Source: Devosia nitrariae
GTDB lineage: Bacteria > Pseudomonadota > Alphaproteobacteria > Rhizobiales > Devosiaceae
Direction of reading: 5' to 3'
Length of the DNA: 64,000 nucleotides
Assembly: GCF_030160115.1 (NCBI RefSeq)
Contig: NZ_BSNS01000007.1
Location: 186,001-250,000 of the forward strand
Of this stretch, positions 1 through 64,000 are shown in pieces. The notes beneath the pieces were generated by a model, which did no database searches, had not been told where the DNA came from, and saw only the letters and a program-made list of their open reading frames with translations. A program made the position numbers and the translations under genes. The number at the start of each line of letters is the position of its first letter. Within the stretch, counting starts at the first letter, position 1.

Positions 1-1172
1 TCGTCAGGTTCGCGCCACTGCTTCTCGAGATCGTCGAGCAGGACCTTCTGGAACCCCCAGCTCGCCTCCGACGGTTCGAGCATGAACTTGCGCCCGACAT
101 GCAGGGCATCCATCATCTCGCCATAGACGTCGAGCTGCAGTTGATCGTAGGCGGCGTTTCCGACGCGGACCGGCAACGAGCCTTCGTATCCGGCCAGCCA
201 TGGCAGCTCGATCTCGGTCAGTCGCCGCTCCCCCGCGAGGCCAAACATGATCTGGAGCTGTTTCGGATGGATGGCGGCGGCTCGCAACAGCCATTCGCGC
301 CAGGCCTTCGCCTCGTCACGATAGCCGGAGGTCAGCAGCGCCAGCAGCGTGAGGGTGGCGTCGCGTATCCAGCAATACCGGTAATCCCAGTTGCGTACAC
401 CCCCGATCTCTTCGGGAAGCGAGGTCGTTGCCGCTGCGACGATGCCACCGGTCGGCGCGAAGGTGAGCGCTTTGAGCGTCACCAGCGAACGCACGACAGC
501 TTCCCGCCACGGGTGGTCCTTCTTGCCGGCAAAGGAGCAATCGTCGGACCATTTCCGCCACCGCTTCTCGGTCTCATTGAGCCGCCGGGCTGGATCCCAG
601 CGGACGGTCGGCGGCCGGTGCGAGGGATGCCACGTCATGGCGAATGGCACCTGCGCCCCGGCTCCGACACTGAAGGTCGCGAAGGTGCGCATGTCCCTGC
701 CCTTCAGCTCCACCGGCGTGCGCAGCTCCACCGCGTCCGGTCCTGCTACAGCCTGCAGTCCATAATCCGTGCGGCGCACCCAGGGCACCGTTCGCCCGTA
801 GTCGAAGCGCAGGACAAACTCCATGTTCATTTCGACGTTCCCCCTGTCACCGCGCACGATGCGCACTACGTCGACGTGCTCCTCGTCTTCGGCAAGCGGC
901 ATGAAATCGATCAGCGTGACGGCGCCTGTCGCTGTTTCGAACGTCGTTTCGAGAATAGTGGTGCCCGGGCGGTAGCGGCGGGAAACGCGCGACGCTTTCT
1001 CCTTTGGGGTGATGAGCCAGCACCCATTTTCTTTCGAGCCGAGGAGCGCCGCAAAACACGCATCGGAGTCGAACCTTGGCAGGCAGAGCCAGTCGATCGA
1101 CCCGTCGCGGGCGACGAGCGCGCAGGACAGCATGTTGCCGATAAAGCCATAGTCCTCGATCGGGCGGCTCAT
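1..1172 (-). CDS. GH15 family glucosidase (glucoamylase/trehalase type), 3' end cut by window edge
   Basis: The reading frame runs off the left edge without a stop, leaving about 390 residues of a family that is usually near 600. It begins MSRPIEDYGFIGN, has the early GSIDWLCLPRFDS block typical of bacterial GH15 proteins, and the substrate-site motif NWDYRYCWIRDA in its middle. The visible part ends at REPDE, just before the place where the family's general-acid motif (G-I-W-E) should come. GGAGG lies 8 bases before the ATG. No signal peptide is seen, so it probably acts in the cytoplasm. In this family trehalose, maltose or glucan ends are hydrolysed to glucose; which one cannot be told here. 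It heads in the same direction as the SDR and Gnd genes upstream of it. Confidence 0.88.
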   Translation of the reverse strand, partial: MSRPIEDYGFIGNMLSCALVARDGSIDWLCLPRFDSDACFAALLGSKENGCWLITPKEKASRVSRRYRPGTTILETTFETATGAVTLIDFMPLAEDEEHVDVVRIVRGDRGNVEMNMEFVLRFDYGRTVPWVRRTDYGLQAVAGPDAVELRTPVELKGRDMRTFATFSVGAGAQVPFAMTWHPSHRPPTVRWDPARRLNETEKRWRKWSDDCSFAGKKDHPWREAVVRSLVTLKALTFAPTGGIVAAATTSLPEEIGGVRNWDYRYCWIRDATLTLLALLTSGYRDEAKAWREWLLRAAAIHPKQLQIMFGLAGERRLTEIELPWLAGYEGSLPVRVGNAAYDQLQLDVYGEMMDALHVGRKFMLEPSEASWGFQKVLLDDLEKQWREPD

Positions 1173-1300
1173 GCCATTATCCTCCGGATCTGCTGGGGTG
1201 GGCCGACGTCGGAATACCCCTTCGCGCGGCCAGTGTCATGCGCAGGCGACGAGGCTGTCCATCGCTCATCCGATCCTCGCGTTGTTGGTATGAAACGCCG

Positions 1301-2086
1301 TCACCCGCCATGGGCGAAGTCGGCGAAATCGGTCATGCCGCCGTCGACAAAGAGCGTCGTACCGGTGGCGTAGCTGGCAAAATCCGAGGCGAGCACAGCC
1401 ACCATCCGCGCGATCTCGTCAGGTTCCGCGAGCCGGCCCATCGGGATCTTCCTCTTCAGGTCCGCCAACCCGGCCGGGTCGCTCCACACATTGCGGTTGA
1501 TCGGCGTCTTGACCGCTCCGGGTGCCAGGGCGAGCACGCGCACGCCATAGGGTGCCGCCTCCTGCGCCAGGGTCTTGGTCAGCATCGAAACCGCAGCTTT
1601 CGACGCTGTGTAGGCGCTGAACCCGCCCCATGGGATCCTCTCGTGAACCGACGACATGTTCACGATCACCCCGGCCCGCTGCGCCACCATCTGCCCCAGC
1701 GCTGCGCGTGAGCAGAAAAACGTGCCGAGGAGATTGACGTCGATGACCTTGCGCCAGGCCTCGACGTCTGCCTCCCAACCCAGGGCGGCGTGGCCGTCGA
1801 TGCCGGCGTTGTTCACCAGCACGTCGATGCCGCCCCAGTCCTGCTTCATCCGCGCCACCATGCTGGAGACCTGACCCGCGTCCGAAATATTGGCATGAAT
1901 GGCGAATGACCGCCTGCCCTTGGCGCGGATTGCGGCGGCCACTGCTTCCGCCGCTTCGGCCTCGTCCACATAATTCACGACCACATCGGCGCCTGCATCG
2001 GCCAACATCAGCGCGGTGGCCTCGCCGATGCCCGAGTTGGCGCCGGTTACCAAGGCGCGTTTGCCTTTCAAATCCAGTGCGAGCAT
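1301..2086 (-). CDS. SDR family NAD(P)-dependent oxidoreductase, possibly glucose/sugar dehydrogenase
   Basis: A 261-residue classical short-chain dehydrogenase. The cofactor motif TGANSGIG is at residues 14-21, NNAG at 92-95, the catalytic Ser in NMSSVHE near 146, and Tyr159/Lys163 in SAYTASKAAVS. The C-terminal FVDGGMTDF is usual for this family. AAGGAGCG precedes the ATG at good distance. Its place between a GH15 hydrolase and a 6-phosphogluconate dehydrogenase suggests it oxidises glucose or a related sugar, as glucose 1-dehydrogenase-like SDRs do; this is inference from context, since SDR substrate cannot be read from the sequence. Confidence 0.9.
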   Translation of the reverse strand: MLALDLKGKRALVTGANSGIGEATALMLADAGADVVVNYVDEAEAAEAVAAAIRAKGRRSFAIHANISDAGQVSSMVARMKQDWGGIDVLVNNAGIDGHAALGWEADVEAWRKVIDVNLLGTFFCSRAALGQMVAQRAGVIVNMSSVHERIPWGGFSAYTASKAAVSMLTKTLAQEAAPYGVRVLALAPGAVKTPINRNVWSDPAGLADLKRKIPMGRLAEPDEIARMVAVLASDFASYATGTTLFVDGGMTDFADFAHGG

Positions 2087-2107
2087 CGATCGCGCTCCTT
2101 GCTGTTA

Positions 2108-2232
2108 GAGCGGGATGCAAAAAGCCTGTCTCGGACCTGATCCAGGATGGGAACCGGCTTTTTGCGAAATATCCCGCAGCAACAAAACGCATAGAGCGCA
2201 TTACTTGACTCAATCAAATCGCGTCGCGCTCC
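2108..2232. repeat. Rhizobial-type mosaic palindromic intergenic element (RIME-like)
   Basis: Non-coding DNA between the SDR and gnd genes with nested inverted repeats: GCGGGAT (2111-2117) pairs with ATCCCGC (2172-2178), and inside it GCAAAAAGCC (2118-2127) pairs exactly with GGCTTTTTGC (2157-2166). The flanks read TAGAGCGGGATG and ATAGAGCGCATT, the same layout as the mosaic elements known from intergenic DNA of Rhizobium relatives. It sits downstream of gnd, so it may also act as a terminator. Confidence 0.65.
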
Positions 2233-2318
2233 AGTGGTCGGCGGCTGACATAGCAGTCGGGCCGGCGCGTTCACCCGAGCCAGGGGCATGCATCGCAGGC
2301 TCATCGGGCAAGGCAAAG

Positions 2319-3284
2319 CTATACCGTTTTCGGCCGATAGATATCACCCACCCTGCCTTCGCGGCGCTCAGCCACCACGCTTGCGTTCGGACCGAACGGA
2401 TGTCCGCCAAAACCGTGTCGCATCGCAACAATGGCCTTTGCCCACACGCCATTCTCATCACGTGAGGCGAACAACTGCATGACCGACTGCGAAATCACCG
2501 GAATCGGAGCCTCCATCCGAAGGGCATCAGCAACCAGCCAGTTCACCTCTCCGGTGTCCTCGATATACCTGGTCGTTTTGCTCAGAGTGGGGTCATCGGA
2601 ATGCGCCTCGGCAAGAAGGTCGATCAGCCACGAACGAATAACGGAGCCGTTCCGCCAGCATTCGAGCACGCCATCGAGATCGAGCGGCTCATGAAAACGC
2701 GTCAACAGATCGAAACCCTCTCCGATCGCCTGCAACATGCCAAATTCGATCCCGTTGTGTACGAGCTTGACGAAATGCCCACTGCCCGGAGGACCTGCAT
2801 GGACGAAGCCATCCGGTACCGAGAGGGACTTAAGCAGCGGTTCGATGGTGGCAACGACATCCTTGTCGCCACCGGCCATGAAGCACGCCCCGGTGCGGGC
2901 GCCCGACAGGCCTCCGGACGTGCCGAGGTCGACGAAATCGATCCCCCGAGCCTTCAGGCGGTCATGGCGCCGGATGGAGTCACCCCAATAGGAATTGCCG
3001 CCATCGACGACGATATCGCCCGGCTCGAGAGAAGAAGCCAACTTGTCGAGCGCCGCGTCAACATCCGGCCCAGCGGGAATATAGAGCAACACCACGCGTC
3101 GCGGCTGCAGCTTTTCCCGGAAGCCGGCAATATCGGAGACCTCGACCAGCCCCGCCTCGACGAGCTCCCTGGGTGCGCCCCCCAGGGTCAGGCCGACGAC
3201 GTGATACCCCTTTGAGATAGCCAGGTCCGCAAGTCCTCCACCCATCCGGCCAAGGCCGACCACGCCGATTTCGTTGATGCCCAT
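2319..3284 (-). CDS. gnd: 6-phosphogluconate dehydrogenase, decarboxylating, short (GndA-like) type
   Basis: A 321-residue protein that matches the short NAD-preferring type of 6-phosphogluconate dehydrogenase rather than the roughly 470-residue type. The Rossmann motif GLGRMG is at residues 10-15, DGGNS near 94-98, the SGGLSGA substrate loop at 123-129, and catalytic Lys173 in HFVKLVHNGIEF. It converts 6-phosphogluconate to ribulose 5-phosphate, CO2 and reduced cofactor in the oxidative pentose phosphate pathway. GGGAGG precedes the ATG. It heads a run of three minus-strand genes with the SDR and GH15 enzyme, separated from the SDR by a palindromic repeat. Confidence 0.92.
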   Translation of the reverse strand: MGINEIGVVGLGRMGGGLADLAISKGYHVVGLTLGGAPRELVEAGLVEVSDIAGFREKLQPRRVVLLYIPAGPDVDAALDKLASSLEPGDIVVDGGNSYWGDSIRRHDRLKARGIDFVDLGTSGGLSGARTGACFMAGGDKDVVATIEPLLKSLSVPDGFVHAGPPGSGHFVKLVHNGIEFGMLQAIGEGFDLLTRFHEPLDLDGVLECWRNGSVIRSWLIDLLAEAHSDDPTLSKTTRYIEDTGEVNWLVADALRMEAPIPVISQSVMQLFASRDENGVWAKAIVAMRHGFGGHPFGPNASVVAERREGRVGDIYRPKTV

Positions 3285-3352
3285 AGTAGCCTCCCGCGAC
3301 GGTCTACAACGGGTGATGAACTGATTGGTTCAGGCTCGACTGGCCTGGACCG

Positions 3353-4255
3353 CTACCCGGTAACCTCTCGGTCGGCCGCCGCTTCTTCCAGGAGCCAGTC
3401 GCGAAAGGCCCTGACCTTTCTCTGCCGCAGGGCGCTCGCGAGATAGACGACGTAGTAGCTGGACGTCGCCTTGAACTTGAGGTCGAACGGGCGGACCAGC
3501 CTTCCTGCCGCCAGGTCTGCCGAAACGAGTGCGCTCCGGCCGAGGAGCACACCCTCGCCGTGCACCGCTGCATCGGTGGCATAGGTAGCGGAATCGAACC
3601 TGACGCCACTGTTCGGGTCGATACCTTCGACGCCGGCGCGCTGCAGCCACAGGGCCCAGTTGATAGGGAAGCCGTCATGGATGAGAGTGTGATGTTTGAG
3701 GTCGCTCGGTTCGCGCAAAGGATGCTCACCCTGCAGCAGTTCCGGACTGCACACGGGGAACACCTCCACCTCCGACAGGAACTCCGAGACCACCCCCTCA
3801 TACTCCCCGCCACCGTAACGGATCGCGATATCGATCCCGTCCCTGACGAAATCGGCAAGCACCCCTGAGGTTGAAATCCGCACATCGATGTCCCGATGGG
3901 CGCGATGGAAGCGATGGAGCCTCGGCACCAGCCACCGGCCCGCAAAGCCATCCGACGTCGAGACGGTCAGGACGCCTGCCGAACGCGGCGCCGTGGCAAC
4001 GATCGTCGCGGCGCTGATCCGGTCGAGCGCTGCGCCGATCTCGGCTGCGTACGCGGCACCCGCCGGCGTCAGGCTGACGGATCGCGTTCCCCTTTCGAAG
4101 AGCCCGATACCGAGCCTCTCCTCGATGTTGCGGATGGCGCGGCTGATGGCGCCGTGCGTCAGGTTCAGCTCAGCGGCCGCGTTGGTGAAGCTGAGGTGAC
4201 GCGCCGCCGCATCGAACGCGGGAAGAGCGGTCAAGGGGGGGAGCTTGCGCGGCAT
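3353..4255 (-). CDS. LysR family transcriptional regulator, GcvA-like
   Basis: A 300-residue LysR-type regulator. Residues 1-65 form the winged helix-turn-helix, with FTNAAAELNLTHGAISRAIRNIE as the recognition region and the LFERGTRSV turn; the rest is the periplasmic-binding-protein-like effector domain (WLVPRLHRFH, IDIAIRYGGGEY). The sequence style is that of the GcvA/AmpR-like branch. It is transcribed away from a DUF1127 gene, with a perfect palindrome only 10 bases from its start. The target is probably this divergent promoter region, but the ligand is unknown. Confidence 0.9.
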   Translation of the reverse strand: MPRKLPPLTALPAFDAAARHLSFTNAAAELNLTHGAISRAIRNIEERLGIGLFERGTRSVSLTPAGAAYAAEIGAALDRISAATIVATAPRSAGVLTVSTSDGFAGRWLVPRLHRFHRAHRDIDVRISTSGVLADFVRDGIDIAIRYGGGEYEGVVSEFLSEVEVFPVCSPELLQGEHPLREPSDLKHHTLIHDGFPINWALWLQRAGVEGIDPNSGVRFDSATYATDAAVHGEGVLLGRSALVSADLAAGRLVRPFDLKFKATSSYYVVYLASALRQRKVRAFRDWLLEEAAADREVTG

Positions 4256-4264
4256 GGTTCAACC

Positions 4265-4281
4265 TGTGAGTTTTGCTCACA
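4265..4281. promoter_or_regulatory. 17-base palindrome, candidate LysR binding site
   Basis: TGTGAG-TTTTG-CTCACA is a perfect inverted repeat with 6-base arms. It lies 10 bases upstream of the LysR start codon, in the intergenic region shared with the DUF1127 gene. The size and T-N11-A spacing fit LysR-type boxes. Autoregulation is inferred. Confidence 0.5.
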
Positions 4282-4397
4282 CATCGTGCACGAATATTCG
4301 TTTGTTGTCCATGCAAGAGGGAGGCAAGGTATCGGCATGGAAGCACGGATTTCCGGCTTCCATGAGATAGCCAAAAGAGACAGGAAAGGAATTCGCT

Positions 4398-4646
4398 GTG
4401 AGCACTAATCACGCAATCGCTGATGCATGCAATGAGGTCGTACTGACGTCGGCACGCACTTTCGCAATCCCGTCGCCGCGCCACTTCGCCCTGGCAGGCC
4501 TTGCCCGCCTCGCCGCCGTCTTGCGGCGTCGGAAGCTCCAAGCGTTCGCCGCTTACCCGGATCACCTGCTTGCCGACATGGGCTACGGGCGCGACTGGGA
4601 CGGCTCGATCGTCCCCCTCGTCAACGACCCCAAGGGATGGAGCTGA
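4398..4646 (+). CDS. DUF1127 domain-containing small protein
   Basis: An 82-residue protein with a GTG start preceded by AGGAAAGGA at 8 bases. The middle has the DUF1127 pattern: a basic stretch (LARLAAVLRRRKLQAF) followed by a copy of the L-x-D-x-L-A-D-x-G motif, here PDHLLADMGYGRD. DUF1127 proteins are short, basic, often RNA-linked regulators of metabolism in alphaproteobacteria. It is transcribed away from the LysR gene, and the VOC gene follows 58 bases later, so it may be the first gene of a LysR-controlled unit. Confidence 0.72.
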   Translation: MSTNHAIADACNEVVLTSARTFAIPSPRHFALAGLARLAAVLRRRKLQAFAAYPDHLLADMGYGRDWDGSIVPLVNDPKGWS

Positions 4647-4704
4647 ACGACAGCTCGACGCGCCTGGCCACGACCACTCACTCAAAACCCAAAGGATAAG
4701 AACG

Positions 4705-5160
4705 ATGCCAAAGGTCTTTCCCCATCTCTGGTTCCAGAACCAGGCCGAAGAGGCCATGGAATTCTACATGTCAGTCTTCAAGGACAGTAAAGTCCTCAAC
4801 CGCACGGAGCTGCCCGATCCCGAACTCTCGGTCGTCCGTTTTGAGCTCGCCGGCCAGCCGGTCGTTGCTCTCAATACCAACTCGCACGCGCCCTACAACG
4901 AGGCCTTCTCGTTCCTGGTGGAGACGCAGGACCAGGCGGAGACCGACTATTACTGGAACGCGCTGACGGCCGGCGGCGGCAAGGAGCAGCCCTGTGGATG
5001 GCTGACCGACAAGTTCGGTGTCTATTGGCAGGTGACGCCGACAGCCCTTCTGCGGATGGTCTCAGACCCGGACCGGGAAAAGGCCAACCGCGTCCTTGAG
5101 GCCATGTACAAGATGAAGAAGATCATCATCGCCGACCTCGAGCGCGCCTACCAGGGCTGA
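4705..5160 (+). CDS. VOC family protein (PhnB / 3-demethylubiquinone methyltransferase-like fold)
   Basis: A 151-residue vicinal-oxygen-chelate protein of the PhnB branch: FPHLWFQNQAEEAMEFYMSVF at the start and the motif GGGKEQPCGWLTDKFGVYWQV near residues 90-110 are characteristic. The ATG at 4705 is preceded by AAAGGATAAG and starts where homologues begin; the frame is open further upstream but overlaps the DUF1127 gene. Members are annotated as glyoxalase or bleomycin-resistance-like, and the true function of this branch is not settled. No catalytic role is assigned. Confidence 0.88.
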   Translation: MPKVFPHLWFQNQAEEAMEFYMSVFKDSKVLNRTELPDPELSVVRFELAGQPVVALNTNSHAPYNEAFSFLVETQDQAETDYYWNALTAGGGKEQPCGWLTDKFGVYWQVTPTALLRMVSDPDREKANRVLEAMYKMKKIIIADLERAYQG

Positions 5161-5257
5161 CGCGCCCGACCCACTGCCCGAAGGCGTCGAGGGCGGCTTG
5201 GTGACTGCCCAGGCCAGTACCTAACCCAATTCATACAAAACCCGAATGGAGGATCCC

Positions 5258-5989
5258 ATGGCAACGCTTATGGGCCAGAAAGTCGTCGTCGTCGGAGGCA
5301 GCTCCGGCATTGGTCTGGGTGTCGCAGCTGCTGCCCTCAAGAGCGGCGCGGACGTCGTGATCATTGGCCGCTCGCCGGGCAAGCTGCAGGCGGCAGAACA
5401 GGCGCTCGCCGCAGAGGGCCGTGTCAGAGCCATTGCCGGCGACATGACGCAGGAAGCTGAGATTGCCCTTGTGTTCAACGAGATCGGTGCGTTCGATCAT
5501 CTCGTCTCGACGGCCGGACCGCCGCCGCCCGGTGATCCCATCGATGAAACCGAAATGGATGCCGTGCGCCGCTTCATCGACAACAAGCTGGTCGGCGCCG
5601 TCATGCTCGCCAAGCATGCCGTACGTACCCTGAGGACCGGAGGGTCCATGACCTTCACGTCAGGGATCAACAAGGATCGCCCGCCGGTCCCCGGAGGTGC
5701 GGTGGTGTCGGCGATTGCCGGCTCATTCAGCTATTTTGCCACTGCCCTGTCACTGGAACTGGCGCCGACCCGCGTCAATGTCATATCCCCCGGCTGGGTC
5801 GACACACCATTGTTCGACGAACTCGTCGGCGAGGCCAAGTCCGGCTACTTCGAGGACATGGCCGCCCGCCTGCCGGCGGGAAAGATCGCGACACCCGCCG
5901 ACATCGCTCCCGCCTACGTCTACGCCATGGAAAGCGACTTCACCACCGGCGAGACCATTCACATCGACGGTGGGCAGCGGCTGATCTAG
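5258..5989 (+). CDS. SDR family oxidoreductase, atypical (no YxxxK)
   Basis: A 243-residue SDR with the cofactor motif GGSSGIG near residues 13-19 and a C-terminal HIDGGQRLI. The usual catalytic Tyr-x-x-x-Lys is not present: the aligned stretch reads GGAVVSAIAGSFSYF. This branch of SDR-like proteins is common in proteobacteria, and its activity is doubtful. I chose the second ATG because GGAGG lies 5 bases before it and inside the longer reading frame that starts at 5246. It is separate from the VOC gene by about 100 bases. Confidence 0.85.
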   Translation: MATLMGQKVVVVGGSSGIGLGVAAAALKSGADVVIIGRSPGKLQAAEQALAAEGRVRAIAGDMTQEAEIALVFNEIGAFDHLVSTAGPPPPGDPIDETEMDAVRRFIDNKLVGAVMLAKHAVRTLRTGGSMTFTSGINKDRPPVPGGAVVSAIAGSFSYFATALSLELAPTRVNVISPGWVDTPLFDELVGEAKSGYFEDMAARLPAGKIATPADIAPAYVYAMESDFTTGETIHIDGGQRLI

Positions 5990-6172
5990 ACGCTGCGACC
6001 GTAGAGGTTGGGCGCGCGACGGATCAGTAAGTCGCGCGCTCCAAACTGTTCGTCGGGCAGGAAATGCGGTTGTGCCTAGGGCTGCGCAAGCGGCGGCTAC
6101 GGGTGGATGTACATGCCATCGTCTGGTAGGCCGGGGGGCACGCACCGATGTCACCTCAGCGAGTTGCCGCCC

Positions 6173-7945
6173 GTGACCTACGAGCAGATCTTCCTCTTCA
6201 CTCTCCTCGGCCTGGTGTTCGGGCTCCTGGTGTGGGGCCGCATACGCTATGACCTCGTGGCATTCGCCGCCCTGGTGGTGGCTGTCGTCGGCGGCGTCGT
6301 TCCGGCCGAACACGCATTCGAGGGTTTCGGGCATGAGGCCGTGATTATCATTGCCCTGGTGCTGATCGTCTCGCGCGCCATGCTCAATGCCGGCGCAGTG
6401 GAGCTCGTTGCCCGTTTCGTCGTCTCCGCCGACAGGCCGCTCTCCACCCATATCGGCTTCATGTCGGTGGCCGGGGCGGCCATGTCGGCGGTCATTAACA
6501 ATGTGGCAGCACTCGTCATGCTGATGTCGCTGGACATCGAGGCGGCGGAAAAGGCCAAGCGCCCCGTCTCCCGTTCGCTGATGCCGCTGTCCTTCGCGAC
6601 GATCCTCGGCGGCATGATCACCCTGATCGGGACACCGCCCAACATCGTCGTCGCGCAGTTCCGCGAACGCGCGCTCGGCGCCCCCTTTTCAATGTTCGAC
6701 TTTTCGCCGGTCGGGTTGGTGTGCGCCTCCATCGGCATCGCGTTCGTCACCACCATAGGCTGGCGGTTGATCCCCGAGGAGGCAAAGCGCGCAACGGCCG
6801 GCGAGCGCGCCGAGACCGACCTATTCGTTGCGGAGGCGGGCGTCGGCGAAAAATCGAAGAGCATCGGCAAGACGCCTGCCGATCTGTTCCCCGTCGCCGA
6901 AGAGCACGACATCATTATCCTTGGCCTCGTGCGCAACGGCCGGCGCCTGCCGGGCTTTTCGAGGAGCGTCGAAATCCGCCAGGGCGATGCCGTCGTCCTC
7001 GAAGGCGACCCGAAATCCATCGAGGCCTTTATCGGCGCCGCCAGCCTCGACACCATCGACTCCGAGGACCATGGCGGTCTGCGCGGCGAGACGTTGACGC
7101 TGGTGGAGGCGACCGTCCCGCAGAACGCGCGCATGGCCGGACGTACCGCCCAGGGCCTGGGCCTGCTCTACAGGCGCGGCGTGGTCCTGCTCGGCGTGTC
7201 GCGCCAGGGCCGGCGTTTCCGCGAGCGCGTGCGCCGGCTGCCGATCGAGCCCGGCGATGTGGTGCTGCTGCTGGGCCCCGAAAGCCGCGTCAGGGATAGT
7301 GCCGAGTGGCTCGGCGTGCTGCCGCTCGCCGAAAAGAGCCATACCGTCATCCAGCGCAGCAAGGCATTGTTCGCCATCGCCGCCTTCGCCGTCGGCGTAG
7401 GGGCGGCCGTTGCCGGCCTCCTACCGCTGGCGGTTGCGCTTGCCGCGGTGGTCGGCGTCTACGCTCTTTCCGGCATCGTTGGCGGGCGAGAAGTCTACGA
7501 GGCCGTGGAATGGCCGGTCATCGTGCTGCTCGGCTCCCTCATCCCGCTGGGCCTGGCGCTTGAAAGCTCGGGCGGCACGCAACTCATTGCAGAGGGTATC
7601 CTGTCGCTGACCGGATCGTTGCCGATATGGGCGATCCTTGCCCTTCTCATGATCGTCACCATGACCTTGTCCGACTTCCTCAACAATGTGGCGACGGCGC
7701 TGATCGCGGCCCCTGTCGGGCTCTCGATCGCACGGTCCCTCGAGGTGTCGCCCGACCCGTTCCTCATGGCCGTGGCGGTCGCCGCGTCCTGCGCCTTCCT
7801 CACCCCCATCGGCCACAAGAACAACACCATCATCATGGGGCCCGGAGGCTATCGCTTCGGCGACTACTGGCGCATGGGCCTGCCACTCGAAGCCATCATC
7901 ATCGCCGTCGCCGTGCCGGCCATCCTGTTCTTCTGGCCGCTTTAG
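6173..7945 (+). CDS. SLC13-family permease with two RCK_C (TrkA-C) domains
   Basis: An inner-membrane carrier of about 590 residues. The first half and the end are strings of membrane helices typical of the SLC13/DASS fold, including the TPPNIVVAQFR and TPIGHKNNTIIMGPGGYRFGDYWRMG blocks (the repeated ion-binding SNT-like regions). Between them, roughly residues 200-410, lie two RCK_C domains (FRRSVEIRQGDAVVLEG-like and RLPIEPGDVVLLLG). Family members move sulfate or di/tricarboxylates. The GTG at 6173 (MTYEQIFLF) is where homologues start, but no clear ribosome site precedes it; ATGs at 6107 and 6113 in the same frame are alternatives. It converges on the arabinofuranosidase gene, 8 bases away. 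Confidence 0.88.
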   Translation: MTYEQIFLFTLLGLVFGLLVWGRIRYDLVAFAALVVAVVGGVVPAEHAFEGFGHEAVIIIALVLIVSRAMLNAGAVELVARFVVSADRPLSTHIGFMSVAGAAMSAVINNVAALVMLMSLDIEAAEKAKRPVSRSLMPLSFATILGGMITLIGTPPNIVVAQFRERALGAPFSMFDFSPVGLVCASIGIAFVTTIGWRLIPEEAKRATAGERAETDLFVAEAGVGEKSKSIGKTPADLFPVAEEHDIIILGLVRNGRRLPGFSRSVEIRQGDAVVLEGDPKSIEAFIGAASLDTIDSEDHGGLRGETLTLVEATVPQNARMAGRTAQGLGLLYRRGVVLLGVSRQGRRFRERVRRLPIEPGDVVLLLGPESRVRDSAEWLGVLPLAEKSHTVIQRSKALFAIAAFAVGVGAAVAGLLPLAVALAAVVGVYALSGIVGGREVYEAVEWPVIVLLGSLIPLGLALESSGGTQLIAEGILSLTGSLPIWAILALLMIVTMTLSDFLNNVATALIAAPVGLSIARSLEVSPDPFLMAVAVAASCAFLTPIGHKNNTIIMGPGGYRFGDYWRMGLPLEAIIIAVAVPAILFFWPL

Positions 7946-7953
7946 AGCGGCCG

Positions 7954-9423
7954 TCAGGCAGGGATATGCAGCATGCAGAGCGCATGCGGCGGGATCGAGA
8001 AGGCTTCGTCCTTGTCCTGCACAACCGCTCTCCTCGGCGCCACCGCATTCGGCTTTTCGACAGAATTGAAGGCGTCCGCAGAGTTGCCTTCGAGGATATC
8101 GACGGAGAACTCACCTCTGAGGGTTTGCCCATCGAGCATGATCCGGCAATCCGCTTTTGCCGTCGGATCGCGGTTGACGATGGTGACCGTGGTTCCAGCG
8201 CCGTCCTTGCTGACGATTGCGTCGACCCTGGCAACGCTCTTAGCTCCATGCCCGAGCCGCGGCCCCTCCACCCGCGCGTCGATCATCCGTTCGCGGATGT
8301 GATCGACATACATCTTCATCGCGTGGAACGTGGTCCGCCTTACGATGCCGTCCTTGTGGGCATAGAGCGGTCCGCGGGTGTTCACGGTCGGCGCCACATT
8401 GGCCATGGTGACAACGTCTGCGTTGCGCAGGCACGCGTTGAAGAACGAAGCCGAGAACAGCGCGTCCGCCATGGTATAGGTGCTCGGCACGTCGTTGAGG
8501 TCGCGCGCCTTGATCTTGTCGTCGCCCGTTCCGTCCGGATGGTGCCAGCCGCGCAGGTTCCATTCGTCGAAAGCGATCTTGACCTTGCCGGTGAAACCGG
8601 CGGCGCCGATGACGTTACGCGTCTCAGCGATCATCCGGTCGGGAGACTCGCAACTCATGATCGCCGTCATATAGTCGGACGGGTTCTCGACCTGCGAGAG
8701 GTGGTCCCAGTAGCCGTGGATGGAAATGAGATCGAGGTAGCGGCCGGCCGAGCGCAGCAGGCCCATGGTCCACTCGCTGTCGGGAACGGCCGCGGCGGAC
8801 AGGAGGATGTCCTCGTCGACCGCGCGCATCATCTTGGCGGATTCGGCAACATACGGCCCCCATTCGGCGGCCGTCTTGGCGCCGATCTGCCAATCGCCGT
8901 AGCTCTCGTTGCCGATACCCCAGTACCGGACGCCGAAGGGCCGGTCATTGCCGTTTTGCCGCCGCTGGTTGGCATAGCGGGTCTCGTAGCGGCCGTTGCA
9001 ATACTCGACCCAGTTGCTCATTTCCTCGGCGGTGCCGTTGCCGCCATTGGTGCAGATATAGGGCTCGCAGCCGACCTCCCGGCACCAGGCGATGAACTCG
9101 TCGGTGCCGAAGGTATTGGGCTCGGGTACGCGCCAGGCCTTGTTGTAGGAGGGGATGCGGTTGAGGCCGATGGCTTCATACCAGTGATGGTCGGAAACGT
9201 AGTTGCCGCCGGGCCAGCGCATGATCGGCGTCTTGAGCTCGCGCAGCGCCTCGATGACGTCCATGCGGAAACCCCGGTCGTCAGCGAGCTGCGAGCCCGG
9301 CTCGTAGAGCCCACCATAGATCTGGGTATGGAAGTGCTCGATGAAGTGACCGAAGATCATCCGGTCCCACCGCTGGCCGCCGATGCGCGAGTCCGCAACA
9401 ATGCTGGTGATGTCTGAACTCAT
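7954..9423 (-). CDS. abfA: alpha-L-arabinofuranosidase, GH51
   Basis: A 489-residue GH51 enzyme that releases terminal arabinofuranose from arabino-oligosaccharides. The acid/base Glu is in WGIGNESYG (Glu173) and the nucleophile in IAFDEWNLRG (Glu287). The N-terminal GHFIEHFHTQIYGGLY and MRWPGGNYVSDHHWYE blocks are classic for bacterial AbfA. No signal peptide is present, so it works on imported oligosaccharides in the cytoplasm. It appears to stand alone: the neighbours are a convergent transporter and an unrelated DUF302 gene on the same strand behind a strong hairpin. Confidence 0.95.
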   Translation of the reverse strand: MSSDITSIVADSRIGGQRWDRMIFGHFIEHFHTQIYGGLYEPGSQLADDRGFRMDVIEALRELKTPIMRWPGGNYVSDHHWYEAIGLNRIPSYNKAWRVPEPNTFGTDEFIAWCREVGCEPYICTNGGNGTAEEMSNWVEYCNGRYETRYANQRRQNGNDRPFGVRYWGIGNESYGDWQIGAKTAAEWGPYVAESAKMMRAVDEDILLSAAAVPDSEWTMGLLRSAGRYLDLISIHGYWDHLSQVENPSDYMTAIMSCESPDRMIAETRNVIGAAGFTGKVKIAFDEWNLRGWHHPDGTGDDKIKARDLNDVPSTYTMADALFSASFFNACLRNADVVTMANVAPTVNTRGPLYAHKDGIVRRTTFHAMKMYVDHIRERMIDARVEGPRLGHGAKSVARVDAIVSKDGAGTTVTIVNRDPTAKADCRIMLDGQTLRGEFSVDILEGNSADAFNSVEKPNAVAPRRAVVQDKDEAFSIPPHALCMLHIPA

Positions 9424-9529
9424 TATGCCTCATCGGACCGGTTGGGCTCGGCCGGGTGAAGGCCGGAACCGGAGCAGCGGGTGGAATACCCCGCATTGTC
9501 ACCGTTGGCGCGAAAACGGCAAGGTGAGA

Positions 9530-9562
9530 AGCGCGCGATCTGATCCCATCAGATCGCGCGCT
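9530..9562. terminator. Perfect 15-base inverted repeat, probable terminator or palindromic element
   Basis: AGCGCGCGATCTGAT pairs exactly with ATCAGATCGCGCGCT around a 3-base loop. It lies 20 bases past the stop of the DUF302 gene and before abfA on the same strand, so it would end the monooxygenase/DUF302 transcript. There is no T run on either side. The AGCGCGCGAT ends resemble the tail of rhizobial mosaic repeats, so it may be a repeat remnant that serves as terminator. Confidence 0.6.
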
Positions 9563-9582
9563 CTGGTTCTCGATGCTGCGGG

Positions 9583-10020
9583 CTATTCGGCCGCTGCCGA
9601 GGTGATCTTATCCAGCGTGCTGGCCATCACCTGCAGCACCGGCGCATCGGCGGGAATGTCCCACTCGGCGAGGATTTCGGCCGGAACTTCATACGCCATC
9701 GCCGTGCCGTTATCGGTGTCGTAGACGAGGATTTTCCCGGGCAGGTCGAGCGCGGCCATCCGGTCCGCGGACAGCGCCTGCGCGCCGATCCTGGGATCAC
9801 CGAAGATGACGAGTTGGATGTCGCCGACATCCTCTCCGATACTTTTGACGCCGCCGCCGAAGTCGACGATGCCGAAAACCCGCGCCCCTTCGGCTTCGAC
9901 CGACGCCTCCAGTCTCTCCACTGTTTCGGAGACGGAACCGGCGGATGGCACGACCACCGGCTCGGCAAATGCGGCCGTCGGTACGCACGCGAGAAGCGCT
10001 GCTTTGAGAATCAGTTTCAT
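9583..10020 (-). CDS. Secreted DUF302 domain-containing protein
   Basis: A 145-residue protein with a clear signal peptide (MKLILKAALLACVPTAAFA, cleavage after AFA) and a DUF302 domain: SVSETVERLEASVEAEGARVFGIVDF, then VIFGDPRIGAQAL and PGKILVYDTDNGTAMAY. DUF302 proteins are periplasmic, of unknown biochemical role, and often linked to redox or envelope stress genes. Its ATG overlaps the stop of the monooxygenase gene as ATGA, so the two are translationally coupled and probably work in the same response. Confidence 0.88.
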   Translation of the reverse strand: MKLILKAALLACVPTAAFAEPVVVPSAGSVSETVERLEASVEAEGARVFGIVDFGGGVKSIGEDVGDIQLVIFGDPRIGAQALSADRMAALDLPGKILVYDTDNGTAMAYEVPAEILAEWDIPADAPVLQVMASTLDKITSAAAE

Positions 10021-11249
10021 GGTCTTTCCTCCTTTGGTTTTGCCGCGGCGATCCAGCCCGCGACCCGGCGTGCGTCGCGCCCGACGCCCGAGACCAGTGT
10101 CGAGGACACCGCGTACTGGAAATGCAGCCCGGCGAAGTAGAGCCCGTCGACGTCGGTTGCTTTGCCGAACCGGTGGCGGGGGGTGCCGTGTTCGTCGAGG
10201 ACCGGCAGGTCGATCCAGTCGAACCCGGAATGGTAACCGGTGCACCAGATCACGCTGGAAAACGTGACCTCTGCACCCCCTTCGGCCACTGCCTTGTCGT
10301 CTGTGATCGCGGTGATCTTGCCGATCCGCCGGACGCCGGCACGCTCCAACTGGCCCGGTCGTGTGCGGATCAGCGGCATGCCGTGCCCGTGCATCTTTGT
10401 GCGGAACTTGCGTCCCATGGGCGTGCGCATCGTCAGCAGGTGATGGAACAACCCGCGGATGACCAGGCGGACCATCACTACGCGTGCAGGAAGGCCGGTT
10501 GGGTTGAACGGGATGTGCCCGACCGCGCGTCCGGAGAGGTAGACCTTGTGCGTCCTGGCAAGATCCATGGCGATCTCGGCGCCCGAATTGCCGGCGCCGA
10601 TCAGCAGCACGGGGCCGTCCGGCAGCTGCGCGGGGTTCCTGTAGTCACGCGAATGCATCTGGAGAACGTTCGCCCCGATATCCTGCGCAAGCTCCGGCAC
10701 GCGCGGCTTCTGATAGCCTGCCGCCGCAACCACCACCTGATCTGCCTGGTAGACACCGTCCGTAGTCTCCACGCGAAAGCGGCCGTTTGCCTTGCTCAGC
10801 TTCTCGACGCGGGCGTTGAGGCGCACCGGCAAGCCGAACTTTTCGGCGTAGCTTTCGAGGTAATCGGCCATCTCGTCTTTGGTCGGAAAAACGTCGCCAT
10901 GCGCCGGGAAGCGGTAGCCGTCGAGCCCATCGAACTTGGCCGGGGTGAAGAGCCTCAGCGAATCCCACCGGTGCCGCCAGACATCGCCAAGTCGCGAGGC
11001 TCCATCCAGGATGACATGGTCGACGCCCCTATGCTTCAGATGGTAGCCGACCGAGAGCCCCGCCTGGCCCGCCCCGATCACCACGACGTCGTGATGCTCA
11101 GGCTCGGCCTTGCCCGATGTCTGCGAAGATGCCGCGGGAAATGCGCCGGGCTGGGTTCGCAGCAGATTGCCCGTCTCCACGAGGTCCGCCGGATGGTGGC
11201 CACTCCGGGCCCTGTCGTCGGCAGATGTGGTCATGCGCGTGCTGGCCAT
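10017..11249 (-). CDS. Flavin-containing monooxygenase / NAD(P)-binding oxidoreductase (CzcO/YuxL-like)
   Basis: A 410-residue FAD-dependent enzyme. The FAD-binding motif GAGQAG is at residues 59-64 after an unusually long, polar N-terminal stretch, and the NAD(P)H site GAGNSG is at 218-223. The ATGYHS-type third motif appears as CTGYHSGFDWIDLP. This is the single-component group B-like monooxygenase branch, acting on an unknown small substrate. GGAGGGAG stands 4 bases before the ATG. It is coupled by ATGA overlap to the secreted DUF302 protein and lies 123 bases downstream of a LuxR-TPR regulator on the same strand, which is the likely controller. Confidence 0.9.
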   Translation of the reverse strand: MASTRMTTSADDRARSGHHPADLVETGNLLRTQPGAFPAASSQTSGKAEPEHHDVVVIGAGQAGLSVGYHLKHRGVDHVILDGASRLGDVWRHRWDSLRLFTPAKFDGLDGYRFPAHGDVFPTKDEMADYLESYAEKFGLPVRLNARVEKLSKANGRFRVETTDGVYQADQVVVAAAGYQKPRVPELAQDIGANVLQMHSRDYRNPAQLPDGPVLLIGAGNSGAEIAMDLARTHKVYLSGRAVGHIPFNPTGLPARVVMVRLVIRGLFHHLLTMRTPMGRKFRTKMHGHGMPLIRTRPGQLERAGVRRIGKITAITDDKAVAEGGAEVTFSSVIWCTGYHSGFDWIDLPVLDEHGTPRHRFGKATDVDGLYFAGLHFQYAVSSTLVSGVGRDARRVAGWIAAAKPKEERP

Positions 11250-11372
11250 GGTCTCCCTCCAGTCTAGTCGTCATTCTGGAGGAGAGCATAGGCAAGCGAC
11301 GGGCAGCCTTCATCGTAAGGACGACCCACGCTGCATATTTTGTGCAATGGGGCGTTTGACCCATTCCGCGCG

Positions 11373-13031
11373 TCAGATCGAGCCGGACTTCAACGCCTTG
11401 GCGACCGCCGCCGCGCGCGAGGGGACACCGAGCTTGCCGAAGATGTTCTCGACATGGCGGTTCACCGTCTTGGAGCTGACCCGGAGCTCCTCGGCAATCT
11501 CGCGGTTCGTGCGGCCATCGGCGACCAGCGACAGCACCTGTCGCTCGCGCGCCGTCAGCTCGTCGTCCCTCGTCGCCTTTGACCCGGGCCGAAGCTCGTG
11601 GATCCGAGCGAGGTCAGGTGCAGCGCCGAGGTCCTCGAAGACTTTCTCGGCCGCATCGAGCTCCCGCTCGGCGTGTTCGAAGTCGCCGAGCTCGGCACAG
11701 CCTCGCGCGATGTCGACGCGCAGGCGAGCCACGAGATAGGGCGCGCCGAACTCGAGCCAATAGCGCAGCGCACGGGTAAGCACCGCTACGGCATCGCCGA
11801 AATTTCCGCGCGCCAGAGCCAGCGCGCCGTGTCCCTGATCGGCAACGCGCGCCAGGATCTCGGTGCCGAAGAGCTCCGCGATGTCCGACAGTTCACCGCA
11901 AAGCCGTTCGGCCGCATCGAGATCACCGCAAGCGATGAAGATCTCGATGCCTGCCGGCAGCAACGCCGTTTTCCGCGGCATGTCGCCGGCCGTTTCCAGG
12001 GCGCGTCGGATCGCAGCGACAGCCTCCTCGTGCCGACCCTGCGCCAGGCGGAGCAGTGCCAGGCCCGGCTGCGGGTCGATACCCATTTCGCCGGCCAGGC
12101 GATACTCGGCATCCGACTTCTCGAACACGCCGCGCAGCCGCAGGATCTCGCCCCGCCGGTAGGCCGCGTTGGCCATGGCGGTCTGTTCGGTCGTGCCGGT
12201 GAGACCCACCCCGGCGTGCTCGGCCTCCGAAAAGGCTTCGCTCCAGTTGCCCTCGAGTTGCAGCACCTCGGCCCGGTGTACCTGGCAGACGCCGTTGAAG
12301 GCTTTGGCCTGGGGATTGCGCCGGCACCAGTCCGTCAGAATCGCGGTCCATTCGCGCGCGCGGACCATTTCGAGCACCCGGCAGCAGGAGGCGACGATCT
12401 CGCAATAGACGACACCGCTCACCACCGGCGAGAGACGCCGACTGCTGGCCAGCAACATGGCCTCGTCGATCGGCACATAGCCCTCGTCGATGCGGCCGAG
12501 GCGGAATAGAAGACCGCCCTTCATGCTGCCGGCGAGGGCAATAAGGTCGGGTTCGTTCTGGGCTTCTCCGAAGGCGATGGCCCTGTCGGCAATCTCGATC
12601 GCCGCTTCATAGGCGCCTTTCCCCCGCAGCATGTACGCCTGGGGCAACAGGAGATAGCCGCGCTGCACGCAATCGGGTGACGTCTGTTCGGCGTGTCTGC
12701 CGGCACGCTGGAGCCATCCGGCCCCCAGCCCGACCTCTCCCGCCTGCATGTTGCGAAGTCCGCACCAGAATGCCGCGCGCGCGCATTCCTCGTGGTTCTC
12801 GTGGGCAGCGTGATACGCGTAGACCCGCTCGAGCGCGGCGAGCATGACGCGATCCTGCGCCGCGATCCCAGCGGCCCAGACCAGTGCCTCAACGTCGTTG
12901 ATCTCGAGCTCGGTTTCGGCATCGGCGCGCAAGAACAGCTCGGTCGCGTCCGCCCATGCACTGCGTCGATAGGCGTCCCGCGCAGCTTGAATTGTTTCAA
13001 GCGGGTCTCGTGACATCTCGTCAGAAAGCAT
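11373..13031 (-). CDS. LuxR-family regulator with TPR-like sensor region
   Basis: A 552-residue regulator: residues 1-480 are helical repeats of TPR type with many Ala-rich helices, and residues 485-548 are a LuxR/GerE helix-turn-helix (LTARERQVLSLVADGRTNREIAEEL, then SSKTVNRHVENIFGKL). There is no receiver domain and no ATPase P-loop. It is a clear paralogue of the regulator at 35038-36711: both share RGYL, TGL/SGVVYC, AREWT and VHRAE blocks in the same order. It is upstream of the monooxygenase gene. The signal it senses is unknown. A second ATG lies 5 codons inside. Confidence 0.9.
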   Translation of the reverse strand: MLSDEMSRDPLETIQAARDAYRRSAWADATELFLRADAETELEINDVEALVWAAGIAAQDRVMLAALERVYAYHAAHENHEECARAAFWCGLRNMQAGEVGLGAGWLQRAGRHAEQTSPDCVQRGYLLLPQAYMLRGKGAYEAAIEIADRAIAFGEAQNEPDLIALAGSMKGGLLFRLGRIDEGYVPIDEAMLLASSRRLSPVVSGVVYCEIVASCCRVLEMVRAREWTAILTDWCRRNPQAKAFNGVCQVHRAEVLQLEGNWSEAFSEAEHAGVGLTGTTEQTAMANAAYRRGEILRLRGVFEKSDAEYRLAGEMGIDPQPGLALLRLAQGRHEEAVAAIRRALETAGDMPRKTALLPAGIEIFIACGDLDAAERLCGELSDIAELFGTEILARVADQGHGALALARGNFGDAVAVLTRALRYWLEFGAPYLVARLRVDIARGCAELGDFEHAERELDAAEKVFEDLGAAPDLARIHELRPGSKATRDDELTARERQVLSLVADGRTNREIAEELRVSSKTVNRHVENIFGKLGVPSRAAAVAKALKSGSI

Positions 13032-13104
13032 ACACCAATGTGCCGGAATAGCGAAAACACGTGGCCTTGCCGGCTCGGCAAATGCCGCGAAGAAAATCCA
13101 CCGG

Positions 13105-13983
13105 TTAGTGAAGATGCCTCAGCTTATCGGGGTTCCGCACCGCATAGATGGCCACGATCTTTCCGTCCTCGATGTCGAGAGCGGTCGCCTGGAGTTCGCC
13201 GTCCGCTTCCAGACTGATGAAACCGGGCAGTCCGTTGATGAAAGCGATGCGCACAAGCCTTGATCCATTCTCCTGCACCTGGGTCGTGCGAGCCTCGAAC
13301 AGGTTCATGACGGCATCGAACCCCAGGATCGGATATGTGGCTGCTGGGCGCTTGCCCCCACCGTCGGCGTGAATGCTGACATCGGCGGCCAACATCGCGC
13401 TGAGCGCCTTTATGTCGCCGCCGCGCGAAGCAGAGAAAAAGGCCTCGGCGATCTCGAGGCCACGTTGTTTCTCCACCTGAAAGCGGGGGCGCGCCTCACG
13501 AACATGTATGCGTGCGCGCGCCGCGAGTTGGCGGCAGGCCGCGGGCTCGCGCTGGATGGTCGCCGCCACTTCGTCGAAATCCAATCCGAACACGTCGTGC
13601 AGCAGAAAGGCTGCGCGTTCGAGCGGAGAAAGACGTTCCAGAGCCAGCATCATCGGCAAGGTCACGTCTTCGACGTCTTCGTCCTCGACGACAGGTTCGG
13701 GAAGCCAGGGCCCGACATAGGTCTCGCGCTGGCGCTGCGCGGATTTGAGCTGATCGAGGCAGAGCCGCGTGACGGTGCGGCGCAGGAACGCCTCGGGATT
13801 GCACACCTTAGTCCGGTCGGTGCCCATCCAGCGGATGAAGGCCTCCTGGACCATGTCCTCGGCGTCGGCCACGGCGCCCAGCATTCGGTAGGCGACGCGC
13901 AGGAGCTTTGGACGCAGCGGGTTGAAACTGCCCGCTGCGTCCAGAGAGGTTGTGGTCGTTATCCGGCCAGTCGATCGGCTCAA
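13105..13983 (-). CDS. ECF41-group RNA polymerase sigma factor with SnoaL-like C-terminal domain
   Basis: A 292-residue sigma factor with regions sigma2 (LLRVAYRMLGAVADAEDMVQ) and sigma4 (LSPLERAAFLLHDVFGLDFDEVA) and a C-terminal SnoaL-like domain. The two hallmark motifs of ECF41 are both present: DGGGK at 207-211 and NPDKL at 284-288, which in this group control sigma activity in place of a separate anti-sigma factor. The start is TTG, overlapping the TGA of the preceding gene (TTGA), with AAAGGCGG upstream. It forms an operon with the small monooxygenase behind an ECF41-type promoter, so it should activate its own expression. Confidence 0.92.
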   Translation of the reverse strand: MSRSTGRITTTTSLDAAGSFNPLRPKLLRVAYRMLGAVADAEDMVQEAFIRWMGTDRTKVCNPEAFLRRTVTRLCLDQLKSAQRQRETYVGPWLPEPVVEDEDVEDVTLPMMLALERLSPLERAAFLLHDVFGLDFDEVAATIQREPAACRQLAARARIHVREARPRFQVEKQRGLEIAEAFFSASRGGDIKALSAMLAADVSIHADGGGKRPAATYPILGFDAVMNLFEARTTQVQENGSRLVRIAFINGLPGFISLEADGELQATALDIEDGKIVAIYAVRNPDKLRHLH

Positions 13984-14294
13984 CTCTGCGCCGCCTTTAT
14001 GTATTTCGGGGTAGCCCTCCGGACCTCGCCCGGCTCGGCGAGCAGAGCTTGCGTCTCCCGCTGATAATCGGCGAACCAGGGCTGCTGCACGAACTCTTCG
14101 TTACTGGCCTCATCGGCGGCAAGTCCAAACACGATAATCCTGTCGGGATCGTTGTCGTCGTAGCAGTAGTAGGAGCTGAGCGCGCCGTTGCTGCTGGCGA
14201 CATAGTCGCGAGCATACTTTTCCCACACGCGCCTGACCTCGTCGCGCTGACCGGGTTTTGCCTTGAGCATCACGAGACCTGCGTTCTTGCTCAT
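13980..14294 (-). CDS. Small antibiotic-biosynthesis-monooxygenase-like protein (YgiN-like)
   Basis: A 104-residue protein with the dimeric alpha/beta ferredoxin-like ABM fold: MSKNAGLVMLKAKPGQRDEVR, then SSYYCYDDNDPDRIIVFGLAADEASNEEFVQQPWF is the strand-helix pattern of YgiN-type quinol monooxygenases. ECF41 sigma genes usually neighbour a carboxymuconolactone decarboxylase, oxidoreductase or epimerase; a YgiN-like protein fits the oxidoreductase slot. AAGGAGAATGG leads into the ATG at 14294. Its stop overlaps the TTG start of the sigma gene. Confidence 0.82.
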   Translation of the reverse strand: MSKNAGLVMLKAKPGQRDEVRRVWEKYARDYVASSNGALSSYYCYDDNDPDRIIVFGLAADEASNEEFVQQPWFADYQRETQALLAEPGEVRRATPKYIKAAQS

Positions 14295-14359
14295 ACCATT
14301 CTCCTTAAATTGCGGCTTTTGCGGCCGCTGTTGCCGGGCTCTCTTTGCCCGACACAAAA

Positions 14360-14386
14360 GACGAGCCAGGAATTGCGAATGTGACA
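14360..14386 (-). promoter_or_regulatory. ECF41-type promoter, TGTCACA-N16-CGTC
   Basis: On the minus strand TGTCACA (14386-14380) is followed by exactly 16 bases and CGTC (14363-14360). This equals the published ECF41 consensus (TGTCACA, 16-base spacer, CGTC) with no mismatch. It lies 66 bases upstream of the small monooxygenase start and reads toward it, so the monooxygenase-sigma operon should be autoregulated. Confidence 0.82.
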
Positions 14387-14450
14387 TGCCTCCCCCAAAA
14401 TCTTGATGCAGGCCCAAACGGGAGAGGCGGCGCGTCTGCACGCGTAAGCG

Positions 14451-15749
14451 TCAGCCGCTCGCCTGTTCCTGGGGCGGTGGTTCTGTCGGTTCTTGCATGA
14501 CCAGGTCACTGAGCTGGATGGCCTCTTCATCGCCAACGACCGAAACCGCGGCGCTGGTGCCGAGATCGAAGTTCTGCTTTTCGGCCTCCGGCAGTCCCTC
14601 GCGCCGGACCAGTCGCACGGCAACGAAGATGATCAAGGCAACTTGCACCAGCCCATTGACGACGAAGATTCCCGCAATACCGAACAGCGTGAAGCTCAGC
14701 GCGGTGATGAGCGGGCCGATGGTCGAACCGACGCCATTGAGCAGCAGAAGGCCGGCCGAGATCTCGACATAGTCGGCCCGATCGGCAAAGTCGAAGACAT
14801 GCGCCGCAGCAATGGCATAGCTGGGCAGGAGGCCCGCGCCGAAGGCGAACCCCAGGACCAGCCACAGCCAGGTCGCATGCGGAAGCACCATGATCGCCGC
14901 CCCCGACACGACGGAGAAGGCCGCAAGGGCAATCAGCACATGGCGCCGATCCACCGTGTCGGACACCTTGCCAGCCGGCCACTGCACGACAGCCCCGCCG
15001 AGCACGGCAGCGCTCATGAACATGGCCGCCTCGGTGACATTGCCGCCGCTGGCGGCATTCGCATAGGTCGGACCCAACGACCAGAACGAGCCCGTCGCCA
15101 GCCCGATCAGAAAAATCGACACCGTGCCGGTGGGGGACAGGCGAAACATGCGCACCGGCCGGAAGCGCACGATGGTGATGGGTGCAGGCTGGCTCGAGCG
15201 TGTCATGACGATCGGCACGGCCGCCAGCGAGACCAGAACCGAGGCGATGGAAAACAGCACGAACGAACTCGGCTGCACCAGGGTTACCATCATCTGACCG
15301 AGGGTGATGACGGTGAAATTGACCGTGACATAGGTCGAAATCAGCATGCCGCGGGTTTCGTTGGTTGCCTGGTCGTTGAGCCAGCTCTCCACCACCAGAT
15401 AGAGGCCTGCGAGGCAGAACCCGGTGAACATGCGTAAGAGGACCCAGATCAGCGGGTCGACCGCCAACGGGTAGCCCAGAGCCGCTGCCGAGGCGATCGA
15501 TACCAGGGCGGCGAATGTGCGCACGTGACCGGCGCGCAGGATCAGCAGCGGCGACAGCACGCAGCCCAGCACAAAGCCGAGGAAATACCCGGACCCGAGG
15601 AGGCCGACCTCGAATGCAGAAAACCCCTCGATGCCGCCGCGGATCGGCAGCAGCATGAGCTGCAGGCCATTGCCGGTGATCAGAAGCGCGACACTGAGCA
15701 GGATCGCCCCGGCAGCCAGCAATGGCGAAGGCACTCCAGATTGCTGCAT
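14451..15749 (-). CDS. MFS transporter
   Basis: A 432-residue major facilitator carrier with twelve predicted membrane helices, starting LLAAGAILLSVALLITGNGLQ, and the loop motif of the UMF2/YcaD-like branch (GSGYFLGFVLGC, LRMFTGFCLAGLYLVVESWLND). The C-terminal tail is acidic and polar. I chose the ATG at 15749 since GGGGGAGG lies 4 bases before it; the frame is open further upstream. The substrate is unknown. The gene is separate from the ECF41 operon by about 160 bases. Confidence 0.88.
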   Translation of the reverse strand: MQQSGVPSPLLAAGAILLSVALLITGNGLQLMLLPIRGGIEGFSAFEVGLLGSGYFLGFVLGCVLSPLLILRAGHVRTFAALVSIASAAALGYPLAVDPLIWVLLRMFTGFCLAGLYLVVESWLNDQATNETRGMLISTYVTVNFTVITLGQMMVTLVQPSSFVLFSIASVLVSLAAVPIVMTRSSQPAPITIVRFRPVRMFRLSPTGTVSIFLIGLATGSFWSLGPTYANAASGGNVTEAAMFMSAAVLGGAVVQWPAGKVSDTVDRRHVLIALAAFSVVSGAAIMVLPHATWLWLVLGFAFGAGLLPSYAIAAAHVFDFADRADYVEISAGLLLLNGVGSTIGPLITALSFTLFGIAGIFVVNGLVQVALIIFVAVRLVRREGLPEAEKQNFDLGTSAAVSVVGDEEAIQLSDLVMQEPTEPPPQEQASG

Positions 15750-15838
15750 TGGCCTCCCCCCTATGCGGTTTGACCGAAGCATTCGCATCACGCTCCGGCA
15801 ACGGTCAACTCGGCAAGGCAAAACCCCCGATCATGCTG

Positions 15839-16145
15839 CTAGCGGTCCGAAGACTGCCAGCGTGGATTGATCCAGGGCTGTGTATCTTCAGGTGGCAACA
15901 TCTTGTTGCCCAGAATGTGATCCGAGGCCTTTTCCCCCACCAAGCAGCGTCATCCGCACGCCCCACCCGGCAGGTGGCGCACGGATGGAAGGCGCTCTCG
16001 GCGTGATCGCGGATATGCGCGTCCAATTCCTCGTCGGTCTGCACGTGCGCACCGGGAAGGATCTCGTTCCCCCTGAAGGTATCGAAGGCCGGCTGTGCGA
16101 AGATCTCGCGGGTCACGCGGATACAGTTACGGGCATCCGATGTCA
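15839..16145 (-). pseudogene. betA: betA (choline dehydrogenase) C-terminal remnant with internal deletion
   Basis: Two stretches of BetA are recognisable in different frames. The first, [19 protein letters not shown] then [20 protein letters not shown] and [19 protein letters not shown], is the conserved part before the C-terminus. It should be followed by about 45 residues with the second active-site histidine region, but instead jumps out of frame to [20 protein letters not shown] and [12 protein letters not shown], which is the normal BetA end with its stop at 15839. The gene lacks roughly the first 440 residues. Upstream it abuts another gene fragment on the opposite strand. It cannot encode an active enzyme. 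Confidence 0.85.
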
Positions 16146-16342
16146 TGATCCCGGAAATCGTATCCGATGCGCAAATGCAGGTGCGCACGACAGGACCTGT
16201 GACCGAGGTCATCGACGCCCTTTCCAACGGAGCGAGTACCGTATCGGTGAGCAACGAAGAGGGGGCCGAAGTCGGATCGATCGCCAGCCAGCAGATCATC
16301 GACGCACTGCAGTCGAGGACCGATCGCGCCCACGACGCCTAG
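16145..16342 (+). pseudogene. Probable C-terminal CBS-domain remnant of a betaine/choline ABC transporter ATPase
   Basis: A 65-codon open frame with no ribosome site. Its translation, with [34 protein letters not shown] and QQIIDAL, resembles the last CBS domain of ProV/ChoV-type glycine-betaine ABC ATPases. It begins exactly where the betA fragment ends on the other strand, so both look like leftovers of a deleted choline/betaine locus. The family call is tentative, since CBS repeats are short and weakly conserved; it could also be a random open frame. Confidence 0.4.
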
Positions 16343-16361
16343 GGTCACTTTTAGGCCGGCA

Positions 16362-16922
16362 TCACCTGGAACGCGGGTCCCGTACCGGCCGGAAAATGAA
16401 GTTCGTGACCTGACCGGCCTCGCTCATGGCTTGCTTTTCGAGCCGGACCGGAGGCTCCCCATCGGGTGTGTAGAGCGGACGACCTGCCCCGATCAGCACC
16501 GGGACCATGTGGATCACCACCTGATCGACCAGTCCCGCGCGCAGCAACGCCGACCCCAGCGTTGGCCCGATGATGACGACCATCTTGCCCTTGGCTGCCG
16601 CTTTGGCTTTGGCGACCGTCGCCGGCAGGTCGTTGCCGTCGGCAAACATGGTCCTCGGATCGTCAGGTGGCGGCCGGCGCGTGACGACGAACTCGGGAAC
16701 CTTGACCTCGCCGCCATAGGCTTCGGGTTCCCGCTCCCAGCCGCGCGAAATGTCATAGCCACGACGACCGCCGAGGATACAGCCGACATTGGCCACGACT
16801 TCGTCGGCCAGGGGGTTGGGTCCCCAGTCGCCCTCCATGCCGTCGAGGCTGTCGTTGAGATCGGCTGCGAAGCCGTCAAGGCTTATGGAGCAGTGCAAAA
16901 TCACGCCATCGGTCTTGAGCAT
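16362..16922 (-). CDS. Dihydrofolate reductase family protein (RibD C-terminal-like)
   Basis: A 186-residue protein of the RibD C-terminal/DHFR-like fold: ILHCSISLDGFAADLNDSLDG at the start, LGGRRGYDISRGWE for the cofactor-side turn, and VVIIGPTLGSALLRAGLVDQVVIHMVPVLIGAGRPLY, the family's most conserved block. Stand-alone members like this are mostly of unknown substrate, and it should not be taken as a true folate enzyme. GGAGGGT precedes the ATG. It lies alone between the betaine-locus debris and a 400-base region with no clear gene. Confidence 0.87.
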   Translation of the reverse strand: MLKTDGVILHCSISLDGFAADLNDSLDGMEGDWGPNPLADEVVANVGCILGGRRGYDISRGWEREPEAYGGEVKVPEFVVTRRPPPDDPRTMFADGNDLPATVAKAKAAAKGKMVVIIGPTLGSALLRAGLVDQVVIHMVPVLIGAGRPLYTPDGEPPVRLEKQAMSEAGQVTNFIFRPVRDPRSR

Positions 16923-17329
16923 CGTACCCTCCGTGCCAGGTTGAGCTTTGCGTATGCGAACGGTGCCGCGCCAGATGGCAGCACCGCGGTCATACCCATG
17001 GCTCTGCCTCGCCGTGTTGCGAAAGCTCGTTCGCTTGCAGCTTGCGCCATACTGGCAAGGCAGAACATGAGCAGTTCGGGACGAGATCGTTGACCAGTCG
17101 ACCGACCGAGTTCTCGCCGGCCGGTCAGGCCCATTGGGTCGACCATCTCAACGATCGGTTGCTCGCCAACATCGGATTGACGCGCGAGACGATCAAACGG
17201 GGACTCTTATCCCTGGTCGCGCGTTGAGATTCTCCCGACGGTAATAGACGACACTCGACCAGGGCCGACCGGCCTCAGGCGCGGCGTTATCGCCGCGCCA
17301 CCACGCCCATCTCCCTTACTGAGGCCAAA
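16923..17329. other. Intergenic region with one doubtful DUF1127-like frame
   Basis: About 400 bases between two divergent genes. No strong promoter, repeat or RNA gene is visible. The only protein-like signal is the DUF1127-like frame near the right side, listed separately. GAGG stands close before the next gene's ATG at 17330. Confidence 0.5.
17090..17227 (+). CDS. Short DUF1127-like protein or remnant
   Basis: The end of this frame reads HWVDHLNDRLLANIGLTRET, which matches the L-x-D-R-L-L-A-D-I-G-L-T-R motif of DUF1127 proteins. There is no ATG; a TTG at 17090 follows GGGACGAG and would give 45 residues, and a TTG at 17042 would give 61. The basic stretch that normally precedes the motif is missing, so it may be a degraded copy. 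It resembles the C-terminal half of the DUF1127 protein at 4398 in type but not closely in sequence. Confidence 0.38.
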   Translation: MTSRPTEFSPAGQAHWVDHLNDRLLANIGLTRETIKRGLLSLVAR

Positions 17330-18649
17330 ATGCTGAAGGTACTCACCGACCGGACCTATCGCCATCTGTTCCTGGCCCAGGTCATTGCCCTTGTCGGTAC
17401 GGGCCTTGCGACGGTGGCGCTCGGCCTGCTCGCCTTTGAACTCGCCGGTGCCGATGCGGGCGCGGTGCTGGGCACGGCCCTTGCCATCAAGATGGTCGCC
17501 TATGTGGGCGTTGCGCCGATCGCCTCGGCCTTCGCCGAACGCCTGCCGCGCCGCTTCATGCTGGTCGCGTGCGATCTGGTGCGGGCGAGCGTTGCGGCCT
17601 GTCTGCCGTTCGTCACCGAGGTCTGGCAGGTCTATCTGCTGATCTTCGTGCTGCAATCGGCCTCGGCCGCATTCACCCCGACCTTCCAGGCGACCATCCC
17701 CGATGTGCTGGCCAACGACAAGGACTATACAAGCGCCCTCTCGCTGTCGCGGCTCGCCTACGATTTGGAAAGCCTCGTCAGCCCTCTGCTCACCGCGGCG
17801 CTGCTGGCCGTCGTCTCGTTCAACGCCCTGTTTTCCGGCACCGTCCTCGGCTTCCTCGCCTCGGCGCTGCTGGTTGTCTCGGTCGTGCTGCCGAGCCCGA
17901 AGCCCGCCAGGCCACGCGGCATCTACGACCGCACCACGAGGGGCCTGCGCATCTACCTCAACACGCCGCGCCTGCAAGGTCTACTGGCGCTGACCCTGGG
18001 GGTCGCGGCGGCCGGAGCCATGGTCATCGTCAACACCGTGGTGCTCGTCCAGTCTATCTTCGCTCTGAACCAGCAAGCGACGGCGCTCGCGCTCGCCGCG
18101 TTCGGCAGCGGCTCGATGCTCGCCGCGCTGGCCTTGCCCCGGCTCCTCGATCGCGTGCCGGACCGGCCGGTCATGCTCGCCGGCGCCGGCATTCTCGCCG
18201 CTGGCATGCTGGCCGGGAGCCTCCTCTCCGGCTTCGTGCCGCTGCTCTTTACCTGGTTCGCGGTCGGCATCGGCTATTCGATCACCCAGACCCCATCCGG
18301 TCGGCTCATACGGCGTTCCTCGCATGCAGAAGATCGCCCTGCCCTCTTTGCCGCCCAGTTCGCCCTCTCCCACGCCGCCTGGCTCATCACCTATCCTCTC
18401 GCCGGGTGGTTGGGAGCCACGGTCGGCATGCCCGCAACCTTCCTCGTCATGGCCGCCATCGCCGCGGCGGGCCTGATCCTGGCAATGCGCCTCTGGCCGG
18501 CGTCGGACCCGACCGCCCTCGAGCACACGCATGAGGACTTGCCTGCCGACCATCCGCATCTTGCGGGTGCGCGGGCGACAAGCGCCGGCTACCGGCACCT
18601 CCACGACTACATCATCGACGACGAGCACGCGTCCTGGCCGGAACGGTAA
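17330..18649 (+). CDS. MFS transporter with His-rich C-terminal tail
   Basis: A 439-residue MFS protein of the DHA3/EntS-like branch (YRHLFLAQVIALVGTGLATVALG at helix 1, and the loop FAERLPRRFMLVACDLVRA). Twelve membrane helices are followed by a tail of about 45 residues rich in His and Asp (EHTHEDLPADHPHL, then GYRHLHDYIIDDEH). The same tail type recurs in this branch and in the nickel exporter NreB, so metal binding is possible but not shown. GAGG lies before the ATG. It may export a drug, siderophore or metal; I cannot choose between these. Confidence 0.88.
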   Translation: MLKVLTDRTYRHLFLAQVIALVGTGLATVALGLLAFELAGADAGAVLGTALAIKMVAYVGVAPIASAFAERLPRRFMLVACDLVRASVAACLPFVTEVWQVYLLIFVLQSASAAFTPTFQATIPDVLANDKDYTSALSLSRLAYDLESLVSPLLTAALLAVVSFNALFSGTVLGFLASALLVVSVVLPSPKPARPRGIYDRTTRGLRIYLNTPRLQGLLALTLGVAAAGAMVIVNTVVLVQSIFALNQQATALALAAFGSGSMLAALALPRLLDRVPDRPVMLAGAGILAAGMLAGSLLSGFVPLLFTWFAVGIGYSITQTPSGRLIRRSSHAEDRPALFAAQFALSHAAWLITYPLAGWLGATVGMPATFLVMAAIAAAGLILAMRLWPASDPTALEHTHEDLPADHPHLAGARATSAGYRHLHDYIIDDEHASWPER

Positions 18650-18708
18650 TGAGGATTGAACCAGCACGCACCGACATAGACCGGCATCGTGTTGAATATC
18701 AGCACACC

Positions 18709-19542
18709 CTAAGGCCCCCAGAACTGCACGACGACGCGCCGGTTGGCGGCGGCGTCCGGCCCGAACTGGGTCGTGCCCTCGGTGGCAACGATATTGGCGG
18801 CCGGAAGCCGGGCGCCGCTCGCCAGAAGATGGTCGAGCACCACGGCAGCGCGCGCCGCGGTGATCCGCCGGTTGATCAGTGCCGAACCGGTCACGTCGGC
18901 ATAGCCAGTTATGGTGACCGAGCAAACTCCGCTGTTGGCCACGTCGACGACGTCGCTGAGGGCCTGCGAGACGTTGGCCTCGCTCGCGGTCGCGTTGTGC
19001 GCGAACCCGGTGATCTCGGCCGCGGCGGAACAGGAGGCGGCGCTCGTCTCTCCACCTGCCGCATCAGCTTCTGGCAAAGCCCCTGCCTCGAGCCAGCCGC
19101 CCGGCGGCGCATTGACGACCGCGATTTCCGCCTCCGACCACACCTGCACGACTGCCCCCGTGTCCCGCTCGATGCGTTCGCCATTGCTGGTGAGGATGAA
19201 TTGAGCGGGCGCCAGCGGCGTGTCCCCCACCCTGCCGCCGAGGATGTGGAGGCTGCGGTCCTTGCCCTCACCGCCATAATGGTCGTTGGTCAAGCGGATG
19301 GTGAGATCACCATTGCCGGCAAGGATCCGGTCGTCGACCGTAAAGTGGAAAACGCTTCCCTCCGGAACTGGATCGTCGATCGTACCGGTCGCGACCACCT
19401 CGCCGCCGATCGCCGCCTCGAACGCCGGGCCGCCGTCATAGGCCGTGCCCGACAGCGTAAGCTCCATTTCCGCACCAACGCACGGCGCCGCCGCGATCAC
19501 TGCGGCACTCGCCAGGGCGCAGGCTCCAGAACGCAAGACCAT
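18709..19542 (-). CDS. OmpA-family protein with N-terminal Ca-dependent carbohydrate-binding-like domain
   Basis: A 277-residue secreted protein. Residues 1-24 are a signal peptide ending CVGA. Residues 26-105 resemble the xylan-binding CBM36/CBM60 fold: LTLSGTAYDGGPAFEAAIGG and, near 83-100, RLTNDHYGGEGKDRSLHI, the calcium-site block. Residues 175-277 are an OmpA peptidoglycan-binding domain (VTITGYADVTGSALINRRIT, then AANRRVVVQFWG). The start at 19542 is chosen for the signal peptide and GGGGAAG. The likely site is the periplasm, tying peptidoglycan to a glycan. I am sure of the OmpA part and less sure of the CBM-like part. Confidence 0.8.
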   Translation of the reverse strand: MVLRSGACALASAAVIAAAPCVGAEMELTLSGTAYDGGPAFEAAIGGEVVATGTIDDPVPEGSVFHFTVDDRILAGNGDLTIRLTNDHYGGEGKDRSLHILGGRVGDTPLAPAQFILTSNGERIERDTGAVVQVWSEAEIAVVNAPPGGWLEAGALPEADAAGGETSAASCSAAAEITGFAHNATASEANVSQALSDVVDVANSGVCSVTITGYADVTGSALINRRITAARAAVVLDHLLASGARLPAANIVATEGTTQFGPDAAANRRVVVQFWGP

Positions 19543-19646
19543 CTCAGCTTCCCCACCGCATCGCATTCGCAACGTTCCGGTCGCGACTTGGATGCCGGGG
19601 CCTGCGGTCACACGGTCGCGGGGATGGGCCAATGGTTAAGACATTC

Positions 19647-19684
19647 TCTCTTCCCGCCGGCATCCCAGCGCAGGCGGGAAGAGA
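19647..19684. terminator. Inverted repeat, candidate terminator of the tct/rraA operon
   Basis: TCTCTTCCCGCC (19647-19658) pairs exactly with GGCGGGAAGAGA (19673-19684) around a 14-base loop. It lies 35 bases past the stop of the RraA-like gene on the minus strand. No T run follows, so it may instead be an intergenic palindromic repeat. Confidence 0.5.
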
Positions 19685-19718
19685 TGGTGCCTTCCATTGA
19701 CGGCGGCTTCCCCCGCCC

Positions 19719-20396
19719 TCACGCCGGCCCGCTGCTGCCCAGCGGCCAGACGCTTTGCAGCGTTTCGCCCGACAGGATCCGCTCCCGGCATAGCGCTTCA
19801 CCCTTGCCGTTCTCGTCGGCCGCATCGGCGATGGTCGCAATGAGCTCGCGCGGGATGACGACGACACCGCTGATATCGGCAAAGATCACGTCGCCCGGAC
19901 GCACGCGCACGCCATCGATATCGAGGTCGATATGCGCCCTGGTCGGCTCCATGCGGCCCGAGACGCCGACCGGACTCGTGCCGCGGGCAAACAGCGGATA
20001 GTCGAGATGCCGGACCTCGGCGAGGTCGCGCACGGTGCCGTGGACGACGGTCGCGGCAGCACCCGCGACCTTGGCTCCGGTCGACATCAATTCGCCCGTG
20101 CCCGAGCCCTCGGCGCAGGACGCATCAACCATCATGATCCCGCCCTTGATCACGCCGTCGATGGCGCCGTGATAGACATCCTGCGGCTGTCCGGTGCGGG
20201 TCGAGGGCTCGTAGAGGACGGTCACCGCCGGGCCGCAGACCACCTTGCCTGGAGGCAGGCTCCCGAACAGCGAAATGCCCTTGAGGTGGCCGTAGGCGCC
20301 ATGCTTGTCCATGACGTCATGGATGTCGCCGGAATACCAGTTGGAAAGGCGGTTGATCGACGCCCAGTCAGTGGTCGAATAATCGAAAATGCTCAT
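19719..20396 (-). CDS. RraA-like aldolase family protein
   Basis: A 225-residue member of the RraA/class II pyruvate aldolase family (HMG/CHA aldolase relatives). The substrate motif G-x-V-R-D is seen in HGTVRDLAEVRHLDYPLFA, and the loop AEGSGTGELMSTGAKVAGA precedes it. The usual D-x-D-G near the end is D-I-S-G (FADISGVVVIP). In this family a metal-bound oxaloacetate- or hydroxy-acid-like substrate is cleaved to pyruvate. It is the last gene of the minus-strand unit with an SDR and the TctABC transporter, so it probably acts on the imported acid after oxidation. Confidence 0.88.
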   Translation of the reverse strand: MSIFDYSTTDWASINRLSNWYSGDIHDVMDKHGAYGHLKGISLFGSLPPGKVVCGPAVTVLYEPSTRTGQPQDVYHGAIDGVIKGGIMMVDASCAEGSGTGELMSTGAKVAGAAATVVHGTVRDLAEVRHLDYPLFARGTSPVGVSGRMEPTRAHIDLDIDGVRVRPGDVIFADISGVVVIPRELIATIADAADENGKGEALCRERILSGETLQSVWPLGSSGPA

Positions 20397-20430
20397 GAGG
20401 GAGTCCTGTTCAGAGTGGCGGGTGTGGGCG

Positions 20431-21249
20431 TCACCAGGCGGTGAAGCCGCCGTCGACGACGACGTTCGAGCCGGTCATGTAGGACGAGGCATCCGAGGCG
20501 AGGAACCGGATGACGCCGTTGTATTCGTCGATCTCGGCCTGACGCCCCATGGGTACGCGCTCGAGGAACGCATCGACGAACTCCTTGTCGAAGCTCGCGG
20601 TCTTGACTCCGCCGAACGAGATGAGGTTGACGCGCACCTTCTTAGGACCCCAATAGGTGGCTAGGTACCGGGTCATGTTGACGAGGCCGGACTTGGAGGC
20701 TGCGTAGGAGATCGCCTTGATGAACGGCACGCCGTCGCGCTTCTCGCGATACGCATAGAGCGCCTGATTGGGCGAAACCATGCCGTAGATCGAGCCGACA
20801 TTGATGATCGAGCCGCGCTCTTCTTCAGCCATCCTGCTGCCGACCACCTGGCTGGTCAGCATTACGCCGGTAAGGTTGGTTTCGATGATCTCGTCCCAGT
20901 ATTTCTGCGGATAGACTTCGAAGGGCGCATTTTGCTCGGCCGATCCATCGGGCTTGGAATCGATGCCGGCATTGTTGACCAGCACCTGCGGCACGCCCCA
21001 GTCGGCAACGAGCTTTTCGGTCGCCGCTTCCAGCGCGTCCTTGTCGGTGACGCTCGCCTCATAGACGCGGATGTTGTCGGTCAGGCCGGGGAACTTCTCG
21101 GCAAGCTTGGCATCATCGAACGGGCGGCGGGAGAAGATCGCGACCTTTGCCCCGGCCTCGGCCAGCGATTTGGAGAACTGGGTTCCGAGCTGGCCGAGCC
21201 CGCCGGTCACGACGGCAACGCGGCCCTCTACGGAAAACGGATCATACAT
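20431..21249 (-). CDS. SDR family oxidoreductase in a TctABC operon
   Basis: A 272-residue SDR. The cofactor site is TGGLGQLG (residues 15-22), NNAGID near 93, and the catalytic Tyr-x-x-x-Lys is in AISYAASKSGLVNMTR; an insertion (ALYAYREKRDGVPFIK) precedes it, as in gluconate-5-dehydrogenase-like enzymes. The C-terminus FVVDGGFTAW-type is normal. It lies 34 bases from the RraA-like gene and 30 bases from tctA, all on one strand. The likely job is oxidation of a hydroxy acid brought in by the transporter. Confidence 0.9.
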   Translation of the reverse strand: MYDPFSVEGRVAVVTGGLGQLGTQFSKSLAEAGAKVAIFSRRPFDDAKLAEKFPGLTDNIRVYEASVTDKDALEAATEKLVADWGVPQVLVNNAGIDSKPDGSAEQNAPFEVYPQKYWDEIIETNLTGVMLTSQVVGSRMAEEERGSIINVGSIYGMVSPNQALYAYREKRDGVPFIKAISYAASKSGLVNMTRYLATYWGPKKVRVNLISFGGVKTASFDKEFVDAFLERVPMGRQAEIDEYNGVIRFLASDASSYMTGSNVVVDGGFTAW

Positions 21250-21279
21250 TTGAAAGTACCCCTAATCTGAACTGGAAGG

Positions 21280-22800
21280 TCACGACGCGCCGATATCGGC
21301 GGTCGATCTGGAACGCGTGCGCAGCACACTGCGGATGAGCGGGATCAGGACGACGGCACAGACGATCACCCCGAGGACCGCGGATACTGGCCGGCCGAAA
21401 AAGCCTAGGAGGTTGCCGTCGGCGATCTGCATCGACATGATGAAATTGCGCTCGAGGATGGGGCCGAGAACCAGCCCGAGGATGACCGGCGCGATCGGGA
21501 AACGGTTGGACTCCATCAGGTATGCCACAAGGCCTGCCGCCAGCATGACGCCGACATCGAACACCGTGTTGTTGATGGCAAACGACCCGACAACGCAGAA
21601 CACCAGGATGGTCGGCACGATCAGCCCGCGCGGCACCGCCAGCACATGGCGGGCGCCCTTGATGGCAAAGAACCCGATGGGGATGAGCAGCAGGTTGGCG
21701 AGGGCGAAGGTGAGGATAACGGCCGTCAGCATCGTCGGATTGTCGACGAAGAGTTGCGGGCCGGGGTTGAGCCCCTTCATGAACAAGACGCCAATGGCAA
21801 TGGCCGTCACCGCATCTCCGGGGATACCGAAGACCAGCGCCGGCACCCAGGCGCTCGAAAGGCCGGCATTGTTCGAGGAGCTGGCTTCAATGAGGCCTTC
21901 TTCATGGCCCGTGCCGAACTTTTCGGGCGTCTTCGACAAGCGCTTGCTCATGCCATAGGCGATCCAGGCGGCAAGGTCGCCACCGACGCCCGGCAGCGCG
22001 CCGATCGCCGCGCCGAGACCCGAGCCACGCACGAAGCTCCAGGGATACGTCCTGAACATGCGGCCGACACCGGCGAACGGGTTGCTCCACAACTTCTGCC
22101 GCTCGGGGACCGGCGGCGTCGTCCCCGCCGACGACAGGCCGCGTAGCAGTTCGGCGAAGGCGAACATGCCGATCATGGTCGGAATGAAGCTGACCCCGCC
22201 ATAGAGGTCGATCACGCCGAAGGTGAAACGGGGCTGGCCGGAGGTGACGTCGAGTCCGACGGTGCTGATCAGCAGCCCGAGGCAGAGCGAGAACAGCCCG
22301 CGCGCCGGTGCGTTGGTGCTGACCAGCGCCGAGGTCAGGAGCCCGAGAAGCGCCAGCCAGAAGAACTCGAAGCTGGAGAAATTGAGCGCCGCACGCGCCA
22401 GGATCGGTGCGCCGACCAACAGGATGATGGCGCCGACGAGCCCCCCGGCGGCTGAGAACACGATGCCGATGCCCATGGCGAGCTGGGCCTTGCCCTTGAG
22501 GTTGAGCGCATAGGCTTCCTCGACATAGGCGGCCGACGCGGGCGTTCCCGGAATGCGCAGGAGGACGCCCGGAATATCACCCGCCGTGATCGCCATGGCG
22601 GTCGTTGCAACGATCGCCGCGATCGCCGGCACCGGATCCATGTAAACGGTCAGCGGGATCAGCAGCGCTGTGGCCATGGTGGCGCTGAGCCCGGGGATGG
22701 CCCCGATGAAGAGGCCGTAGATGGTGGCCAATAGAACGACGACGAGCACCTGGGGCTGCAACACCAGGCTAAGAGCGGGGATCAGGACGTCGAGACCCAT
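21280..22800 (-). CDS. tctA: Tripartite tricarboxylate transporter large permease TctA
   Basis: A 506-residue integral membrane protein with about twelve helices. The family signature GAIPGLSATMATALLIPLTVYMDP-type block is at residues 32-55, and the repeated GALPGVGGDLAAWIAYGMSKR block is near 265. It is the large subunit of a TctABC secondary transporter that takes up citrate-like or other carboxylates using a periplasmic binding protein. It starts 4 bases after the tctB stop, showing tight coupling. The operon order is tctC-tctB-tctA-SDR-rraA. Confidence 0.95.
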   Translation of the reverse strand: MGLDVLIPALSLVLQPQVLVVVLLATIYGLFIGAIPGLSATMATALLIPLTVYMDPVPAIAAIVATTAMAITAGDIPGVLLRIPGTPASAAYVEEAYALNLKGKAQLAMGIGIVFSAAGGLVGAIILLVGAPILARAALNFSSFEFFWLALLGLLTSALVSTNAPARGLFSLCLGLLISTVGLDVTSGQPRFTFGVIDLYGGVSFIPTMIGMFAFAELLRGLSSAGTTPPVPERQKLWSNPFAGVGRMFRTYPWSFVRGSGLGAAIGALPGVGGDLAAWIAYGMSKRLSKTPEKFGTGHEEGLIEASSSNNAGLSSAWVPALVFGIPGDAVTAIAIGVLFMKGLNPGPQLFVDNPTMLTAVILTFALANLLLIPIGFFAIKGARHVLAVPRGLIVPTILVFCVVGSFAINNTVFDVGVMLAAGLVAYLMESNRFPIAPVILGLVLGPILERNFIMSMQIADGNLLGFFGRPVSAVLGVIVCAVVLIPLIRSVLRTRSRSTADIGAS

Positions 22801-22804
22801 CGCA

Positions 22805-23275
22805 CTATCCTAGAAACGTCAGCGGGCCGGCCGGCAGCGGCACATAGAGCAGCCGCTTGAAGACCAGATAGGCACAGAGGACGACGACCACCGCCACCGG
22901 CAACGCCGCGATCGGGCGTGCGCCCATCAGCAGCATCAGCGGCAGCGCATAGATCAGCCCGAACAGCGGAAACCCGATCCACGGCATGACGGCGATGCCG
23001 ACGATGACGCCGAGGATCGCCCAGGCCGCGCAGACGAGCCCGCGGGTCTGACCGCGCCACACCGAGACATCGATCAGCGGTCCTGCCCCCGCGCTGCGTA
23101 CGCCCCCGAGAAAGACGGCAAGACCGCAGGCCACCATGACCAGCCCGATGAGCGTCGGCATCAGCGACGGACCGAAGGTGGTCCCGGGAACGGACGGGAT
23201 CGTCTGGGCCTGCTGGATGATGAAAAGGGCAAGGAGCGCCAGCCCGACACCGAGAATGCGGTCGTCAATGCGCAT
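22805..23275 (-). CDS. tctB: Tripartite tricarboxylate transporter small subunit TctB
   Basis: A 156-residue protein with four predicted membrane helices and the TctB layout: a first helix near ILGVGLALLALFIIQQAQTI, the short conserved PGTTFGPSLMPTLIG loop, and two C-terminal helices ending in VFKRLLYVPLPAGPLTFLG. It is the small membrane subunit that pairs with TctA. GGAGGAGCG precedes the ATG, and it follows tctC after 25 bases. Confidence 0.93.
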   Translation of the reverse strand: MRIDDRILGVGLALLALFIIQQAQTIPSVPGTTFGPSLMPTLIGLVMVACGLAVFLGGVRSAGAGPLIDVSVWRGQTRGLVCAAWAILGVIVGIAVMPWIGFPLFGLIYALPLMLLMGARPIAALPVAVVVVLCAYLVFKRLLYVPLPAGPLTFLG

Positions 23276-23300
23276 GGCGCTCCTCCTTTTTGCCTATTAC

Positions 23301-24278
23301 CTATTGCTGCGCGAGACCGACCGCCTGCATGGCCTCGACCAGGGCATCGCGCGAGCGCATCACCGTCTGCGTGAACGTCTCCGCATCCTGGTAGGCAACC
23401 GAGAACCCACGCGATTCCATCATGGTGATGAAGTCCTCGTCCTCAGTGATCTCCGCCAAGGCCTCAGACACCTTGGTCACCACTTCCTCAGGCAGTTCGG
23501 CGGGACCGGCCATGCCGCGGAAGGGCAGCGGCGACCACTCGACACCAAGCGCCTCGCCAGCCGTCGGGATGTCGGGATAGAGCGAGCTGCGTTCATCCGC
23601 CATCACCACCAGGGTCTTGGCTTCGCCGGCATCGACCAGCGACTGCGCCTCGGCAGGCGAGGTCGAGACGATGGAGATGGCGTTGGCGGCAAGCTGCTGC
23701 ATGGCCGGAGCCGAACCGTCCGAAGCAACCCAGGGGCTGGCTTCCGGATCGACACCGAGCGTGTTGAGCAGGCCCGCCCAGGCGAGGTGCGAGAGGCCGC
23801 CACGGTTGGCGCCTGAAGCCTTCAGCGCACCCGGATTGGCACTGACCGCCTTGATCAGGTCCTCGGCCGTCGCATAGGGCGCATCGGCGCGCACGTTGAT
23901 ACCGATCGGATCGGCATTGAAGCGCCCGAGCAGGGTGAAGTTCTCCGGAGCCGCGCCCGGCAGGCCCTGGGCCTCGAACATCGTCGTCTCGATGGTGATG
24001 ACGCCGAGCGTGTAGCCGTCGGGTGCCGAGTTGGCGATGGTGATGTGCCCAACAAGCCCGCCGCCGCCGGTGCGGTTGACGACGTTGAACGGCTGGCCGA
24101 ACCGCTCCTCGAGCTCCTGGGCGACGGCGCGCGCCGTCGCATCGGTGCCGCCGCCGGCGGACCAGGGGACGATGATGGTGACGGCCCGCTCGGGCCACTC
24201 CGCCAGCGCCTGCCCCGTCAGGGCAAGCGATCCACCAACCAACAGTGAAGCTGCGAGCGCTGCTTTGAAAACCTTCAT
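23301..24278 (-). CDS. tctC: Tripartite tricarboxylate transporter substrate-binding protein TctC/Bug
   Basis: A 325-residue periplasmic binding protein. The signal peptide MKVFKAALAASLLVGGSLAL ends near QALA; after it WPERAVTIIVPWSAGGGTDATARA is the Bug-family opening, where the two loops around residues 40 and 150 bind the carboxylate. The start at 24278 is supported by GGAGGACAAG and the signal peptide; the frame is open upstream. The ligand is unknown. It is the first gene of the operon and is transcribed away from the GntR regulator, with paired operators between them. Confidence 0.93.
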   Translation of the reverse strand: MKVFKAALAASLLVGGSLALTGQALAEWPERAVTIIVPWSAGGGTDATARAVAQELEERFGQPFNVVNRTGGGGLVGHITIANSAPDGYTLGVITIETTMFEAQGLPGAAPENFTLLGRFNADPIGINVRADAPYATAEDLIKAVSANPGALKASGANRGGLSHLAWAGLLNTLGVDPEASPWVASDGSAPAMQQLAANAISIVSTSPAEAQSLVDAGEAKTLVVMADERSSLYPDIPTAGEALGVEWSPLPFRGMAGPAELPEEVVTKVSEALAEITEDEDFITMMESRGFSVAYQDAETFTQTVMRSRDALVEAMQAVGLAQQ

Positions 24279-24360
24279 ATCTTGTCCTCCCACGCTGCCG
24301 GATGCTGGCGAGTGCAGCGTATTGGCTGTGATCGGCGAGCCAGCTTTAGCTCCACCTCTC

Positions 24361-24416
24361 ATGTCATAAGTCATATGTCAACACTTGACCGCCGTGCTTG
24401 ACACAACTTATGACAT
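24361..24416. promoter_or_regulatory. Paired inverted-repeat operators between tctC and gntR
   Basis: ATGTCATAAGT (24361-24371) is repeated in inverted form as ACTTATGACAT (24406-24416), a perfect 11-base match over a 56-base span. The left copy continues as CATATGTCA, giving a second half-site. A TTGACA at 24398-24403 points toward the regulator gene and lies next to the right copy. The arrangement suits a GntR protein that represses both divergent genes, possibly by looping. Binding is inferred. Confidence 0.6.
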
Positions 24417-24455
24417 GACTAGTTTTGCCGCAGGCGTTCGCATGAGGGAATCTTG

Positions 24456-25214
24456 ATGACCGCGCATACCGGAACGCCCCCCGCCAGAGACAAGCTGCAC
24501 TCGGCCGTCGCCAGCGTGGTGGAGGGCAAGATCCTCAGCGGTGAACTGGCGATTGGCGACAGGCTCCCCTCGGAGAGCGAGCTGGCGCGAGAATTCGGTG
24601 TCTCGACGCGCTCGGTACGCGAGGCCATCCAGATCCTTGAGACCAAGGGCCTGGTTCGGCGGCGGCACGGCGAGCGCACTACCGTGGTGCGTGACGATGT
24701 CGGCGAGTTCATGGGGACGCTGGCGACGACCGTCCGGCAATTGCTCACCGCCAATCCGCGCTACCTGACGGAACTGATGGTGGTGCGCCGGATGATCGAA
24801 AGCGACGTGCTCGACCTCCTGACATCAGGCGAGACCCACGATCTGACCAAAGTGGAAACCGCACTCGCCGACATGCGCGCGGCCGGCGACAACAAGGACT
24901 TCGGCAGCTTTACCGCCGCCGACGCCGCCTTCCACCGTGCCCTCGTCGATGCGGCGGGCAACACCATCCTCTCGGTCTTCTACGACAATCTCTATGGCTT
25001 GGTGACCGAGGTCATCCGTGTCACCTCGAGCGTGCCGACCAAATCCTACGAGGCCGCCTACAACGAGCACCTCGACATCTACAACAGGATCAAGGCGGGC
25101 GACGCCGACGGCGCCAAGTCCCTGATGCGCGCCCACATCGACAACAGCGCCGAGTACCTGCGCGTTGCCATCGAGCAATCCGCATCGGCCGACCGGTCTG
25201 CGTCGGATCCCTAG
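24456..25214 (+). CDS. GntR-family regulator, FadR/FCD subgroup
   Basis: A 252-residue repressor-type protein: residues 10-75 form the GntR winged helix (LPSESELAREFGVSTRSVREAIQIL, then GLVRRRHGERTTV), and residues 90-235 are the all-helical FCD ligand domain with its metal ligands (ADAAFHRALVDAAGN, YNEHLDIYNRIKAGD). GAGGGA lies 6 bases before the ATG. It is divergent from the tctCBA-SDR-rraA operon and is the obvious candidate to sense the imported acid or a breakdown product. Confidence 0.92.
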   Translation: MTAHTGTPPARDKLHSAVASVVEGKILSGELAIGDRLPSESELAREFGVSTRSVREAIQILETKGLVRRRHGERTTVVRDDVGEFMGTLATTVRQLLTANPRYLTELMVVRRMIESDVLDLLTSGETHDLTKVETALADMRAAGDNKDFGSFTAADAAFHRALVDAAGNTILSVFYDNLYGLVTEVIRVTSSVPTKSYEAAYNEHLDIYNRIKAGDADGAKSLMRAHIDNSAEYLRVAIEQSASADRSASDP

Positions 25215-25269
25215 GACAGGCCCAGCTCGACGTGACGAACCTGTCGCGAGGCCGTGGACAGCCACGAGA

Positions 25270-25719
25270 CTACTTGCCGGCCTTCAGCGTCTCGATGATC
25301 TTCTCGACCCGCCGCGCCTTGGTCTCGGCAGCCTTCGCGCCCTCGACCGCCAGGACATGCTGGCGTTGGCGGCTGTAGCTCAGCTTCTCGAAAGCACTCT
25401 TGGCCGCCTCATCCCCGGCCAGTGCGGCGGCCAGTTCGGCAGGCACCACGACAGTGCGCGGCGCGGTATCGAGCGCCAGCTCGACGGAGATCCTGTCGCC
25501 GCCCTTGAGCCCCGACTTCTCGCGGTGCTCGGCGCTGACACCGACCATATATTCTCCGCCCATCACGGCAACCGTGTTGCGATAGGTGTAGGTCCCGTTG
25601 AGCGTGACAGTGACCTTGGGGCGCTTGCCCCACCCCAGCGCCTCGACCACCTCGGCCGGGATCACGATTCCGGTGGTGTTGGCGCCGGTCTGAAGCAGAA
25701 CAGTATCGAACTTCGGCAT
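25270..25719 (-). CDS. DUF1905/YdeI-like OmpD-associated family protein
   Basis: A 149-residue protein: residues 1-95 are the small DUF1905 beta-barrel (FDTVLLQTGANTTGIVIPAE and GGEYMVGVSAEHREKSGLKGGD), and the C-terminal part is the helical YdeI/OmdA module (AAKSAFEKLSYSRQRQHVLAVEGAKAAETKARRVEKII). Members are cytoplasmic and of uncertain function; some are called bacteriocin protection or OmpD-associated proteins. It converges with the GntR gene and is separated from the next gene by about 40 bases. Confidence 0.87.
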   Translation of the reverse strand: MPKFDTVLLQTGANTTGIVIPAEVVEALGWGKRPKVTVTLNGTYTYRNTVAVMGGEYMVGVSAEHREKSGLKGGDRISVELALDTAPRTVVVPAELAAALAGDEAAKSAFEKLSYSRQRQHVLAVEGAKAAETKARRVEKIIETLKAGK

Positions 25720-25761
25720 GATGACCTCCGGCAGGCAAAGCCTGGCTGCTGAACGTGAGCT

Positions 25762-26415
25762 TCACCGATCGGGATGGACCTCGCGGCGGAACTTGAGGCA
25801 CAGGGCCGAGATCCAGGCCCAGGCGACGACCACTGCGATGGCGAAGGCGACGTTGAACAGAGGATTGCCGCCGCCCGATGCGATGCCGGCGAACGCGCCA
25901 AGGAAGATCACACCGGTGGCGACCGAGTAGATCCCCCAGCCACGCTCGTCCTGGTTAAAGAAGCGGCGCGCAAAGACGAAGCACCCGGCGATGAATGACA
26001 GGAAACCGACCGCGCCGGCCACGAAATGGAGGATGCCCGTGGTACTGATCTCCATGGCGTCCGCCGGGGTTCCCGGCGGAAAACCCAGCATCGGATCGGC
26101 GGGAAAGATAGCGGCGGCCACGAGCCCGAAACCGTAGAGGCCAAGCAGGATCGGTCCTGACGTTCCGGCGCGGCCGGGATGGATCAGCCGACGGATGCCG
26201 ATGGCCCCGAGGATCGTCAGGATGCCGGTCACGGTAAAGTTCATGACCTGTATCCAGCCGAGATCGCCATTGCTCATGATGCTGAGCGGGTGGCGCGTGA
26301 TGTCGAAGGTCGGGCGGATCGCCATCTGAAAGAGCCCGAGCGCGACATAGAGCGGCCCGGCGACGACGCCCGCCATCAGGAGGTTGCGTGTGAGGGAAGT
26401 CTTGCCAGCGGTCAT
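25762..26415 (-). CDS. DUF998 family membrane protein
   Basis: A 217-residue inner-membrane protein with about six helices, matching DUF998: the first helix LLMAGVVAGPLYVALGLFQM, then RPTFDITRHPLSIMSNGDLGWIQV, the family's most conserved loop. The start at 26415 is preferred because GAGGAC stands before it; an ATG at 26433 in the same frame is an alternative. The function of the family is unknown. It is divergent from a LysR regulator about 290 bases away, which may or may not control it. Confidence 0.85.
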   Translation of the reverse strand: MTAGKTSLTRNLLMAGVVAGPLYVALGLFQMAIRPTFDITRHPLSIMSNGDLGWIQVMNFTVTGILTILGAIGIRRLIHPGRAGTSGPILLGLYGFGLVAAAIFPADPMLGFPPGTPADAMEISTTGILHFVAGAVGFLSFIAGCFVFARRFFNQDERGWGIYSVATGVIFLGAFAGIASGGGNPLFNVAFAIAVVVAWAWISALCLKFRREVHPDR

Positions 26416-26703
26416 CTTGTCCTCGAGTGTCATGGCGGTCCGGCCGCATCGGACGGCGTCCGGTTCTGCGTTCACGACGAAGCAGGACGGGTGGAGTCGA
26501 CACGGCACGGTAAATGCAAACCGCCAGAGCGGATGCTACTTCCCTTTGCGGCGGTGCCCCGCTGACCGCCGCTCGAGGTCCGACGCGTCCCTGGCGGGAA
26601 GGGGCGGCGCGCCTATGGCGCCGAAGACCCCGACGGCTAGCGATGCTCTTGAGTGTTAAACGAGGAGGTGCATAGCTTCACCGCATGGTTGTTCAACGGT
26701 CGT

Positions 26704-27636
26704 ATGGCGCTCATGGATCTCAATAGCCTGGCCCTCTTCGTGCGGGTGGTCGACAGTCAGGGTTTCTCGGCCGCTGCACGGGCGACTGGCCTCGCCAAGT
26801 CGAGCGTCAGCGACCGGATCGCCGCGCTCGAGAAGGAGGTCGGCGCCAGCCTCCTGCGGCGCAACTCGAGGAGCTTCAGCGTCACCGAGCTCGGGAGGCA
26901 GGTCTATGCTCATGCCCGCGCCATACTGGATGAAGCCGAAGAGCTGGATGTACTGCTGAAGAGCCGTCTGGCTGAACCGGGCGGCACCATCAGGATCAGC
27001 AGTTCGTCGACCACCTATACCTCGGGCCTTGTGGAGGTGCTCTGCGGCTTTGCCACCGAGTTCGCCGATGTCGACTTTCAACTGCACGCCAGCAACGGCA
27101 GCGTCGATCTGGTGGATGATGGTTTTGATCTGGCAGTACGTGCGCACATACAGCAGCTCCCGGATTCGAGCCTGATCCAGAAGCGGCTCGGCTTCTCGCC
27201 CCGCTGGCTGGTCGCGTCGGCAGCCTACCTGGAGCGCATGACGCTGCCTGTCGTGCCGGCCGACCTTGCGGCCCATGCCGGGCTGGTGATGAGCGCCATG
27301 GCCGACGCACCGGAGTTGCTGTTGCGAAACGACGCCGGCAGCGAGTGCCGGGTGCGCATGTCGTCCCGCATCGCCGCCGACGACGCCCAATCGCTGAAAG
27401 CCGCAGCAGCGAGCGGACTAGGGATCGCGGCCCTGCCGGCCGGGTTGTGCAGGACGGCGCTGGCGGAGGGAAATCTGGTTCGGGTGCTGCCGGACTGGCA
27501 TGCCGGCGGAGCCGAAATCAGCATGCTCGTGCCGTCCCGGCGGGGCCAGGTGCCTTCCGTACGCGCGCTCGCTCTCTATATCGCCCGCCACCTCCCGCAG
27601 GCGATGCGCCTCACGGCTCTGCGCCCGCTGTCATAG
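26704..27636 (+). CDS. LysR family transcriptional regulator
   Basis: A 310-residue LysR regulator with an N-terminal helix-turn-helix (FSAAARATGLAKSSVSDRIAALE) and the conserved LLRRNSRSFSVTELG turn; residues 90-300 are the effector domain. The start could be ATG 26704 or the ATG three codons later (MDLNSLALFV), neither with a strong ribosome site. It is upstream of, and in line with, the DHA2 efflux gene, the SDR-like gene and the HXXEE gene. A repeated 68-base element before two of these genes could be its target. Confidence 0.88.
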   Translation: MALMDLNSLALFVRVVDSQGFSAAARATGLAKSSVSDRIAALEKEVGASLLRRNSRSFSVTELGRQVYAHARAILDEAEELDVLLKSRLAEPGGTIRISSSSTTYTSGLVEVLCGFATEFADVDFQLHASNGSVDLVDDGFDLAVRAHIQQLPDSSLIQKRLGFSPRWLVASAAYLERMTLPVVPADLAAHAGLVMSAMADAPELLLRNDAGSECRVRMSSRIAADDAQSLKAAAASGLGIAALPAGLCRTALAEGNLVRVLPDWHAGGAEISMLVPSRRGQVPSVRALALYIARHLPQAMRLTALRPLS

Positions 27637-27960
27637 GTACATCGCGCCCTGGCAGCTGCCATGGCCACACGTCGCTCTGCTGACGTTCGCACTGCCGGAC
27701 GCTGCGTCCGCCGCGGCATGGTTGTTCCGGACACGCCGTCGAGCCTATTCCAGTCCGGCGTCCTGAAGCTCCACAGGAACGCTGGCCAGGATCTTGAGGC
27801 GATGCCGCGTGGAGGACCGGAAATCCTCGCGGGTACGAACGGCCGCAAGCCTTCAGCGGCCGAAAAGTTTTCGTGGGTTGTCGAAAGCCGATCCAGCGGT
27901 TCGTCGATACAGTGAAGCGGGGCACCCTCCCCGCTGGAACCTATCTGAAGGAGATCGGCA
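27637..27960. other. Intergenic region between LysR and DHA2 efflux genes
   Basis: No convincing gene: the one open frame here has no family resemblance. It holds copy A of a duplicated element (27686-27753, listed separately) and a small perfect inverted repeat, CGGCCGC (27840-27846) with GCGGCCG (27856-27862). An AAGGAG (27948-27953) precedes the efflux gene ATG. The promoter of the efflux gene must lie here. Confidence 0.6.
27686..27753. repeat. Copy A of a duplicated 68-base element
   Basis: The first 32 bases (27686-27717) match 29498-29529 with one mismatch, and GCCTATTCCAG at 27743-27753 matches 29554-29564 at nearly the same offset. The core CGGACGC-T-GCGTCCG is a palindrome with 7-base arms. 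One copy stands before the efflux gene and the other before the SDR-like gene, so a shared operator is possible. Confidence 0.6.
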
Positions 27961-29490
27961 ATGACCACTGAGGATGCTCCGCGAGCCGGCCGGCGCGAAT
28001 GGATCGGCCTCGCCGTCATCGCGCTGCCGTGCATGCTCTATTCGATGGACCTGACCGTCCTCAACCTGGCCGTGCCGTCGCTGACGGCCGATCTCAAGCC
28101 CACGGCCGCACAATTGCTGTGGATCGTGGACATCTACGGGTTCTTCGTGGCCGGAGCGCTGCTCACCATGGGGACGCTCGGCGACCGCATCGGCCGCCGT
28201 AAGCTCCTGCTGATAGGGGCGGCGTGCTTTGGCGCTGCCTCGATTTTCGCGGCCTTCGCACAGAGCGCCGCCATGCTGATCCTCGCCCGCGCCCTGCTCG
28301 GCATAGCCGGCGCGACGCTGGCACCCTCGACGCTTTCGCTGATCACCAACATGTTCCCCAACGATCGCGAACGCACCTTTGCCATCAGCGTCTGGGTGGC
28401 CAGCTTTTCCGTCGGCGGCGCACTGGGCCCGGTGATCGGCGGGGCGCTCCTCGCCTGGTTCTGGTGGGGTTCGGTCTTCCTCATCGCCGTGCCGGTGATG
28501 GTCCTGCTTCTGGTGCTGGCCCCCAGGCTGCTGCCCGAGTACAAGGATCCCAATCCCGGCCGGCTCGACCTGCTGAGCGCAGCCATGTCGGTGGTCGCCG
28601 TGCTTGCGATCATCTACGGCATCAAGCAGGTCGCCGAAGGTGGCGATGGCTGGGCAGCGGCCGCAACCATCGCCTTCGGCCTCGTGGTCGGCGCGGTGTT
28701 CGTGCGCCGCAAGGCCACCCTCGAGCAGCCGTTGCTCGATCTGAGCCTCTTCGGCCGACCGATGTTCAGCGCGGCACTCGCCATCAACGTCTTCGGCTTC
28801 TTTGCCGCCTTCGGGGCCCTCCTCTTCATAGCCCAGTATCTGCAGCTGGTGCTCGGGTTGACGCCGTTCGAGGCGGGGCTCTGGACCTTGCCGTCCGGCC
28901 TCGGCTTCGTCGCCGGCTCGCTGCTGACCTCGGTGCTGCTCGGCCTGATGCGGCCCGCCTACGTGCTCGGGCTTGGCCTTTCAGTGGCTGCGGCGGGCTA
29001 CTTCCTCCTCACCCAGCTCGACGGCCCGAACGGCTTCGCGCTGCTGATCACCGGCTTCGTCATGTTGTCGCTGGGGACTGCGCCGTGCGCGGCGGTGGCG
29101 GCGGACCTGGTGATGAGCGCCGCACCGCCCGACCGCGCCGGGGCCGCCTCCGGGCTCAACGAGACCAGCTCTGAATTCGGTGGTGCGCTGGGCATCGCGC
29201 TTCTCGGAAGCCTGGTGACAGTGCTCTATCGCGCGGGGCTCGGCGCGAGCCTGCCGGCGGACATGTCGCCCGATCTGGCAGCGACGGCGCTGCGCGGTAT
29301 CGGCCCGGCAGCAGCGATCGCCGAGGCGATGCCCGGACCGTCGGGCGCGGCACTTCTCGAAGCTGCGCGCGACGCCTTCACCCAAGCCATGCAGATCACC
29401 GCCTCCGTCAGCGGCGCGGTGGTGCTGGCGGCGGCGGTAACCGCCATCGTGATGTTCCGCAAGCAGCGCCCGGCCGTGGCGCCGGTCTGA
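27961..29490 (+). CDS. DHA2-family MFS efflux transporter (14 TMS)
   Basis: A 509-residue drug:proton antiporter of the EmrB/QacA/SmvA type with fourteen predicted helices. Motif A appears as GTLGDRIGRRKLLLIGAA near residues 74-91, and helix 1 holds MDLTVLNLAVPSLTADL, where the acidic residue is conserved in SmvA-like exporters. AAGGAG precedes the ATG. It should export lipophilic cations or disinfectants, though the substrate is not certain. It follows a LysR gene and is flanked by the two copies of a 68-base repeat. Confidence 0.93.
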   Translation: MTTEDAPRAGRREWIGLAVIALPCMLYSMDLTVLNLAVPSLTADLKPTAAQLLWIVDIYGFFVAGALLTMGTLGDRIGRRKLLLIGAACFGAASIFAAFAQSAAMLILARALLGIAGATLAPSTLSLITNMFPNDRERTFAISVWVASFSVGGALGPVIGGALLAWFWWGSVFLIAVPVMVLLLVLAPRLLPEYKDPNPGRLDLLSAAMSVVAVLAIIYGIKQVAEGGDGWAAAATIAFGLVVGAVFVRRKATLEQPLLDLSLFGRPMFSAALAINVFGFFAAFGALLFIAQYLQLVLGLTPFEAGLWTLPSGLGFVAGSLLTSVLLGLMRPAYVLGLGLSVAAAGYFLLTQLDGPNGFALLITGFVMLSLGTAPCAAVAADLVMSAAPPDRAGAASGLNETSSEFGGALGIALLGSLVTVLYRAGLGASLPADMSPDLAATALRGIGPAAAIAEAMPGPSGAALLEAARDAFTQAMQITASVSGAVVLAAAVTAIVMFRKQRPAVAPV

Positions 29491-29497
29491 TCCGCTG

Positions 29498-29564
29498 TTC
29501 GCTCTGCCGGACGCTGCGTCCGCCGCGGCGCGATTGCCGGGCGAAGCCGTCACGCCTATTCCAG
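29498..29564. repeat. Copy B of the duplicated element
   Basis: This is the second copy of the element at 27686-27753 (31 of 32 identical bases, then a diverged middle and an exact GCCTATTCCAG). It contains the same 7-base-arm palindrome CGGACGC-T-GCGTCCG. It starts 8 bases past the efflux gene stop and ends 29 bases before the SDR-like start, in the position of a promoter or operator. Confidence 0.6.
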
Positions 29565-29593
29565 ATCCACCGGGCAAAAACGGGAGGATCACG

Positions 29594-30367
29594 ATGGCCA
29601 GCAATGTTCAATCCCTTGCGGGACGAAACGTCGTCGTTGCCGGCGGCACCGGAAATGTCGGCTCCTTCATCGTCGGCTCGCTGCTTGCCGCCGGCGCGCA
29701 GGTGGCGGTCCCTTCGCGGTCAGAGGAGAAGCTTGCGGCACTCCGGGGGCACGTCGAGAGCCGGGCCGAGGGCGGCGGGATGGACCGGCTCTCGACGCAC
29801 CAGGGCAACATCGGCGACCCGGTGTGGGGGCGGGAGCTCCTGCGCGAACTCGCCAGTCGCCACGGCCGCATCGACGGTGCCGTCGCCTCGCTCGGGCGCT
29901 TCCAAGACGCTCCGTCATTGCTGAAAGCCGATCCGCAAAAGCTCAGGCAGGTGCTCGATGATTACCTGCTGGCCCATTTCGACGCCGCGAGGCTGTTCCT
30001 GCCGGCATTGCTCGAGAACGGCGGCGGCCACTACCTGCTTATCAACGGCCCGCTGGCGGTGACACCATGGAAAGGCGCTGGCCTCGTCTCGATCGCCACC
30101 GCCGCCCAGCAGATGCTGTTCAAGAGCCTTTGCCTGGAGCTGGAAGGCAAGGACATCGCCATCTTCGAGCTCATGCACCGAGCTTTCGTGCGGGACCATG
30201 CGACGGTCCCGGGAAGCGGACTTCCCGCCGAGGCCGTGGGCGACTATGCCGCCTACCTCATGGGCGACGCTGCCCGGCATCTCAGCGGCAGCACACTGGA
30301 ACTCGCCTCCCTCGAACCCCTCTATGCAGCAGGGCTGGGACCTGGCGCGGCCGCCGCGACACCCTAG
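29594..30367 (+). CDS. SDR-fold protein lacking the catalytic tyrosine
   Basis: A 257-residue Rossmann protein with a modified cofactor motif (AGGTGNVGSFIVGSL, residues 15-29) and the sheet pattern of an SDR (GRIDGAVASLGRFQD). The expected Tyr-x-x-x-Lys is absent: the aligned segment is TPWKGAGLVSIATAAQQMLF. GGGAGGATCACG places the start at 29594. It may bind NAD(P) without classical dehydrogenase activity. It lies 15 bases before an HXXEE membrane gene, so the two are probably one transcript. Confidence 0.85.
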   Translation: MASNVQSLAGRNVVVAGGTGNVGSFIVGSLLAAGAQVAVPSRSEEKLAALRGHVESRAEGGGMDRLSTHQGNIGDPVWGRELLRELASRHGRIDGAVASLGRFQDAPSLLKADPQKLRQVLDDYLLAHFDAARLFLPALLENGGGHYLLINGPLAVTPWKGAGLVSIATAAQQMLFKSLCLELEGKDIAIFELMHRAFVRDHATVPGSGLPAEAVGDYAAYLMGDAARHLSGSTLELASLEPLYAAGLGPGAAAATP

Positions 30368-30382
30368 AACAACGGAAAATCC

Positions 30383-30991
30383 ATGACCCAAGCCCGCACG
30401 CTCATCCTTCCCATCCTGCTGATCTGCACCATTGTCGCCATTGGATACGTGATGCTGGGGCCCATTCCGGCAGCGGTCTTCGCTGTGGCTTTCGGGGGCG
30501 GCCTCATCCTCTACATGGCCACCGCCTGGCGGACCCCCTTCGACTCTCGCAAGGTCATCGTTCCCTACCTGCTGACGGTCATGCTGTTCCTCGTCCACAC
30601 CTATGAGGAGTATCTGACCGACTTCGAGGTCCTGGTGTCCACCTTGGCCGGCCGCACCGTGCCGGAAGCGGACCTGCTCTTCGTCATCGCCTGGCTTGCA
30701 CCCTTCATCTGGGTCGGGGGTGCGATCGCGCTGATCAAGCAGTGGGCGGTCGGCTACTATTTTCTCTGCGCCTTCTTCATTGCCATGACCATCGCCGAAC
30801 TGGCCCATTTCGTCTTCCCCTTCGTGATCGACGGCACGTTCCACTACGAGTCCGGGATGTACACGGCGGCACTGCCGCTGGTGCCGGCCTATTACGGCCT
30901 CTACGTCATGATGAAGGAAATCGGGCGGATCCGCTCGGAACGTCAGCCGCCGAACGCGCTCGCGTCGACGACCCCCGGGAGCGCAGCATGA
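30383..30991 (+). CDS. HXXEE-motif membrane protein
   Basis: A 202-residue membrane protein with about six helices. Near residues 72-78 it has VHTYEEY, the H-x-x-E-E motif that names this family, and a second His/Glu pair in IAELAHFVFP. HXXEE proteins are uncharacterised inner-membrane proteins thought to bind a metal through these residues. Its stop overlaps the start of a 71-residue membrane protein by ATGA, and it follows the SDR-like gene by 15 bases. Confidence 0.78.
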   Translation: MTQARTLILPILLICTIVAIGYVMLGPIPAAVFAVAFGGGLILYMATAWRTPFDSRKVIVPYLLTVMLFLVHTYEEYLTDFEVLVSTLAGRTVPEADLLFVIAWLAPFIWVGGAIALIKQWAVGYYFLCAFFIAMTIAELAHFVFPFVIDGTFHYESGMYTAALPLVPAYYGLYVMMKEIGRIRSERQPPNALASTTPGSAA

Positions 30992-31203
30992 TGGCCTTCC
31001 CCTCAGCACGGGCAATACGAGCCTGGATCGCCACCATCGCCGTCCTCTGGCCCCTGCCGGCCCTCGGGCACCCGCACGTCGCGTCCGAGGTCGGCGCTAA
31101 ATCCTACCTGCTGGCCACCGCGATAACCGCGATGCTCCTGCTCGCCGTACTCCTGCTGCCCCGGATGCTCAGGCTGCTGAGGTTACTCGGCAGGCTCCGG
31201 TGA
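30988..31203 (+). CDS. Small membrane protein, unknown
   Basis: A 71-residue protein overlapping the HXXEE gene stop (ATGA), so expression is coupled. An N-terminal signal-like segment ends at ALG, giving a mature start HPHVASEVGAKSY; one helix (LLATAITAMLLLAVLLLP) follows, then a basic tail MLRLLRLLGRLR. I do not recognise the family. The His pair right after the cleavage point could be a metal ligand near its HXXEE neighbour. It is conserved only as far as its position suggests. Confidence 0.6.
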   Translation: MMAFPSARAIRAWIATIAVLWPLPALGHPHVASEVGAKSYLLATAITAMLLLAVLLLPRMLRLLRLLGRLR

Positions 31204-31283
31204 CAACACTGGATCAGTAACGCCCCATCGTCGAGGATGTGCCACCGCCGGGCAGGCTCAGTTCCGGTAGGCTTCGAGTTTGA

Positions 31284-33359
31284 TCAACGGGACGAGTCGG
31301 CTTCCGCCGCATGCTCGGGTGCCCCCGCCAGCAGCGAGGCTTCGGGCGACTGGATGAGCTGCAGGTACCGGTCGAACTGCACCAGCACGTCGGCAATGAC
31401 CTGGTCCTGCGTCATGCCCATCAGGTCGTAACCGCGGCTGCCGTCGCTGAAGAACGTGCGCGCCTCGAAACGCAGGTCCGCCTGGGCCGCTTCGAGCGCC
31501 GAGAATGCCGGCAGGCGATGAGCGGTCAGTTGCACGCCATATAAGAAATCGCGCACGCCGCTGGCCGGTATCGTGAGCGCGACGGAATGTTCGCCGCCGC
31601 CGTCCGAAACGGTCGCGGCGCGGCCACGCTCCTCCATTTCCCTGGCCACATTCTGGAGAGCCGGTGTTACCACGTCGGCGATATAGCCGATGACCTGCTT
31701 TTCGCCCGGAGCGTTGAGGATCAGCCCGAGCCGGCGTTGCCAGGTCAGTCCGGCGGCGGGATGGGCCGAGGGGGTGCTTGCTCCCTGCCCGACCCGTTGC
31801 TGCGCCAGATCGGACTTCATCCCGGTGAACAGGGACCAGATCAGCACCAGCATGATCAGCGAGAAGGGAAGCGCCGTGGCGATCGTGGCCGACTGCAGCG
31901 CGGCCAAGCCTCCGGCAACGAGCAGCACAGCGGCGATCAGCCCCTCCAGCACGCACCAGAACACCCGCTGGAGCGCGGTCGTTTGCGTTTCCCCGCCCGC
32001 CGCGATGGTATCGACGACAAGGGAGCCGGAATCCGAGGAGGTGATGAAGAATATCGCGACCAGAAGCACGGCCAGTGACGAGGTGAGCGCCGGCAGAGGC
32101 AGATATTGGAAGAACTGGAACAGGGCCACCGAAAGGTCTTCGGAAACGGCGACCGCCAAAGCCCCGTTGGCGACCGTCGTGTCGATATGGATGGCGGTGT
32201 TGCCAAACACAGTCATCCAGAGGAACGTGAACCCTGCCGGGATGAAGAGCACGGCCACGACGAATTCCCGCACCGTCCTGCCACGCGAGATCCGGGCGAT
32301 GAACATGCCGACGAACGGCGACCAGGAGATCCACCAGGCCCAGTAGAAAAGGGTCCACGCGTCGATCCAGGGACGCGGCTCATAGGCGTAGATGTTGAAG
32401 GTGCGCAGCACGATGGTATCGAGATAAAAGCCGATGTTCTGCACCAGGTCGCGCAGGAGCAGGGCCGTCGGGCCGGCCACCAGCACGAAGAGCATGAGCA
32501 GGAGGGCGACCCCGAGGTTGAGTTCGCTGAGGCGTCTTATGCCCTTGTCGACACCGGTGACGACCGAGATCGTGGCGACGGCGGTGATGATTGTGATCAG
32601 CACGATCTGGACGAGCGTGTTGTTGGGAACCTCGAGCAGATAGCTGAGGCCGGCATTGATCTGCAGCACGCCGAAACCAAGCGACGTGGCGATGCCGAAC
32701 AGCGTTCCGCAGATGGCAAAGATATCGACCGCGTGGCCGATCGGCCCGTTGATCCGCTCCTTGAGCAGCGGGTAAAGGCCCGAGCGCACCGTGAGCGGCA
32801 GGTTGTAGCGATAGCCGAAATAGGCGAGCGAGAGTCCCACCACCGCATAGATCGCCCAGGCATGAAAGCCCCAGTGAAAGAAGGTGACGCTCAGCGCCTG
32901 GCGCTGCGCGGCAATGGAGAGAGGCTCGGCCTCGGGAGGGGCGGCAAAATGAGTCATCGGCTCGCCCACGGCGAAGTACATGAGCCCGATCCCCATGCCC
33001 GCGGCAAAGAGCATGGCCACCCAGGACACGTAGCGGAAGTCTGGAGTGGCGTCGTCGGGTCCGAGCTTGAGATTGCCGAAACGGCTTGCGGCAATGAGGA
33101 TGACCGAACCGAGGAAAATCGCCACCGACAGCAGGTACCACCAGCCGAAGGCGCCCAGCACCCAGCCCTGCATGGCGCCGAAGATGGCCTCTGCCTGTCC
33201 GGGGAACACGACGCCAACAGCAACGAAAAGCCCGATGATCGCAACGGAGCCGAAGAAGACTGGCGGGTTGATCACGAAACGGGACATCCGGTCACCAAAA
33301 CTGTCAGCCCCAACGCTGTCCTCGGTTGGGAGAACCGCGAAGGGCGCCTCTGGTTTCAT
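31284..33359 (-). CDS. BCCT family transporter (BetT-like, with long C-terminal domain)
   Basis: A 691-residue sodium- or proton-coupled carrier for betaine, choline or carnitine. Twelve helices fill residues 30-500. The family's signature Trp-rich segment is [20 protein letters not shown], and the Gly-rich helix 3 segment is [19 protein letters not shown]. The C-terminal extension of about 170 residues resembles the osmo-sensing tail of BetT. The betA remnant at 15839 shows that a local choline-oxidation gene has been lost, so betaine uptake may now depend on carriers such as this. It lies 74 bases from an MFS gene upstream on the same strand. Confidence 0.93.
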
Positions 33360-33433
33360 GCCTGACGGTAATCAGCCTGCTCGTGCTCCCGCTGACGCCA
33401 CAGCCGTGGCAAAGAGGCGCCAAACGCCAGACT

Positions 33434-34642
33434 TCACGGCGAAGCGGTCGAACGTCGCAATCTTATCCGACCGAAATTGCCGACACCCATGACCACGCCA
33501 CCAAGGATCGCGATGGCGGCCGCCGCCCACAAGACCTGCCGGTAATCGGAGCCGGCGCTGAGGGTTCCGAAGAGAGCCGCTCCGCCGAGCGTTGCGAGAA
33601 TGGCGATGACGTCCATCAGCGAACTCGAGAGCCCGATGCGCCCCTTGATGGTGTCCTGGACATAGCTGATGTTGATCGAGAGCAGTGCCGATGCCGCCAC
33701 GCCGTTGACCACCTGCAGGATCAGGACATCCATGACGGTGGCCGCGCGCAGCACCAGAAGGATGTAGACGCCCAGCAACGCGGCGGAAAAGGCGATGATC
33801 GCGACCTTGGAGAAGTAACGGCCGACCGCATACCCCCATAGGAGCATGAAAGGTATCTCCGTCAGCGCCGCCGTGCCCGCATAGAGCCCCACGTCGCTGA
33901 TGCTGCCGCCCAGATCGTTGACGATCATCAGGGGCATGGCCAGTTGGACCAGCCGCATGGCGATCATCACGATGAGGATCGCGAGGAGACCGCACAATGT
34001 GCCAGCGTCCAACGTTCGCCCTTGCGTCGGTCCGGCAGCGGATTTGGGCGCGGGGCGCGCTACGCGGGTCGCCGGGTTGCGCATCATCAGGATGAAGATC
34101 GTGCCGATGGCGAGGTAGGCGAGGCACGTGATCAGATAGACATCGAACACCGACGTCAGCGCGGCGATGATGCCCGCGGCTGGAGGCACGACCACCCATG
34201 AAGCCGAAAAGATGGTCCGCATCACCGAGACCATCATATCCGCCCTGCCCGGCGCCCGCTCGCTGTAGAAGGCGCGCACGAACGAAAAGCTCTGCGAGAA
34301 GATGGCGACCGCAAGGGGAATGATGAATACCGTCGCGATCGAAAAGCTCATCTGGTTGCGGAAGAGATAAATAAGCCCGTAGCCGATGACACCCGCAAGG
34401 GACGACACCAGGACCAGGATGCGCCGGTCCGGCACGCGATCCGAGACGTAGCCGATCAGCAGCGAGGTCACCGCTCCCACCGCCGCGCCGGCCGACACCA
34501 GCGCCGCATAGGTCGCGTTGGACATCCCGAGCTTCTCGATGCCCACGATCGCCGCATAGGGCAGAGTGGTCGCGAAGGTCACGCCCGAGAGGAACATGCT
34601 CGTGCCGAGCATCAGCGACAGCGGCGGTATCCTGGTGGCCAT
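33434..34642 (-). CDS. MFS transporter, sugar-efflux (SetA/SotB)-like
   Basis: A 402-residue twelve-helix carrier resembling the SET sugar-efflux branch: an N-terminal helix TSMFLSGVTFATTLPYAAIV, the loop GYVSDRVPDRRILVLVSSLAG and the central NDLGGSISDVGLYAGTAAL. Its C-terminus is short and basic. SET proteins export glucosides or lactose-like sugars; the substrate here is unknown. A 22-base palindrome about 60 bases upstream is a candidate operator. Confidence 0.85.
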   Translation of the reverse strand: MATRIPPLSLMLGTSMFLSGVTFATTLPYAAIVGIEKLGMSNATYAALVSAGAAVGAVTSLLIGYVSDRVPDRRILVLVSSLAGVIGYGLIYLFRNQMSFSIATVFIIPLAVAIFSQSFSFVRAFYSERAPGRADMMVSVMRTIFSASWVVVPPAAGIIAALTSVFDVYLITCLAYLAIGTIFILMMRNPATRVARPAPKSAAGPTQGRTLDAGTLCGLLAILIVMIAMRLVQLAMPLMIVNDLGGSISDVGLYAGTAALTEIPFMLLWGYAVGRYFSKVAIIAFSAALLGVYILLVLRAATVMDVLILQVVNGVAASALLSINISYVQDTIKGRIGLSSSLMDVIAILATLGGAALFGTLSAGSDYRQVLWAAAAIAILGGVVMGVGNFGRIRLRRSTASP

Positions 34643-35037
34643 TGTTCCCCTCCCGGCATTGCCGGAGGATAAGGAAGGCCTCGTCCTCAGCTATCGCCAC
34701 CTGGACTCGGGTACCTGAGTCCATCGACTGTCCGCAATGCGCCGACATCGCGGATCTAGTCGCGGTTTGATGTCTTCGGGCCTCTGAACGGGCTGATCGT
34801 TCTGAATGGGCTTGGCATTGCGGAGAAGGAAGCCGCCGGATACCCACTGGCGCTTCGCAAGCGCGGGCATAATGCCGACGACCGGATTAGGCCGGCATCT
34901 GTCCAGGCTGTTGCCGACCCGAGGGCGCGATCCGGGAAGCCAGACGTCCAACACAACCTGGTCGAGTACGCTGAAAAAGGCAGGATTTGCTGCTAGGCTA
35001 GCTCGTCTCGAACTCCTCTGTCGCCGGAGGGAGGTGG
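34643..35037. other. Divergent intergenic region of about 395 bases
   Basis: No gene is supported here; one open frame crosses into the LuxR gene on the other strand but has no family resemblance. The region carries a 22-base palindrome (listed separately) near the MFS gene and a GGAGGGAGG ribosome site just before the LuxR start at 35038. Confidence 0.55.
34702..34723. promoter_or_regulatory. 22-base palindrome upstream of the SET-like MFS gene
   Basis: TGGACTC (34702-34708) and GAGTCCA (34717-34723) form a perfect 7-base inverted repeat around GGGTACCT, whose centre is itself nearly symmetrical. It lies 60 bases upstream of the transporter start codon, a usual position for an operator. The binding protein is not known. 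Confidence 0.45.
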
Positions 35038-36711
35038 ATGGAAGGCGCTGACGAGCAAAATGCGGACGGATCGGGATCTGCCCTGCACGCCGAGCTGTCG
35101 ATAGGTCGCGATTGCTTTGGGCGTCATGACTGGGCTGACGCATTTGCCGTGTTTTCGCGAATCGACCGGGAGGCGCCACTTTCCGCTGAAGATCTGGAGC
35201 GGCTGGCGATATCCGCGTACCTGACCAATCGAGACGAAGACGCCCTGCGCGCCTTCGACCGCGCCCATCGCGCATACGTCGAGGCCAACGATTGCACGCG
35301 GGCCGTGCGCACGGCGTTCTGGCTCGGTTTCCGCCTTGCCAGCAGAGGACAAACAGGTCCGGCGAGCGGATGGTTCTCCCGGGCAAAGCGCCTGTTGCAG
35401 CGTCACGGGAAAGACTGCGTCGAACGGGGCTATTTGATGATACCGGTCATCGAGGAGAAGCTTGCCGAGGGTGACTTCGACTCAGCTCTGCACGAAGCAA
35501 AAAATGCCGCCGATATCGGTGAGCGGTTTCAGGATGCTGATCTGCTTTCGGTCGCGCTGCATCTCCAGGGGCGCGCACTTCTCCGCAAAGGTTCAGTGGC
35601 GGCGGGTCTCGCCCTTCTCGACGAAGCTATGGTCGCAGTCATCGAGGATGAGCTGTCGCCACTCATGACGGGCCTGATCTATTGCAGCGTCATCGAAGCC
35701 TGCCACGATATCTACGCCTTTGACCGAGCGCGGGAGTGGACATCCGCCCTTGCCGCCTGGTGCAGCAAACAGCCGCAGATCGTTGCATTCACCGGCACCT
35801 GCCTGGTCCATCGCGCGGAGATCATGCAGCTTGCCGGCGCCTGGGGCGATGCAATTGCGGAAGCCGGCCGAGCCTGCGAGCGTTTCCTTGATGGTTTCGA
35901 TCCGCAACCTCCGGCAACGGCGTTTTATCAAAGGGCCGAGATGCATCGCCTCAGGGGCGAGCTGGACGCGGCGGAGGAGGATTATCGCCGCGCCAGCCGG
36001 TTTGGCCACGAACCGCAGCCGGGACTGGCCCTGCTGCGTCTGGCGCAGGGGCGCAAGGACGCGGCAATCGCAGCAATACGACGAGTGATAGGCACCACAA
36101 AGGATCGGCTGCACAGGGCGCGCCTTCTTCCGGCGTATGTCGAGACTGCAATCTCCGTGGGAGAACTCGGCGAGGCCAAACAAGCATGTGGGGAACTGGA
36201 AGAGATCGCAGCAGCTTTCAAATCTACAGTGCTGAGTGCCATGGCCAACCAAGCCCGGGGAGCTCTCGCTCTTGCCAATAGAGACGCCGGCGCGGCTCTC
36301 GTCACGCTGCGCCCTGCATTCGAGGTGTGGAATGCAATCGACGCACCATATGAGGCTGCCCGCATCCGCATCCAGATCGGACTTGCCTGCCGCGCGCAAG
36401 GTGACGGCGACGGTGCCGACTTTGAATTCGCGGCCGCAAAAGCCGGGTTCGATAGACTGGGCGCCTATCCGGACCTCCGCCGCGTCGAGGACCTTATGGC
36501 GAGGCCGCGTGCGGGATTGCACGGCCTGAGTCAGCGCGAGTTGCAGGTTTTGCGGCTAATTGCTACCGGCAAGACAAACAAGGCCATCGCCGATGAGCTT
36601 TTCCTGAGCGAACGCACAATCGAGCGGCATGTGAGCAATATCTTTACAAAACTCGACCTGTCATCGCGCGCGGCAGCCACTGCATGGGCCTACGGGCACC
36701 ACCTCGTCTGA
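35038..36711 (+). CDS. LuxR-family regulator with TPR-like sensor region (paralogue of 11373-13031)
   Basis: A 557-residue regulator. Residues 1-480 are TPR-like helical repeats, and residues 490-550 are the LuxR helix-turn-helix (LSQRELQVLRLIATGKTNKAIADEL, SERTIERHVSNIFTKLDLSSRA). It lacks a receiver or ATPase domain. It aligns along its length with the regulator at 11373-13031, for example DCVERGYLMIP against DCVQRGYLLLP and CLVHRAEIMQL against CQVHRAEVLQL. It is followed after 120 bases by the hydrolase/methyltransferase fusion, its likely target. Confidence 0.9.
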   Translation: MEGADEQNADGSGSALHAELSIGRDCFGRHDWADAFAVFSRIDREAPLSAEDLERLAISAYLTNRDEDALRAFDRAHRAYVEANDCTRAVRTAFWLGFRLASRGQTGPASGWFSRAKRLLQRHGKDCVERGYLMIPVIEEKLAEGDFDSALHEAKNAADIGERFQDADLLSVALHLQGRALLRKGSVAAGLALLDEAMVAVIEDELSPLMTGLIYCSVIEACHDIYAFDRAREWTSALAAWCSKQPQIVAFTGTCLVHRAEIMQLAGAWGDAIAEAGRACERFLDGFDPQPPATAFYQRAEMHRLRGELDAAEEDYRRASRFGHEPQPGLALLRLAQGRKDAAIAAIRRVIGTTKDRLHRARLLPAYVETAISVGELGEAKQACGELEEIAAAFKSTVLSAMANQARGALALANRDAGAALVTLRPAFEVWNAIDAPYEAARIRIQIGLACRAQGDGDGADFEFAAAKAGFDRLGAYPDLRRVEDLMARPRAGLHGLSQRELQVLRLIATGKTNKAIADELFLSERTIERHVSNIFTKLDLSSRAAATAWAYGHHLV

Positions 36712-36831
36712 ACTCCGTTATACGTGGAAACACCCATTGCGCGTTCGCTGCAATTTCCGCGCTTTCCCCGAAGCATGCGGCCACGGTCGGCTCTAGCCTG
36801 CCTCCAGACCATCGAAGGAATGGAGGAGGTC

Positions 36832-38580
36832 ATGAACAAGGCTCGAAGAGTTGAAACCACGAAAGAACAATCCGGACCGGTGATTGGTGCCGAGGAGGCG
36901 CGGCTGCGGCTGTTGACAGATCTTCCCGTTGCCGAGCGGCGCGTGCAACTGGCAGGCATTTCGACCAACGTGTTCGAGGGCGGCATCGGGCCGCCGTTCG
37001 TCCTTCTGCATGGCCCGGGCGAATACGCCGCCAAATGGTTTCGAGTGATCCCCGAGCTCATCAAGACCCACCGGGTCATAGCACCCGACCTTCCGGGTCA
37101 TGGGAAATCCAACGCGATCGACGGGACCGTCGATACGGACCGCGTACTCGCCTGGCTGGGCGAACTGATCGAGCAGACCTGTCAGAGCCCTGCTGTATTG
37201 GTGGGCCAGGTTCTAGGGGGCGCCATCGCCGCGCGCTATGCGGCCGCGGGAGGCGCGGGTCTGCGCTGTCTCGTGCTCTCGGATGCGCTGGGGCTTACGC
37301 CCTTCCAGCCTGCGCCGGAGTTCGGGGAGGCACTCATGACGTTCGCGACAGAGCCGAGCGAGGAGAATCACGATCGGCTCTGGCAACGCTGCGCCTTCGA
37401 TCTGGACAGGCTTCGCACGGACCTGGGCACCACGTGGGACAATTTCAAAGCCTACAATCTGGATCGCGCCCGGACGGCCCCTCTGAAACCCACCCAACAC
37501 GGCCTGATGGAGCAGTTCGGCATTCCAGAGATTGCGCCGGACGATCTCGCTCGTATCGAGGTGCCGACTGTATTGATCTGGGGGCGACATGATCTCGCAA
37601 CCTCGCTGAACGTGGCGGAGAGGGCAAGCGCTCGCCATGGCTGGCCGCTATACGTCATCGAAGACGCCGCGGACGATCCCGCAATCGAGCAGCCTGCTGC
37701 ATTCGTCGAAGCGCTGCGGGAGGCCATCAGCAGGTATGGTGAACCCGCCGCATCCGACATACCGCCGCATACGCGCGAGGCGTGGGATCACATTGCGCCC
37801 GGCTATGACAGGACCAACACTGAAACCCAGATGCAGCTTGCCGGTGAGGCGCTGCTGCGGGCCGAACTACAGTCGGGGATGCGGTTCCTCGACGTTGCTT
37901 GCGGCAGTGGCGCCCTTGCCATCCCCGCCGCGAGGCTTGGCGCAGAAGTGGTCGCTGTCGACCAGTCGCCGGTGATGCTCCAGCTGCTGCAGGATCGCGC
38001 ACGAAAGGATGCACTTGCGATCGACACAAGCGTCATGGACGGCCACGCCCTGCAATTCGAAGCCGAAAGCTTTGACATCGCCGGGTCGCAGTTCGGTGTG
38101 ATGCTATTTCCCGACATGCCCGCAGGCATTCGCGAGATGGCCCGTGTCGTCAAGCCGGGGGGAACCGTTCTGGTCATCACCTATGGCGACCCGCACGAAG
38201 TCGACTTCCTGCGCTTTCTGGTAGGCGCGGTTCAGTCGGTGCGGCCCGGGTTCGAAGGCCCGTCCGTGGCCCCCCCGCCATTGCCGTTCCAGTTGAGCGA
38301 CCCCGAGCGGCTGCGCGCTGAATTGGAAGCCGCCGGTCTCAAGAAGATCCGTGTCGAGACGACCACCGAGCGGACAGCATTCAGTTCAGGAGAGGAACTC
38401 TGGAACTGGATCATTTGGAGCAATCCGATTGTGGAGGAGGTGCTCGGCGAGCTCGGCCTGACCAAATCCGAGCGCGATACGGTTCGCGGCGTGCTGGACG
38501 AAATGGTGCAGGAGCAGACAGACGATAGCGGCCGAGCCTATCTCACCAACCCGGTCAATATCGGTATCGGTAAAAAATGA
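36832..38580 (+). CDS. Degenerate alpha/beta-hydrolase fused to SAM-dependent methyltransferase
   Basis: A 582-residue fusion. Residues 50-300 are an alpha/beta-hydrolase (FVLLHGPGEYAAKWFRVIP, DLPGHGKSN), but the nucleophile elbow G-x-S-x-G reads GQVLG with Val127 in place of Ser, and the catalytic His region reads EDAADDPAIEQP with Asp where GAGH should be. So two of three triad residues are gone. Residues 315-575 are a class I methyltransferase with motif I LDVACGSGAL (352-361), and GHALQFEAESFD then FPDMPAGIREMARVVKPGG. GGAGGAGG before the ATG fixes the start at 36832. The hydrolase part probably binds a ligand; the methyl acceptor is unknown. Confidence 0.9.
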   Translation: MNKARRVETTKEQSGPVIGAEEARLRLLTDLPVAERRVQLAGISTNVFEGGIGPPFVLLHGPGEYAAKWFRVIPELIKTHRVIAPDLPGHGKSNAIDGTVDTDRVLAWLGELIEQTCQSPAVLVGQVLGGAIAARYAAAGGAGLRCLVLSDALGLTPFQPAPEFGEALMTFATEPSEENHDRLWQRCAFDLDRLRTDLGTTWDNFKAYNLDRARTAPLKPTQHGLMEQFGIPEIAPDDLARIEVPTVLIWGRHDLATSLNVAERASARHGWPLYVIEDAADDPAIEQPAAFVEALREAISRYGEPAASDIPPHTREAWDHIAPGYDRTNTETQMQLAGEALLRAELQSGMRFLDVACGSGALAIPAARLGAEVVAVDQSPVMLQLLQDRARKDALAIDTSVMDGHALQFEAESFDIAGSQFGVMLFPDMPAGIREMARVVKPGGTVLVITYGDPHEVDFLRFLVGAVQSVRPGFEGPSVAPPPLPFQLSDPERLRAELEAAGLKKIRVETTTERTAFSSGEELWNWIIWSNPIVEEVLGELGLTKSERDTVRGVLDEMVQEQTDDSGRAYLTNPVNIGIGKK

Positions 38581-38584
38581 GACG

Positions 38585-38869
38585 GTGGTCCGGGTTACAA
38601 GAGAGGCGGTCGCAGCCGCCTCCCCCGAACTCCTCGCCCATATTTTGTCGCAACAGGATATTCCGCCCTCGCACAGCGTCATGGTCGGGGACCGCCGATA
38701 TGACATCTCCAGGGCCCATGCGGTGGGAATACGCGGCCTTGGCGTGCACTGGGATTATGGCGCAAGAGACGAACTCGAGACTGCCGGCGCAGATCAGCTG
38801 GCGGAAGCGACTGCAGACCTCGCCCGCACGGTTCGTTCGATGGTCAGCGGAGAGCTATCTGCGAGCTAG
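38585..38869 (+). pseudogene. HAD-family hydrolase (phosphoglycolate phosphatase-like), C-terminal fragment
   Basis: Ninety-four codons matching only the end of a Gph-like HAD phosphatase: SHSVMVGDRRYDISRAHAVG is motif IV (GD-x-x-x-D) and GVHWDYGARDELETAGAD is the usual C-terminal block. The N-terminal half with the nucleophile D-x-D-x-T and the cap domain is missing, and stop codons close the frame upstream. It starts 4 bases after the fusion gene's stop. It looks like a scar left when the fusion gene's region was rearranged; it should be inactive. Confidence 0.7.
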
Positions 38870-38908
38870 AGGCTGGTTCTGGGCGCGAGCCTGAGGCGTC
38901 CCAGCCGC

Positions 38909-40396
38909 TCAGGATCCTGCGATCTCGTTCCCCAGGCGGACCGTTTCCTCAACGAGCAGAAAGAGATCGTCGCGGTGTGTGCGGTGATTGGTTATGGCGA
39001 CCCGCAGGCAATGCTCGCCATGCACCGTCGTATCCGAAATTGCCGCTGTCCCCTCTTCCTGCAGCCGCAGCATGATTTCCGTATTGATGGCCTTTAGCGC
39101 CTCGGCCTCCACCCCCTTCGCACGATACCGGAAACAGACGATGTTGATCGTTGTGGGGGCCGCGAGCTCCAGAAGGGGCTCGGCCTCGATAAGGGTGGTG
39201 AGGTACCGCGCCTGAGCGATGTTCTGGTCGATGAGGCGGCCGAACTTTTCGGCGCCATGCTCCTTGAGCGCCATCCAGACCTTCAGCGCCCGGAAGCCGC
39301 GTGTGGTCTGCAACCCGTACTCGTGCAGCCACGCTGCCGCGGCGAGGCCGCGCGATGTCGCCTCCAGATATTCGGACGTCACCGCAAAAGCCGCATGATG
39401 GGCAGAGGGGTCGCGGATGAGGGCGCAGCCGACTTCGAAAGGCGCATGCAGCCATTTATGCGGATCGAGCGCCAGGGAATCGGCGCGCCCGATGCCGTCA
39501 ACGCGCAAGGCGTTTTCGGGGGCGATGGCGATCAGCGCGCCTATGCAGCCGTCGACATGGAACCAGATATCCTCTTCAGCTGCCAGATCACCGATCGCTG
39601 AGAGATCATCGATCGCACCAGTGTTCACTGTGCCTGCGTTGGCAATAATACAGGCAGGCAGAAAGCCAGCGGCGCGGTCTTGCGCAATCGCTGCAGCAAG
39701 AGCGGCGACGTCCATTCGAAACCCGGCATCACTCGGGATGCGCCGCAGGGCCCGGTTGCCCAGCCCCAACTCTTCAAGTGCCTTGCGGTGGCAGCTGTGG
39801 ACCTGATCCGAGGCATAGAAGCGCAACGGCTTGTCGATCGCCGCGACGCCATGCTCGCGCACGTCCACGCCAGCCTTTACGTTGCGCGCCACCGTCAGCC
39901 CGATGAGGTTGGCCATGGAGCCGCCGCTGACCAGCGTGCCGCTGGCCGAAGCCGGAAACCCCACCATTTCCTTCAACCAGTTGACCACCTGAGCGTCCAG
40001 CAGGGCGGCGGCATGATTGCCGCCGCCGAGGTTGGATCCCTGGATCGCCGCCAGGAAATCGGCCAGCGCACCGGTAAAGTTGCTGGATCCCATGTACCAC
40101 GACCAGAAACGCGGATGGATGTTGCCCATCGGATAGGACATCACGTTCTCCGTGACTTGCCTGTAGACCTCGCCGAGCGGCGCCGGCGAGCGAGGCAAGG
40201 CGGTATCGAAGAACGTCCTTACCTCAGCCGGCATATCCCGCCACACGGGGCGCTCGCGCACATCGCGCAGAAAGCCGATCGCGTCGTCGACGATGCGGTG
40301 GGAAAGTGCCCCGAGTACGGCCCAATCGGTCGGGTCGAGCGTTTCTTCACCGGTCGCAGCCCCTGGGCGATGCAACGCGTCCATCTCATGCTCCAT
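38909..40396 (-). CDS. Group II pyridoxal-dependent decarboxylase
   Basis: A 495-residue PLP enzyme of the aromatic amino acid / tyrosine / glutamate decarboxylase group. PLP Lys314 is in DPHKWLHAPFEVG, and HVDGC (280-284) holds the Asp that binds the pyridine nitrogen. SGGSMANLIGLTVARN is the phosphate site. It releases CO2 from an amino acid to give an amine, but the substrate cannot be read. An ATG at 40384 has a better ribosome site (GGAG) than that at 40396. It lies 13 bases after a cystathionine-beta-synthase-like gene, so the amine may derive from its product. Confidence 0.92.
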   Translation of the reverse strand: MEHEMDALHRPGAATGEETLDPTDWAVLGALSHRIVDDAIGFLRDVRERPVWRDMPAEVRTFFDTALPRSPAPLGEVYRQVTENVMSYPMGNIHPRFWSWYMGSSNFTGALADFLAAIQGSNLGGGNHAAALLDAQVVNWLKEMVGFPASASGTLVSGGSMANLIGLTVARNVKAGVDVREHGVAAIDKPLRFYASDQVHSCHRKALEELGLGNRALRRIPSDAGFRMDVAALAAAIAQDRAAGFLPACIIANAGTVNTGAIDDLSAIGDLAAEEDIWFHVDGCIGALIAIAPENALRVDGIGRADSLALDPHKWLHAPFEVGCALIRDPSAHHAAFAVTSEYLEATSRGLAAAAWLHEYGLQTTRGFRALKVWMALKEHGAEKFGRLIDQNIAQARYLTTLIEAEPLLELAAPTTINIVCFRYRAKGVEAEALKAINTEIMLRLQEEGTAAISDTTVHGEHCLRVAITNHRTHRDDLFLLVEETVRLGNEIAGS

Positions 40397-40409
40397 TCAA
40401 AGGGCATCG

Positions 40410-41495
40410 TCACGCGACGAACTGGTAGCCGGGCGTCGAGCGCGAAAGAGCGGTCTCCTCCTCGTCCATCTCGGCTTCGATCGTCTCGAAGAGCGGCGTG
40501 GTGATGTAGCGTTCGCCGGTGTCGGGAAGCATGGCGAGGATCACCGATCCGGCGGGTGCGCGTTCGGCGACCTGACGCGCCACGGCGAAGGTCGAGCCGC
40601 CGGAAACGCCGGTGAATATGCCTTCCTTTTGCGCCAGTGCTTTCGCCCACTTGATCCCTTCGGGGCCTGCAACCGGCATCACCTCGTCATAGAAGCGGGA
40701 GTCGACAGCCTCCTGCAGCACGTAGGGAACGAAATCCGGGGTCCAGCCCTGGATGGGGTGCGGCTCGAAGGCGGGATGGCTGGCTGCCGGAGAGTGGTCG
40801 CTTGCACGTTCCTGGGCCTGGCCGCTGCCAATGAGTTGTGCATTGGCGGGTTCGCAGAGCACGATCCGGGTCTCCGGCCGCTCCCGGCGCAAGACCCGCC
40901 CGACGCCGGCAACCGTGCCGCCCGTCCCGTAGCCGGTCACGAACCAGTCGAGCCGCGAACCGGCGAAATCGTTGATGATCTCGCGGGCCGTCGTCGCCTC
41001 ATGGATGTCCGCATTTGCCGCGGTCTCGAACTGGCGGGCGAGGAACCAGCCATTGGCCTCGGCGAGTTCCACCGCTTTCCTGTACATGCCGAAGCCCTTC
41101 TGCGCGCGCGGCGTCAGGACGACCTTGGCCCCGAGCATGCGCATCAGCTTGCGGCGCTCGACCGAGAAGCTGTCGGCCATGGTCACGACCAGAGGGTAGC
41201 CCTTCTGAGCGCACACCATGGCGAGCCCGATCCCGGTATTGCCGCTGGTCGCCTCGACGACCGTCTGGCCCGGCTTCAATGTTCCGCTGCGCTCGGCCTC
41301 CTCGATGATATTGAGCGCCAGCCGGTCCTTGACCGAGGACATCGGGTTGAAGAACTCGGCTTTCACGTAGATCGTCGCGTGATCCACCCCGAGATTGTTG
41401 ATCCGGATCGTCGGGGTGTCCCCGACGGTCTCCAGAATGCTTTCGAAGAGGCGCCCTCGACCGGCCGTCGTTCTGATTGCTGCTTTGTCCAACAT
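40410..41495 (-). CDS. Cysteine synthase / cystathionine beta-synthase-like PLP enzyme
   Basis: A 361-residue fold-type II PLP enzyme. PLP Lys56 is in NPMSSVKDRL, the substrate loop TSGNTG is near 84-89, and the Gly-rich phosphate site GTGGTVAGVGR near 192. It is longer than CysK (about 310 residues), with a tail near residues 235-361 that includes HPIQGWTPDFVPYVLQEAV. It makes a beta-substituted alanine from an activated serine. In one operon with a PLP decarboxylase, it may feed an unusual amino acid into decarboxylation; alternatively it is simply a second cysteine synthase. Confidence 0.9.
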   Translation of the reverse strand: MLDKAAIRTTAGRGRLFESILETVGDTPTIRINNLGVDHATIYVKAEFFNPMSSVKDRLALNIIEEAERSGTLKPGQTVVEATSGNTGIGLAMVCAQKGYPLVVTMADSFSVERRKLMRMLGAKVVLTPRAQKGFGMYRKAVELAEANGWFLARQFETAANADIHEATTAREIINDFAGSRLDWFVTGYGTGGTVAGVGRVLRRERPETRIVLCEPANAQLIGSGQAQERASDHSPAASHPAFEPHPIQGWTPDFVPYVLQEAVDSRFYDEVMPVAGPEGIKWAKALAQKEGIFTGVSGGSTFAVARQVAERAPAGSVILAMLPDTGERYITTPLFETIEAEMDEEETALSRSTPGYQFVA

Positions 41496-41532
41496 GGTTG
41501 GTCTCCCTCATCCATTAAATGGCATCGCGCTC

Positions 41533-41560
41533 CAGGGCCGCCGGATACCCGGCGGCCCTG
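41533..41560. terminator. Strong GC-rich hairpin downstream of the cupin gene
   Basis: CAGGGCCGCCGG (41533-41544) and CCGGCGGCCCTG (41549-41560) form a perfect 12-base stem with a 4-base loop. It lies 5 bases past the cupin stop and 37 bases before the cysteine-synthase-like start. There is no T run. It should end or weaken transcription from the cupin gene. Confidence 0.65.
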
Positions 41561-41565
41561 AGACT

Positions 41566-42063
41566 TCATTGTGCGCGCGGATCGTCCATCGGGTCCACAT
41601 ATTCGACGCCGAACGGACCGATGCCGTTGAGCTGGACGATCGTCTCTTCCTGCGTCCAGGCGTAGTGCGCCTCGCCGACGGGGATCCGCACGAAGCTTCC
41701 CGCTGCCAGCAGAGGTGCCGCAGCCCGGTCGTGCGTTTCTCCTGTCGCCATGCCGAAGCCGCCGGAAAGAACGGTGACATGCTCCTCCTGGGGGTGCCGG
41801 TGGGGCGGTATTTCATAGCCGGCAGGAAACTTCAGCCGGATGACGAACGGGCCGGGCTCGGCGGGACTGCCCATCAACACGGCGATCTCAGCGCCGGCCG
41901 GCAAGGTCGGCGGACCCGGGTTGAAGACGACATTATCCACGGGGATGGCGGTATGGTGCTCGCTGTCATGTGCAAGGGCGGGAAAGGCAAAGGTGACGAA
42001 AAGCACGCCGACAGCGGCCGTGGCCGCTATGCTCGCCCGTTTGATGCTGTATGCACGTTTCAT
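41566..42063 (-). CDS. Secreted cupin-domain protein
   Basis: A 165-residue protein with a signal peptide (about residues 1-31, ending PALA, then HDSEHHTAIP) and a single cupin barrel. Metal ligands are visible as the cupin motif PPHRHPQEEHVTVLSGGF (His, His, Glu, His) and the C-terminal His in VGEAHYAW. Periplasmic cupins of this type bind a transition metal, and their substrate is unknown. It is transcribed away from a SARP/TolB regulator with about 175 bases between them. A strong hairpin follows its stop. Confidence 0.88.
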   Translation of the reverse strand: MKRAYSIKRASIAATAAVGVLFVTFAFPALAHDSEHHTAIPVDNVVFNPGPPTLPAGAEIAVLMGSPAEPGPFVIRLKFPAGYEIPPHRHPQEEHVTVLSGGFGMATGETHDRAAAPLLAAGSFVRIPVGEAHYAWTQEETIVQLNGIGPFGVEYVDPMDDPRAQ

Positions 42064-42238
42064 CGTCGTTCTCCATCTGATGACGAACCTGTCTCACCAA
42101 GGAGGCCAGCCGTTCGTCTGCTAGCCGTCCGCTGCCACCAAGGATCTGTGAGGCCTGGCAGGCCCGATCAAAGATGCAGCGCGGTGATTTCGGTGATAGA
42201 ACACCTGACCGTGGTGCGCCGTGGGAGGCGGCGTGGGA

Positions 42239-44269
42239 ATGATCATGGAATCCGCGCCGGACGTTGACGTCGGCACACCCGGCATCCGGATTCGGATGCT
42301 TGGGGCGCTATCCGTTTGGCGGAACGGCACCATCCTGCAGCTTCCGGCGTCGCGTAAGCTGCGCGCGCTCCTGGCATATCTGGCGCTCGCCCCGCATCCA
42401 GTCGGACGCAGCCGCCTCTGTGATATTTTCTGGGATGTTCCCAACGACCCCCGCGGTGAACTGCGCTGGTGTCTCAGCAAGTTGCGAAACGCACTCGATG
42501 AGCCGGGCCACCAGCGCATCGAGACCTCGAACGATCTGGTTTCGCTCGATCTCGATGGTTGCCTCGTGGATGTTCTCGAGATTGCGGCCGCAGTCGAGCA
42601 CGGCATCGAGAAGCTTGGGACGGACCGCCTGCTGGCGCTGTCGAAACTGTTCGTCGGCGATTTCCTCGAAGGGCTTGAGGTCGACCGCAGTCCTCAATTC
42701 GACAGCTGGCTCATTGCCCAGAGGCGCCGCTTCAGCGCCTGCGACGCGGCGGTGCTGGAGCACCTCATCGCACGCCTCTCGCCGGAGTCTGATGAAGCAT
42801 TTCCGTTCCTGGAGAGATGGGTCGAAGTTGCCCCGTTCGATACGCGCGCTCACGCAAAGCTCCTGCGTGCTTTGGCGGCACGCGGGCGTATCCATGAGGG
42901 TGACGAGCATCTCGCGACCACCGCCCGGATGTTCGCGGCCGAGGATCTGGATACCGATCCTCTTCGCAAAGTCTGGGCGGAGATCAGAAGCAGCTCGGCG
43001 AGCGCACTGCACGGCACGCAAATGGCTGCAGCGGAGCCGGCCGGCGGTCTGGCGAGCTTGCCGGAAGACGTTTCCCTTGCACCCCATCGCGCTTCCCTGG
43101 CAGTGATGCCATTCCTCGACGGGGGGAACAGCGACACCCAGAGGCGTCCGCTGGCAGATGGTCTGACCAGTGACATCATCACCAAGCTCGCAAAGCTGCG
43201 AAGCCTGTTCATCATCGCACGCGGCTCCGTCTTTGCGCTCGCCGAGCGCAGTATCGGGCCGGAGGATGCCGCGCGCAGATTGAACGTCGACTATGTCGCC
43301 AGCGGCACCGTGCTGCACCAGGCGGGTCGCATCGTGGTCACCGTCGAGTTGGTCGAGGCGCGCACGGCCAGGATCGTGTGGACGGAAGCGTTCGATCATA
43401 AGCCCGACGATGCCTTCATGGTGCTTGACGAGATCTGCAACAGGATCGTCTCGTCGATCGCCAGCGAGATCGAGACGGCTGAAAGGAACCGCGCGATCCT
43501 GAAGCCCCCCAACTCACTCGACGCCTGGGAGGCCTATCACCGCGGCCTCTGGCACAGCTATCGGTTCACCAGGCCCGACAACGAGCTGGCGCAGCACTTC
43601 TTCCAGATGTCGGCGCGGCTGGATCCGACATTTTCGCGAGCGCATGCAGGCATCTCGTTCACCCATTGGCAGAATGCCTTCCAGCAATGGGCGGATCGCG
43701 ATCGCGAGGCCGCACTGGCCTTCGAGGCTGCAGGGCGCAGCCTCATTGTCGACGACCACGATCCGGCCGCGCATTGGGCCATGGGCCGCGCTCTTTGGCT
43801 GAACGGGCGTCAGGATGAATCCCTTGGCGAGCTGGAGGCGGCGGTGGACCTCAGTCCGAACTTTGCGCTCGGCCACTACGCGCTCTCCTTCGTCCATTCA
43901 CAATCGGGCAATCCGCAAGCCGCGATCGGCTCGTCCGACCATTCGCGTCATCTCAGCCCCTTCGATCCGCTCCTGTTCGGAATGCTGGGCGCCCGGGCGA
44001 TGGCACATGTGCGCCTCGGCCAGTTCGAGGAAGCCGCGGAGTGGGCGCTGAAGGCCGCGGCCCGTCCCAACGCGCATGCTGTCATTCTCGCGATCGCCGC
44101 CCATTGCCTGGCCTTGGCCGGACGTGTCGATGAGGGCAAAGCCTTCGCTGCGATCATTCGCAGCACGCGTCCAGACTACCGCGTCGACGACTTCCTCGCC
44201 ACGTTCCGGTTCGCCGACGATGCCGCTGCTCTGTTCCGTCAAGCCGGCAGGCGCCTCGGATTGGATTAG
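42239..44269 (+). CDS. SARP-type regulator with BTAD, TolB-like and TPR domains
   Basis: A 676-residue multi-domain protein. Residues 15-95 are the OmpR-like winged helix of SARP activators (IRMLGALSVWRNGT, ASRKLRALLAYLAL, RGELRWCLSKLRNAL), and about 100-240 the BTAD helices. Residues 285-410 match the TolB-N-like domain seen in CadC/adenylate-cyclase-associated proteins (LAVMPFLDGG, LADGLTSDIITKLAKL, DYVASGTVL). The rest are TPR repeats. It probably binds DNA in response to a peptide or small ligand. The start is the ATG at 42239 after GGGAGG. It is divergent from the secreted cupin. Confidence 0.85.
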   Translation: MIMESAPDVDVGTPGIRIRMLGALSVWRNGTILQLPASRKLRALLAYLALAPHPVGRSRLCDIFWDVPNDPRGELRWCLSKLRNALDEPGHQRIETSNDLVSLDLDGCLVDVLEIAAAVEHGIEKLGTDRLLALSKLFVGDFLEGLEVDRSPQFDSWLIAQRRRFSACDAAVLEHLIARLSPESDEAFPFLERWVEVAPFDTRAHAKLLRALAARGRIHEGDEHLATTARMFAAEDLDTDPLRKVWAEIRSSSASALHGTQMAAAEPAGGLASLPEDVSLAPHRASLAVMPFLDGGNSDTQRRPLADGLTSDIITKLAKLRSLFIIARGSVFALAERSIGPEDAARRLNVDYVASGTVLHQAGRIVVTVELVEARTARIVWTEAFDHKPDDAFMVLDEICNRIVSSIASEIETAERNRAILKPPNSLDAWEAYHRGLWHSYRFTRPDNELAQHFFQMSARLDPTFSRAHAGISFTHWQNAFQQWADRDREAALAFEAAGRSLIVDDHDPAAHWAMGRALWLNGRQDESLGELEAAVDLSPNFALGHYALSFVHSQSGNPQAAIGSSDHSRHLSPFDPLLFGMLGARAMAHVRLGQFEEAAEWALKAAARPNAHAVILAIAAHCLALAGRVDEGKAFAAIIRSTRPDYRVDDFLATFRFADDAAALFRQAGRRLGLD

Positions 44270-44386
44270 CTCGCGAGCGCGCTTGACCTGCGTCCAAGCC
44301 GCGTTTGGTCTGCGGCTGGGGAACCAACCAGCACTGATGAGGATTGCCAGGGCATCCGCAAGATCATCTATTTGTCGAGGCGAAGG

Positions 44387-45151
44387 ATGACCGAGGGCAC
44401 GCTGGCGCAGGCCACGGGGCTCTTCCGGGAGCATGGCGTGTCACCTGGGCTCCGTACGGCCTTCTCGGCCGTCTGGATTCACGACCTGCCTGGCGTGACG
44501 CCGCCGATCGTTGTGATGCCCGACGCAACGATCGACATCGAGTGGATCGGCGGAAAGCTGCGGGTGGCCGGTCCGGATGCCGAACCTCAGGTGGAAATGA
44601 TCCAGGGAGGCGGAACCGTCGTCGGCCTTCGTTTCAGCCCCGCCGCAGCGGCCAGGTGGCTTGGCGTGCCGGCCGGCGAGCTTCTCGGCATGCGGGTGTC
44701 CCTGGATGATCTTTGGGGACGCCGCGCCCGCGACCTCGAACGCAGTATCCGTCTCGATGCAGTTGGCAAACCCGACATAGCCGCACTGCTGAGGCTGGTC
44801 GTCAGCAGCCGGCCCGCCATCGACGTCGACCCAGCGATGCGGGCCGCCTTCGAGCTCATCGACAATAGTCCGCCGCCGGACGCGCCGCTCGTTCCCTGGC
44901 TGACGCGCGCCTTGGCAATGAGCGAGCGCACGCTGCGGCGAAGGTTTGACGAGACGTTCGGCTATGGACCGCGAACCCTCGCCCGTATCCTGCGCTACCA
45001 GCGCTACCTCCGGTTGACGCGAGGCGGCGGCTCCACGGCCATGTTGGCCGCCGAGGCCGGCTATGCCGACCAGGCACACCTCGTGCGCGAGAGCCGCCGC
45101 CTGACCATGCACACGCCGCAATCCCTGTTGACCCTGCTCGGCCGCACCTGA
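44387..45151 (+). CDS. AraC-family regulator (DUF6597 type)
   Basis: A 254-residue regulator. The C-terminal 100 residues hold the double helix-turn-helix of the AraC family (LAMSERTLRRRFDETFGYGP and a second helix AAEAGYADQAHLVRESRRLTMHTPQSLL). The N-terminal half is the DUF6597 domain (VVMPDATIDIEWIGGKLR, GLRFSPAAAARWLGVPAGEL). The ATG at 44387 follows GAGGCGAAGG, and a TTG further upstream is a weaker option. It stands before two VOC genes read in the same direction, and probably controls them. Confidence 0.9.
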   Translation: MTEGTLAQATGLFREHGVSPGLRTAFSAVWIHDLPGVTPPIVVMPDATIDIEWIGGKLRVAGPDAEPQVEMIQGGGTVVGLRFSPAAAARWLGVPAGELLGMRVSLDDLWGRRARDLERSIRLDAVGKPDIAALLRLVVSSRPAIDVDPAMRAAFELIDNSPPPDAPLVPWLTRALAMSERTLRRRFDETFGYGPRTLARILRYQRYLRLTRGGGSTAMLAAEAGYADQAHLVRESRRLTMHTPQSLLTLLGRT

Positions 45152-45176
45152 AGCGTTTTCAGCAAAGCGGACACCA
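45152..45176. repeat. Partial copy of mosaic element (AGCGTTTTCAGCAAA type)
   Basis: This stretch matches 46237-46262, with AGCGTTTTCAGCAAA identical and GGACACCA nearly adjacent. It begins right at the AraC gene stop and lacks the pairing right arm found in the second copy. It is a truncated intergenic repeat of the type found in Mesorhizobium and Devosia relatives. Confidence 0.55.
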
Positions 45177-45266
45177 GCCGCCGCCAGTTTGGCCGAATCG
45201 TTCAATCGCGGCTGCCCCGGCGGCTCTAAGGTCGAGGCTCACGACAACAAACCAAGGAGCCGGACG

Positions 45267-45689
45267 ATGAAGCCAAGAATATCTGTCCTCACCATTGCCG
45301 TTACCGACCTCGAGCGATCATTGCACTTCTATCGCGATGGGTTGGGCCTTCCGACGCAGGGCATAATCGGAACCGAGTTCGAGCACGGGGCGGTCGCATT
45401 CTTCGATCTCTCGGGCGGTCTCAAGCTTGCCATCTGGGAGCATGCATCGCTCGTCCACGATACCGGCCTGGCGGCAACGCCGCCGAGCCCTACGACCCTC
45501 ACGATCGGTCACAACGTTGCCAGCCGCACCGAGGTCGCCGCCGTGATGGATGAGGCCGCCAGGGCGGGCGCGACAATTATCAAGGCCGCCAAGGACACCT
45601 TCTGGGGCGGCTATGCCGGCTATTTCCAGGATCCCGACGGACACGTGTGGGAAGTCGTCTGGAACCCGGCCAACCTTCCAGCCGACTGA
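45267..45689 (+). CDS. VOC family glyoxalase-like protein
   Basis: A 140-residue vicinal-oxygen-chelate protein: VLTIAVTDLERSLHFYRDGLGL at the start, then YAGYFQDPDGHVWEVVWNP near the end, where the Glu and His are possible metal ligands. AAGGAG stands before the ATG at 45267; the frame is open upstream but the extra residues do not resemble the family. It is followed by another VOC gene after 30 bases, and both lie downstream of the AraC regulator. The substrate is unknown. Confidence 0.9.
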   Translation: MKPRISVLTIAVTDLERSLHFYRDGLGLPTQGIIGTEFEHGAVAFFDLSGGLKLAIWEHASLVHDTGLAATPPSPTTLTIGHNVASRTEVAAVMDEAARAGATIIKAAKDTFWGGYAGYFQDPDGHVWEVVWNPANLPAD

Positions 45690-45719
45690 TAGCCAACGTC
45701 AAAACGAGAGACCACTCCC

Positions 45720-46076
45720 ATGAGCAACGACCAACGCATCGACTACATCGAACTGAACGTGGCTGACATCGCCAGGTCGCGCCAATTCTACGGCGACGCC
45801 TTCGGCTGGGCCTTCACTGATTATGGCCCGGACTATTGCGAGTTCCGGGACGGACGCCTCTCGGGCGGCTTCACGACGCTCGGCGAGGTCCGATCCGGCG
45901 GCGGACCACTTGTGATCCTCTACGCCGGTGACCTGACGGCCACCCTTGCGCGCGTCAAAGCTGCGGGCGGCACGATCGTGCGGCCGATCTACACCTTCCC
46001 GGGCGGACAGCGCTTTCACTTCGCCGATCCGGACGGCTATGAACTGGCCGTCTATACCGAAGTTCCCGGGAAATAG
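45720..46076 (+). CDS. VOC family glyoxalase-like protein
   Basis: A 118-residue VOC protein: IDYIELNVADIARSRQFYGDAFGWAF is the standard first half-module and FHFADPDGYELAVYTEV the end of the second. It differs from its upstream neighbour, being nearer to the small glyoxalase-like enzymes with GDAFGW. GAGACCACTCCC precedes the ATG. It is the last gene of a three-gene unit with the AraC regulator and is followed by a strong hairpin. Confidence 0.9.
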   Translation: MSNDQRIDYIELNVADIARSRQFYGDAFGWAFTDYGPDYCEFRDGRLSGGFTTLGEVRSGGGPLVILYAGDLTATLARVKAAGGTIVRPIYTFPGGQRFHFADPDGYELAVYTEVPGK

Positions 46077-46196
46077 GTCGGCGCCCCAGCGGATGGCGGC
46101 AACATGCAGGTCGCCGCAGTGCCCGCCGCTCGCCCGAGAGCGTCTCCGCAAAAACGCCGCCACTTTCCGTTCGAACACGCAAAAACTTAGCGACCT

Positions 46197-46231
46197 GGGC
46201 CCCCGTTCCGATTCAGTCGGAACGGGGGCCC
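46197..46231. terminator. Rho-independent-type hairpin between convergent genes
   Basis: GGGCCCCCGTTCCGA (46197-46211) pairs exactly with TCGGAACGGGGGCCC (46217-46231), a 15-base stem with a 5-base loop. It is 120 bases past the VOC gene stop and faces the NUDIX gene from the other side, so it could end both transcripts. No T run follows; GAACGG recurs in the repeat at 46306. Confidence 0.65.
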
Positions 46232-46236
46232 TAGAG

Positions 46237-46330
46237 AGCGTTTTCAGCAAAAGTGGACACCACTTTTGGGGTTCGAAAACGCTGCAAATTCAAGTATTTA
46301 GGGCTCACGTTCCCATCCAATCGGAACGTG
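46237..46330. repeat. Mosaic palindromic element with nested hairpins
   Basis: GCGTTTTC (46238-46245) pairs with GAAAACGC (46275-46282), and inside it AAAAGTGG pairs with CCACTTTT. Further on CACGTTCC (46306-46313) pairs with GGAACGTG (46323-46330). The first part matches the stretch at 45152-45176. This nested layout with GCTGCAAATTCAAG-like links is a known pattern of intergenic repeats in Hyphomicrobiales. Confidence 0.65.
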
Positions 46331-46416
46331 AAAAGCTCGAGGTCGACGGAGGCCGGTGCGGTGTAGCGCTCCTGAGCAGTTCTCTTCCGTCAAGGCACCA
46401 CCGATAGTCGAAAGGC

Positions 46417-46926
46417 CTATGCTTTCGTTGGAACCACCCCACTCGCCTCCGCCTCCGGCAGCGTCCGCACCGGCACTGTGCCGTGCCTTCGCCACGCCAG
46501 CACGTCGTTGAGCGTATTGAAGAAGAAGGGCATCATCGGCCGCCCTCCGATCGCCTCCGGCCGTAGCCAAGCGATGTCGCGAATTTCGTGTTCATGGAGC
46601 CGCAGCTCCGGCACCGCCTCGAGCTCGAGGTGGAACGAGACATATTCGAAGACCACGCCGCGGTCCGAGACGATAGCGCTGACGATTTCCGTCGGGGCCG
46701 CCGGCGCAACCTCCAGCCCGACCTCCTCGAAGAGTTCCCGCACCACCGCCATGCGTGCCGTCTCCTCCCTTTCGAGCTTGCCGCTCGGCACGCCCCAGTG
46801 ACGCGGCATCGGCTTGCCGACCTGCCGCTCGATGAGCAGCAGCCGACCGTCATGGAAACAGAAGCAGCCAGCCGCGCGAAACGCCGTCTCGACCGACCCC
46901 TGCCGATGCACGTAACTCCCGCTCAT
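46417..46926 (-). CDS. NUDIX hydrolase
   Basis: A 169-residue NUDIX protein. The box is complete: GKLEREETARMAVVRELFEE followed by VGL fits G-x5-E-x7-R-E-U-x-E-E-x-G-U exactly. It hydrolyses a nucleoside diphosphate linked to X, such as damaged or alarmone nucleotides; the particular substrate is not clear. It is coupled to the upstream RlmL-like gene by an ATGA overlap (46923-46926). The C-terminal segment MMPFFFNTLNDVLAW is helical and not part of the box. Confidence 0.92.
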   Translation of the reverse strand: MSGSYVHRQGSVETAFRAAGCFCFHDGRLLLIERQVGKPMPRHWGVPSGKLEREETARMAVVRELFEEVGLEVAPAAPTEIVSAIVSDRGVVFEYVSFHLELEAVPELRLHEHEIRDIAWLRPEAIGGRPMMPFFFNTLNDVLAWRRHGTVPVRTLPEAEASGVVPTKA

Positions 46927-48065
46927 CGCTTGCCCAGCGGCCCGGTCTGGTAGAGCGTCACCCGCAGCCCGCCATGCAGCACCGGCGGCGCCGGCGGCAG
47001 AAAGGGCAGCCCGGTCGCCTGCGCCAGGTCCTTGTCCGTGGTGACGAGCCCGACGCGCCAGCCGGCGAACTTGCCCCGCAATGCCGTGCCGAGGTTCCGG
47101 TAGAGGGCCCGCAGCGGCGCCTTGTTGCCGATGCGCGTGCCATAGGGCGGGTTGACGATGACGAGGCCCGGCGGCCCCTCGGGCGCGGCCAGCAGTTCGA
47201 CCGGCACCTGTTCGAAGCGCGTCAGCTCGGCAACGCCGGCACGCTGCGCATTCTCGCGGCTCATGCGGATCGCGCCGGCATCGCGGTCGCTGCCGAAGAA
47301 GATGAGACCCGTCGCCTTGCCCCCGCCCTCGCTTTTCATCGCCCGCCATTTTTCGGCATCGAACCCGACGAGTTCTTCGAAGGCGAATGGCCGCTCCCGC
47401 CCTGGCTTTAAGCCCGCAGCGATCTCGGCCGCCTCGATGACGAAGGTGCCCGAGCCGCACATCGGGTCGAGCACGGGCTCTCGTCCGTCATAGCCGCATT
47501 GCTTGAGGAACAGCGCGGCCATGCTCTCGCGCATCGGCGCCCGGTTGAGCGCCTGCTTGAAGCCGCGCTTGTGCAGCGGCTCGCCGGTCGTATCGATGCT
47601 GACGGTGACGAGATCGTCCTCGATCCGCACCATCACCCGCACCGGCGCATCATCGGCGACCGGCGCCCCCAGTTCCTCGCGGATCGCCGTCGCCACCCGC
47701 TGCGCGGCCGCGCCTGCGTGATAGATCCGCGACCGCTTGCAGCTCGCCTCGACCTTGACCGCCACATCGCGCTTGAGCACCGAGGCCCAGGCAACCTTGC
47801 GCGCCCGCTTGTCGAGCTGGGCGAGGTGCATGGCCCGGAACGAGCCGATCCGCGCCAGCACCCGCGTCGCGCCCCGCAGCTCCAGATTGGCCCGCCAGAC
47901 CTCAAGCCAGCCGCCGTGGATCACCACCCCACCTTCGCCCACCACCGCATCGGCAAACCCCGCCGCCCGCGCCTCATCGCAAAGCGCCCTTTCGAGCCCG
48001 GGGACTGCCACGAGAAAGATTTCGAACGGAACCGACAGGGCCGGTGCTGGCGGGGGATTGTTCAT
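46923..48065 (-). CDS. 23S rRNA methyltransferase, RlmL/YcbY-like (COG0116)
   Basis: A 380-residue protein: residues 15-185 are an N-terminal ferredoxin-like and THUMP RNA-binding module (LERALCDEARAAGFADAVVG, KRSRIYHAGAAAQRVATAIR), and residues 185-380 a SAM methyltransferase with motif I DPMCGSGTFVIEAAEIA and the catalytic NPPYGTRIG (N-P-P-Y). It should methylate a guanine N2 in 23S rRNA. It lacks the second methyltransferase half (RlmK) found in the E. coli fusion. It forms an ATGA-coupled pair with the NUDIX gene. Confidence 0.9.
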   Translation of the reverse strand: MNNPPPAPALSVPFEIFLVAVPGLERALCDEARAAGFADAVVGEGGVVIHGGWLEVWRANLELRGATRVLARIGSFRAMHLAQLDKRARKVAWASVLKRDVAVKVEASCKRSRIYHAGAAAQRVATAIREELGAPVADDAPVRVMVRIEDDLVTVSIDTTGEPLHKRGFKQALNRAPMRESMAALFLKQCGYDGREPVLDPMCGSGTFVIEAAEIAAGLKPGRERPFAFEELVGFDAEKWRAMKSEGGGKATGLIFFGSDRDAGAIRMSRENAQRAGVAELTRFEQVPVELLAAPEGPPGLVIVNPPYGTRIGNKAPLRALYRNLGTALRGKFAGWRVGLVTTDKDLAQATGLPFLPPAPPVLHGGLRVTLYQTGPLGKR

Positions 48066-48121
48066 GCGGGGGATCTAGCATAGCGCCCTCCCCGCCGCCA
48101 CGGGCGCGTCCGCCTCCCCGC

Positions 48122-49168
48122 TCAGTCCGCGGTCAGCATCACCTTGACGCTCTGCGAGCGGTCGAGCGCCAGCCGGAAGGCCTGCGGAGCATCCGACAGG
48201 TTGCGTTCTGCCGTCACCAGTCGCGTCACGTCGACCTGACCAGTGACGATGAGCTCCGCCGCCTGTGCGAACTCGCGTCCGAAGCGGAAGGTGCCGCGCA
48301 AATCGAGCTCCTTGGCCATCACCGCATTTGCCGGCACAGGAATGGGGCCGCCCGGCAGATTGCCCACCTGGACGACCGTGCCCCCGCGTCGCACCGCCCT
48401 GATCGCCGTGGAAAGGCCGGCGGCCGTGCCCGAAGCTTCGAAAACCACGTCCCAGACCGACTGCGTGACCGCCTCCGCCGCCTCGTCTCCGCCGGAAAGG
48501 TCGACGACACGGTCGGCACCGAGCTTGGACGCAAAACTCAGGGGCGCCGCGGCGATGTCGACCACCGCCACGCTTTCCGCCGATGCGAGCCTCGCCGACA
48601 GCATCACAAGGAGGCCAATGGGCCCGGCCCCGATCACGGCGATGCTGCGGGCGCGCGTCTGCCCGGCCCGTGCCACCGCGTGCAGAGCAACCGCCAGGGG
48701 TTCGGCGAGCGCTGCGGCCGTATAGGAAACATGCGTGGGCACCACGACGCACTGGGCAGGCGTGACGTCGATGAGGCTGGCAAAGCCTCCCTGCATGTGC
48801 GGCGTGCGCGACGCCGAGCCCATGAAGTGGATACGCTCGCACAGATTCTCGCGCCCCTCCCGGCAATACCGGCAGTCGCCGCACCAGCGCGACGGGTTGA
48901 CGGCGACGCGGTCGCCAACCGTCAGTCCCGGGGCGGTGCCGGCGATCTCGATGATCTCCCCGGAGATCTCGTGTCCGAGGATCAGCGGCTCGGTCACCAT
49001 GAAGTCGCCGGTCCGGGCATGGCGGAAATAGTGAAGGTCCGAGCCGCAGATGCCGCCGGCCCCGAACCGCACCCTCACCATGCCATTCGCCAGCGCCGCC
49101 GGCTTCTGCTCGACGAGGCGCAGGTCCTCGGCGCCGAAAAGCGTTGCGGCGATCGCGGCTCGGGTCAT
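48122..49168 (-). CDS. Zinc-dependent alcohol dehydrogenase, L-idonate 5-dehydrogenase-like
   Basis: A 348-residue medium-chain dehydrogenase. Structural zinc cysteines are in RWCGDCRYCREGRENLCER, the catalytic zinc sites in GICGSDLHYFRHAR and GHEISGEI, and the NAD(P) motif GAGPIG near residues 176-181. The HYFRHA and GSASRTPHMQGGFASL blocks resemble IdnD. Start 49168 overlaps the dctM stop by ATGA. It is the last gene of the TRAP operon, so it should oxidise a sugar acid such as L-idonate taken up by it; the exact sugar acid is unproven. Confidence 0.88.
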   Translation of the reverse strand: MTRAAIAATLFGAEDLRLVEQKPAALANGMVRVRFGAGGICGSDLHYFRHARTGDFMVTEPLILGHEISGEIIEIAGTAPGLTVGDRVAVNPSRWCGDCRYCREGRENLCERIHFMGSASRTPHMQGGFASLIDVTPAQCVVVPTHVSYTAAALAEPLAVALHAVARAGQTRARSIAVIGAGPIGLLVMLSARLASAESVAVVDIAAAPLSFASKLGADRVVDLSGGDEAAEAVTQSVWDVVFEASGTAAGLSTAIRAVRRGGTVVQVGNLPGGPIPVPANAVMAKELDLRGTFRFGREFAQAAELIVTGQVDVTRLVTAERNLSDAPQAFRLALDRSQSVKVMLTAD

Positions 49169-50571
49169 CGTACCAGCCCAAGTTGCGTCGGCAGCCACAG
49201 CGTCACTGCGGGAACGAAGCTGATCACCAGCAGCGCGATGATGAGGGGCACCAGCCAGGGCAGGATCGCCTTCATCGTGCGCTGCAGGGAGATCCTGGCA
49301 ATGCGCGAGAGCACGAACATCACCACCCCTATCGGCGGGGTCAGCAAGCCGATCATCAGATTAAGGGTAAGGACCACCCCGAAGTGCACGGGATCGATCT
49401 CGAACTTCAGAACGATCGGCAGGAGGATCGGCACGAGGATGGTGATCGCCGCGATGGTATCGAGGAAGCACCCGACGACGAGGATCAAGAGGTTGACGAG
49501 GATCAGGAACGTCCATTTATCGTCGGTCAGCGAAAAGATGAAATCGGAGAACAGCTGGGCCGCCTGGCTCACCGTCAGCAGCCAGGCAAAGACCGACGCG
49601 GCGGTGACGATGAACAGCACCGATGCCGTGGTCTCGATCGTGTCGAACGTGACCTTGCCCAGCATCTTGAGGGTCATGGTGCGGTAGCGCACGAGCCCCA
49701 GGAACAGCGACCAGAGGACCGCTGCCACCGCGGCCTCGGTCGGCGTGAACCAGCCGAGCGCCATGCCGCCGATGAGGATGACGGGCGTCATCAGCGCCAT
49801 CACAGCGGAAAAGTCGAAATACCAGTCGAGCGCGACGAGGACGAAAAGGGCAATGCCGACGGCAAGATTGACCGAGAGGCCGGCCCAGACCATCAGGAAC
49901 ACCGCCAGCGGAAAACAGAGGACAACGACGATTTCCAGCCCGGCGCGAACGAGCTTGCGCAACTCGAAAGGCGTGTCCGAGCCCCACCCCTTGCGATAGG
50001 CGAAGAAGGCAACGGTCAGCATCATCAAAAGCATCATGACGATGCCGGGCAGGATGCCGGCAAGGAACAGCGCGCCGATCGAGACATTGGCCATCATGCC
50101 GTAGATGACGAACGGCAGAGACGGCGGGAAGATCGGCCCGAGCGTCGCCGAGGCGGCGGTGACACCGACTGCCGCGTCCACGGGATAGCCGTGATCCCTC
50201 ATTGCCTTGATTTCGATGGTGCCGATGCCCGCCGCGTCCGCTAGGGCCGTACCCGACATCCCCGAGAACACCACCGAGCCGACGATATTGACCTGCGCCA
50301 GCCCGCCCTTCATCCAGCCCACCAGCGCCAGCGCGAAGGCATAGATCCGCCCGGTGACCCCGGCGATGTTCATCAGATTGCCGGCGAGAATGAAGAACGG
50401 CACCGCCAGCAGGGGAAAGCTCTCGACGCCCGCGATCATGCGCTGCGCGACGATGATGTCGGGCGCAACGCCATAGACGAGGAGATACAGCACCGAGGCG
50501 ACCGCCATGGAAACGGCGACTGGGATGCCGATGATCATCAGCACCAGGAACGATCCGATGAGAAGCAGCAT
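49165..50571 (-). CDS. dctM: TRAP transporter large permease DctM
   Basis: A 468-residue membrane protein with about twelve to fourteen helices, as usual for DctM-type subunits. The conserved substrate-side blocks are FPLLAVPFFILAGNLMNIAG near 50-70 and LGPIFPPSLPFVIYGMMANVSIG near 140-160. It couples sodium flow to import of an organic acid bound by DctP. The upstream dctQ lies 3 bases away, and the IdnD gene follows with an overlap, so the operon is tight. Confidence 0.94.
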   Translation of the reverse strand: MLLLIGSFLVLMIIGIPVAVSMAVASVLYLLVYGVAPDIIVAQRMIAGVESFPLLAVPFFILAGNLMNIAGVTGRIYAFALALVGWMKGGLAQVNIVGSVVFSGMSGTALADAAGIGTIEIKAMRDHGYPVDAAVGVTAASATLGPIFPPSLPFVIYGMMANVSIGALFLAGILPGIVMMLLMMLTVAFFAYRKGWGSDTPFELRKLVRAGLEIVVVLCFPLAVFLMVWAGLSVNLAVGIALFVLVALDWYFDFSAVMALMTPVILIGGMALGWFTPTEAAVAAVLWSLFLGLVRYRTMTLKMLGKVTFDTIETTASVLFIVTAASVFAWLLTVSQAAQLFSDFIFSLTDDKWTFLILVNLLILVVGCFLDTIAAITILVPILLPIVLKFEIDPVHFGVVLTLNLMIGLLTPPIGVVMFVLSRIARISLQRTMKAILPWLVPLIIALLVISFVPAVTLWLPTQLGLVR

Positions 50572-50574
50572 GGC

Positions 50575-51147
50575 CTACTCCCCGAGCCCGTCGAGGGCAC
50601 CGGGCCGCTCGAGTTGAGTATAGCCGCGCCTGATGTCGGCGATGAACTTGATCACCGAGCGCACCAGCATCAGGGCAAAGCCGGCAAAGACGGCGTAGAA
50701 GACGATATTGCGCGGCAGGTCGATAGTGACCATCCGTTCGCGCGAAACGATGCCGGTGTAGCGCCAGAAGAGGAGTGAGGCGTAGGCGAAAAAGCCTATG
50801 GTGACGACTTCGGCAAAGAGCGCCAGCATCCGACCGATCCGGGGCGAAATGTAGTGGTAGAGGACGTCCACCTGGATGTGGCGGGAGAGCCGCACGCACA
50901 TGACCGAACCCAGGAACACCACGACTACCAGGCAGTTGATGGCGATCTCCTCGGTCCAGGCGAAGCTGTTGTTGAGCACGTAGCGGGTAAAGAACTGCAG
51001 AAAGACGCAGAGCGCCATTCCCCAGAAGACGACGAGCGTAACCCAGTCTTCGGGCGCGTAGCGCCTGAGGCTGACCGGTGCGGCCTCCTCATCAAATGCC
51101 CGCGCGATCTCTTCGGCGGTAACCTTGGATTGGTTTTCCTGCGCCAT
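50575..51147 (-). CDS. dctQ: TRAP transporter small permease DctQ
   Basis: A 190-residue protein with four helices and the DctQ loop FTRYVLNNSFAWTEEIAINCLVVVV. The N-terminal 30 residues are polar. GGAG precedes the ATG at 51147. It is the small membrane subunit of the TRAP transporter, between dctP and dctM, with 3 bases between its stop and the dctM start. Confidence 0.92.
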   Translation of the reverse strand: MAQENQSKVTAEEIARAFDEEAAPVSLRRYAPEDWVTLVVFWGMALCVFLQFFTRYVLNNSFAWTEEIAINCLVVVVFLGSVMCVRLSRHIQVDVLYHYISPRIGRMLALFAEVVTIGFFAYASLLFWRYTGIVSRERMVTIDLPRNIVFYAVFAGFALMLVRSVIKFIADIRRGYTQLERPGALDGLGE

Positions 51148-51212
51148 CTGGGTGCTCCGGGTGAGGTCCGTAATGAACGGGCCCCGACGCCTGGCGCCGG
51201 AGCCCGGGGATC

Positions 51213-52187
51213 CTATTCGACGGCGCGGATCGCTTCCCAGTCGGCCTGGCGGTAGCCGAATTCTTCGAACGTCACCTTCTCCATCACAGCCTTCTCGAAG
51301 TCCGAGCGGTCGACCTCGGTGACGGTCAGTCCGCGCTCCCTGAACGTCTCGACGAGCGCCGCCTCGCTCTCGACGATCTTGGCGGTGGCGCGCGCGGCCG
51401 CTTCCTGCATCACCTCGGTGAAGATCGCCTTGTCCTCGTCGGAAAGCTGCGACCAGGCGGTCTGCGAGACCACGGTGTTGAGATGGTCGACGATGTGGCC
51501 GGTGAGCACGATGTAGTCCTGCACCTCGAAGAACTTCTTGGCTTCGATCGTCGTCAGCGGGTTTTCCTGCGCCTCGACGGTACCGTTCTGCAGCGCGAGA
51601 TAGACTTCGGCAAAGGCGATGGGCGTCGTGTTGGCACCGCACGCCCGCGGCATCGCAAGGTATGCCGGCACATCCGGGACGCGGATCTTGAGGCCCTGCA
51701 TGTCGGCGCAGGATTCGATCGGCCGGTTCGAGGTGGTGTGGCGCGTGCCGTAATAGGTGGTCGCGGTGATGTGGTGCCCCGAAGCTTCCTCGTAGCCGGC
51801 GGTCAGGTCCTTGTAGATGTCGCTTTTGGTGTAGGCGAGGAGGTGATCGGCGTCGCGAAAGGTGTAGGGGAAATAGGTGACGCCGATCGGCGCGAACTCA
51901 CGGGCTGCAAAGCTCGATCCGGAGATGATGATGTCGGTGGTGCCGAGCGTCAGGCCCTGATTGATGTCGGCTTCCTTGCCGAGCTGCGAGGCCGGGAACA
52001 CATCGATGTGGTAGCGCCCCTCGGTGCGCTTCTCGATCTCTTCGGCAGCCCACACCGACTCCGTGTGGAACGGTTCGGAGGTCTCGTAGACATGCGCCCA
52101 TTTGAGGTTCGTCTGCGCCATGGCCGCGCTGGCGGTCATGGAAATCGCGGCAATTGCTGCCGTCAGGAATGCGCGTTTCAGTATCAT
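51213..52187 (-). CDS. dctP: TRAP transporter substrate-binding protein DctP
   Basis: A 324-residue periplasmic protein. The signal peptide (MILKRAFLTAAIAAISMTAS) ends near AMAQ; TNLKWAHVYETSEPFHTESV is the normal beginning of a DctP domain, and the substrate-binding Arg lies in KIRVPDVPAYLAM-type block, with QNGTVEAQENPLTTIEAKKF downstream. The ligand is probably a sugar acid. It is 66 bases downstream of the GntR gene and is the first transporter gene. Confidence 0.93.
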   Translation of the reverse strand: MILKRAFLTAAIAAISMTASAAMAQTNLKWAHVYETSEPFHTESVWAAEEIEKRTEGRYHIDVFPASQLGKEADINQGLTLGTTDIIISGSSFAAREFAPIGVTYFPYTFRDADHLLAYTKSDIYKDLTAGYEEASGHHITATTYYGTRHTTSNRPIESCADMQGLKIRVPDVPAYLAMPRACGANTTPIAFAEVYLALQNGTVEAQENPLTTIEAKKFFEVQDYIVLTGHIVDHLNTVVSQTAWSQLSDEDKAIFTEVMQEAAARATAKIVESEAALVETFRERGLTVTEVDRSDFEKAVMEKVTFEEFGYRQADWEAIRAVE

Positions 52188-52252
52188 ATTGGTCCTCCCA
52201 GTGATGATGATGGTACATCGGCCGCCGGTGCAGCCGGATAGGTATCCTCTCC

Positions 52253-52981
52253 TTAACTTCCAGGCCGTCCTGGCTCCTCGACGGCCTCGCCGAAACTGCG
52301 TTGGAACCGCTCCTGCGACAGACGCAGATGCGTCTGCATGGCAGCCTTGGCGCCTTCGACATCATGGGCGGCGATGGCGTCGCGGATAGCCGCGTGCTCG
52401 GCGACTGCCGTGCGCCAGGTGTCACCGTCCTCGAAATAGACGGCGAGCCGCTCGAAATAGGGATTGATGCGCTGGTCGAACAGGTCGCCGATGAAGCGGA
52501 CCAGCACCGCGTTGCCGAGTATGCCGGCAATGCCCGTATGGAACGCGCGGTCGAGACGGATCATCGGGTCGCCGGATCCGCGCTGGCTCTGCATGCCGCC
52601 GAGCACATCGTCGAGCGCTGCGATATCGGAAGGCGTTGCCAGCCGCGCCGCCTCGGCCGCGATGGCGCCCTCTATGAAGGCCCGCGCCCTCAACAGCTCG
52701 AACGGCCCCTCGATGGTGTCGCCGACAGACGCCCTGGGCATCACCTGGGCGCCGCTGGTCACATAGATGCCGGATCCACCCCTGATGGTGATGCGCCCCT
52801 CGACCTCGAGCGCGATCAGTGCCTCGCGCAGCGTCGGGCGCGATATCTGCAGCTGCGCGGCAAGGTCCCGCTCCGGCGGCAGGCGCGTTTCCGGCGGAAA
52901 CTCGCCGTCATCGATCAGCTGCCGCAGCTGGTCGGCGACCTGGCGATAAAGGCGACGCGGCTGTACGGCAACGACGGGAAT
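52253..52981 (-). CDS. GntR-family regulator (FCD), no canonical start codon
   Basis: About 242 residues: the winged helix occupies residues 10-75 (VQPRRLYRQVADQLRQLI, LPPERDLAAQLQISRPTLRE, ALIALEVEGRITIRGGSGIY) and FCD helices follow to the end. The frame has no ATG, GTG or TTG before the helix-turn-helix; the first GTG is inside (52762) and would delete it. An in-frame stop lies 8 codons upstream of AGG. GGAGG is 9 bases before an ATT, so ATT may be the start, as in infC; an ATG changed to AGG is another explanation. A palindromic operator stands 30 bases upstream. Confidence 0.78.
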   Translation of the reverse strand: MPVVAVQPRRLYRQVADQLRQLIDDGEFPPETRLPPERDLAAQLQISRPTLREALIALEVEGRITIRGGSGIYVTSGAQVMPRASVGDTIEGPFELLRARAFIEGAIAAEAARLATPSDIAALDDVLGGMQSQRGSGDPMIRLDRAFHTGIAGILGNAVLVRFIGDLFDQRINPYFERLAVYFEDGDTWRTAVAEHAAIRDAIAAHDVEGAKAAMQTHLRLSQERFQRSFGEAVEEPGRPGS

Positions 52982-53010
52982 CTCGAGGGTCCTCCGCTGG
53001 CCTATTGGTC

Positions 53011-53027
53011 AATTGGTCTGGCCAATT
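53011..53027. promoter_or_regulatory. PdhR/LldR-type operator, AATTGG-N5-CCAATT
   Basis: The 17 bases AATTGG-TCTGG-CCAATT are a perfect 6-base inverted repeat. They match the known FadR-subfamily consensus AATTGGTnnnACCAATT with a single change (ACC to GCC). The overlapping ATTGGTCAAT upstream may be a second half-site. It lies 30 bases upstream of the GntR reading frame and is likely its autoregulatory operator, controlling the dctPQM-idnD operon as well. Confidence 0.7.
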
Positions 53028-53150
53028 TCGCCAACCTTGCGCCCGAAAGTCCGCCTCGTCAAGTCACGCGAGGGGGTGCTGCACCGGCCTCAGCTCTTGG
53101 CAACCGTCGCCCACACCGCCCACAATTATCATTTCGGCCAAGGTCCCTGA

Positions 53151-53186
53151 GATACCGCGCCAGCCGCAAGGTGTATGAACCGGGCG
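53151..53186. repeat. 36-base dispersed repeat, copy 1
   Basis: GATACCGCGCCAGCCGCAAG and the following GTGTATGAACCGGGCG match 63334-63369 at 31 of 36 positions. It lies in the non-coding region upstream of an SDR gene and is not part of any gene. Function unknown; it resembles dispersed repeats of the Devosia group. Confidence 0.55.
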
Positions 53187-53260
53187 GAAATGGGTTATGA
53201 CGAGCGCGCAGACTCCATAATAGGAGCTGCCGCATCGACACAGGGAAGAGGAAATCAACA

Positions 53261-53989
53261 ATGCCGGACCTGGCAGGCAAGATCGCGGTGGTTACGGGCG
53301 CCGCGTCAGGCATAGGCCTCGCAACGACCAAAGCACTGCTGGCTGAAGGTGCCCGGGTCGTGATGGTCGACTGGAACGAAAACAAACTCTCCGAACTGGT
53401 CGGCGAGTTGGGCAAAGCCGTCATCCCCCAGGTGACCAACCTGCTTGATGCGGACAGCTGCAACCGAATGGTGCCGGAGATCCTGGAGAAGGTCGATCAT
53501 ATCGACATCCTGCACTGCAATGCCGGCGTCTATGTCGGAGGCGATCTGACCGATACGACACCCGAGGCCATCGACCGCATGCTGAACCTCAACGTCAATG
53601 CGGTCATGAAGAACGTGCACGCGGTCGTCCCGCACATGATCGAGCGCAAGACCGGCGATATCCTCGTCACCTGCTCGGTGGCGGGACACTTCCCGACGTA
53701 CTGGGAGCCGGTCTATTCGGGCTCGAAATGGGCGATCAACAGTTTTGTCCAAGGCATGCGCCGACAATTGATCCCGCACGGCATCCGCGTCGGTGAGATC
53801 TCTCCTGGACCAGTCGTGTCGGCCTTGCTGGCCGACTGGCCCGAAGAGAACCTGCGCAAGGCCAAGGAGGCTGGCGGCCTGATCGATCCGGAGGAGGTTG
53901 CCGAGGCAATCGTCTTCATGCTCACCCGCAAGCGCAACGTGACCATCCGCGACATCGTCATTTTGCCGAGCAATTTCGATCGCGTCTAG
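53261..53989 (+). CDS. SDR family oxidoreductase, ribitol-dehydrogenase-like
   Basis: A 242-residue classical SDR: cofactor motif TGAASGIG at 12-19, NAG in LHCNAGVYVGG near 88, and catalytic Tyr-x-x-x-Lys in PVYSGSKWAINSF. The SGSKWAINSFVQGMRRQL segment is typical of ribitol/polyol dehydrogenases. It would interconvert a sugar alcohol and a ketose, but no transporter or kinase for such a sugar is adjacent. GGAAGAGGA leads into the ATG. It converges with a hydrolase gene 8 bases away. Confidence 0.9.
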   Translation: MPDLAGKIAVVTGAASGIGLATTKALLAEGARVVMVDWNENKLSELVGELGKAVIPQVTNLLDADSCNRMVPEILEKVDHIDILHCNAGVYVGGDLTDTTPEAIDRMLNLNVNAVMKNVHAVVPHMIERKTGDILVTCSVAGHFPTYWEPVYSGSKWAINSFVQGMRRQLIPHGIRVGEISPGPVVSALLADWPEENLRKAKEAGGLIDPEEVAEAIVFMLTRKRNVTIRDIVILPSNFDRV

Positions 53990-53997
53990 GAACCGCT

Positions 53998-54891
53998 TTA
54001 GCCGAGGAAGAACCGCTCTATCTCCGGGGCGAGGACTTCTGGCGCGGCATTGTGCGTCTGACCGTCCAGCGTGCGGTGCTGCGCATCGGGTAGGACATCC
54101 GCTACCGCTCGAGCCGAATTGCGTATCCATGGAGGGCTCCCCCCACCGTCCATCACCAGCGTGGGTGCGGTGGCAGTGGTCCATTGTTCGGCCGGCAGCG
54201 GGTCGCCTGCCATGTTATCTCCCAAAACGGCGAGGTCGTAGGCCAGGGTATGCGCCAAGGCCTCGAGCGCCGGCCATGTTGGGGCGTTTCGCATCTCTGC
54301 CACGGCTTCGGCAGGCGCGCCCACCACTTCGGTCATGAAGAATTTTACGGCGTCACCTCGGCGATTGGCGGCGATCAGCTCATTGATGTGCCTGACATAA
54401 TTCTCAGGCGGTGGCGGACGGCTGTCGTCGATAATGAATGGCGGTTCGTACAGCGAGAGCTTTTGGACCTTGGCCGGGAGCCTGGCTGTGGTCTCCAAGG
54501 CAAGGACCGCGCCGGAGGACTGGCCGTGGACAAACGCCGCTCCACCTGCTTCCTCGATGAGGACCTCGAGATCTTCGATCTCGCGCTCGACGGAATAGGG
54601 CGGCGTGTCTTCACTATCACCTCTGCCACGGCGATCGTAGCTGAACACGGTCAAGCGTGGCGCCAGGAGCTTGGCCAGTGGCGCCCACCCCGATCGATCG
54701 CTGAGAGCGCCGCCGACGAGGATAAGCGCCGGTCCGTCGCCCACCCGCTCGAAGGCGATGCGGGTCCCGTCTTTCGAAATGACTTCATTTCCGCCCACGC
54801 GCGCCTCCTGCGCCGATACCAGGCGCCCCATCGATGCAGTGGACATGATCGCGCCCGCCAAACCAGTCCCGATGAACAGGCGCCTGCTCAT
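53998..54891 (-). CDS. Alpha/beta-hydrolase with Tat-type signal
   Basis: A 297-residue hydrolase. The start MSRRLFIGTGLAGAIMSTAS is a twin-arginine signal (S-R-R-L-F). The triad is intact: Ser in FVHGQSSGAVLA, Asp in TLVMDGGGS and His in DGQTHNAAPE. Dispersed blocks such as YDRRGRGDSEDTPPYS are of the EphC/haloperoxidase-like type. The protein is exported folded, and its substrate is unknown. The frame is open upstream of the chosen ATG, which has a weak ribosome site. Confidence 0.85.
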   Translation of the reverse strand: MSRRLFIGTGLAGAIMSTASMGRLVSAQEARVGGNEVISKDGTRIAFERVGDGPALILVGGALSDRSGWAPLAKLLAPRLTVFSYDRRGRGDSEDTPPYSVEREIEDLEVLIEEAGGAAFVHGQSSGAVLALETTARLPAKVQKLSLYEPPFIIDDSRPPPPENYVRHINELIAANRRGDAVKFFMTEVVGAPAEAVAEMRNAPTWPALEALAHTLAYDLAVLGDNMAGDPLPAEQWTTATAPTLVMDGGGSPPWIRNSARAVADVLPDAQHRTLDGQTHNAAPEVLAPEIERFFLG

Positions 54892-55087
54892 CAAACGTGC
54901 CGACAATTGGACACTCCACTTCGGTTTGGCCAGGAAACGAGCGGCGGGGGAGGAGGTTCCAGGATCCCCTTCAGCCCGGCGCATGCTGCCCGGCCATCCG
55001 ATTTTTCAAGTGTGTCTTCGGCAGGCGGTCCGCCGCTCCGCGTGAAGGCTGCGCTGGGCGCACGCCCCCATCGCATTGCGCTTCGTC

Positions 55088-55465
55088 TCAGACTGCAGGC
55101 AGGCTCGCTCCTGCGGCATGGTCTATTGCATAGAGCCAGTTGCCGTCCGGCTGGCGCCGGATGATCTCGGCCGAACTGCCGGACATGATCTGGTTCCCAT
55201 CAGGATCGCGCAGAACCCAATCGGCGCGCAGCAGGGCAAGATCGCCCAGTTGCAGGCAGAAGTTATTGCGGCCGCTCAACGTGCCCGGCACCTTCAGGAA
55301 CTCGCCGAGGAAGAACGCGATCTCGGCCTTGCCGCGCACGGTCCGGGTGGCATCGGCCAGGATCGCCTCGTCCTCATAGAGCGCCAGCAGATGGTCAAGT
55401 TCGCGCGTGTTGAAGGCGCGCGCCCAGGTTTCGTTGAACGCTTCCGGTCTTTCTACGGTGAACAT
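55088..55465 (-). CDS. SnoaL-like / DUF4440 small protein
   Basis: A 125-residue NTF2-like protein: FNETWARAFNTRELDHLLAL, YEDEAILADATRTVRGKAEI and the final WLYAIDHAAG, the barrel pattern of SnoaL/ketosteroid-isomerase-like folds. CGGAG lies before the ATG. Members act as isomerases, binding proteins or are without activity. It is divergent from the HxlR regulator with 73 bases between starts, so it is the probable target of that regulator. Confidence 0.85.
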   Translation of the reverse strand: MFTVERPEAFNETWARAFNTRELDHLLALYEDEAILADATRTVRGKAEIAFFLGEFLKVPGTLSGRNNFCLQLGDLALLRADWVLRDPDGNQIMSGSSAEIIRRQPDGNWLYAIDHAAGASLPAV

Positions 55466-55538
55466 TGCTTGCTCCGTCTCGGGTTGACGCAGGCAACCAA
55501 TCACACCCACACTTTCCTATCCAAATGGAGAGAACTGC

Positions 55539-55913
55539 ATGCTGCACTGGGCGCAGAACTACGCGTTCGAGGAGCCCGTCGCCCGCCCGGCCACGGACTG
55601 CCCCGTCGAAGACTGGCTGGCTTTTCTCGGCCACCGATGGAACGCGTGCATCCTCTGGCATCTCTCGGCGGGCGCGAAGCGCTACAGCGAGCTTGCGCGC
55701 TGCCTGCCGGGGGTCACGCCGAAGGTGCTGACGGAACGCCTCGAGGCGCTCGAAGATAGAGGGCTCGTCACGCGTTCCCCCCAATCGACCTTCCCGCGCA
55801 GCGTCATCTATGCGCTGAGCCCCGAAGGCAGAAGGGTCGTCGAGATCATCGGCCTGCTGGAGCCTTTGGCGAAATCCTCCCACACGCCCCGGCGCGTTGC
55901 CACGGGCGGGTGA
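55539..55913 (+). CDS. HxlR-family transcriptional regulator
   Basis: A 124-residue MarR-like winged helix of the HxlR type: EDWLAFLGHRWNACILWHLS, RYSELARCLPGVTPKVLTER, LEALEDRGLVTRSPQSTFPR, with the wing R-S-V-I-Y-A-L-S. In HxlR proteins a Cys near the N-terminus (here in DCPVEDW) can sense electrophiles; that Cys is present. AGAG before the ATG is weak. It is divergent from the SnoaL-like gene, which it likely controls. Confidence 0.9.
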   Translation: MLHWAQNYAFEEPVARPATDCPVEDWLAFLGHRWNACILWHLSAGAKRYSELARCLPGVTPKVLTERLEALEDRGLVTRSPQSTFPRSVIYALSPEGRRVVEIIGLLEPLAKSSHTPRRVATGG

Positions 55914-55954
55914 AGCCCCGACCGGCGCCAAGGCAGGTCCACCTAGCCGCTAGA

Positions 55955-56647
55955 TCACGGGGCTCGATACATCTTGATGGTTCGATGACCGTGTTTGAAC
56001 GCGCGGTAGGCGGGTGGCCCCGCATCGAATGCACTCCGATCCGTTGCGGCGACCACAACCACGGCGTGGCGCGGCAGGACATGCCAGAGGACGTCCAGCA
56101 TCGACACCAGGGGCCGTTCGGAGGCGGTCTGCCAATGTGTTTGCGAACCGTAAGGCAGATCGGTCACCACGATGTCGATCATAGACGGGTCGATACCAGG
56201 CAACGACGCCTTGTCCGTGATGTCCGCTACCGCCGCTTCGAATGCGATCGCTCGGCCGTCAACCAGTTTCATCAGGCGCTCTGCCGAAGCGATGCGCGAC
56301 GGGTTCGCCCCCATCTGCCGGAGTTCGTTGGCTCTCCTCGAAAGTCCCTGCGGCGACGTGAGCTCGAGGTTGCGCCGCGCCAACCAAACGGCATCGCCGG
56401 AAATGTCGGTCGCAATGACGTTGGTGATGGAATGCGCGCAGGCAATGCCGAGCGTCGCCACGATGCCGCCGGCACCGCACATCGGATCCCAGACGGACAC
56501 CTGCTGCCTGCCGACGATCTGGCGCGCGCGCTCGAAGAGTTCGATGCTGACTCTGGCGGGAAAAGCAGGAAACCCCGGCGCGGAATAGAGAACCTGTCCG
56601 CTGCCGAGATCCTCATAGGAGACGGCGGGTGCATATTCAAATCGCAC
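55955..56647 (-). CDS. AviRa-like 23S rRNA methyltransferase
   Basis: A 230-residue SAM methyltransferase resembling AviRa, the enzyme that methylates 23S rRNA and gives avilamycin resistance in Streptomyces. The matching blocks are LGSGQVLYSAPGFPAFPAR, VWDPMCGAGGIVATLG (motif I) and VVTDLPYGSQTHW (catalytic motif). I chose the GTG at 56647, with GGTGGAG 11 bases upstream, since it begins MRFEYAPAVSYED as family members do; the frame stays open to 56884, overlapping murB. AviRa homologues in ordinary bacteria need not be resistance enzymes. Confidence 0.78.
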   Translation of the reverse strand: MRFEYAPAVSYEDLGSGQVLYSAPGFPAFPARVSIELFERARQIVGRQQVSVWDPMCGAGGIVATLGIACAHSITNVIATDISGDAVWLARRNLELTSPQGLSRRANELRQMGANPSRIASAERLMKLVDGRAIAFEAAVADITDKASLPGIDPSMIDIVVTDLPYGSQTHWQTASERPLVSMLDVLWHVLPRHAVVVVAATDRSAFDAGPPAYRAFKHGHRTIKMYRAP

Positions 56648-56871
56648 TGCGGGAAGAGCTCCACCATTCGGCCGCGTTACCGCCCTATCATCGTTGATGG
56701 CGTTCAATTTGTGCAGTCGCTTTCTCGAGACGATTGCACCGCGGCTCCGGATCGGCTGATCGGGCGCAACGTTCCTACGCCACGACGTGCAATCTGCTTG
56801 CAGCGGGGGCGCGGGCGCGTCAAAAGACGCTGCCTTGCAACGCAGCCCCTTCAGCGCCCAGACCCGGCACC

Positions 56872-57858
56872 ATGGAATTGACACCAGACTTCGACCTCTC
56901 CCCGTTCAACACCCTGGGCCTCGCCTCCAAGGCACGGTACGGGGCGGTGATCTCGGCACGCGACGAGATCGGGGAGTTGATGGCATTTGCCGCATCCGCC
57001 GGTCTCCCGCTCCACATCGTCGGCGGCGGCAGCAATCTGGTGCTGCGCGATGACCTTGAGGCCGTCGTCGGCGTGATGGCCATCAAGGGGCGCACCATCG
57101 AGCGGCGTGATGACGGGTCAGCCCTGGTGACGGCGAAAGCCGGCGAGGACTGGTCGCAGTTCGTTGCCTGGACGGTGTCCGAGGGCCTCCGGGGCCTCGA
57201 GAACCTTGCCGGCATACCGGGCACGGTCGGTGCCGCGCCGATCCAGAATATCGGCGCCTATGGCGTGGAGCTGGCCGAGAGGCTGGAATCGTTGACCGTC
57301 CTCGACACGCAGGACGGAAAGGAGCGCCGCTTTACGCCTGACGAGTGCAAATTCTCCTACCGTCAGAGCCTCTTCAAGCAGCTTCGCGGCCGCTTCATCG
57401 TCACTGAGGCGACCTTCGCCCTCCCGCGAGCCTGGGCGCCGGTCCTCACCTATCCGGGCCTCGACAGCCTGCCGCGCGACGCCGATGCGTCGGTGATCAT
57501 GGAGCGGGTGCTGACCCTCCGCGCGAGCAAGCTCCCCGACTGGCGGGTGATCGGCAATGTCGGGTCATTCTTCCACAATCCGGTGGTCCGGCCCGAAATG
57601 GCCGACGCCATCACGGGTGGTCCGCGCTATCCCCAGCCGGACGGCACCGTCAAGCTCTCCGCCGCCTGGCTGATCGATGCCTGCGGCCTCAAGGGGCATC
57701 GGCACGGACAGGCCGGGATCTATGAAGGCCATGCCCTGATCGTCGTCAACCATGGCGGCGCGACCTACCGGGAGGTTTCGGAGCTTTCCGCGAAGGTCAG
57801 CGGTGCGGTGGAAGAGCGCTTCGGTGTCACCCTCACCCGCGAGCCGATCGAGCTCTAA
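56872..57858 (+). CDS. murB: UDP-N-acetylmuramate dehydrogenase, E. coli-type (type I) MurB
   Basis: A 328-residue FAD enzyme that reduces UDP-GlcNAc-enolpyruvate to UDP-MurNAc in peptidoglycan synthesis. FAD blocks VGGGSNLVLRDD (residues 44-55) and GIPGTVGAAPIQNIGAYG are present; the catalytic Ser is in GNVGSFFHNPVV and the final Glu in YEGHALIVVNHG-type region. The type I form has the extra Tyr loop (YRQSLFKQL). Most alphaproteobacteria carry type II MurB in the cell-division cluster, so this may be an additional or horizontally acquired copy. It stands alone and converges on gshB. Confidence 0.93.
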   Translation: MELTPDFDLSPFNTLGLASKARYGAVISARDEIGELMAFAASAGLPLHIVGGGSNLVLRDDLEAVVGVMAIKGRTIERRDDGSALVTAKAGEDWSQFVAWTVSEGLRGLENLAGIPGTVGAAPIQNIGAYGVELAERLESLTVLDTQDGKERRFTPDECKFSYRQSLFKQLRGRFIVTEATFALPRAWAPVLTYPGLDSLPRDADASVIMERVLTLRASKLPDWRVIGNVGSFFHNPVVRPEMADAITGGPRYPQPDGTVKLSAAWLIDACGLKGHRHGQAGIYEGHALIVVNHGGATYREVSELSAKVSGAVEERFGVTLTREPIEL

Positions 57859-58901
57859 AGTGTCGCCAGTTCCCGGTTGGGTATCCGGCCGGCATAGGCA
57901 TCGCGGATCGAGACTTTCTTCTCGAGCGCTTCGATGACGCTCTGGCAGAAATCGGTCTCGTACATCTTCGAAAGGTTGTTGAGCCCGCCCGGGGTGAAGA
58001 CGTTGATCTCTAAGAGCTTGTCGCCGACGATGTCGAGGCCGACGAGGAACATGCCGTCCTGGACGAGCTTGGGGCGCACCGACTCGGCGATCGCCAGCAT
58101 CCCGGGCGTGACCTCGACGGTTTCGGGGTGGCCCCCGGCATGGATGTTGGAGCGCAGTTCCCCGTCGGCGGGCGCCCGGCGAAAGGCGGCATATTTGCCG
58201 TCGCGTTGCAGCGGGACGCCGTTCATCAGGAAAAAGCGCACGTCGCCTTGGCTCGCCTTGGGCATGAAGCTCTGGGCGATGAGATAGCCCTCCTCGCTCA
58301 CCGCCTCGAAGATCTGGTTGAGGTTGGAGTCCTTTGGCGAGGCGATCTTGAAGACGTTCTTGCCGCCCGAGCCCTGCAGGGGTTTGAGGATGACGCCGCG
58401 ACGTTGCGCGTCGATGAAGGCACGAATCTCCTCTATGCTCTTGGAGATCAGCGTTTCCGGACGCACCGTCGAGGGAAAGCCCTGGAAGTAGAGCTTGTTC
58501 TGCGCCTGCTCGAGACCCTCCGGATCGTTGAGCACCACCACGCCGCGCTCGGCCGCAAGCCGTCCGAAGAGGGCGCCGATCTGGGTGGCCCAGGGGCGAT
58601 CGGCCGCATCCTCGGCCGGGTCGTTGCGCAGCATCAGGACATCGATCTCCTCGACCGCGACGGGCTCGATGGTCGTCTCCTTGCCCTGCAGGTCCTTGAA
58701 CAAGGTCGCCGCCTTCTTGTACTTGGCCGAGGGCAGCGTCAGGGCGCGCACGACGATGCTGTCGTCGGAGCGCATCACGAAGTCGCCCGGGGTCAGATAG
58801 CAGATCTCGTGGCCGCGACTGACCGCCGCCAGGGCCAGGTGCGTGGTGGTGTAGTTGACGGTTTCGCCCTTGATCGAGTTGACGAAGAAAGCGATGCGCA
58901 T
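57855..58901 (-). CDS. GshB-like ATP-grasp ligase in a DUF1704 operon
   Basis: A 348-residue ATP-grasp protein that resembles glutathione synthase: MRIAFFVNSIKGETVNYTTT, then the ATP-binding LKPLQGSGGKNVFKI near residue 172 and the Mg-binding DKLLEINVFTPGGLNNL at the end. It differs from typical GshB (about 315 residues, MALKVAFQMDPI) in its N-terminus, so I regard it as a divergent paralogue. It may join an amino acid to a peptide. Its start lies 8 bases from the DUF1704 gene, and its stop overlaps the convergent murB stop by 4 bases. Confidence 0.85.
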   Translation of the reverse strand: MRIAFFVNSIKGETVNYTTTHLALAAVSRGHEICYLTPGDFVMRSDDSIVVRALTLPSAKYKKAATLFKDLQGKETTIEPVAVEEIDVLMLRNDPAEDAADRPWATQIGALFGRLAAERGVVVLNDPEGLEQAQNKLYFQGFPSTVRPETLISKSIEEIRAFIDAQRRGVILKPLQGSGGKNVFKIASPKDSNLNQIFEAVSEEGYLIAQSFMPKASQGDVRFFLMNGVPLQRDGKYAAFRRAPADGELRSNIHAGGHPETVEVTPGMLAIAESVRPKLVQDGMFLVGLDIVGDKLLEINVFTPGGLNNLSKMYETDFCQSVIEALEKKVSIRDAYAGRIPNRELATL

Positions 58902-58909
58902 AGGGGCTC

Positions 58910-60760
58910 CTAGGGTCTGATCATGTCGATCGGCGACATGCCGTTGGTGGCGGCGGCGAGACGCTTTTCCGCCTCTGGATGCGAGAGGAATTGCGGGGCG
59001 AACCGGGGTGGCTTGATGAGGCCGCGCGTCGACAATTCCTGCATGATGCTGAAGTGGGACGCCGCGATCTTGCCCATAAAGAACGGATCGAGTGCACCCC
59101 CAGCCCGCAGATGGCTGAGGATCTCGATGAGACCGCGCAGGTATATGGCGTCCTTGGCGAGCCCCCCGCCGCGATAGAGGCGCAGCACCAGATTGAAGGC
59201 CAGGGCCGGCGACAGGCCGAGTTCGCGCATGCGGGCAAAGCACTCGGCAAAACTGGCGCCGTCGAGCATATCGGCGCAACCGATGACCCTCGCGGCAAGC
59301 AGGCGCAGCCGCGTCACGGTCATGCCGCCCGCCAGGTATTCGGCGAAAACCGCCAGCCCCTCCTGGATGCCCTCGTAACCTGCCAGGCCATTGCGGAAGA
59401 GATGCAGCCCCTGCGCCGATCCGTTGAAATAGGTGAGGAGGTGCACCCCGACCTCGTGGCTGAGCAGGGCCTCGACGCGGCCCTTGGGCATGGTGGTGCT
59501 GCGCGAGATCAGCAACCGCGAGCCCGAGACCATGAGGCCGGCCGGCAGGTCGTCGCGCACTTCGATGGCCGCGGCTTCCTCGCCATTGAAGGCATAGGCC
59601 TTGACCATGGCGCGGGCACGACGTTCGACAAAAGCGCAATCGACGGCCTCGCCGTCGGCGCCGCGGCGACGCTTGGTCTTCTGGGTCTTGGCCAAGACGT
59701 CCTTGGCGGCCTTGAGCAATCCAGGCTCCACCGGGCCGTAGAGCGCGCGGCTGAGCTCGACGAAGCGCGGCGTTTCCCGCGCGGCGATCAGCGAGAGCAT
59801 CAGGTCCAGCTCCTGCTGTTTCTCGCGGTAAAGAGTGGTGAGGACCGGGTCCTCGAACTGATCGAGCCGGATCGCGAACAGCTTTTTCTTCAAGCCATCG
59901 GACCCGAACGCCAGCGGCCGGTAGAGGAACCGCGGCGCGCGCTCATGGTTTGATTGCGCGAACTCCTCCCAGGCCGCGTCGGCGTTGATGGGGGTGACGG
60001 CCAGCAGGAAATCGAAGGATCTGGCGACCTCGTCCATGGCCCGGTCGGCGCGGGCGACGGCATCGATGAACGCCTTGCGGCCGAACGCACGATGACTGAG
60101 GACGGCAACGCTTTTCGTTTCCTGCGCAAAGGCGGCGACGGCGTGCAGGCCCGCATCGACGAAGTTGGCGACCACGCGTTCTAGCAGTTCGGGATAGACC
60201 GCTTCGGACTCCGGCACCCGGTAGATAGGCGCAAAGCGCACCGTCAGGCAGCCGAACTGAGTGAGGTGCCGCGCGAGCTTGGCGGCAGGGTCGTCAGCAA
60301 GCCCCGGGCGGGCGACCCGGGGCGTGCGGAACTTGACCTTCACCGCCTCGACCGCGCCTGCGAAGGCGGCAAGCGCCGCCTGGGCGCCAGCGTCGTTCGA
60401 GGCAGAAGCGGTGGTTTCGAATGGTGGCAGATAGGCGGCATCGCTGGCGAGGCGATCCCGCTCGAGCTCGCCGACATCGATGACGAGGAAGGCGCCGAAG
60501 CGATCGACCATCGCCTTGCCGACAAGCTCGATGATCGCCCTGGCGCGCCCGAGGCTGGCGACCAGGAGGTAGGCCGAATTGGCCGTGACGATGCCCAGCG
60601 CTGCCGGTTCGCGCCGCCGCCCGACATAGACGCAGAGAAACGGCTGCGGCCGATCGATATGCAGGCGCTCGCCGCGGCCGAGATCGAGCCTGATCGGATC
60701 GCCGCTTTCGAGCGCCGCGGCGATCGTTTTCAGGAGCTTCTTGTCGGCGGTGCTTTTCAT
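58910..60760 (-). CDS. DUF1704 metallopeptidase-like protein with QEGLA motif
   Basis: A 616-residue protein of the family known as 'flavohemoglobin expression-modulating QEGLA motif' proteins. The zinc site HEVGVH (435-440) fits H-E-x-x-H, and QEGLA stands at 466-470 with Glu as the likely third ligand. The eukaryotic relative MATCAP is a tubulin carboxypeptidase, so a carboxypeptidase role is plausible. Its ATG overlaps the stop of the N-formylglutamate amidohydrolase gene by ATGA, and the ATP-grasp gene follows 8 bases later. Confidence 0.9.
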   Translation of the reverse strand: MKSTADKKLLKTIAAALESGDPIRLDLGRGERLHIDRPQPFLCVYVGRRREPAALGIVTANSAYLLVASLGRARAIIELVGKAMVDRFGAFLVIDVGELERDRLASDAAYLPPFETTASASNDAGAQAALAAFAGAVEAVKVKFRTPRVARPGLADDPAAKLARHLTQFGCLTVRFAPIYRVPESEAVYPELLERVVANFVDAGLHAVAAFAQETKSVAVLSHRAFGRKAFIDAVARADRAMDEVARSFDFLLAVTPINADAAWEEFAQSNHERAPRFLYRPLAFGSDGLKKKLFAIRLDQFEDPVLTTLYREKQQELDLMLSLIAARETPRFVELSRALYGPVEPGLLKAAKDVLAKTQKTKRRRGADGEAVDCAFVERRARAMVKAYAFNGEEAAAIEVRDDLPAGLMVSGSRLLISRSTTMPKGRVEALLSHEVGVHLLTYFNGSAQGLHLFRNGLAGYEGIQEGLAVFAEYLAGGMTVTRLRLLAARVIGCADMLDGASFAECFARMRELGLSPALAFNLVLRLYRGGGLAKDAIYLRGLIEILSHLRAGGALDPFFMGKIAASHFSIMQELSTRGLIKPPRFAPQFLSHPEAEKRLAAATNGMSPIDMIRP

Positions 60761-61656
60761 GCGTGTTGCTCGAGGGCCTCGAGCAGCACCGGCAGGGACG
60801 CCTTGATCATTGCCCGGAGGGCAAGGAGCGCTTCGTCGTCGGGCTCGCCGGTCCACTCGTCCATGAAGAATTTCTTGAACTCGATGGCGATGGCGCAGCC
60901 GGTCTCGGGGAATCTGGCGTGCACGAACCGTGTCTGCTCGCCGCGCCCCTGAAAGGCGACGTTCTCGCGCACGTCCATGGCTTCACCGCGAAAGGTGAAG
61001 CTGCGCAGGCTTTCCATGAACGGATCGACGACGTCTGCCCAACGGGCGCGGTCCATGGAAAAGGTGCCGATATTGACGGCCGGAGCGTCCGCCGCCGGCG
61101 TCGGGTCGGCCGACGGGCCGGCACGGCGATGATTGTAGCTGTGGATGTCGAGGAGGACGAAGCGGCCGAACTGCGCCTCCACATCCCGCAGCATCTGGCC
61201 GAGCATGGCATAATAGGCATCGTGCGTGGCGAGCGACCGCTCGACGGCGCTGGCTTTGAGGTTCCTCGCCCAGATGTGGAGACCCCAGGCCTGTTCGCGG
61301 GTCATATAGACAGCCCCGTCGCGGGCGCGATTGAGATCGACCTCGAACCGGGAGCGGTGGACGATCACCCGGTTGGGCACGTCGCGAATGACGAATTCGG
61401 TGAACGGATCCTCCTCCCGCAGCCGCCCCGATGCATCGAGCGCCATGATCTCGGAGAGATCCGGGCGAAGCCCATGCCCATTGTGGATGGCCGTGCCGAC
61501 GAGGGGCGAGTCGGCGCGATGGACGGACCACAGGTCATCGTCCTTGACCGGCTGATAGAGGTCGTCCCGCAGCGGACGGGATTGCGCTAACCGATTGGCC
61601 ATCTGAAGCTTTCGCTGCCTCCGGGCAAACTCTCCCGAAAGCAACGGCATGCGCAT
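60757..61656 (-). CDS. N-formylglutamate amidohydrolase family protein (HutG-like)
   Basis: A metal-dependent amidase of about 299 residues. Zinc ligands are likely the Asp and His in LLDIHSYNHRRAG, and the family motif VHRSRFEVDLNRARDG is present; AIHNGHGLRPDLSEIMA is the other zinc loop. It hydrolyses formyl or peptide-like amides of glutamate. Start choice is uncertain: ATGs at 61656, 61650 and 61602 all lack a good ribosome site. It is the first gene of the three-gene operon with DUF1704 and the ATP-grasp ligase. No histidine-degradation genes are near, so a hut role is unlikely. Confidence 0.88.
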   Translation of the reverse strand: MRMPLLSGEFARRQRKLQMANRLAQSRPLRDDLYQPVKDDDLWSVHRADSPLVGTAIHNGHGLRPDLSEIMALDASGRLREEDPFTEFVIRDVPNRVIVHRSRFEVDLNRARDGAVYMTREQAWGLHIWARNLKASAVERSLATHDAYYAMLGQMLRDVEAQFGRFVLLDIHSYNHRRAGPSADPTPAADAPAVNIGTFSMDRARWADVVDPFMESLRSFTFRGEAMDVRENVAFQGRGEQTRFVHARFPETGCAIAIEFKKFFMDEWTGEPDDEALLALRAMIKASLPVLLEALEQHA

Positions 61657-62291
61657 CGAAGGGTTCCGGGGGTCGGTCTGCGCTCCGGCGTCGACGTGAC
61701 AGGCGGTCGTTGCCGTCCGCAGATACCTGCGGCGCGCGCGGCGCTCACCCGAAAGGCGCAATTCCAGTGTCCTGGAGGACGGAGACGCTCAGGACTCGTT
61801 TCGTTCAGGACCCCGACGTCTATGCCCCGGAGCCTTGTCCGCCGCAGCCCGATCGAGCTTGTCGAGGAGACGACGGAAGACACCCTCCCGATCGTCAGGA
61901 ATCGCGAACGCCTGCATGCGGCGCAACTGCACGCGCATCGCCTCCGCAGCAGCGTGGCGCTGGATCATCCGCGCCAACTTTCTATCGGGTTTGGGTATCA
62001 TGCCACCGCAACGCCAGGAACTTGCTGGTTGTTCCGGTTACTGTCCCAGGTGAAAAAGCCGATCCCGCCTCCCGACCCGGGCGGTGGAGGCCCCACCGCA
62101 CCCGCTTCACCCAACCGTCACGAACCAGGTGTCGAACTGTTATCGCAGTGACGACAGGGCTTCACGCGCAAGGCGTATTGGGGGGAGCCGACGTCCACCT
62201 TTTCGACAAGACAAGGGGCCATCGTCTCGATGGCCTCCACATGACCCGCGCCGCCGCGAGCACGTCAGCGCTTGACAGGGAGAACCACCAC
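61657..62291. other. 635-base region with one doubtful small gene
   Basis: Between the amidohydrolase start and the sugar isomerase start. A long open frame on the plus strand covers it and joins the isomerase frame, but its translation before 62292 has no family resemblance. The only plausible gene is the 70-residue frame at 61789-62001. The divergent promoters must lie here. Confidence 0.55.
61789..62001 (-). CDS. Small hypothetical protein, possible
   Basis: A 70-residue basic frame with an ATG and a normal helical pattern (RKLARMIQRHAAAEAMRVQL, VFRRLLDKLDRAAAD). It reads like a real small protein with an amphipathic N-terminal helix, and no overlapping gene explains it. The ribosome site is weak (GCGGTGG). 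I do not recognise the family. It is on the same strand as, and downstream of nothing known to, the amidohydrolase operon, 133 bases upstream of that operon's start. Confidence 0.4.
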   Translation of the reverse strand: MIPKPDRKLARMIQRHAAAEAMRVQLRRMQAFAIPDDREGVFRRLLDKLDRAAADKAPGHRRRGPERNES

Positions 62292-63209
62292 ATGACCCCC
62301 ACCAGCATCACCGCCGTCGGCTTCAACTCCGGCTCCAACGACGGCGAGCTCCTCAGCCTCGAGGCCGACCTCAAGCGCCTCGCCGACATGGGCGTCGACT
62401 GCGTCGAACTGGCCCTGACCAGCATCGACCTCGTCGCCGGCGGCCGCATCATCCCCGAGCGCCTGGAGCGCCTGGTGGCCCTCACCAGCCAGTTCGATTT
62501 CCGCTACACCGTCCACGGGCTGGTCTCGTCCAACTTCATGGATCCCGACACCCTCCCCTACCAGCTGGCCGCCGCCAAGGCGCTGGTCGAGGTCTGCGAC
62601 CGCATCGGCGCGCGCATCCTCGTCCAGCACGGCGGGTGCCTGCGCGCCGACCAGTGGCACCAGCGGGCCGAGGCGGATGTGCGCGAGCGCGAGGCGCTGA
62701 CCGAACTCGGCGAGTTCTGCCGCCCCTATGGCGTGCGCATCGCCTTCGAGAACATCTTCACCACCGAACCCGGCCAGTACCGGCAGACGCCCGCGCAGGT
62801 CGCCGAGACGGTCAAGGCCGTCAACCACCCCAACGTCGTCGCCCTCATCGACTTCAGCCATGCCTATCTCGAGGCAACCCTGAGGGGTCTCGACTTCCGC
62901 GCAGAGATCGCCGCCATGGCCCCCGTCACCGGCCATCTCCACGTCCACGACAGCTTCGGCCGCCCGCAGGCCCACTACAAACCCTTCTTCGTCCAGGAAA
63001 ACTCCGCCATGGGCATCGGCGACCTGCACATGCCCCTGGGCTGGGGCGACATCGACTGGGACAGCATTTTCGCCGACCTCACCTTCCTCCCCGACACCGT
63101 CCTGATGATGGAAATCGGGCCCCGCTACCGGTCGGAACAGCCGGCGTGCCTCACCCGCGCGCGGCGGCTGGCTGGGCTGGATGTGGCGGAAGCCGCGGCC
63201 GCGCAGTAG
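62292..63209 (+). CDS. Sugar phosphate isomerase/epimerase-like TIM-barrel protein
   Basis: A 305-residue xylose-isomerase-like TIM barrel (AP endonuclease 2 family): MGVDCVELALTSIDLVAG, YTVHGLVSSNF, RIGARILVQHGGCL, then VRIAFENIFT, NVVALIDFSHAYLEAT, GHLHVHDSFGRPQ and LMMEIGPRYR, which carry the metal-binding His, Glu, Asp and Glu in the right order. AGGGAGA stands about 10 bases before the ATG. It probably isomerises or epimerises a sugar; the substrate is unknown. It is a single-gene unit. Confidence 0.88.
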   Translation: MTPTSITAVGFNSGSNDGELLSLEADLKRLADMGVDCVELALTSIDLVAGGRIIPERLERLVALTSQFDFRYTVHGLVSSNFMDPDTLPYQLAAAKALVEVCDRIGARILVQHGGCLRADQWHQRAEADVREREALTELGEFCRPYGVRIAFENIFTTEPGQYRQTPAQVAETVKAVNHPNVVALIDFSHAYLEATLRGLDFRAEIAAMAPVTGHLHVHDSFGRPQAHYKPFFVQENSAMGIGDLHMPLGWGDIDWDSIFADLTFLPDTVLMMEIGPRYRSEQPACLTRARRLAGLDVAEAAAAQ

Positions 63210-63225
63210 GGCGCGCGCCTTCTTC

Positions 63226-63248
63226 TCCCTCCCCCTTGTGGGGAGGGA
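63226..63248. repeat. Small GC-rich hairpin downstream of the isomerase gene
   Basis: TCCCTCCCC (63226-63234) pairs exactly with GGGGAGGGA (63240-63248) around CTTGT. It lies 17 bases past the isomerase stop and could act as a terminator. It is the first of several palindromic repeats in this region. Confidence 0.6.
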
Positions 63249-63333
63249 TTAAGGGTGGGGGTAGCCCAGGTAGACCGCCGCCGCGCAACCCCCACCGGCT
63301 GTCATCCTCACGAAGGCGAGGACGCAGCCTGCG

Positions 63334-63369
63334 ATCCCACCCCAGCCGCAAGGTGCATGAACAGGGCGC
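63334..63369. repeat. 36-base dispersed repeat, copy 2
   Basis: The second copy of the element at 53151-53186 (31 of 36 identical positions), here preceded by TGTCATCCTCACGAAGGCGA, a common intergenic phrase in Hyphomicrobiales. No gene is at this place. Confidence 0.55.
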
Positions 63370-63406
63370 GATGCGTCGGCGACAAAACGGTTCCGTCGAA
63401 AGCGAA

Positions 63407-63540
63407 AGGCCCCCTCACCCGCCGGCTCCGCCGTCGACCTCTCCCCCAAAGGGAGAGGTGAAGAGGGCACTGCGCGCGCCACAGCAACACCTCGCCCTTG
63501 GGGGAGAGGTCGGCCCGCAGGGCCGGGTGAGGGGGCCTTC
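63407..63540. repeat. 134-base nested palindromic repeat
   Basis: AAGGCCCCCTCACCCG (63407-63422) pairs exactly with CGGGTGAGGGGGCCTT (63525-63540); inside it GACCTCTCCCCCAA (63437-63450) pairs exactly with TTGGGGGAGAGGTC (63499-63512), and AAGGGAGAGGTG with CACCTCGCCCTT with one mismatch. It can fold into a large cruciform. It sits between the isomerase and DoxX genes, which converge here, and is typical of dispersed GC-rich repeats of this order. Confidence 0.75.
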
Positions 63541-63565
63541 TTTGGACCGCCGAAGCCGCCTCCCC

Positions 63566-63976
63566 TCAAGCCCTCTTCTCCCGCCAAGCCCCCGGCATCA
63601 CCCCATCAACACTCCACGCCCCAGGCCCGGCAAAGAAAATATAAAGGTACACAAAGCAGAACAGGATCGCCGGCCCGCCCATATTGGTGGCCGGAAACAA
63701 GCCCATCGGCGCATGCCCGATCCAATAGCCGACCGCCATGAACCCCGAAAGGATGAACGCGGTCGGCCGCGTCAAGAAGCCAACGATCATCAATGCGCCG
63801 CCGACCAACTCCAATATACCGGCGGCCAGCATCAGCCCCTCCGTCGGCGGCATCTCGAAAGGCACCTCCGGAAAGCCGAACAGCTTCTGCGTGCCGCCCT
63901 GCAAGAACAGCAACCCTGCAACAATCCGCAACGCGCCAAGCGCCATGGGGGCGTATGTGTTGAGTCGATCAAACAT
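63566..63976 (-). CDS. DoxX family membrane protein
   Basis: A 136-residue protein with four predicted membrane helices. The DoxX signature is LRIVAGLLFLQGGTQKLFGF near residues 16-35, and GILELVGGALMIVGFLTRP follows. DoxX proteins are inner-membrane subunits or partners in redox and stress responses. GGGAG precedes the ATG. It is convergent with the isomerase gene, with the palindromic repeat block between. Confidence 0.9.
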   Translation of the reverse strand: MFDRLNTYAPMALGALRIVAGLLFLQGGTQKLFGFPEVPFEMPPTEGLMLAAGILELVGGALMIVGFLTRPTAFILSGFMAVGYWIGHAPMGLFPATNMGGPAILFCFVYLYIFFAGPGAWSVDGVMPGAWREKRA

Positions 63977-64000
63977 TGTGGGGTCTCCCTCGGTGTGTGT

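Follow-up and report, generated by a model that had tools for sequence, protein, structure and literature searches.

The alpha/beta-hydrolase fold is one of the most common among enzymes; to our knowledge, its non-catalytic members have been described mainly in eukaryotes. GID1 and D14 are plant receptors with this fold, and both KAI2 and D14 keep the catalytic triad. METTL14 is a pseudoenzyme activator of a methyltransferase, and BioHC fusions exist. The nearest known layout to the locus described here is that of BioH-BioC and BioG-BioC, in which an alpha/beta-hydrolase and a SAM methyltransferase are encoded by adjacent genes or are fused; a BioG-BioC fusion, active in the synthesis of the biotin precursor, has been proven in Bacteroides fragilis, as described in parts of PMC3494674. 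Both halves of the biotin pair are active, whereas the fusion considered here is without the esterase residues and has a LuxR-TPR regulator as its neighbour. The use of a dead enzyme as partner of a live methyltransferase has a parallel in TbPRMT1 PRO, a methyltransferase without activity of its own which, according to portions of a pseudoenzyme review (PMC10211241), switches on a functional one; the main text of that review contains the word 'hydrolase' 0 times. In that case, however, the dead partner is a paralogous methyltransferase, whereas here it has an unrelated fold. In the plant receptors KAI2 and D14 a hydrolase fold perceives a small molecule (for KAI2, parts of PMC8837635), and no methyltransferase is attached. 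Among the matches listed for the open-licence PMC literature (titles and starts of abstracts), no description of a dead hydrolase fused to a methyltransferase was found, the papers being on biotin, plant receptors, prozymes or unrelated subjects; nor was anything relevant listed for the regulator, for haloarchaea together with rhizobia, or for the names of the relatives.

The fusion lies in a stretch of Devosia nitrariae DNA of 64,000 nucleotides, the whole of which is called the window (Table 1). As the first-pass annotation had claimed, a hydrolase and a methyltransferase are joined in one frame, which starts at an ATG (36832), ends with a TGA (38578-38580) and has both Pfam domains above their cut-offs; the mechanical open frame starts at a GTG (36724) 36 codons before this ATG. 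The first half belongs to the alpha/beta-hydrolase superfamily, with Abhydrolase_1 at residues 54-276 (69.9 bits, cut-off 25.8) and Abhydrolase_6 (60.7 bits, cut-off 26.3), and Methyltransf_11 at residues 353-447 (74.9 bits, cut-off 21.2) marks the second half as a class I SAM methyltransferase. The annotation was also right that this half retains its SAM motif: LDVACGSG is followed by AVDQS, the Asp of which is the acidic residue after strand 2, and DVAxGSG and this Asp are invariant in nine aligned methyltransferase rows (a set that leaves outside the copy from locus L043, which reads GTG).

Table 1. Features of the fusion locus in the window (positions are those of the window).
Feature	Position	Strand	Basis or remark
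3.7-kb stretch with regulator and fusion, 82% to N. luteus contig	34954..38622	.	DNA comparison
LuxR-TPR transcriptional regulator, 557 aa	35038..36711	+	GerE 74.6 bits
Operator-like block between regulator and fusion	36727..36774	+	conserved in 7 aligned loci, pattern matched in eighth (L095)
Ribosome-binding site GGAGGAGG of fusion gene	36822..36829	+	
Fusion gene, pseudo-alpha/beta-hydrolase + SAM methyltransferase, 582 aa + stop	36832..38580	+	ORF + Pfam
Hydrolase half, ~residues 1-300	36832..37731	+	Abhydrolase_1 + alignment of ten copies
Nucleophile elbow GQVLG, residues 125-129, Val127 (37210-37212) replacing Ser	37204..37218	+	alignment
Asp254, triad acid retained, end of WGRHD	37591..37593	+	Asp in 10/10 copies
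AADDP, residues 279-283, Asp281 (37672-37674) replacing catalytic His	37666..37680	+	Asp in 10/10 copies
Linker, ~residues 301-316	37732..37779	+	near apparent methyltransferase-half exchange point in relative L043
Methyltransferase half, ~residues 317-582	37780..38577	+	Pfam, alignment
SAM motif LDVACGSG, residues 353-360	37888-37911	+	sequence

The domain order is that of a BioH-BioC type biotin-precursor protein, but the fusion can hardly be one: membership in the BioH-BioC or BioG-BioC group was rejected because the scores are 52.5 bits against 206.95 for BioH and 40.6 against 184.95 for BioC (NCBIfam), and the esterase residues are lost. In a profile comparison, the solved structures that score best against the hydrolase half include the C-C (meta-cleavage product) hydrolases HsaD (2wud, 5jz9) and 1j1i, with E-values of 6.5e-21 to 1.6e-20. 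Proteins of the HsaD type are Ser-Asp-His enzymes (the 2wud row has Ala at the nucleophile), whereas the residues here are Val, Ile or Leu, then Asp and Asp; the HsaD/BphD-type model NF045632 (NCBIfam) gives 44 bits against a cut-off of 400, which together with the lost triad places the half outside that family. The methyltransferase half has its Rossmann core and SAM motifs in common with small-molecule methyltransferases such as RebM and UbiE/MenG (among solved structures, the best matches are 3bus, which we take to be RebM, and 1xxl), and at 75.2 bits against a cut-off of 158.35 it lies outside the UbiE/MenG subfamily itself (TIGR01934, NCBIfam).

Relatives are few. When genome contigs were scanned with the window protein, two full relatives turned up, along with one partial match to the methyltransferase; the full ones are a fused protein in Nitratireductor luteus (L021, 79%) and, in Mesorhizobium muleiense (L022, 65%), a version in two separate genes that overlap by 4 nt and encode 311 and 277 aa. 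The plasmid collection PLSDB contributed a fused relative on plasmid pA of Sinorhizobium meliloti LMB1 (L029, 66%), five haloarchaeal plasmids, and 12 records with partial methyltransferase matches, and no relative was found in scans of viral contigs. Within the order, 6 of 397 genomes pass 1e-25, with the hydrolase half present only in the window's genome, and at 1e-30 a search of the phylum returned 1 of 398 genomes, the window's own. The N. luteus contig belongs to a genome (G058) whose family is taken to be Rhizobiaceae; the window's genome belongs to a different family within the order. At 1e-30, 4 of 297 genomes of the G058 family match. One of these (G861) was counted as the same as N. 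luteus, and the other three hold fused copies (L042 in G820, L043 in G932) or the hydrolase alone (L044 in G977). A split copy (L095, in G1121) was added by the operator-pattern search described below. In 36 genomes of the window's genus, no part of the window protein has a match better than 7.4e-17. The hydrolase set used here has ten members, namely eight from the window's order, Rhizobiales (window, L021, L022, L029, L042, L043, L044 and L095), and two haloarchaeal ones (L030 and L031); fragments in L032 and L034 were left out. (It should be noted that the hydrolase gene of L031, from Halorussus halophilus, is read here as 7825-8718; its annotated start at 7996 looks late, with homology beginning at 7825.)

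The substitutions in the two catalytic motifs, GQVLG and AADDP, had been proposed from the window protein itself. In an alignment with nine outgroup hydrolases (eight from matches of ~30% identity, comprising 409 records, and one gene neighbouring the L022 copy), Val127 falls under the outgroup nucleophiles, which are Ser in eight and Asp in one, and Asp281 falls under the outgroup His, which is present in 9/9. This agrees with the proposal, and with only the acid Asp254 remaining, two of the three triad residues are indeed lost. Fixation in homologues, the check put forward for both replacements, was found for Asp281, as was the case for Asp254 (both Asp in 10/10 copies), but not for Val127, since this position is Val in two copies, Ile in five and Leu in three. 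None of the ten copies has the nucleophile and His of a catalytic alpha/beta-hydrolase, no relative that has this architecture and an intact Ser-Asp-His triad was found, and decay of the window copy alone is ruled out because the other nine have the same loss. As both positions are non-catalytic in all ten family members, the loss is not a matter of chance. In a tree that included live hydrolases, the nine copies known at that time formed one clade (100/100); L095 joined the set later.

Around these positions nearly all the fold glycines persist. In the HGPGE motif (residues 60-64), Gly61-Pro62-Gly63 is found in all ten copies; of the elbow glycines, Gly129 is present in all ten and Gly125 in nine, with Ala in L022, and Glu64 and Asp282 are each present in nine, L044 deviating at both. 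Mean pairwise identity across the ten copies is 52% in the cap and 64-67% in the core, and at 16 of the 82 cap positions all copies, bacterial and archaeal, have the same residue. Simple Nei-Gojobori pairwise estimates of dN/dS for the hydrolase half are 0.22 (window/L021), 0.19 (L042/L043) and 0.19 (L030/L031), dS being high or saturated in more diverged pairs; the corresponding values in the window/L021 pair are 0.14 for the methyltransferase half and 0.17 for the LuxR-TPR gene. Taken together, the losses shared by ten copies, the retention of nearly all the fold glycines and a dN/dS of ~0.2 in three pairs support the earlier view that selection maintains the half for a function other than hydrolysis, and the dead half appears to be retained for some job other than cutting.

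A methyltransferase accompanies the hydrolase in nine of the ten copies. It is fused in five (window, L021, L029, L042 and L043) and adjacent in four, with the hydrolase gene first in L022 and L095 and the methyltransferase gene first in the haloarchaeal L030 and L031; gene order is thus unlike between bacteria and archaea, and the pair is still together. For the tenth copy, L044, there is no methyltransferase match on its 6,852-base contig. Such linkage would be consistent with the first-pass suggestion that the half may bind a ligand and deliver it to the methyltransferase. The five fused copies group together in two trees (96/92 and 93/94), a grouping that may reflect a single fusion event. 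In two trees of each half, the L043 hydrolase is sister to that of L042 (100/99 and 97/96), and the L043 methyltransferase lies outside the other copies of the order (98/96 and 99/97); forcing the L042 and L043 methyltransferases together was rejected with a p-AU of 0.0141, in a test whose grouping was taken from the hydrolase tree when the methyltransferase tree had already been seen. L042 and L043 are 80-85% identical in residues 41-280, 69% in 281-320 and 45-60% further on, except for 80% at 401-440. From these trees and identities, L043 seems to have swapped its methyltransferase half near the linker, within the same family, and to have kept its hydrolase half; the alternative is fast change rather than exchange. 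An exchange would mean that the hydrolase-methyltransferase pairing is preferred but not clonal.

The haloarchaeal plasmids bear on how strict the pairing is. Of their five methyltransferase loci, two (L030 and L031) have an adjoining intact hydrolase. Beside the intact methyltransferase, L032 carries a hydrolase remnant of 65 aa (80%, at 7842-8036) and L034 one of 43 aa (60%, at 7854-7982), and no family hydrolase was found in the 14.8 kb of L033 that was read. Other annotated alpha/beta-hydrolase genes match the family at only 27-29% (in L030) or have no match to it (in L034). The methyltransferase dN/dS is ~0.17 for L030/L033 and 0.21 for L030/L034, so the methyltransferase is constrained in L033 and L034 and can persist without its hydrolase. 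An obligate hand-over between the halves is therefore unlikely, given three of five haloarchaeal methyltransferase loci without an intact hydrolase, two of them tested and constrained, and the L044 contig without a methyltransferase.

The LuxR-TPR regulator reported just upstream of the fusion is present there, and in all eight hydrolase loci of the bacterial order the hydrolase gene is preceded by a LuxR-TPR gene of the same strand, with 55-84% identity to the window's in six other loci; L042 and L043 have one extra gene between it and the hydrolase gene. In L095 the LuxR-TPR match (6189-7831) is in two frames and the regulator may be frame-shifted, and in L044 (177-2504) the sequence reads as a class III cyclase-like N-terminal stretch in frame with LuxR-TPR (775 aa). 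The regulator is also found at three more loci, to which the operator pattern led and which are without a family hydrolase: with another methyltransferase in L096, with a membrane-protein-like gene and a methyltransferase of the L096 type in L094, and with an FAD-binding protein gene and a two-frame methyltransferase remnant (10065-10290) in L093. These loci indicate that the regulator accompanies methyltransferases more widely than it does the hydrolase. In the haloarchaea a FilR1-type regulator precedes the methyltransferase in 5/5 loci (domains were scanned in L030, of which the others are 81-94% relatives).

Our preference, held at somewhat less than even confidence, is that the dead half serves the methyltransferase as a partner that binds a ligand or regulates, without catalysis of its own. 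On this reading the locus is a cassette of two genes, apparently mobile, with the LuxR-TPR regulator ahead of a small-molecule SAM methyltransferase that carries its pseudo-hydrolase either fused or next to it. The hydrolase pocket would persist, closed by the aliphatic residue, and Asp281 would give it another carboxylate close to Asp254. The substrate, or some ligand like it, would be bound there but left uncut, and binding would raise, gate or make selective the activity of the neighbouring methyltransferase, with the regulator suggesting induction by the methyltransferase substrate or its relatives. The cap is the usual ligand site of alpha/beta-hydrolases, and its lower conservation here counts against ligand binding. 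(Two AlphaFold runs gave mean pLDDT values of 43.0 with 4 alignment rows and 39.9 with 3 rows, too low for the models to be of use.) The replacement of His by one particular residue is, on the other hand, more than simple loss, and Asp281 and Asp254, perhaps with Glu64 or Asp282, could together create a new site, of the acid/base or cation type, for a lyase, isomerase or hydrolase step coupled to the methylation. The fixation of both aspartates and of Gly61-Pro62-Gly63 and the near fixation of Glu64 and Asp282 would suit such a rewired enzyme, but position 127 varies like a packing position, and we know of no alpha/beta-hydrolase that works via such a site, which leaves this explanation unlikely.

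A ligand sensor serving the regulator rather than the methyltransferase would fit the invariable place of the LuxR-TPR gene upstream of the bacterial copies, the L044 contig with regulator and hydrolase and no methyltransferase, and the existence of hydrolase-fold receptors such as KAI2 in plants; it is nevertheless rather improbable, because the same regulator family precedes L093, L094 and L096 without a family hydrolase, the haloarchaeal copies have an unrelated regulator, and the partner chosen for fusion is the methyltransferase. Conserved fold glycines beside a position 127 that drifts among aliphatic residues, and a cap less conserved than the core, might instead be expected of a mere scaffold, which binds nothing and serves the solubility, oligomerisation or localisation of the methyltransferase. 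Against it are the fixation of Asp281, Asp being unusual at that place, and the cap positions that are invariant from bacteria to archaea, and we regard a scaffold as improbable too, although rewired enzyme, sensor and scaffold are all three to be taken seriously as rivals. Ordinary decay, with the half a pseudoenzyme on its way out, would fit the haloarchaeal remnants in L032 and L034 and the failure to find the hydrolase in L033, but it is very improbable in view of ten open frames with the same two changed positions, in bacteria and archaea, and the low dN/dS of three pairs. A more far-reaching version of the partner role, possible and on the whole doubtful, is that of a dedicated pseudo-hydrolase family in which the change from His to a fixed Asp made a new ligand or cation site, and which as a module has passed between rhizobia-like bacteria and the plasmids of haloarchaea, swapping methyltransferase halves at the linker, so that the add-on would set the target of the methyltransferase. 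What is found is a prokaryotic clade, common to two domains, of which no copy seen here retains either residue and which is nearly always tied to one methyltransferase. It offers a compact system in which to see how a hydrolase pocket gets reused and how a dead domain can alter its partner enzyme, with natural fused, split, apparently swapped and hydrolase-free versions as ready comparisons.

The case for the operator-like block between regulator and fusion comes from its conservation between loci; it directly follows the 3' end of the LuxR-TPR gene in the seven loci aligned, L042 and L043 among them. In L042 the block contains a 9-nt inverted repeat, GCATGGGTG-N4-CACCCATGC, and in L043 an 8-nt version of it; in the window's copy of the block the repeat is degenerate, and none of this kind was found. 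A looser pattern applied to the window alone was not significant (0.18 matches expected; a match in 14 of 100 shuffles). The operator pattern has one exact match in the window's genome and matches in 65 of 394 genomes, against 24 of 394 for a reversed-pattern control, which makes it too noisy as a regulon finder; four new matches, chosen for likeness to the second half of the block, all lie beside a LuxR-TPR gene.

When positions 33001-41000 of the window were compared with the 90-kb N. luteus contig, the only matches fell within the 3.7-kb stretch of Table 1, and regulator and fusion would thus move together as a cassette that is apparently mobile. Four further pieces, in other parts of the window, also match the N. 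luteus contig, and two of them make up a second LuxR-TPR cassette. This cassette (9584-13056) consists of a LuxR-TPR gene (11373-13031, 41% to the first) and a neighbour resembling FAD-dependent oxidoreductases, and is 79-81% identical to the same fusion-bearing contig. Downstream of the fusion, at 38909-41495, are convergent genes for a PLP-dependent decarboxylase (Pyridoxal_deC) and a PALP-family enzyme, both of which lie outside the stretch common with N. luteus.
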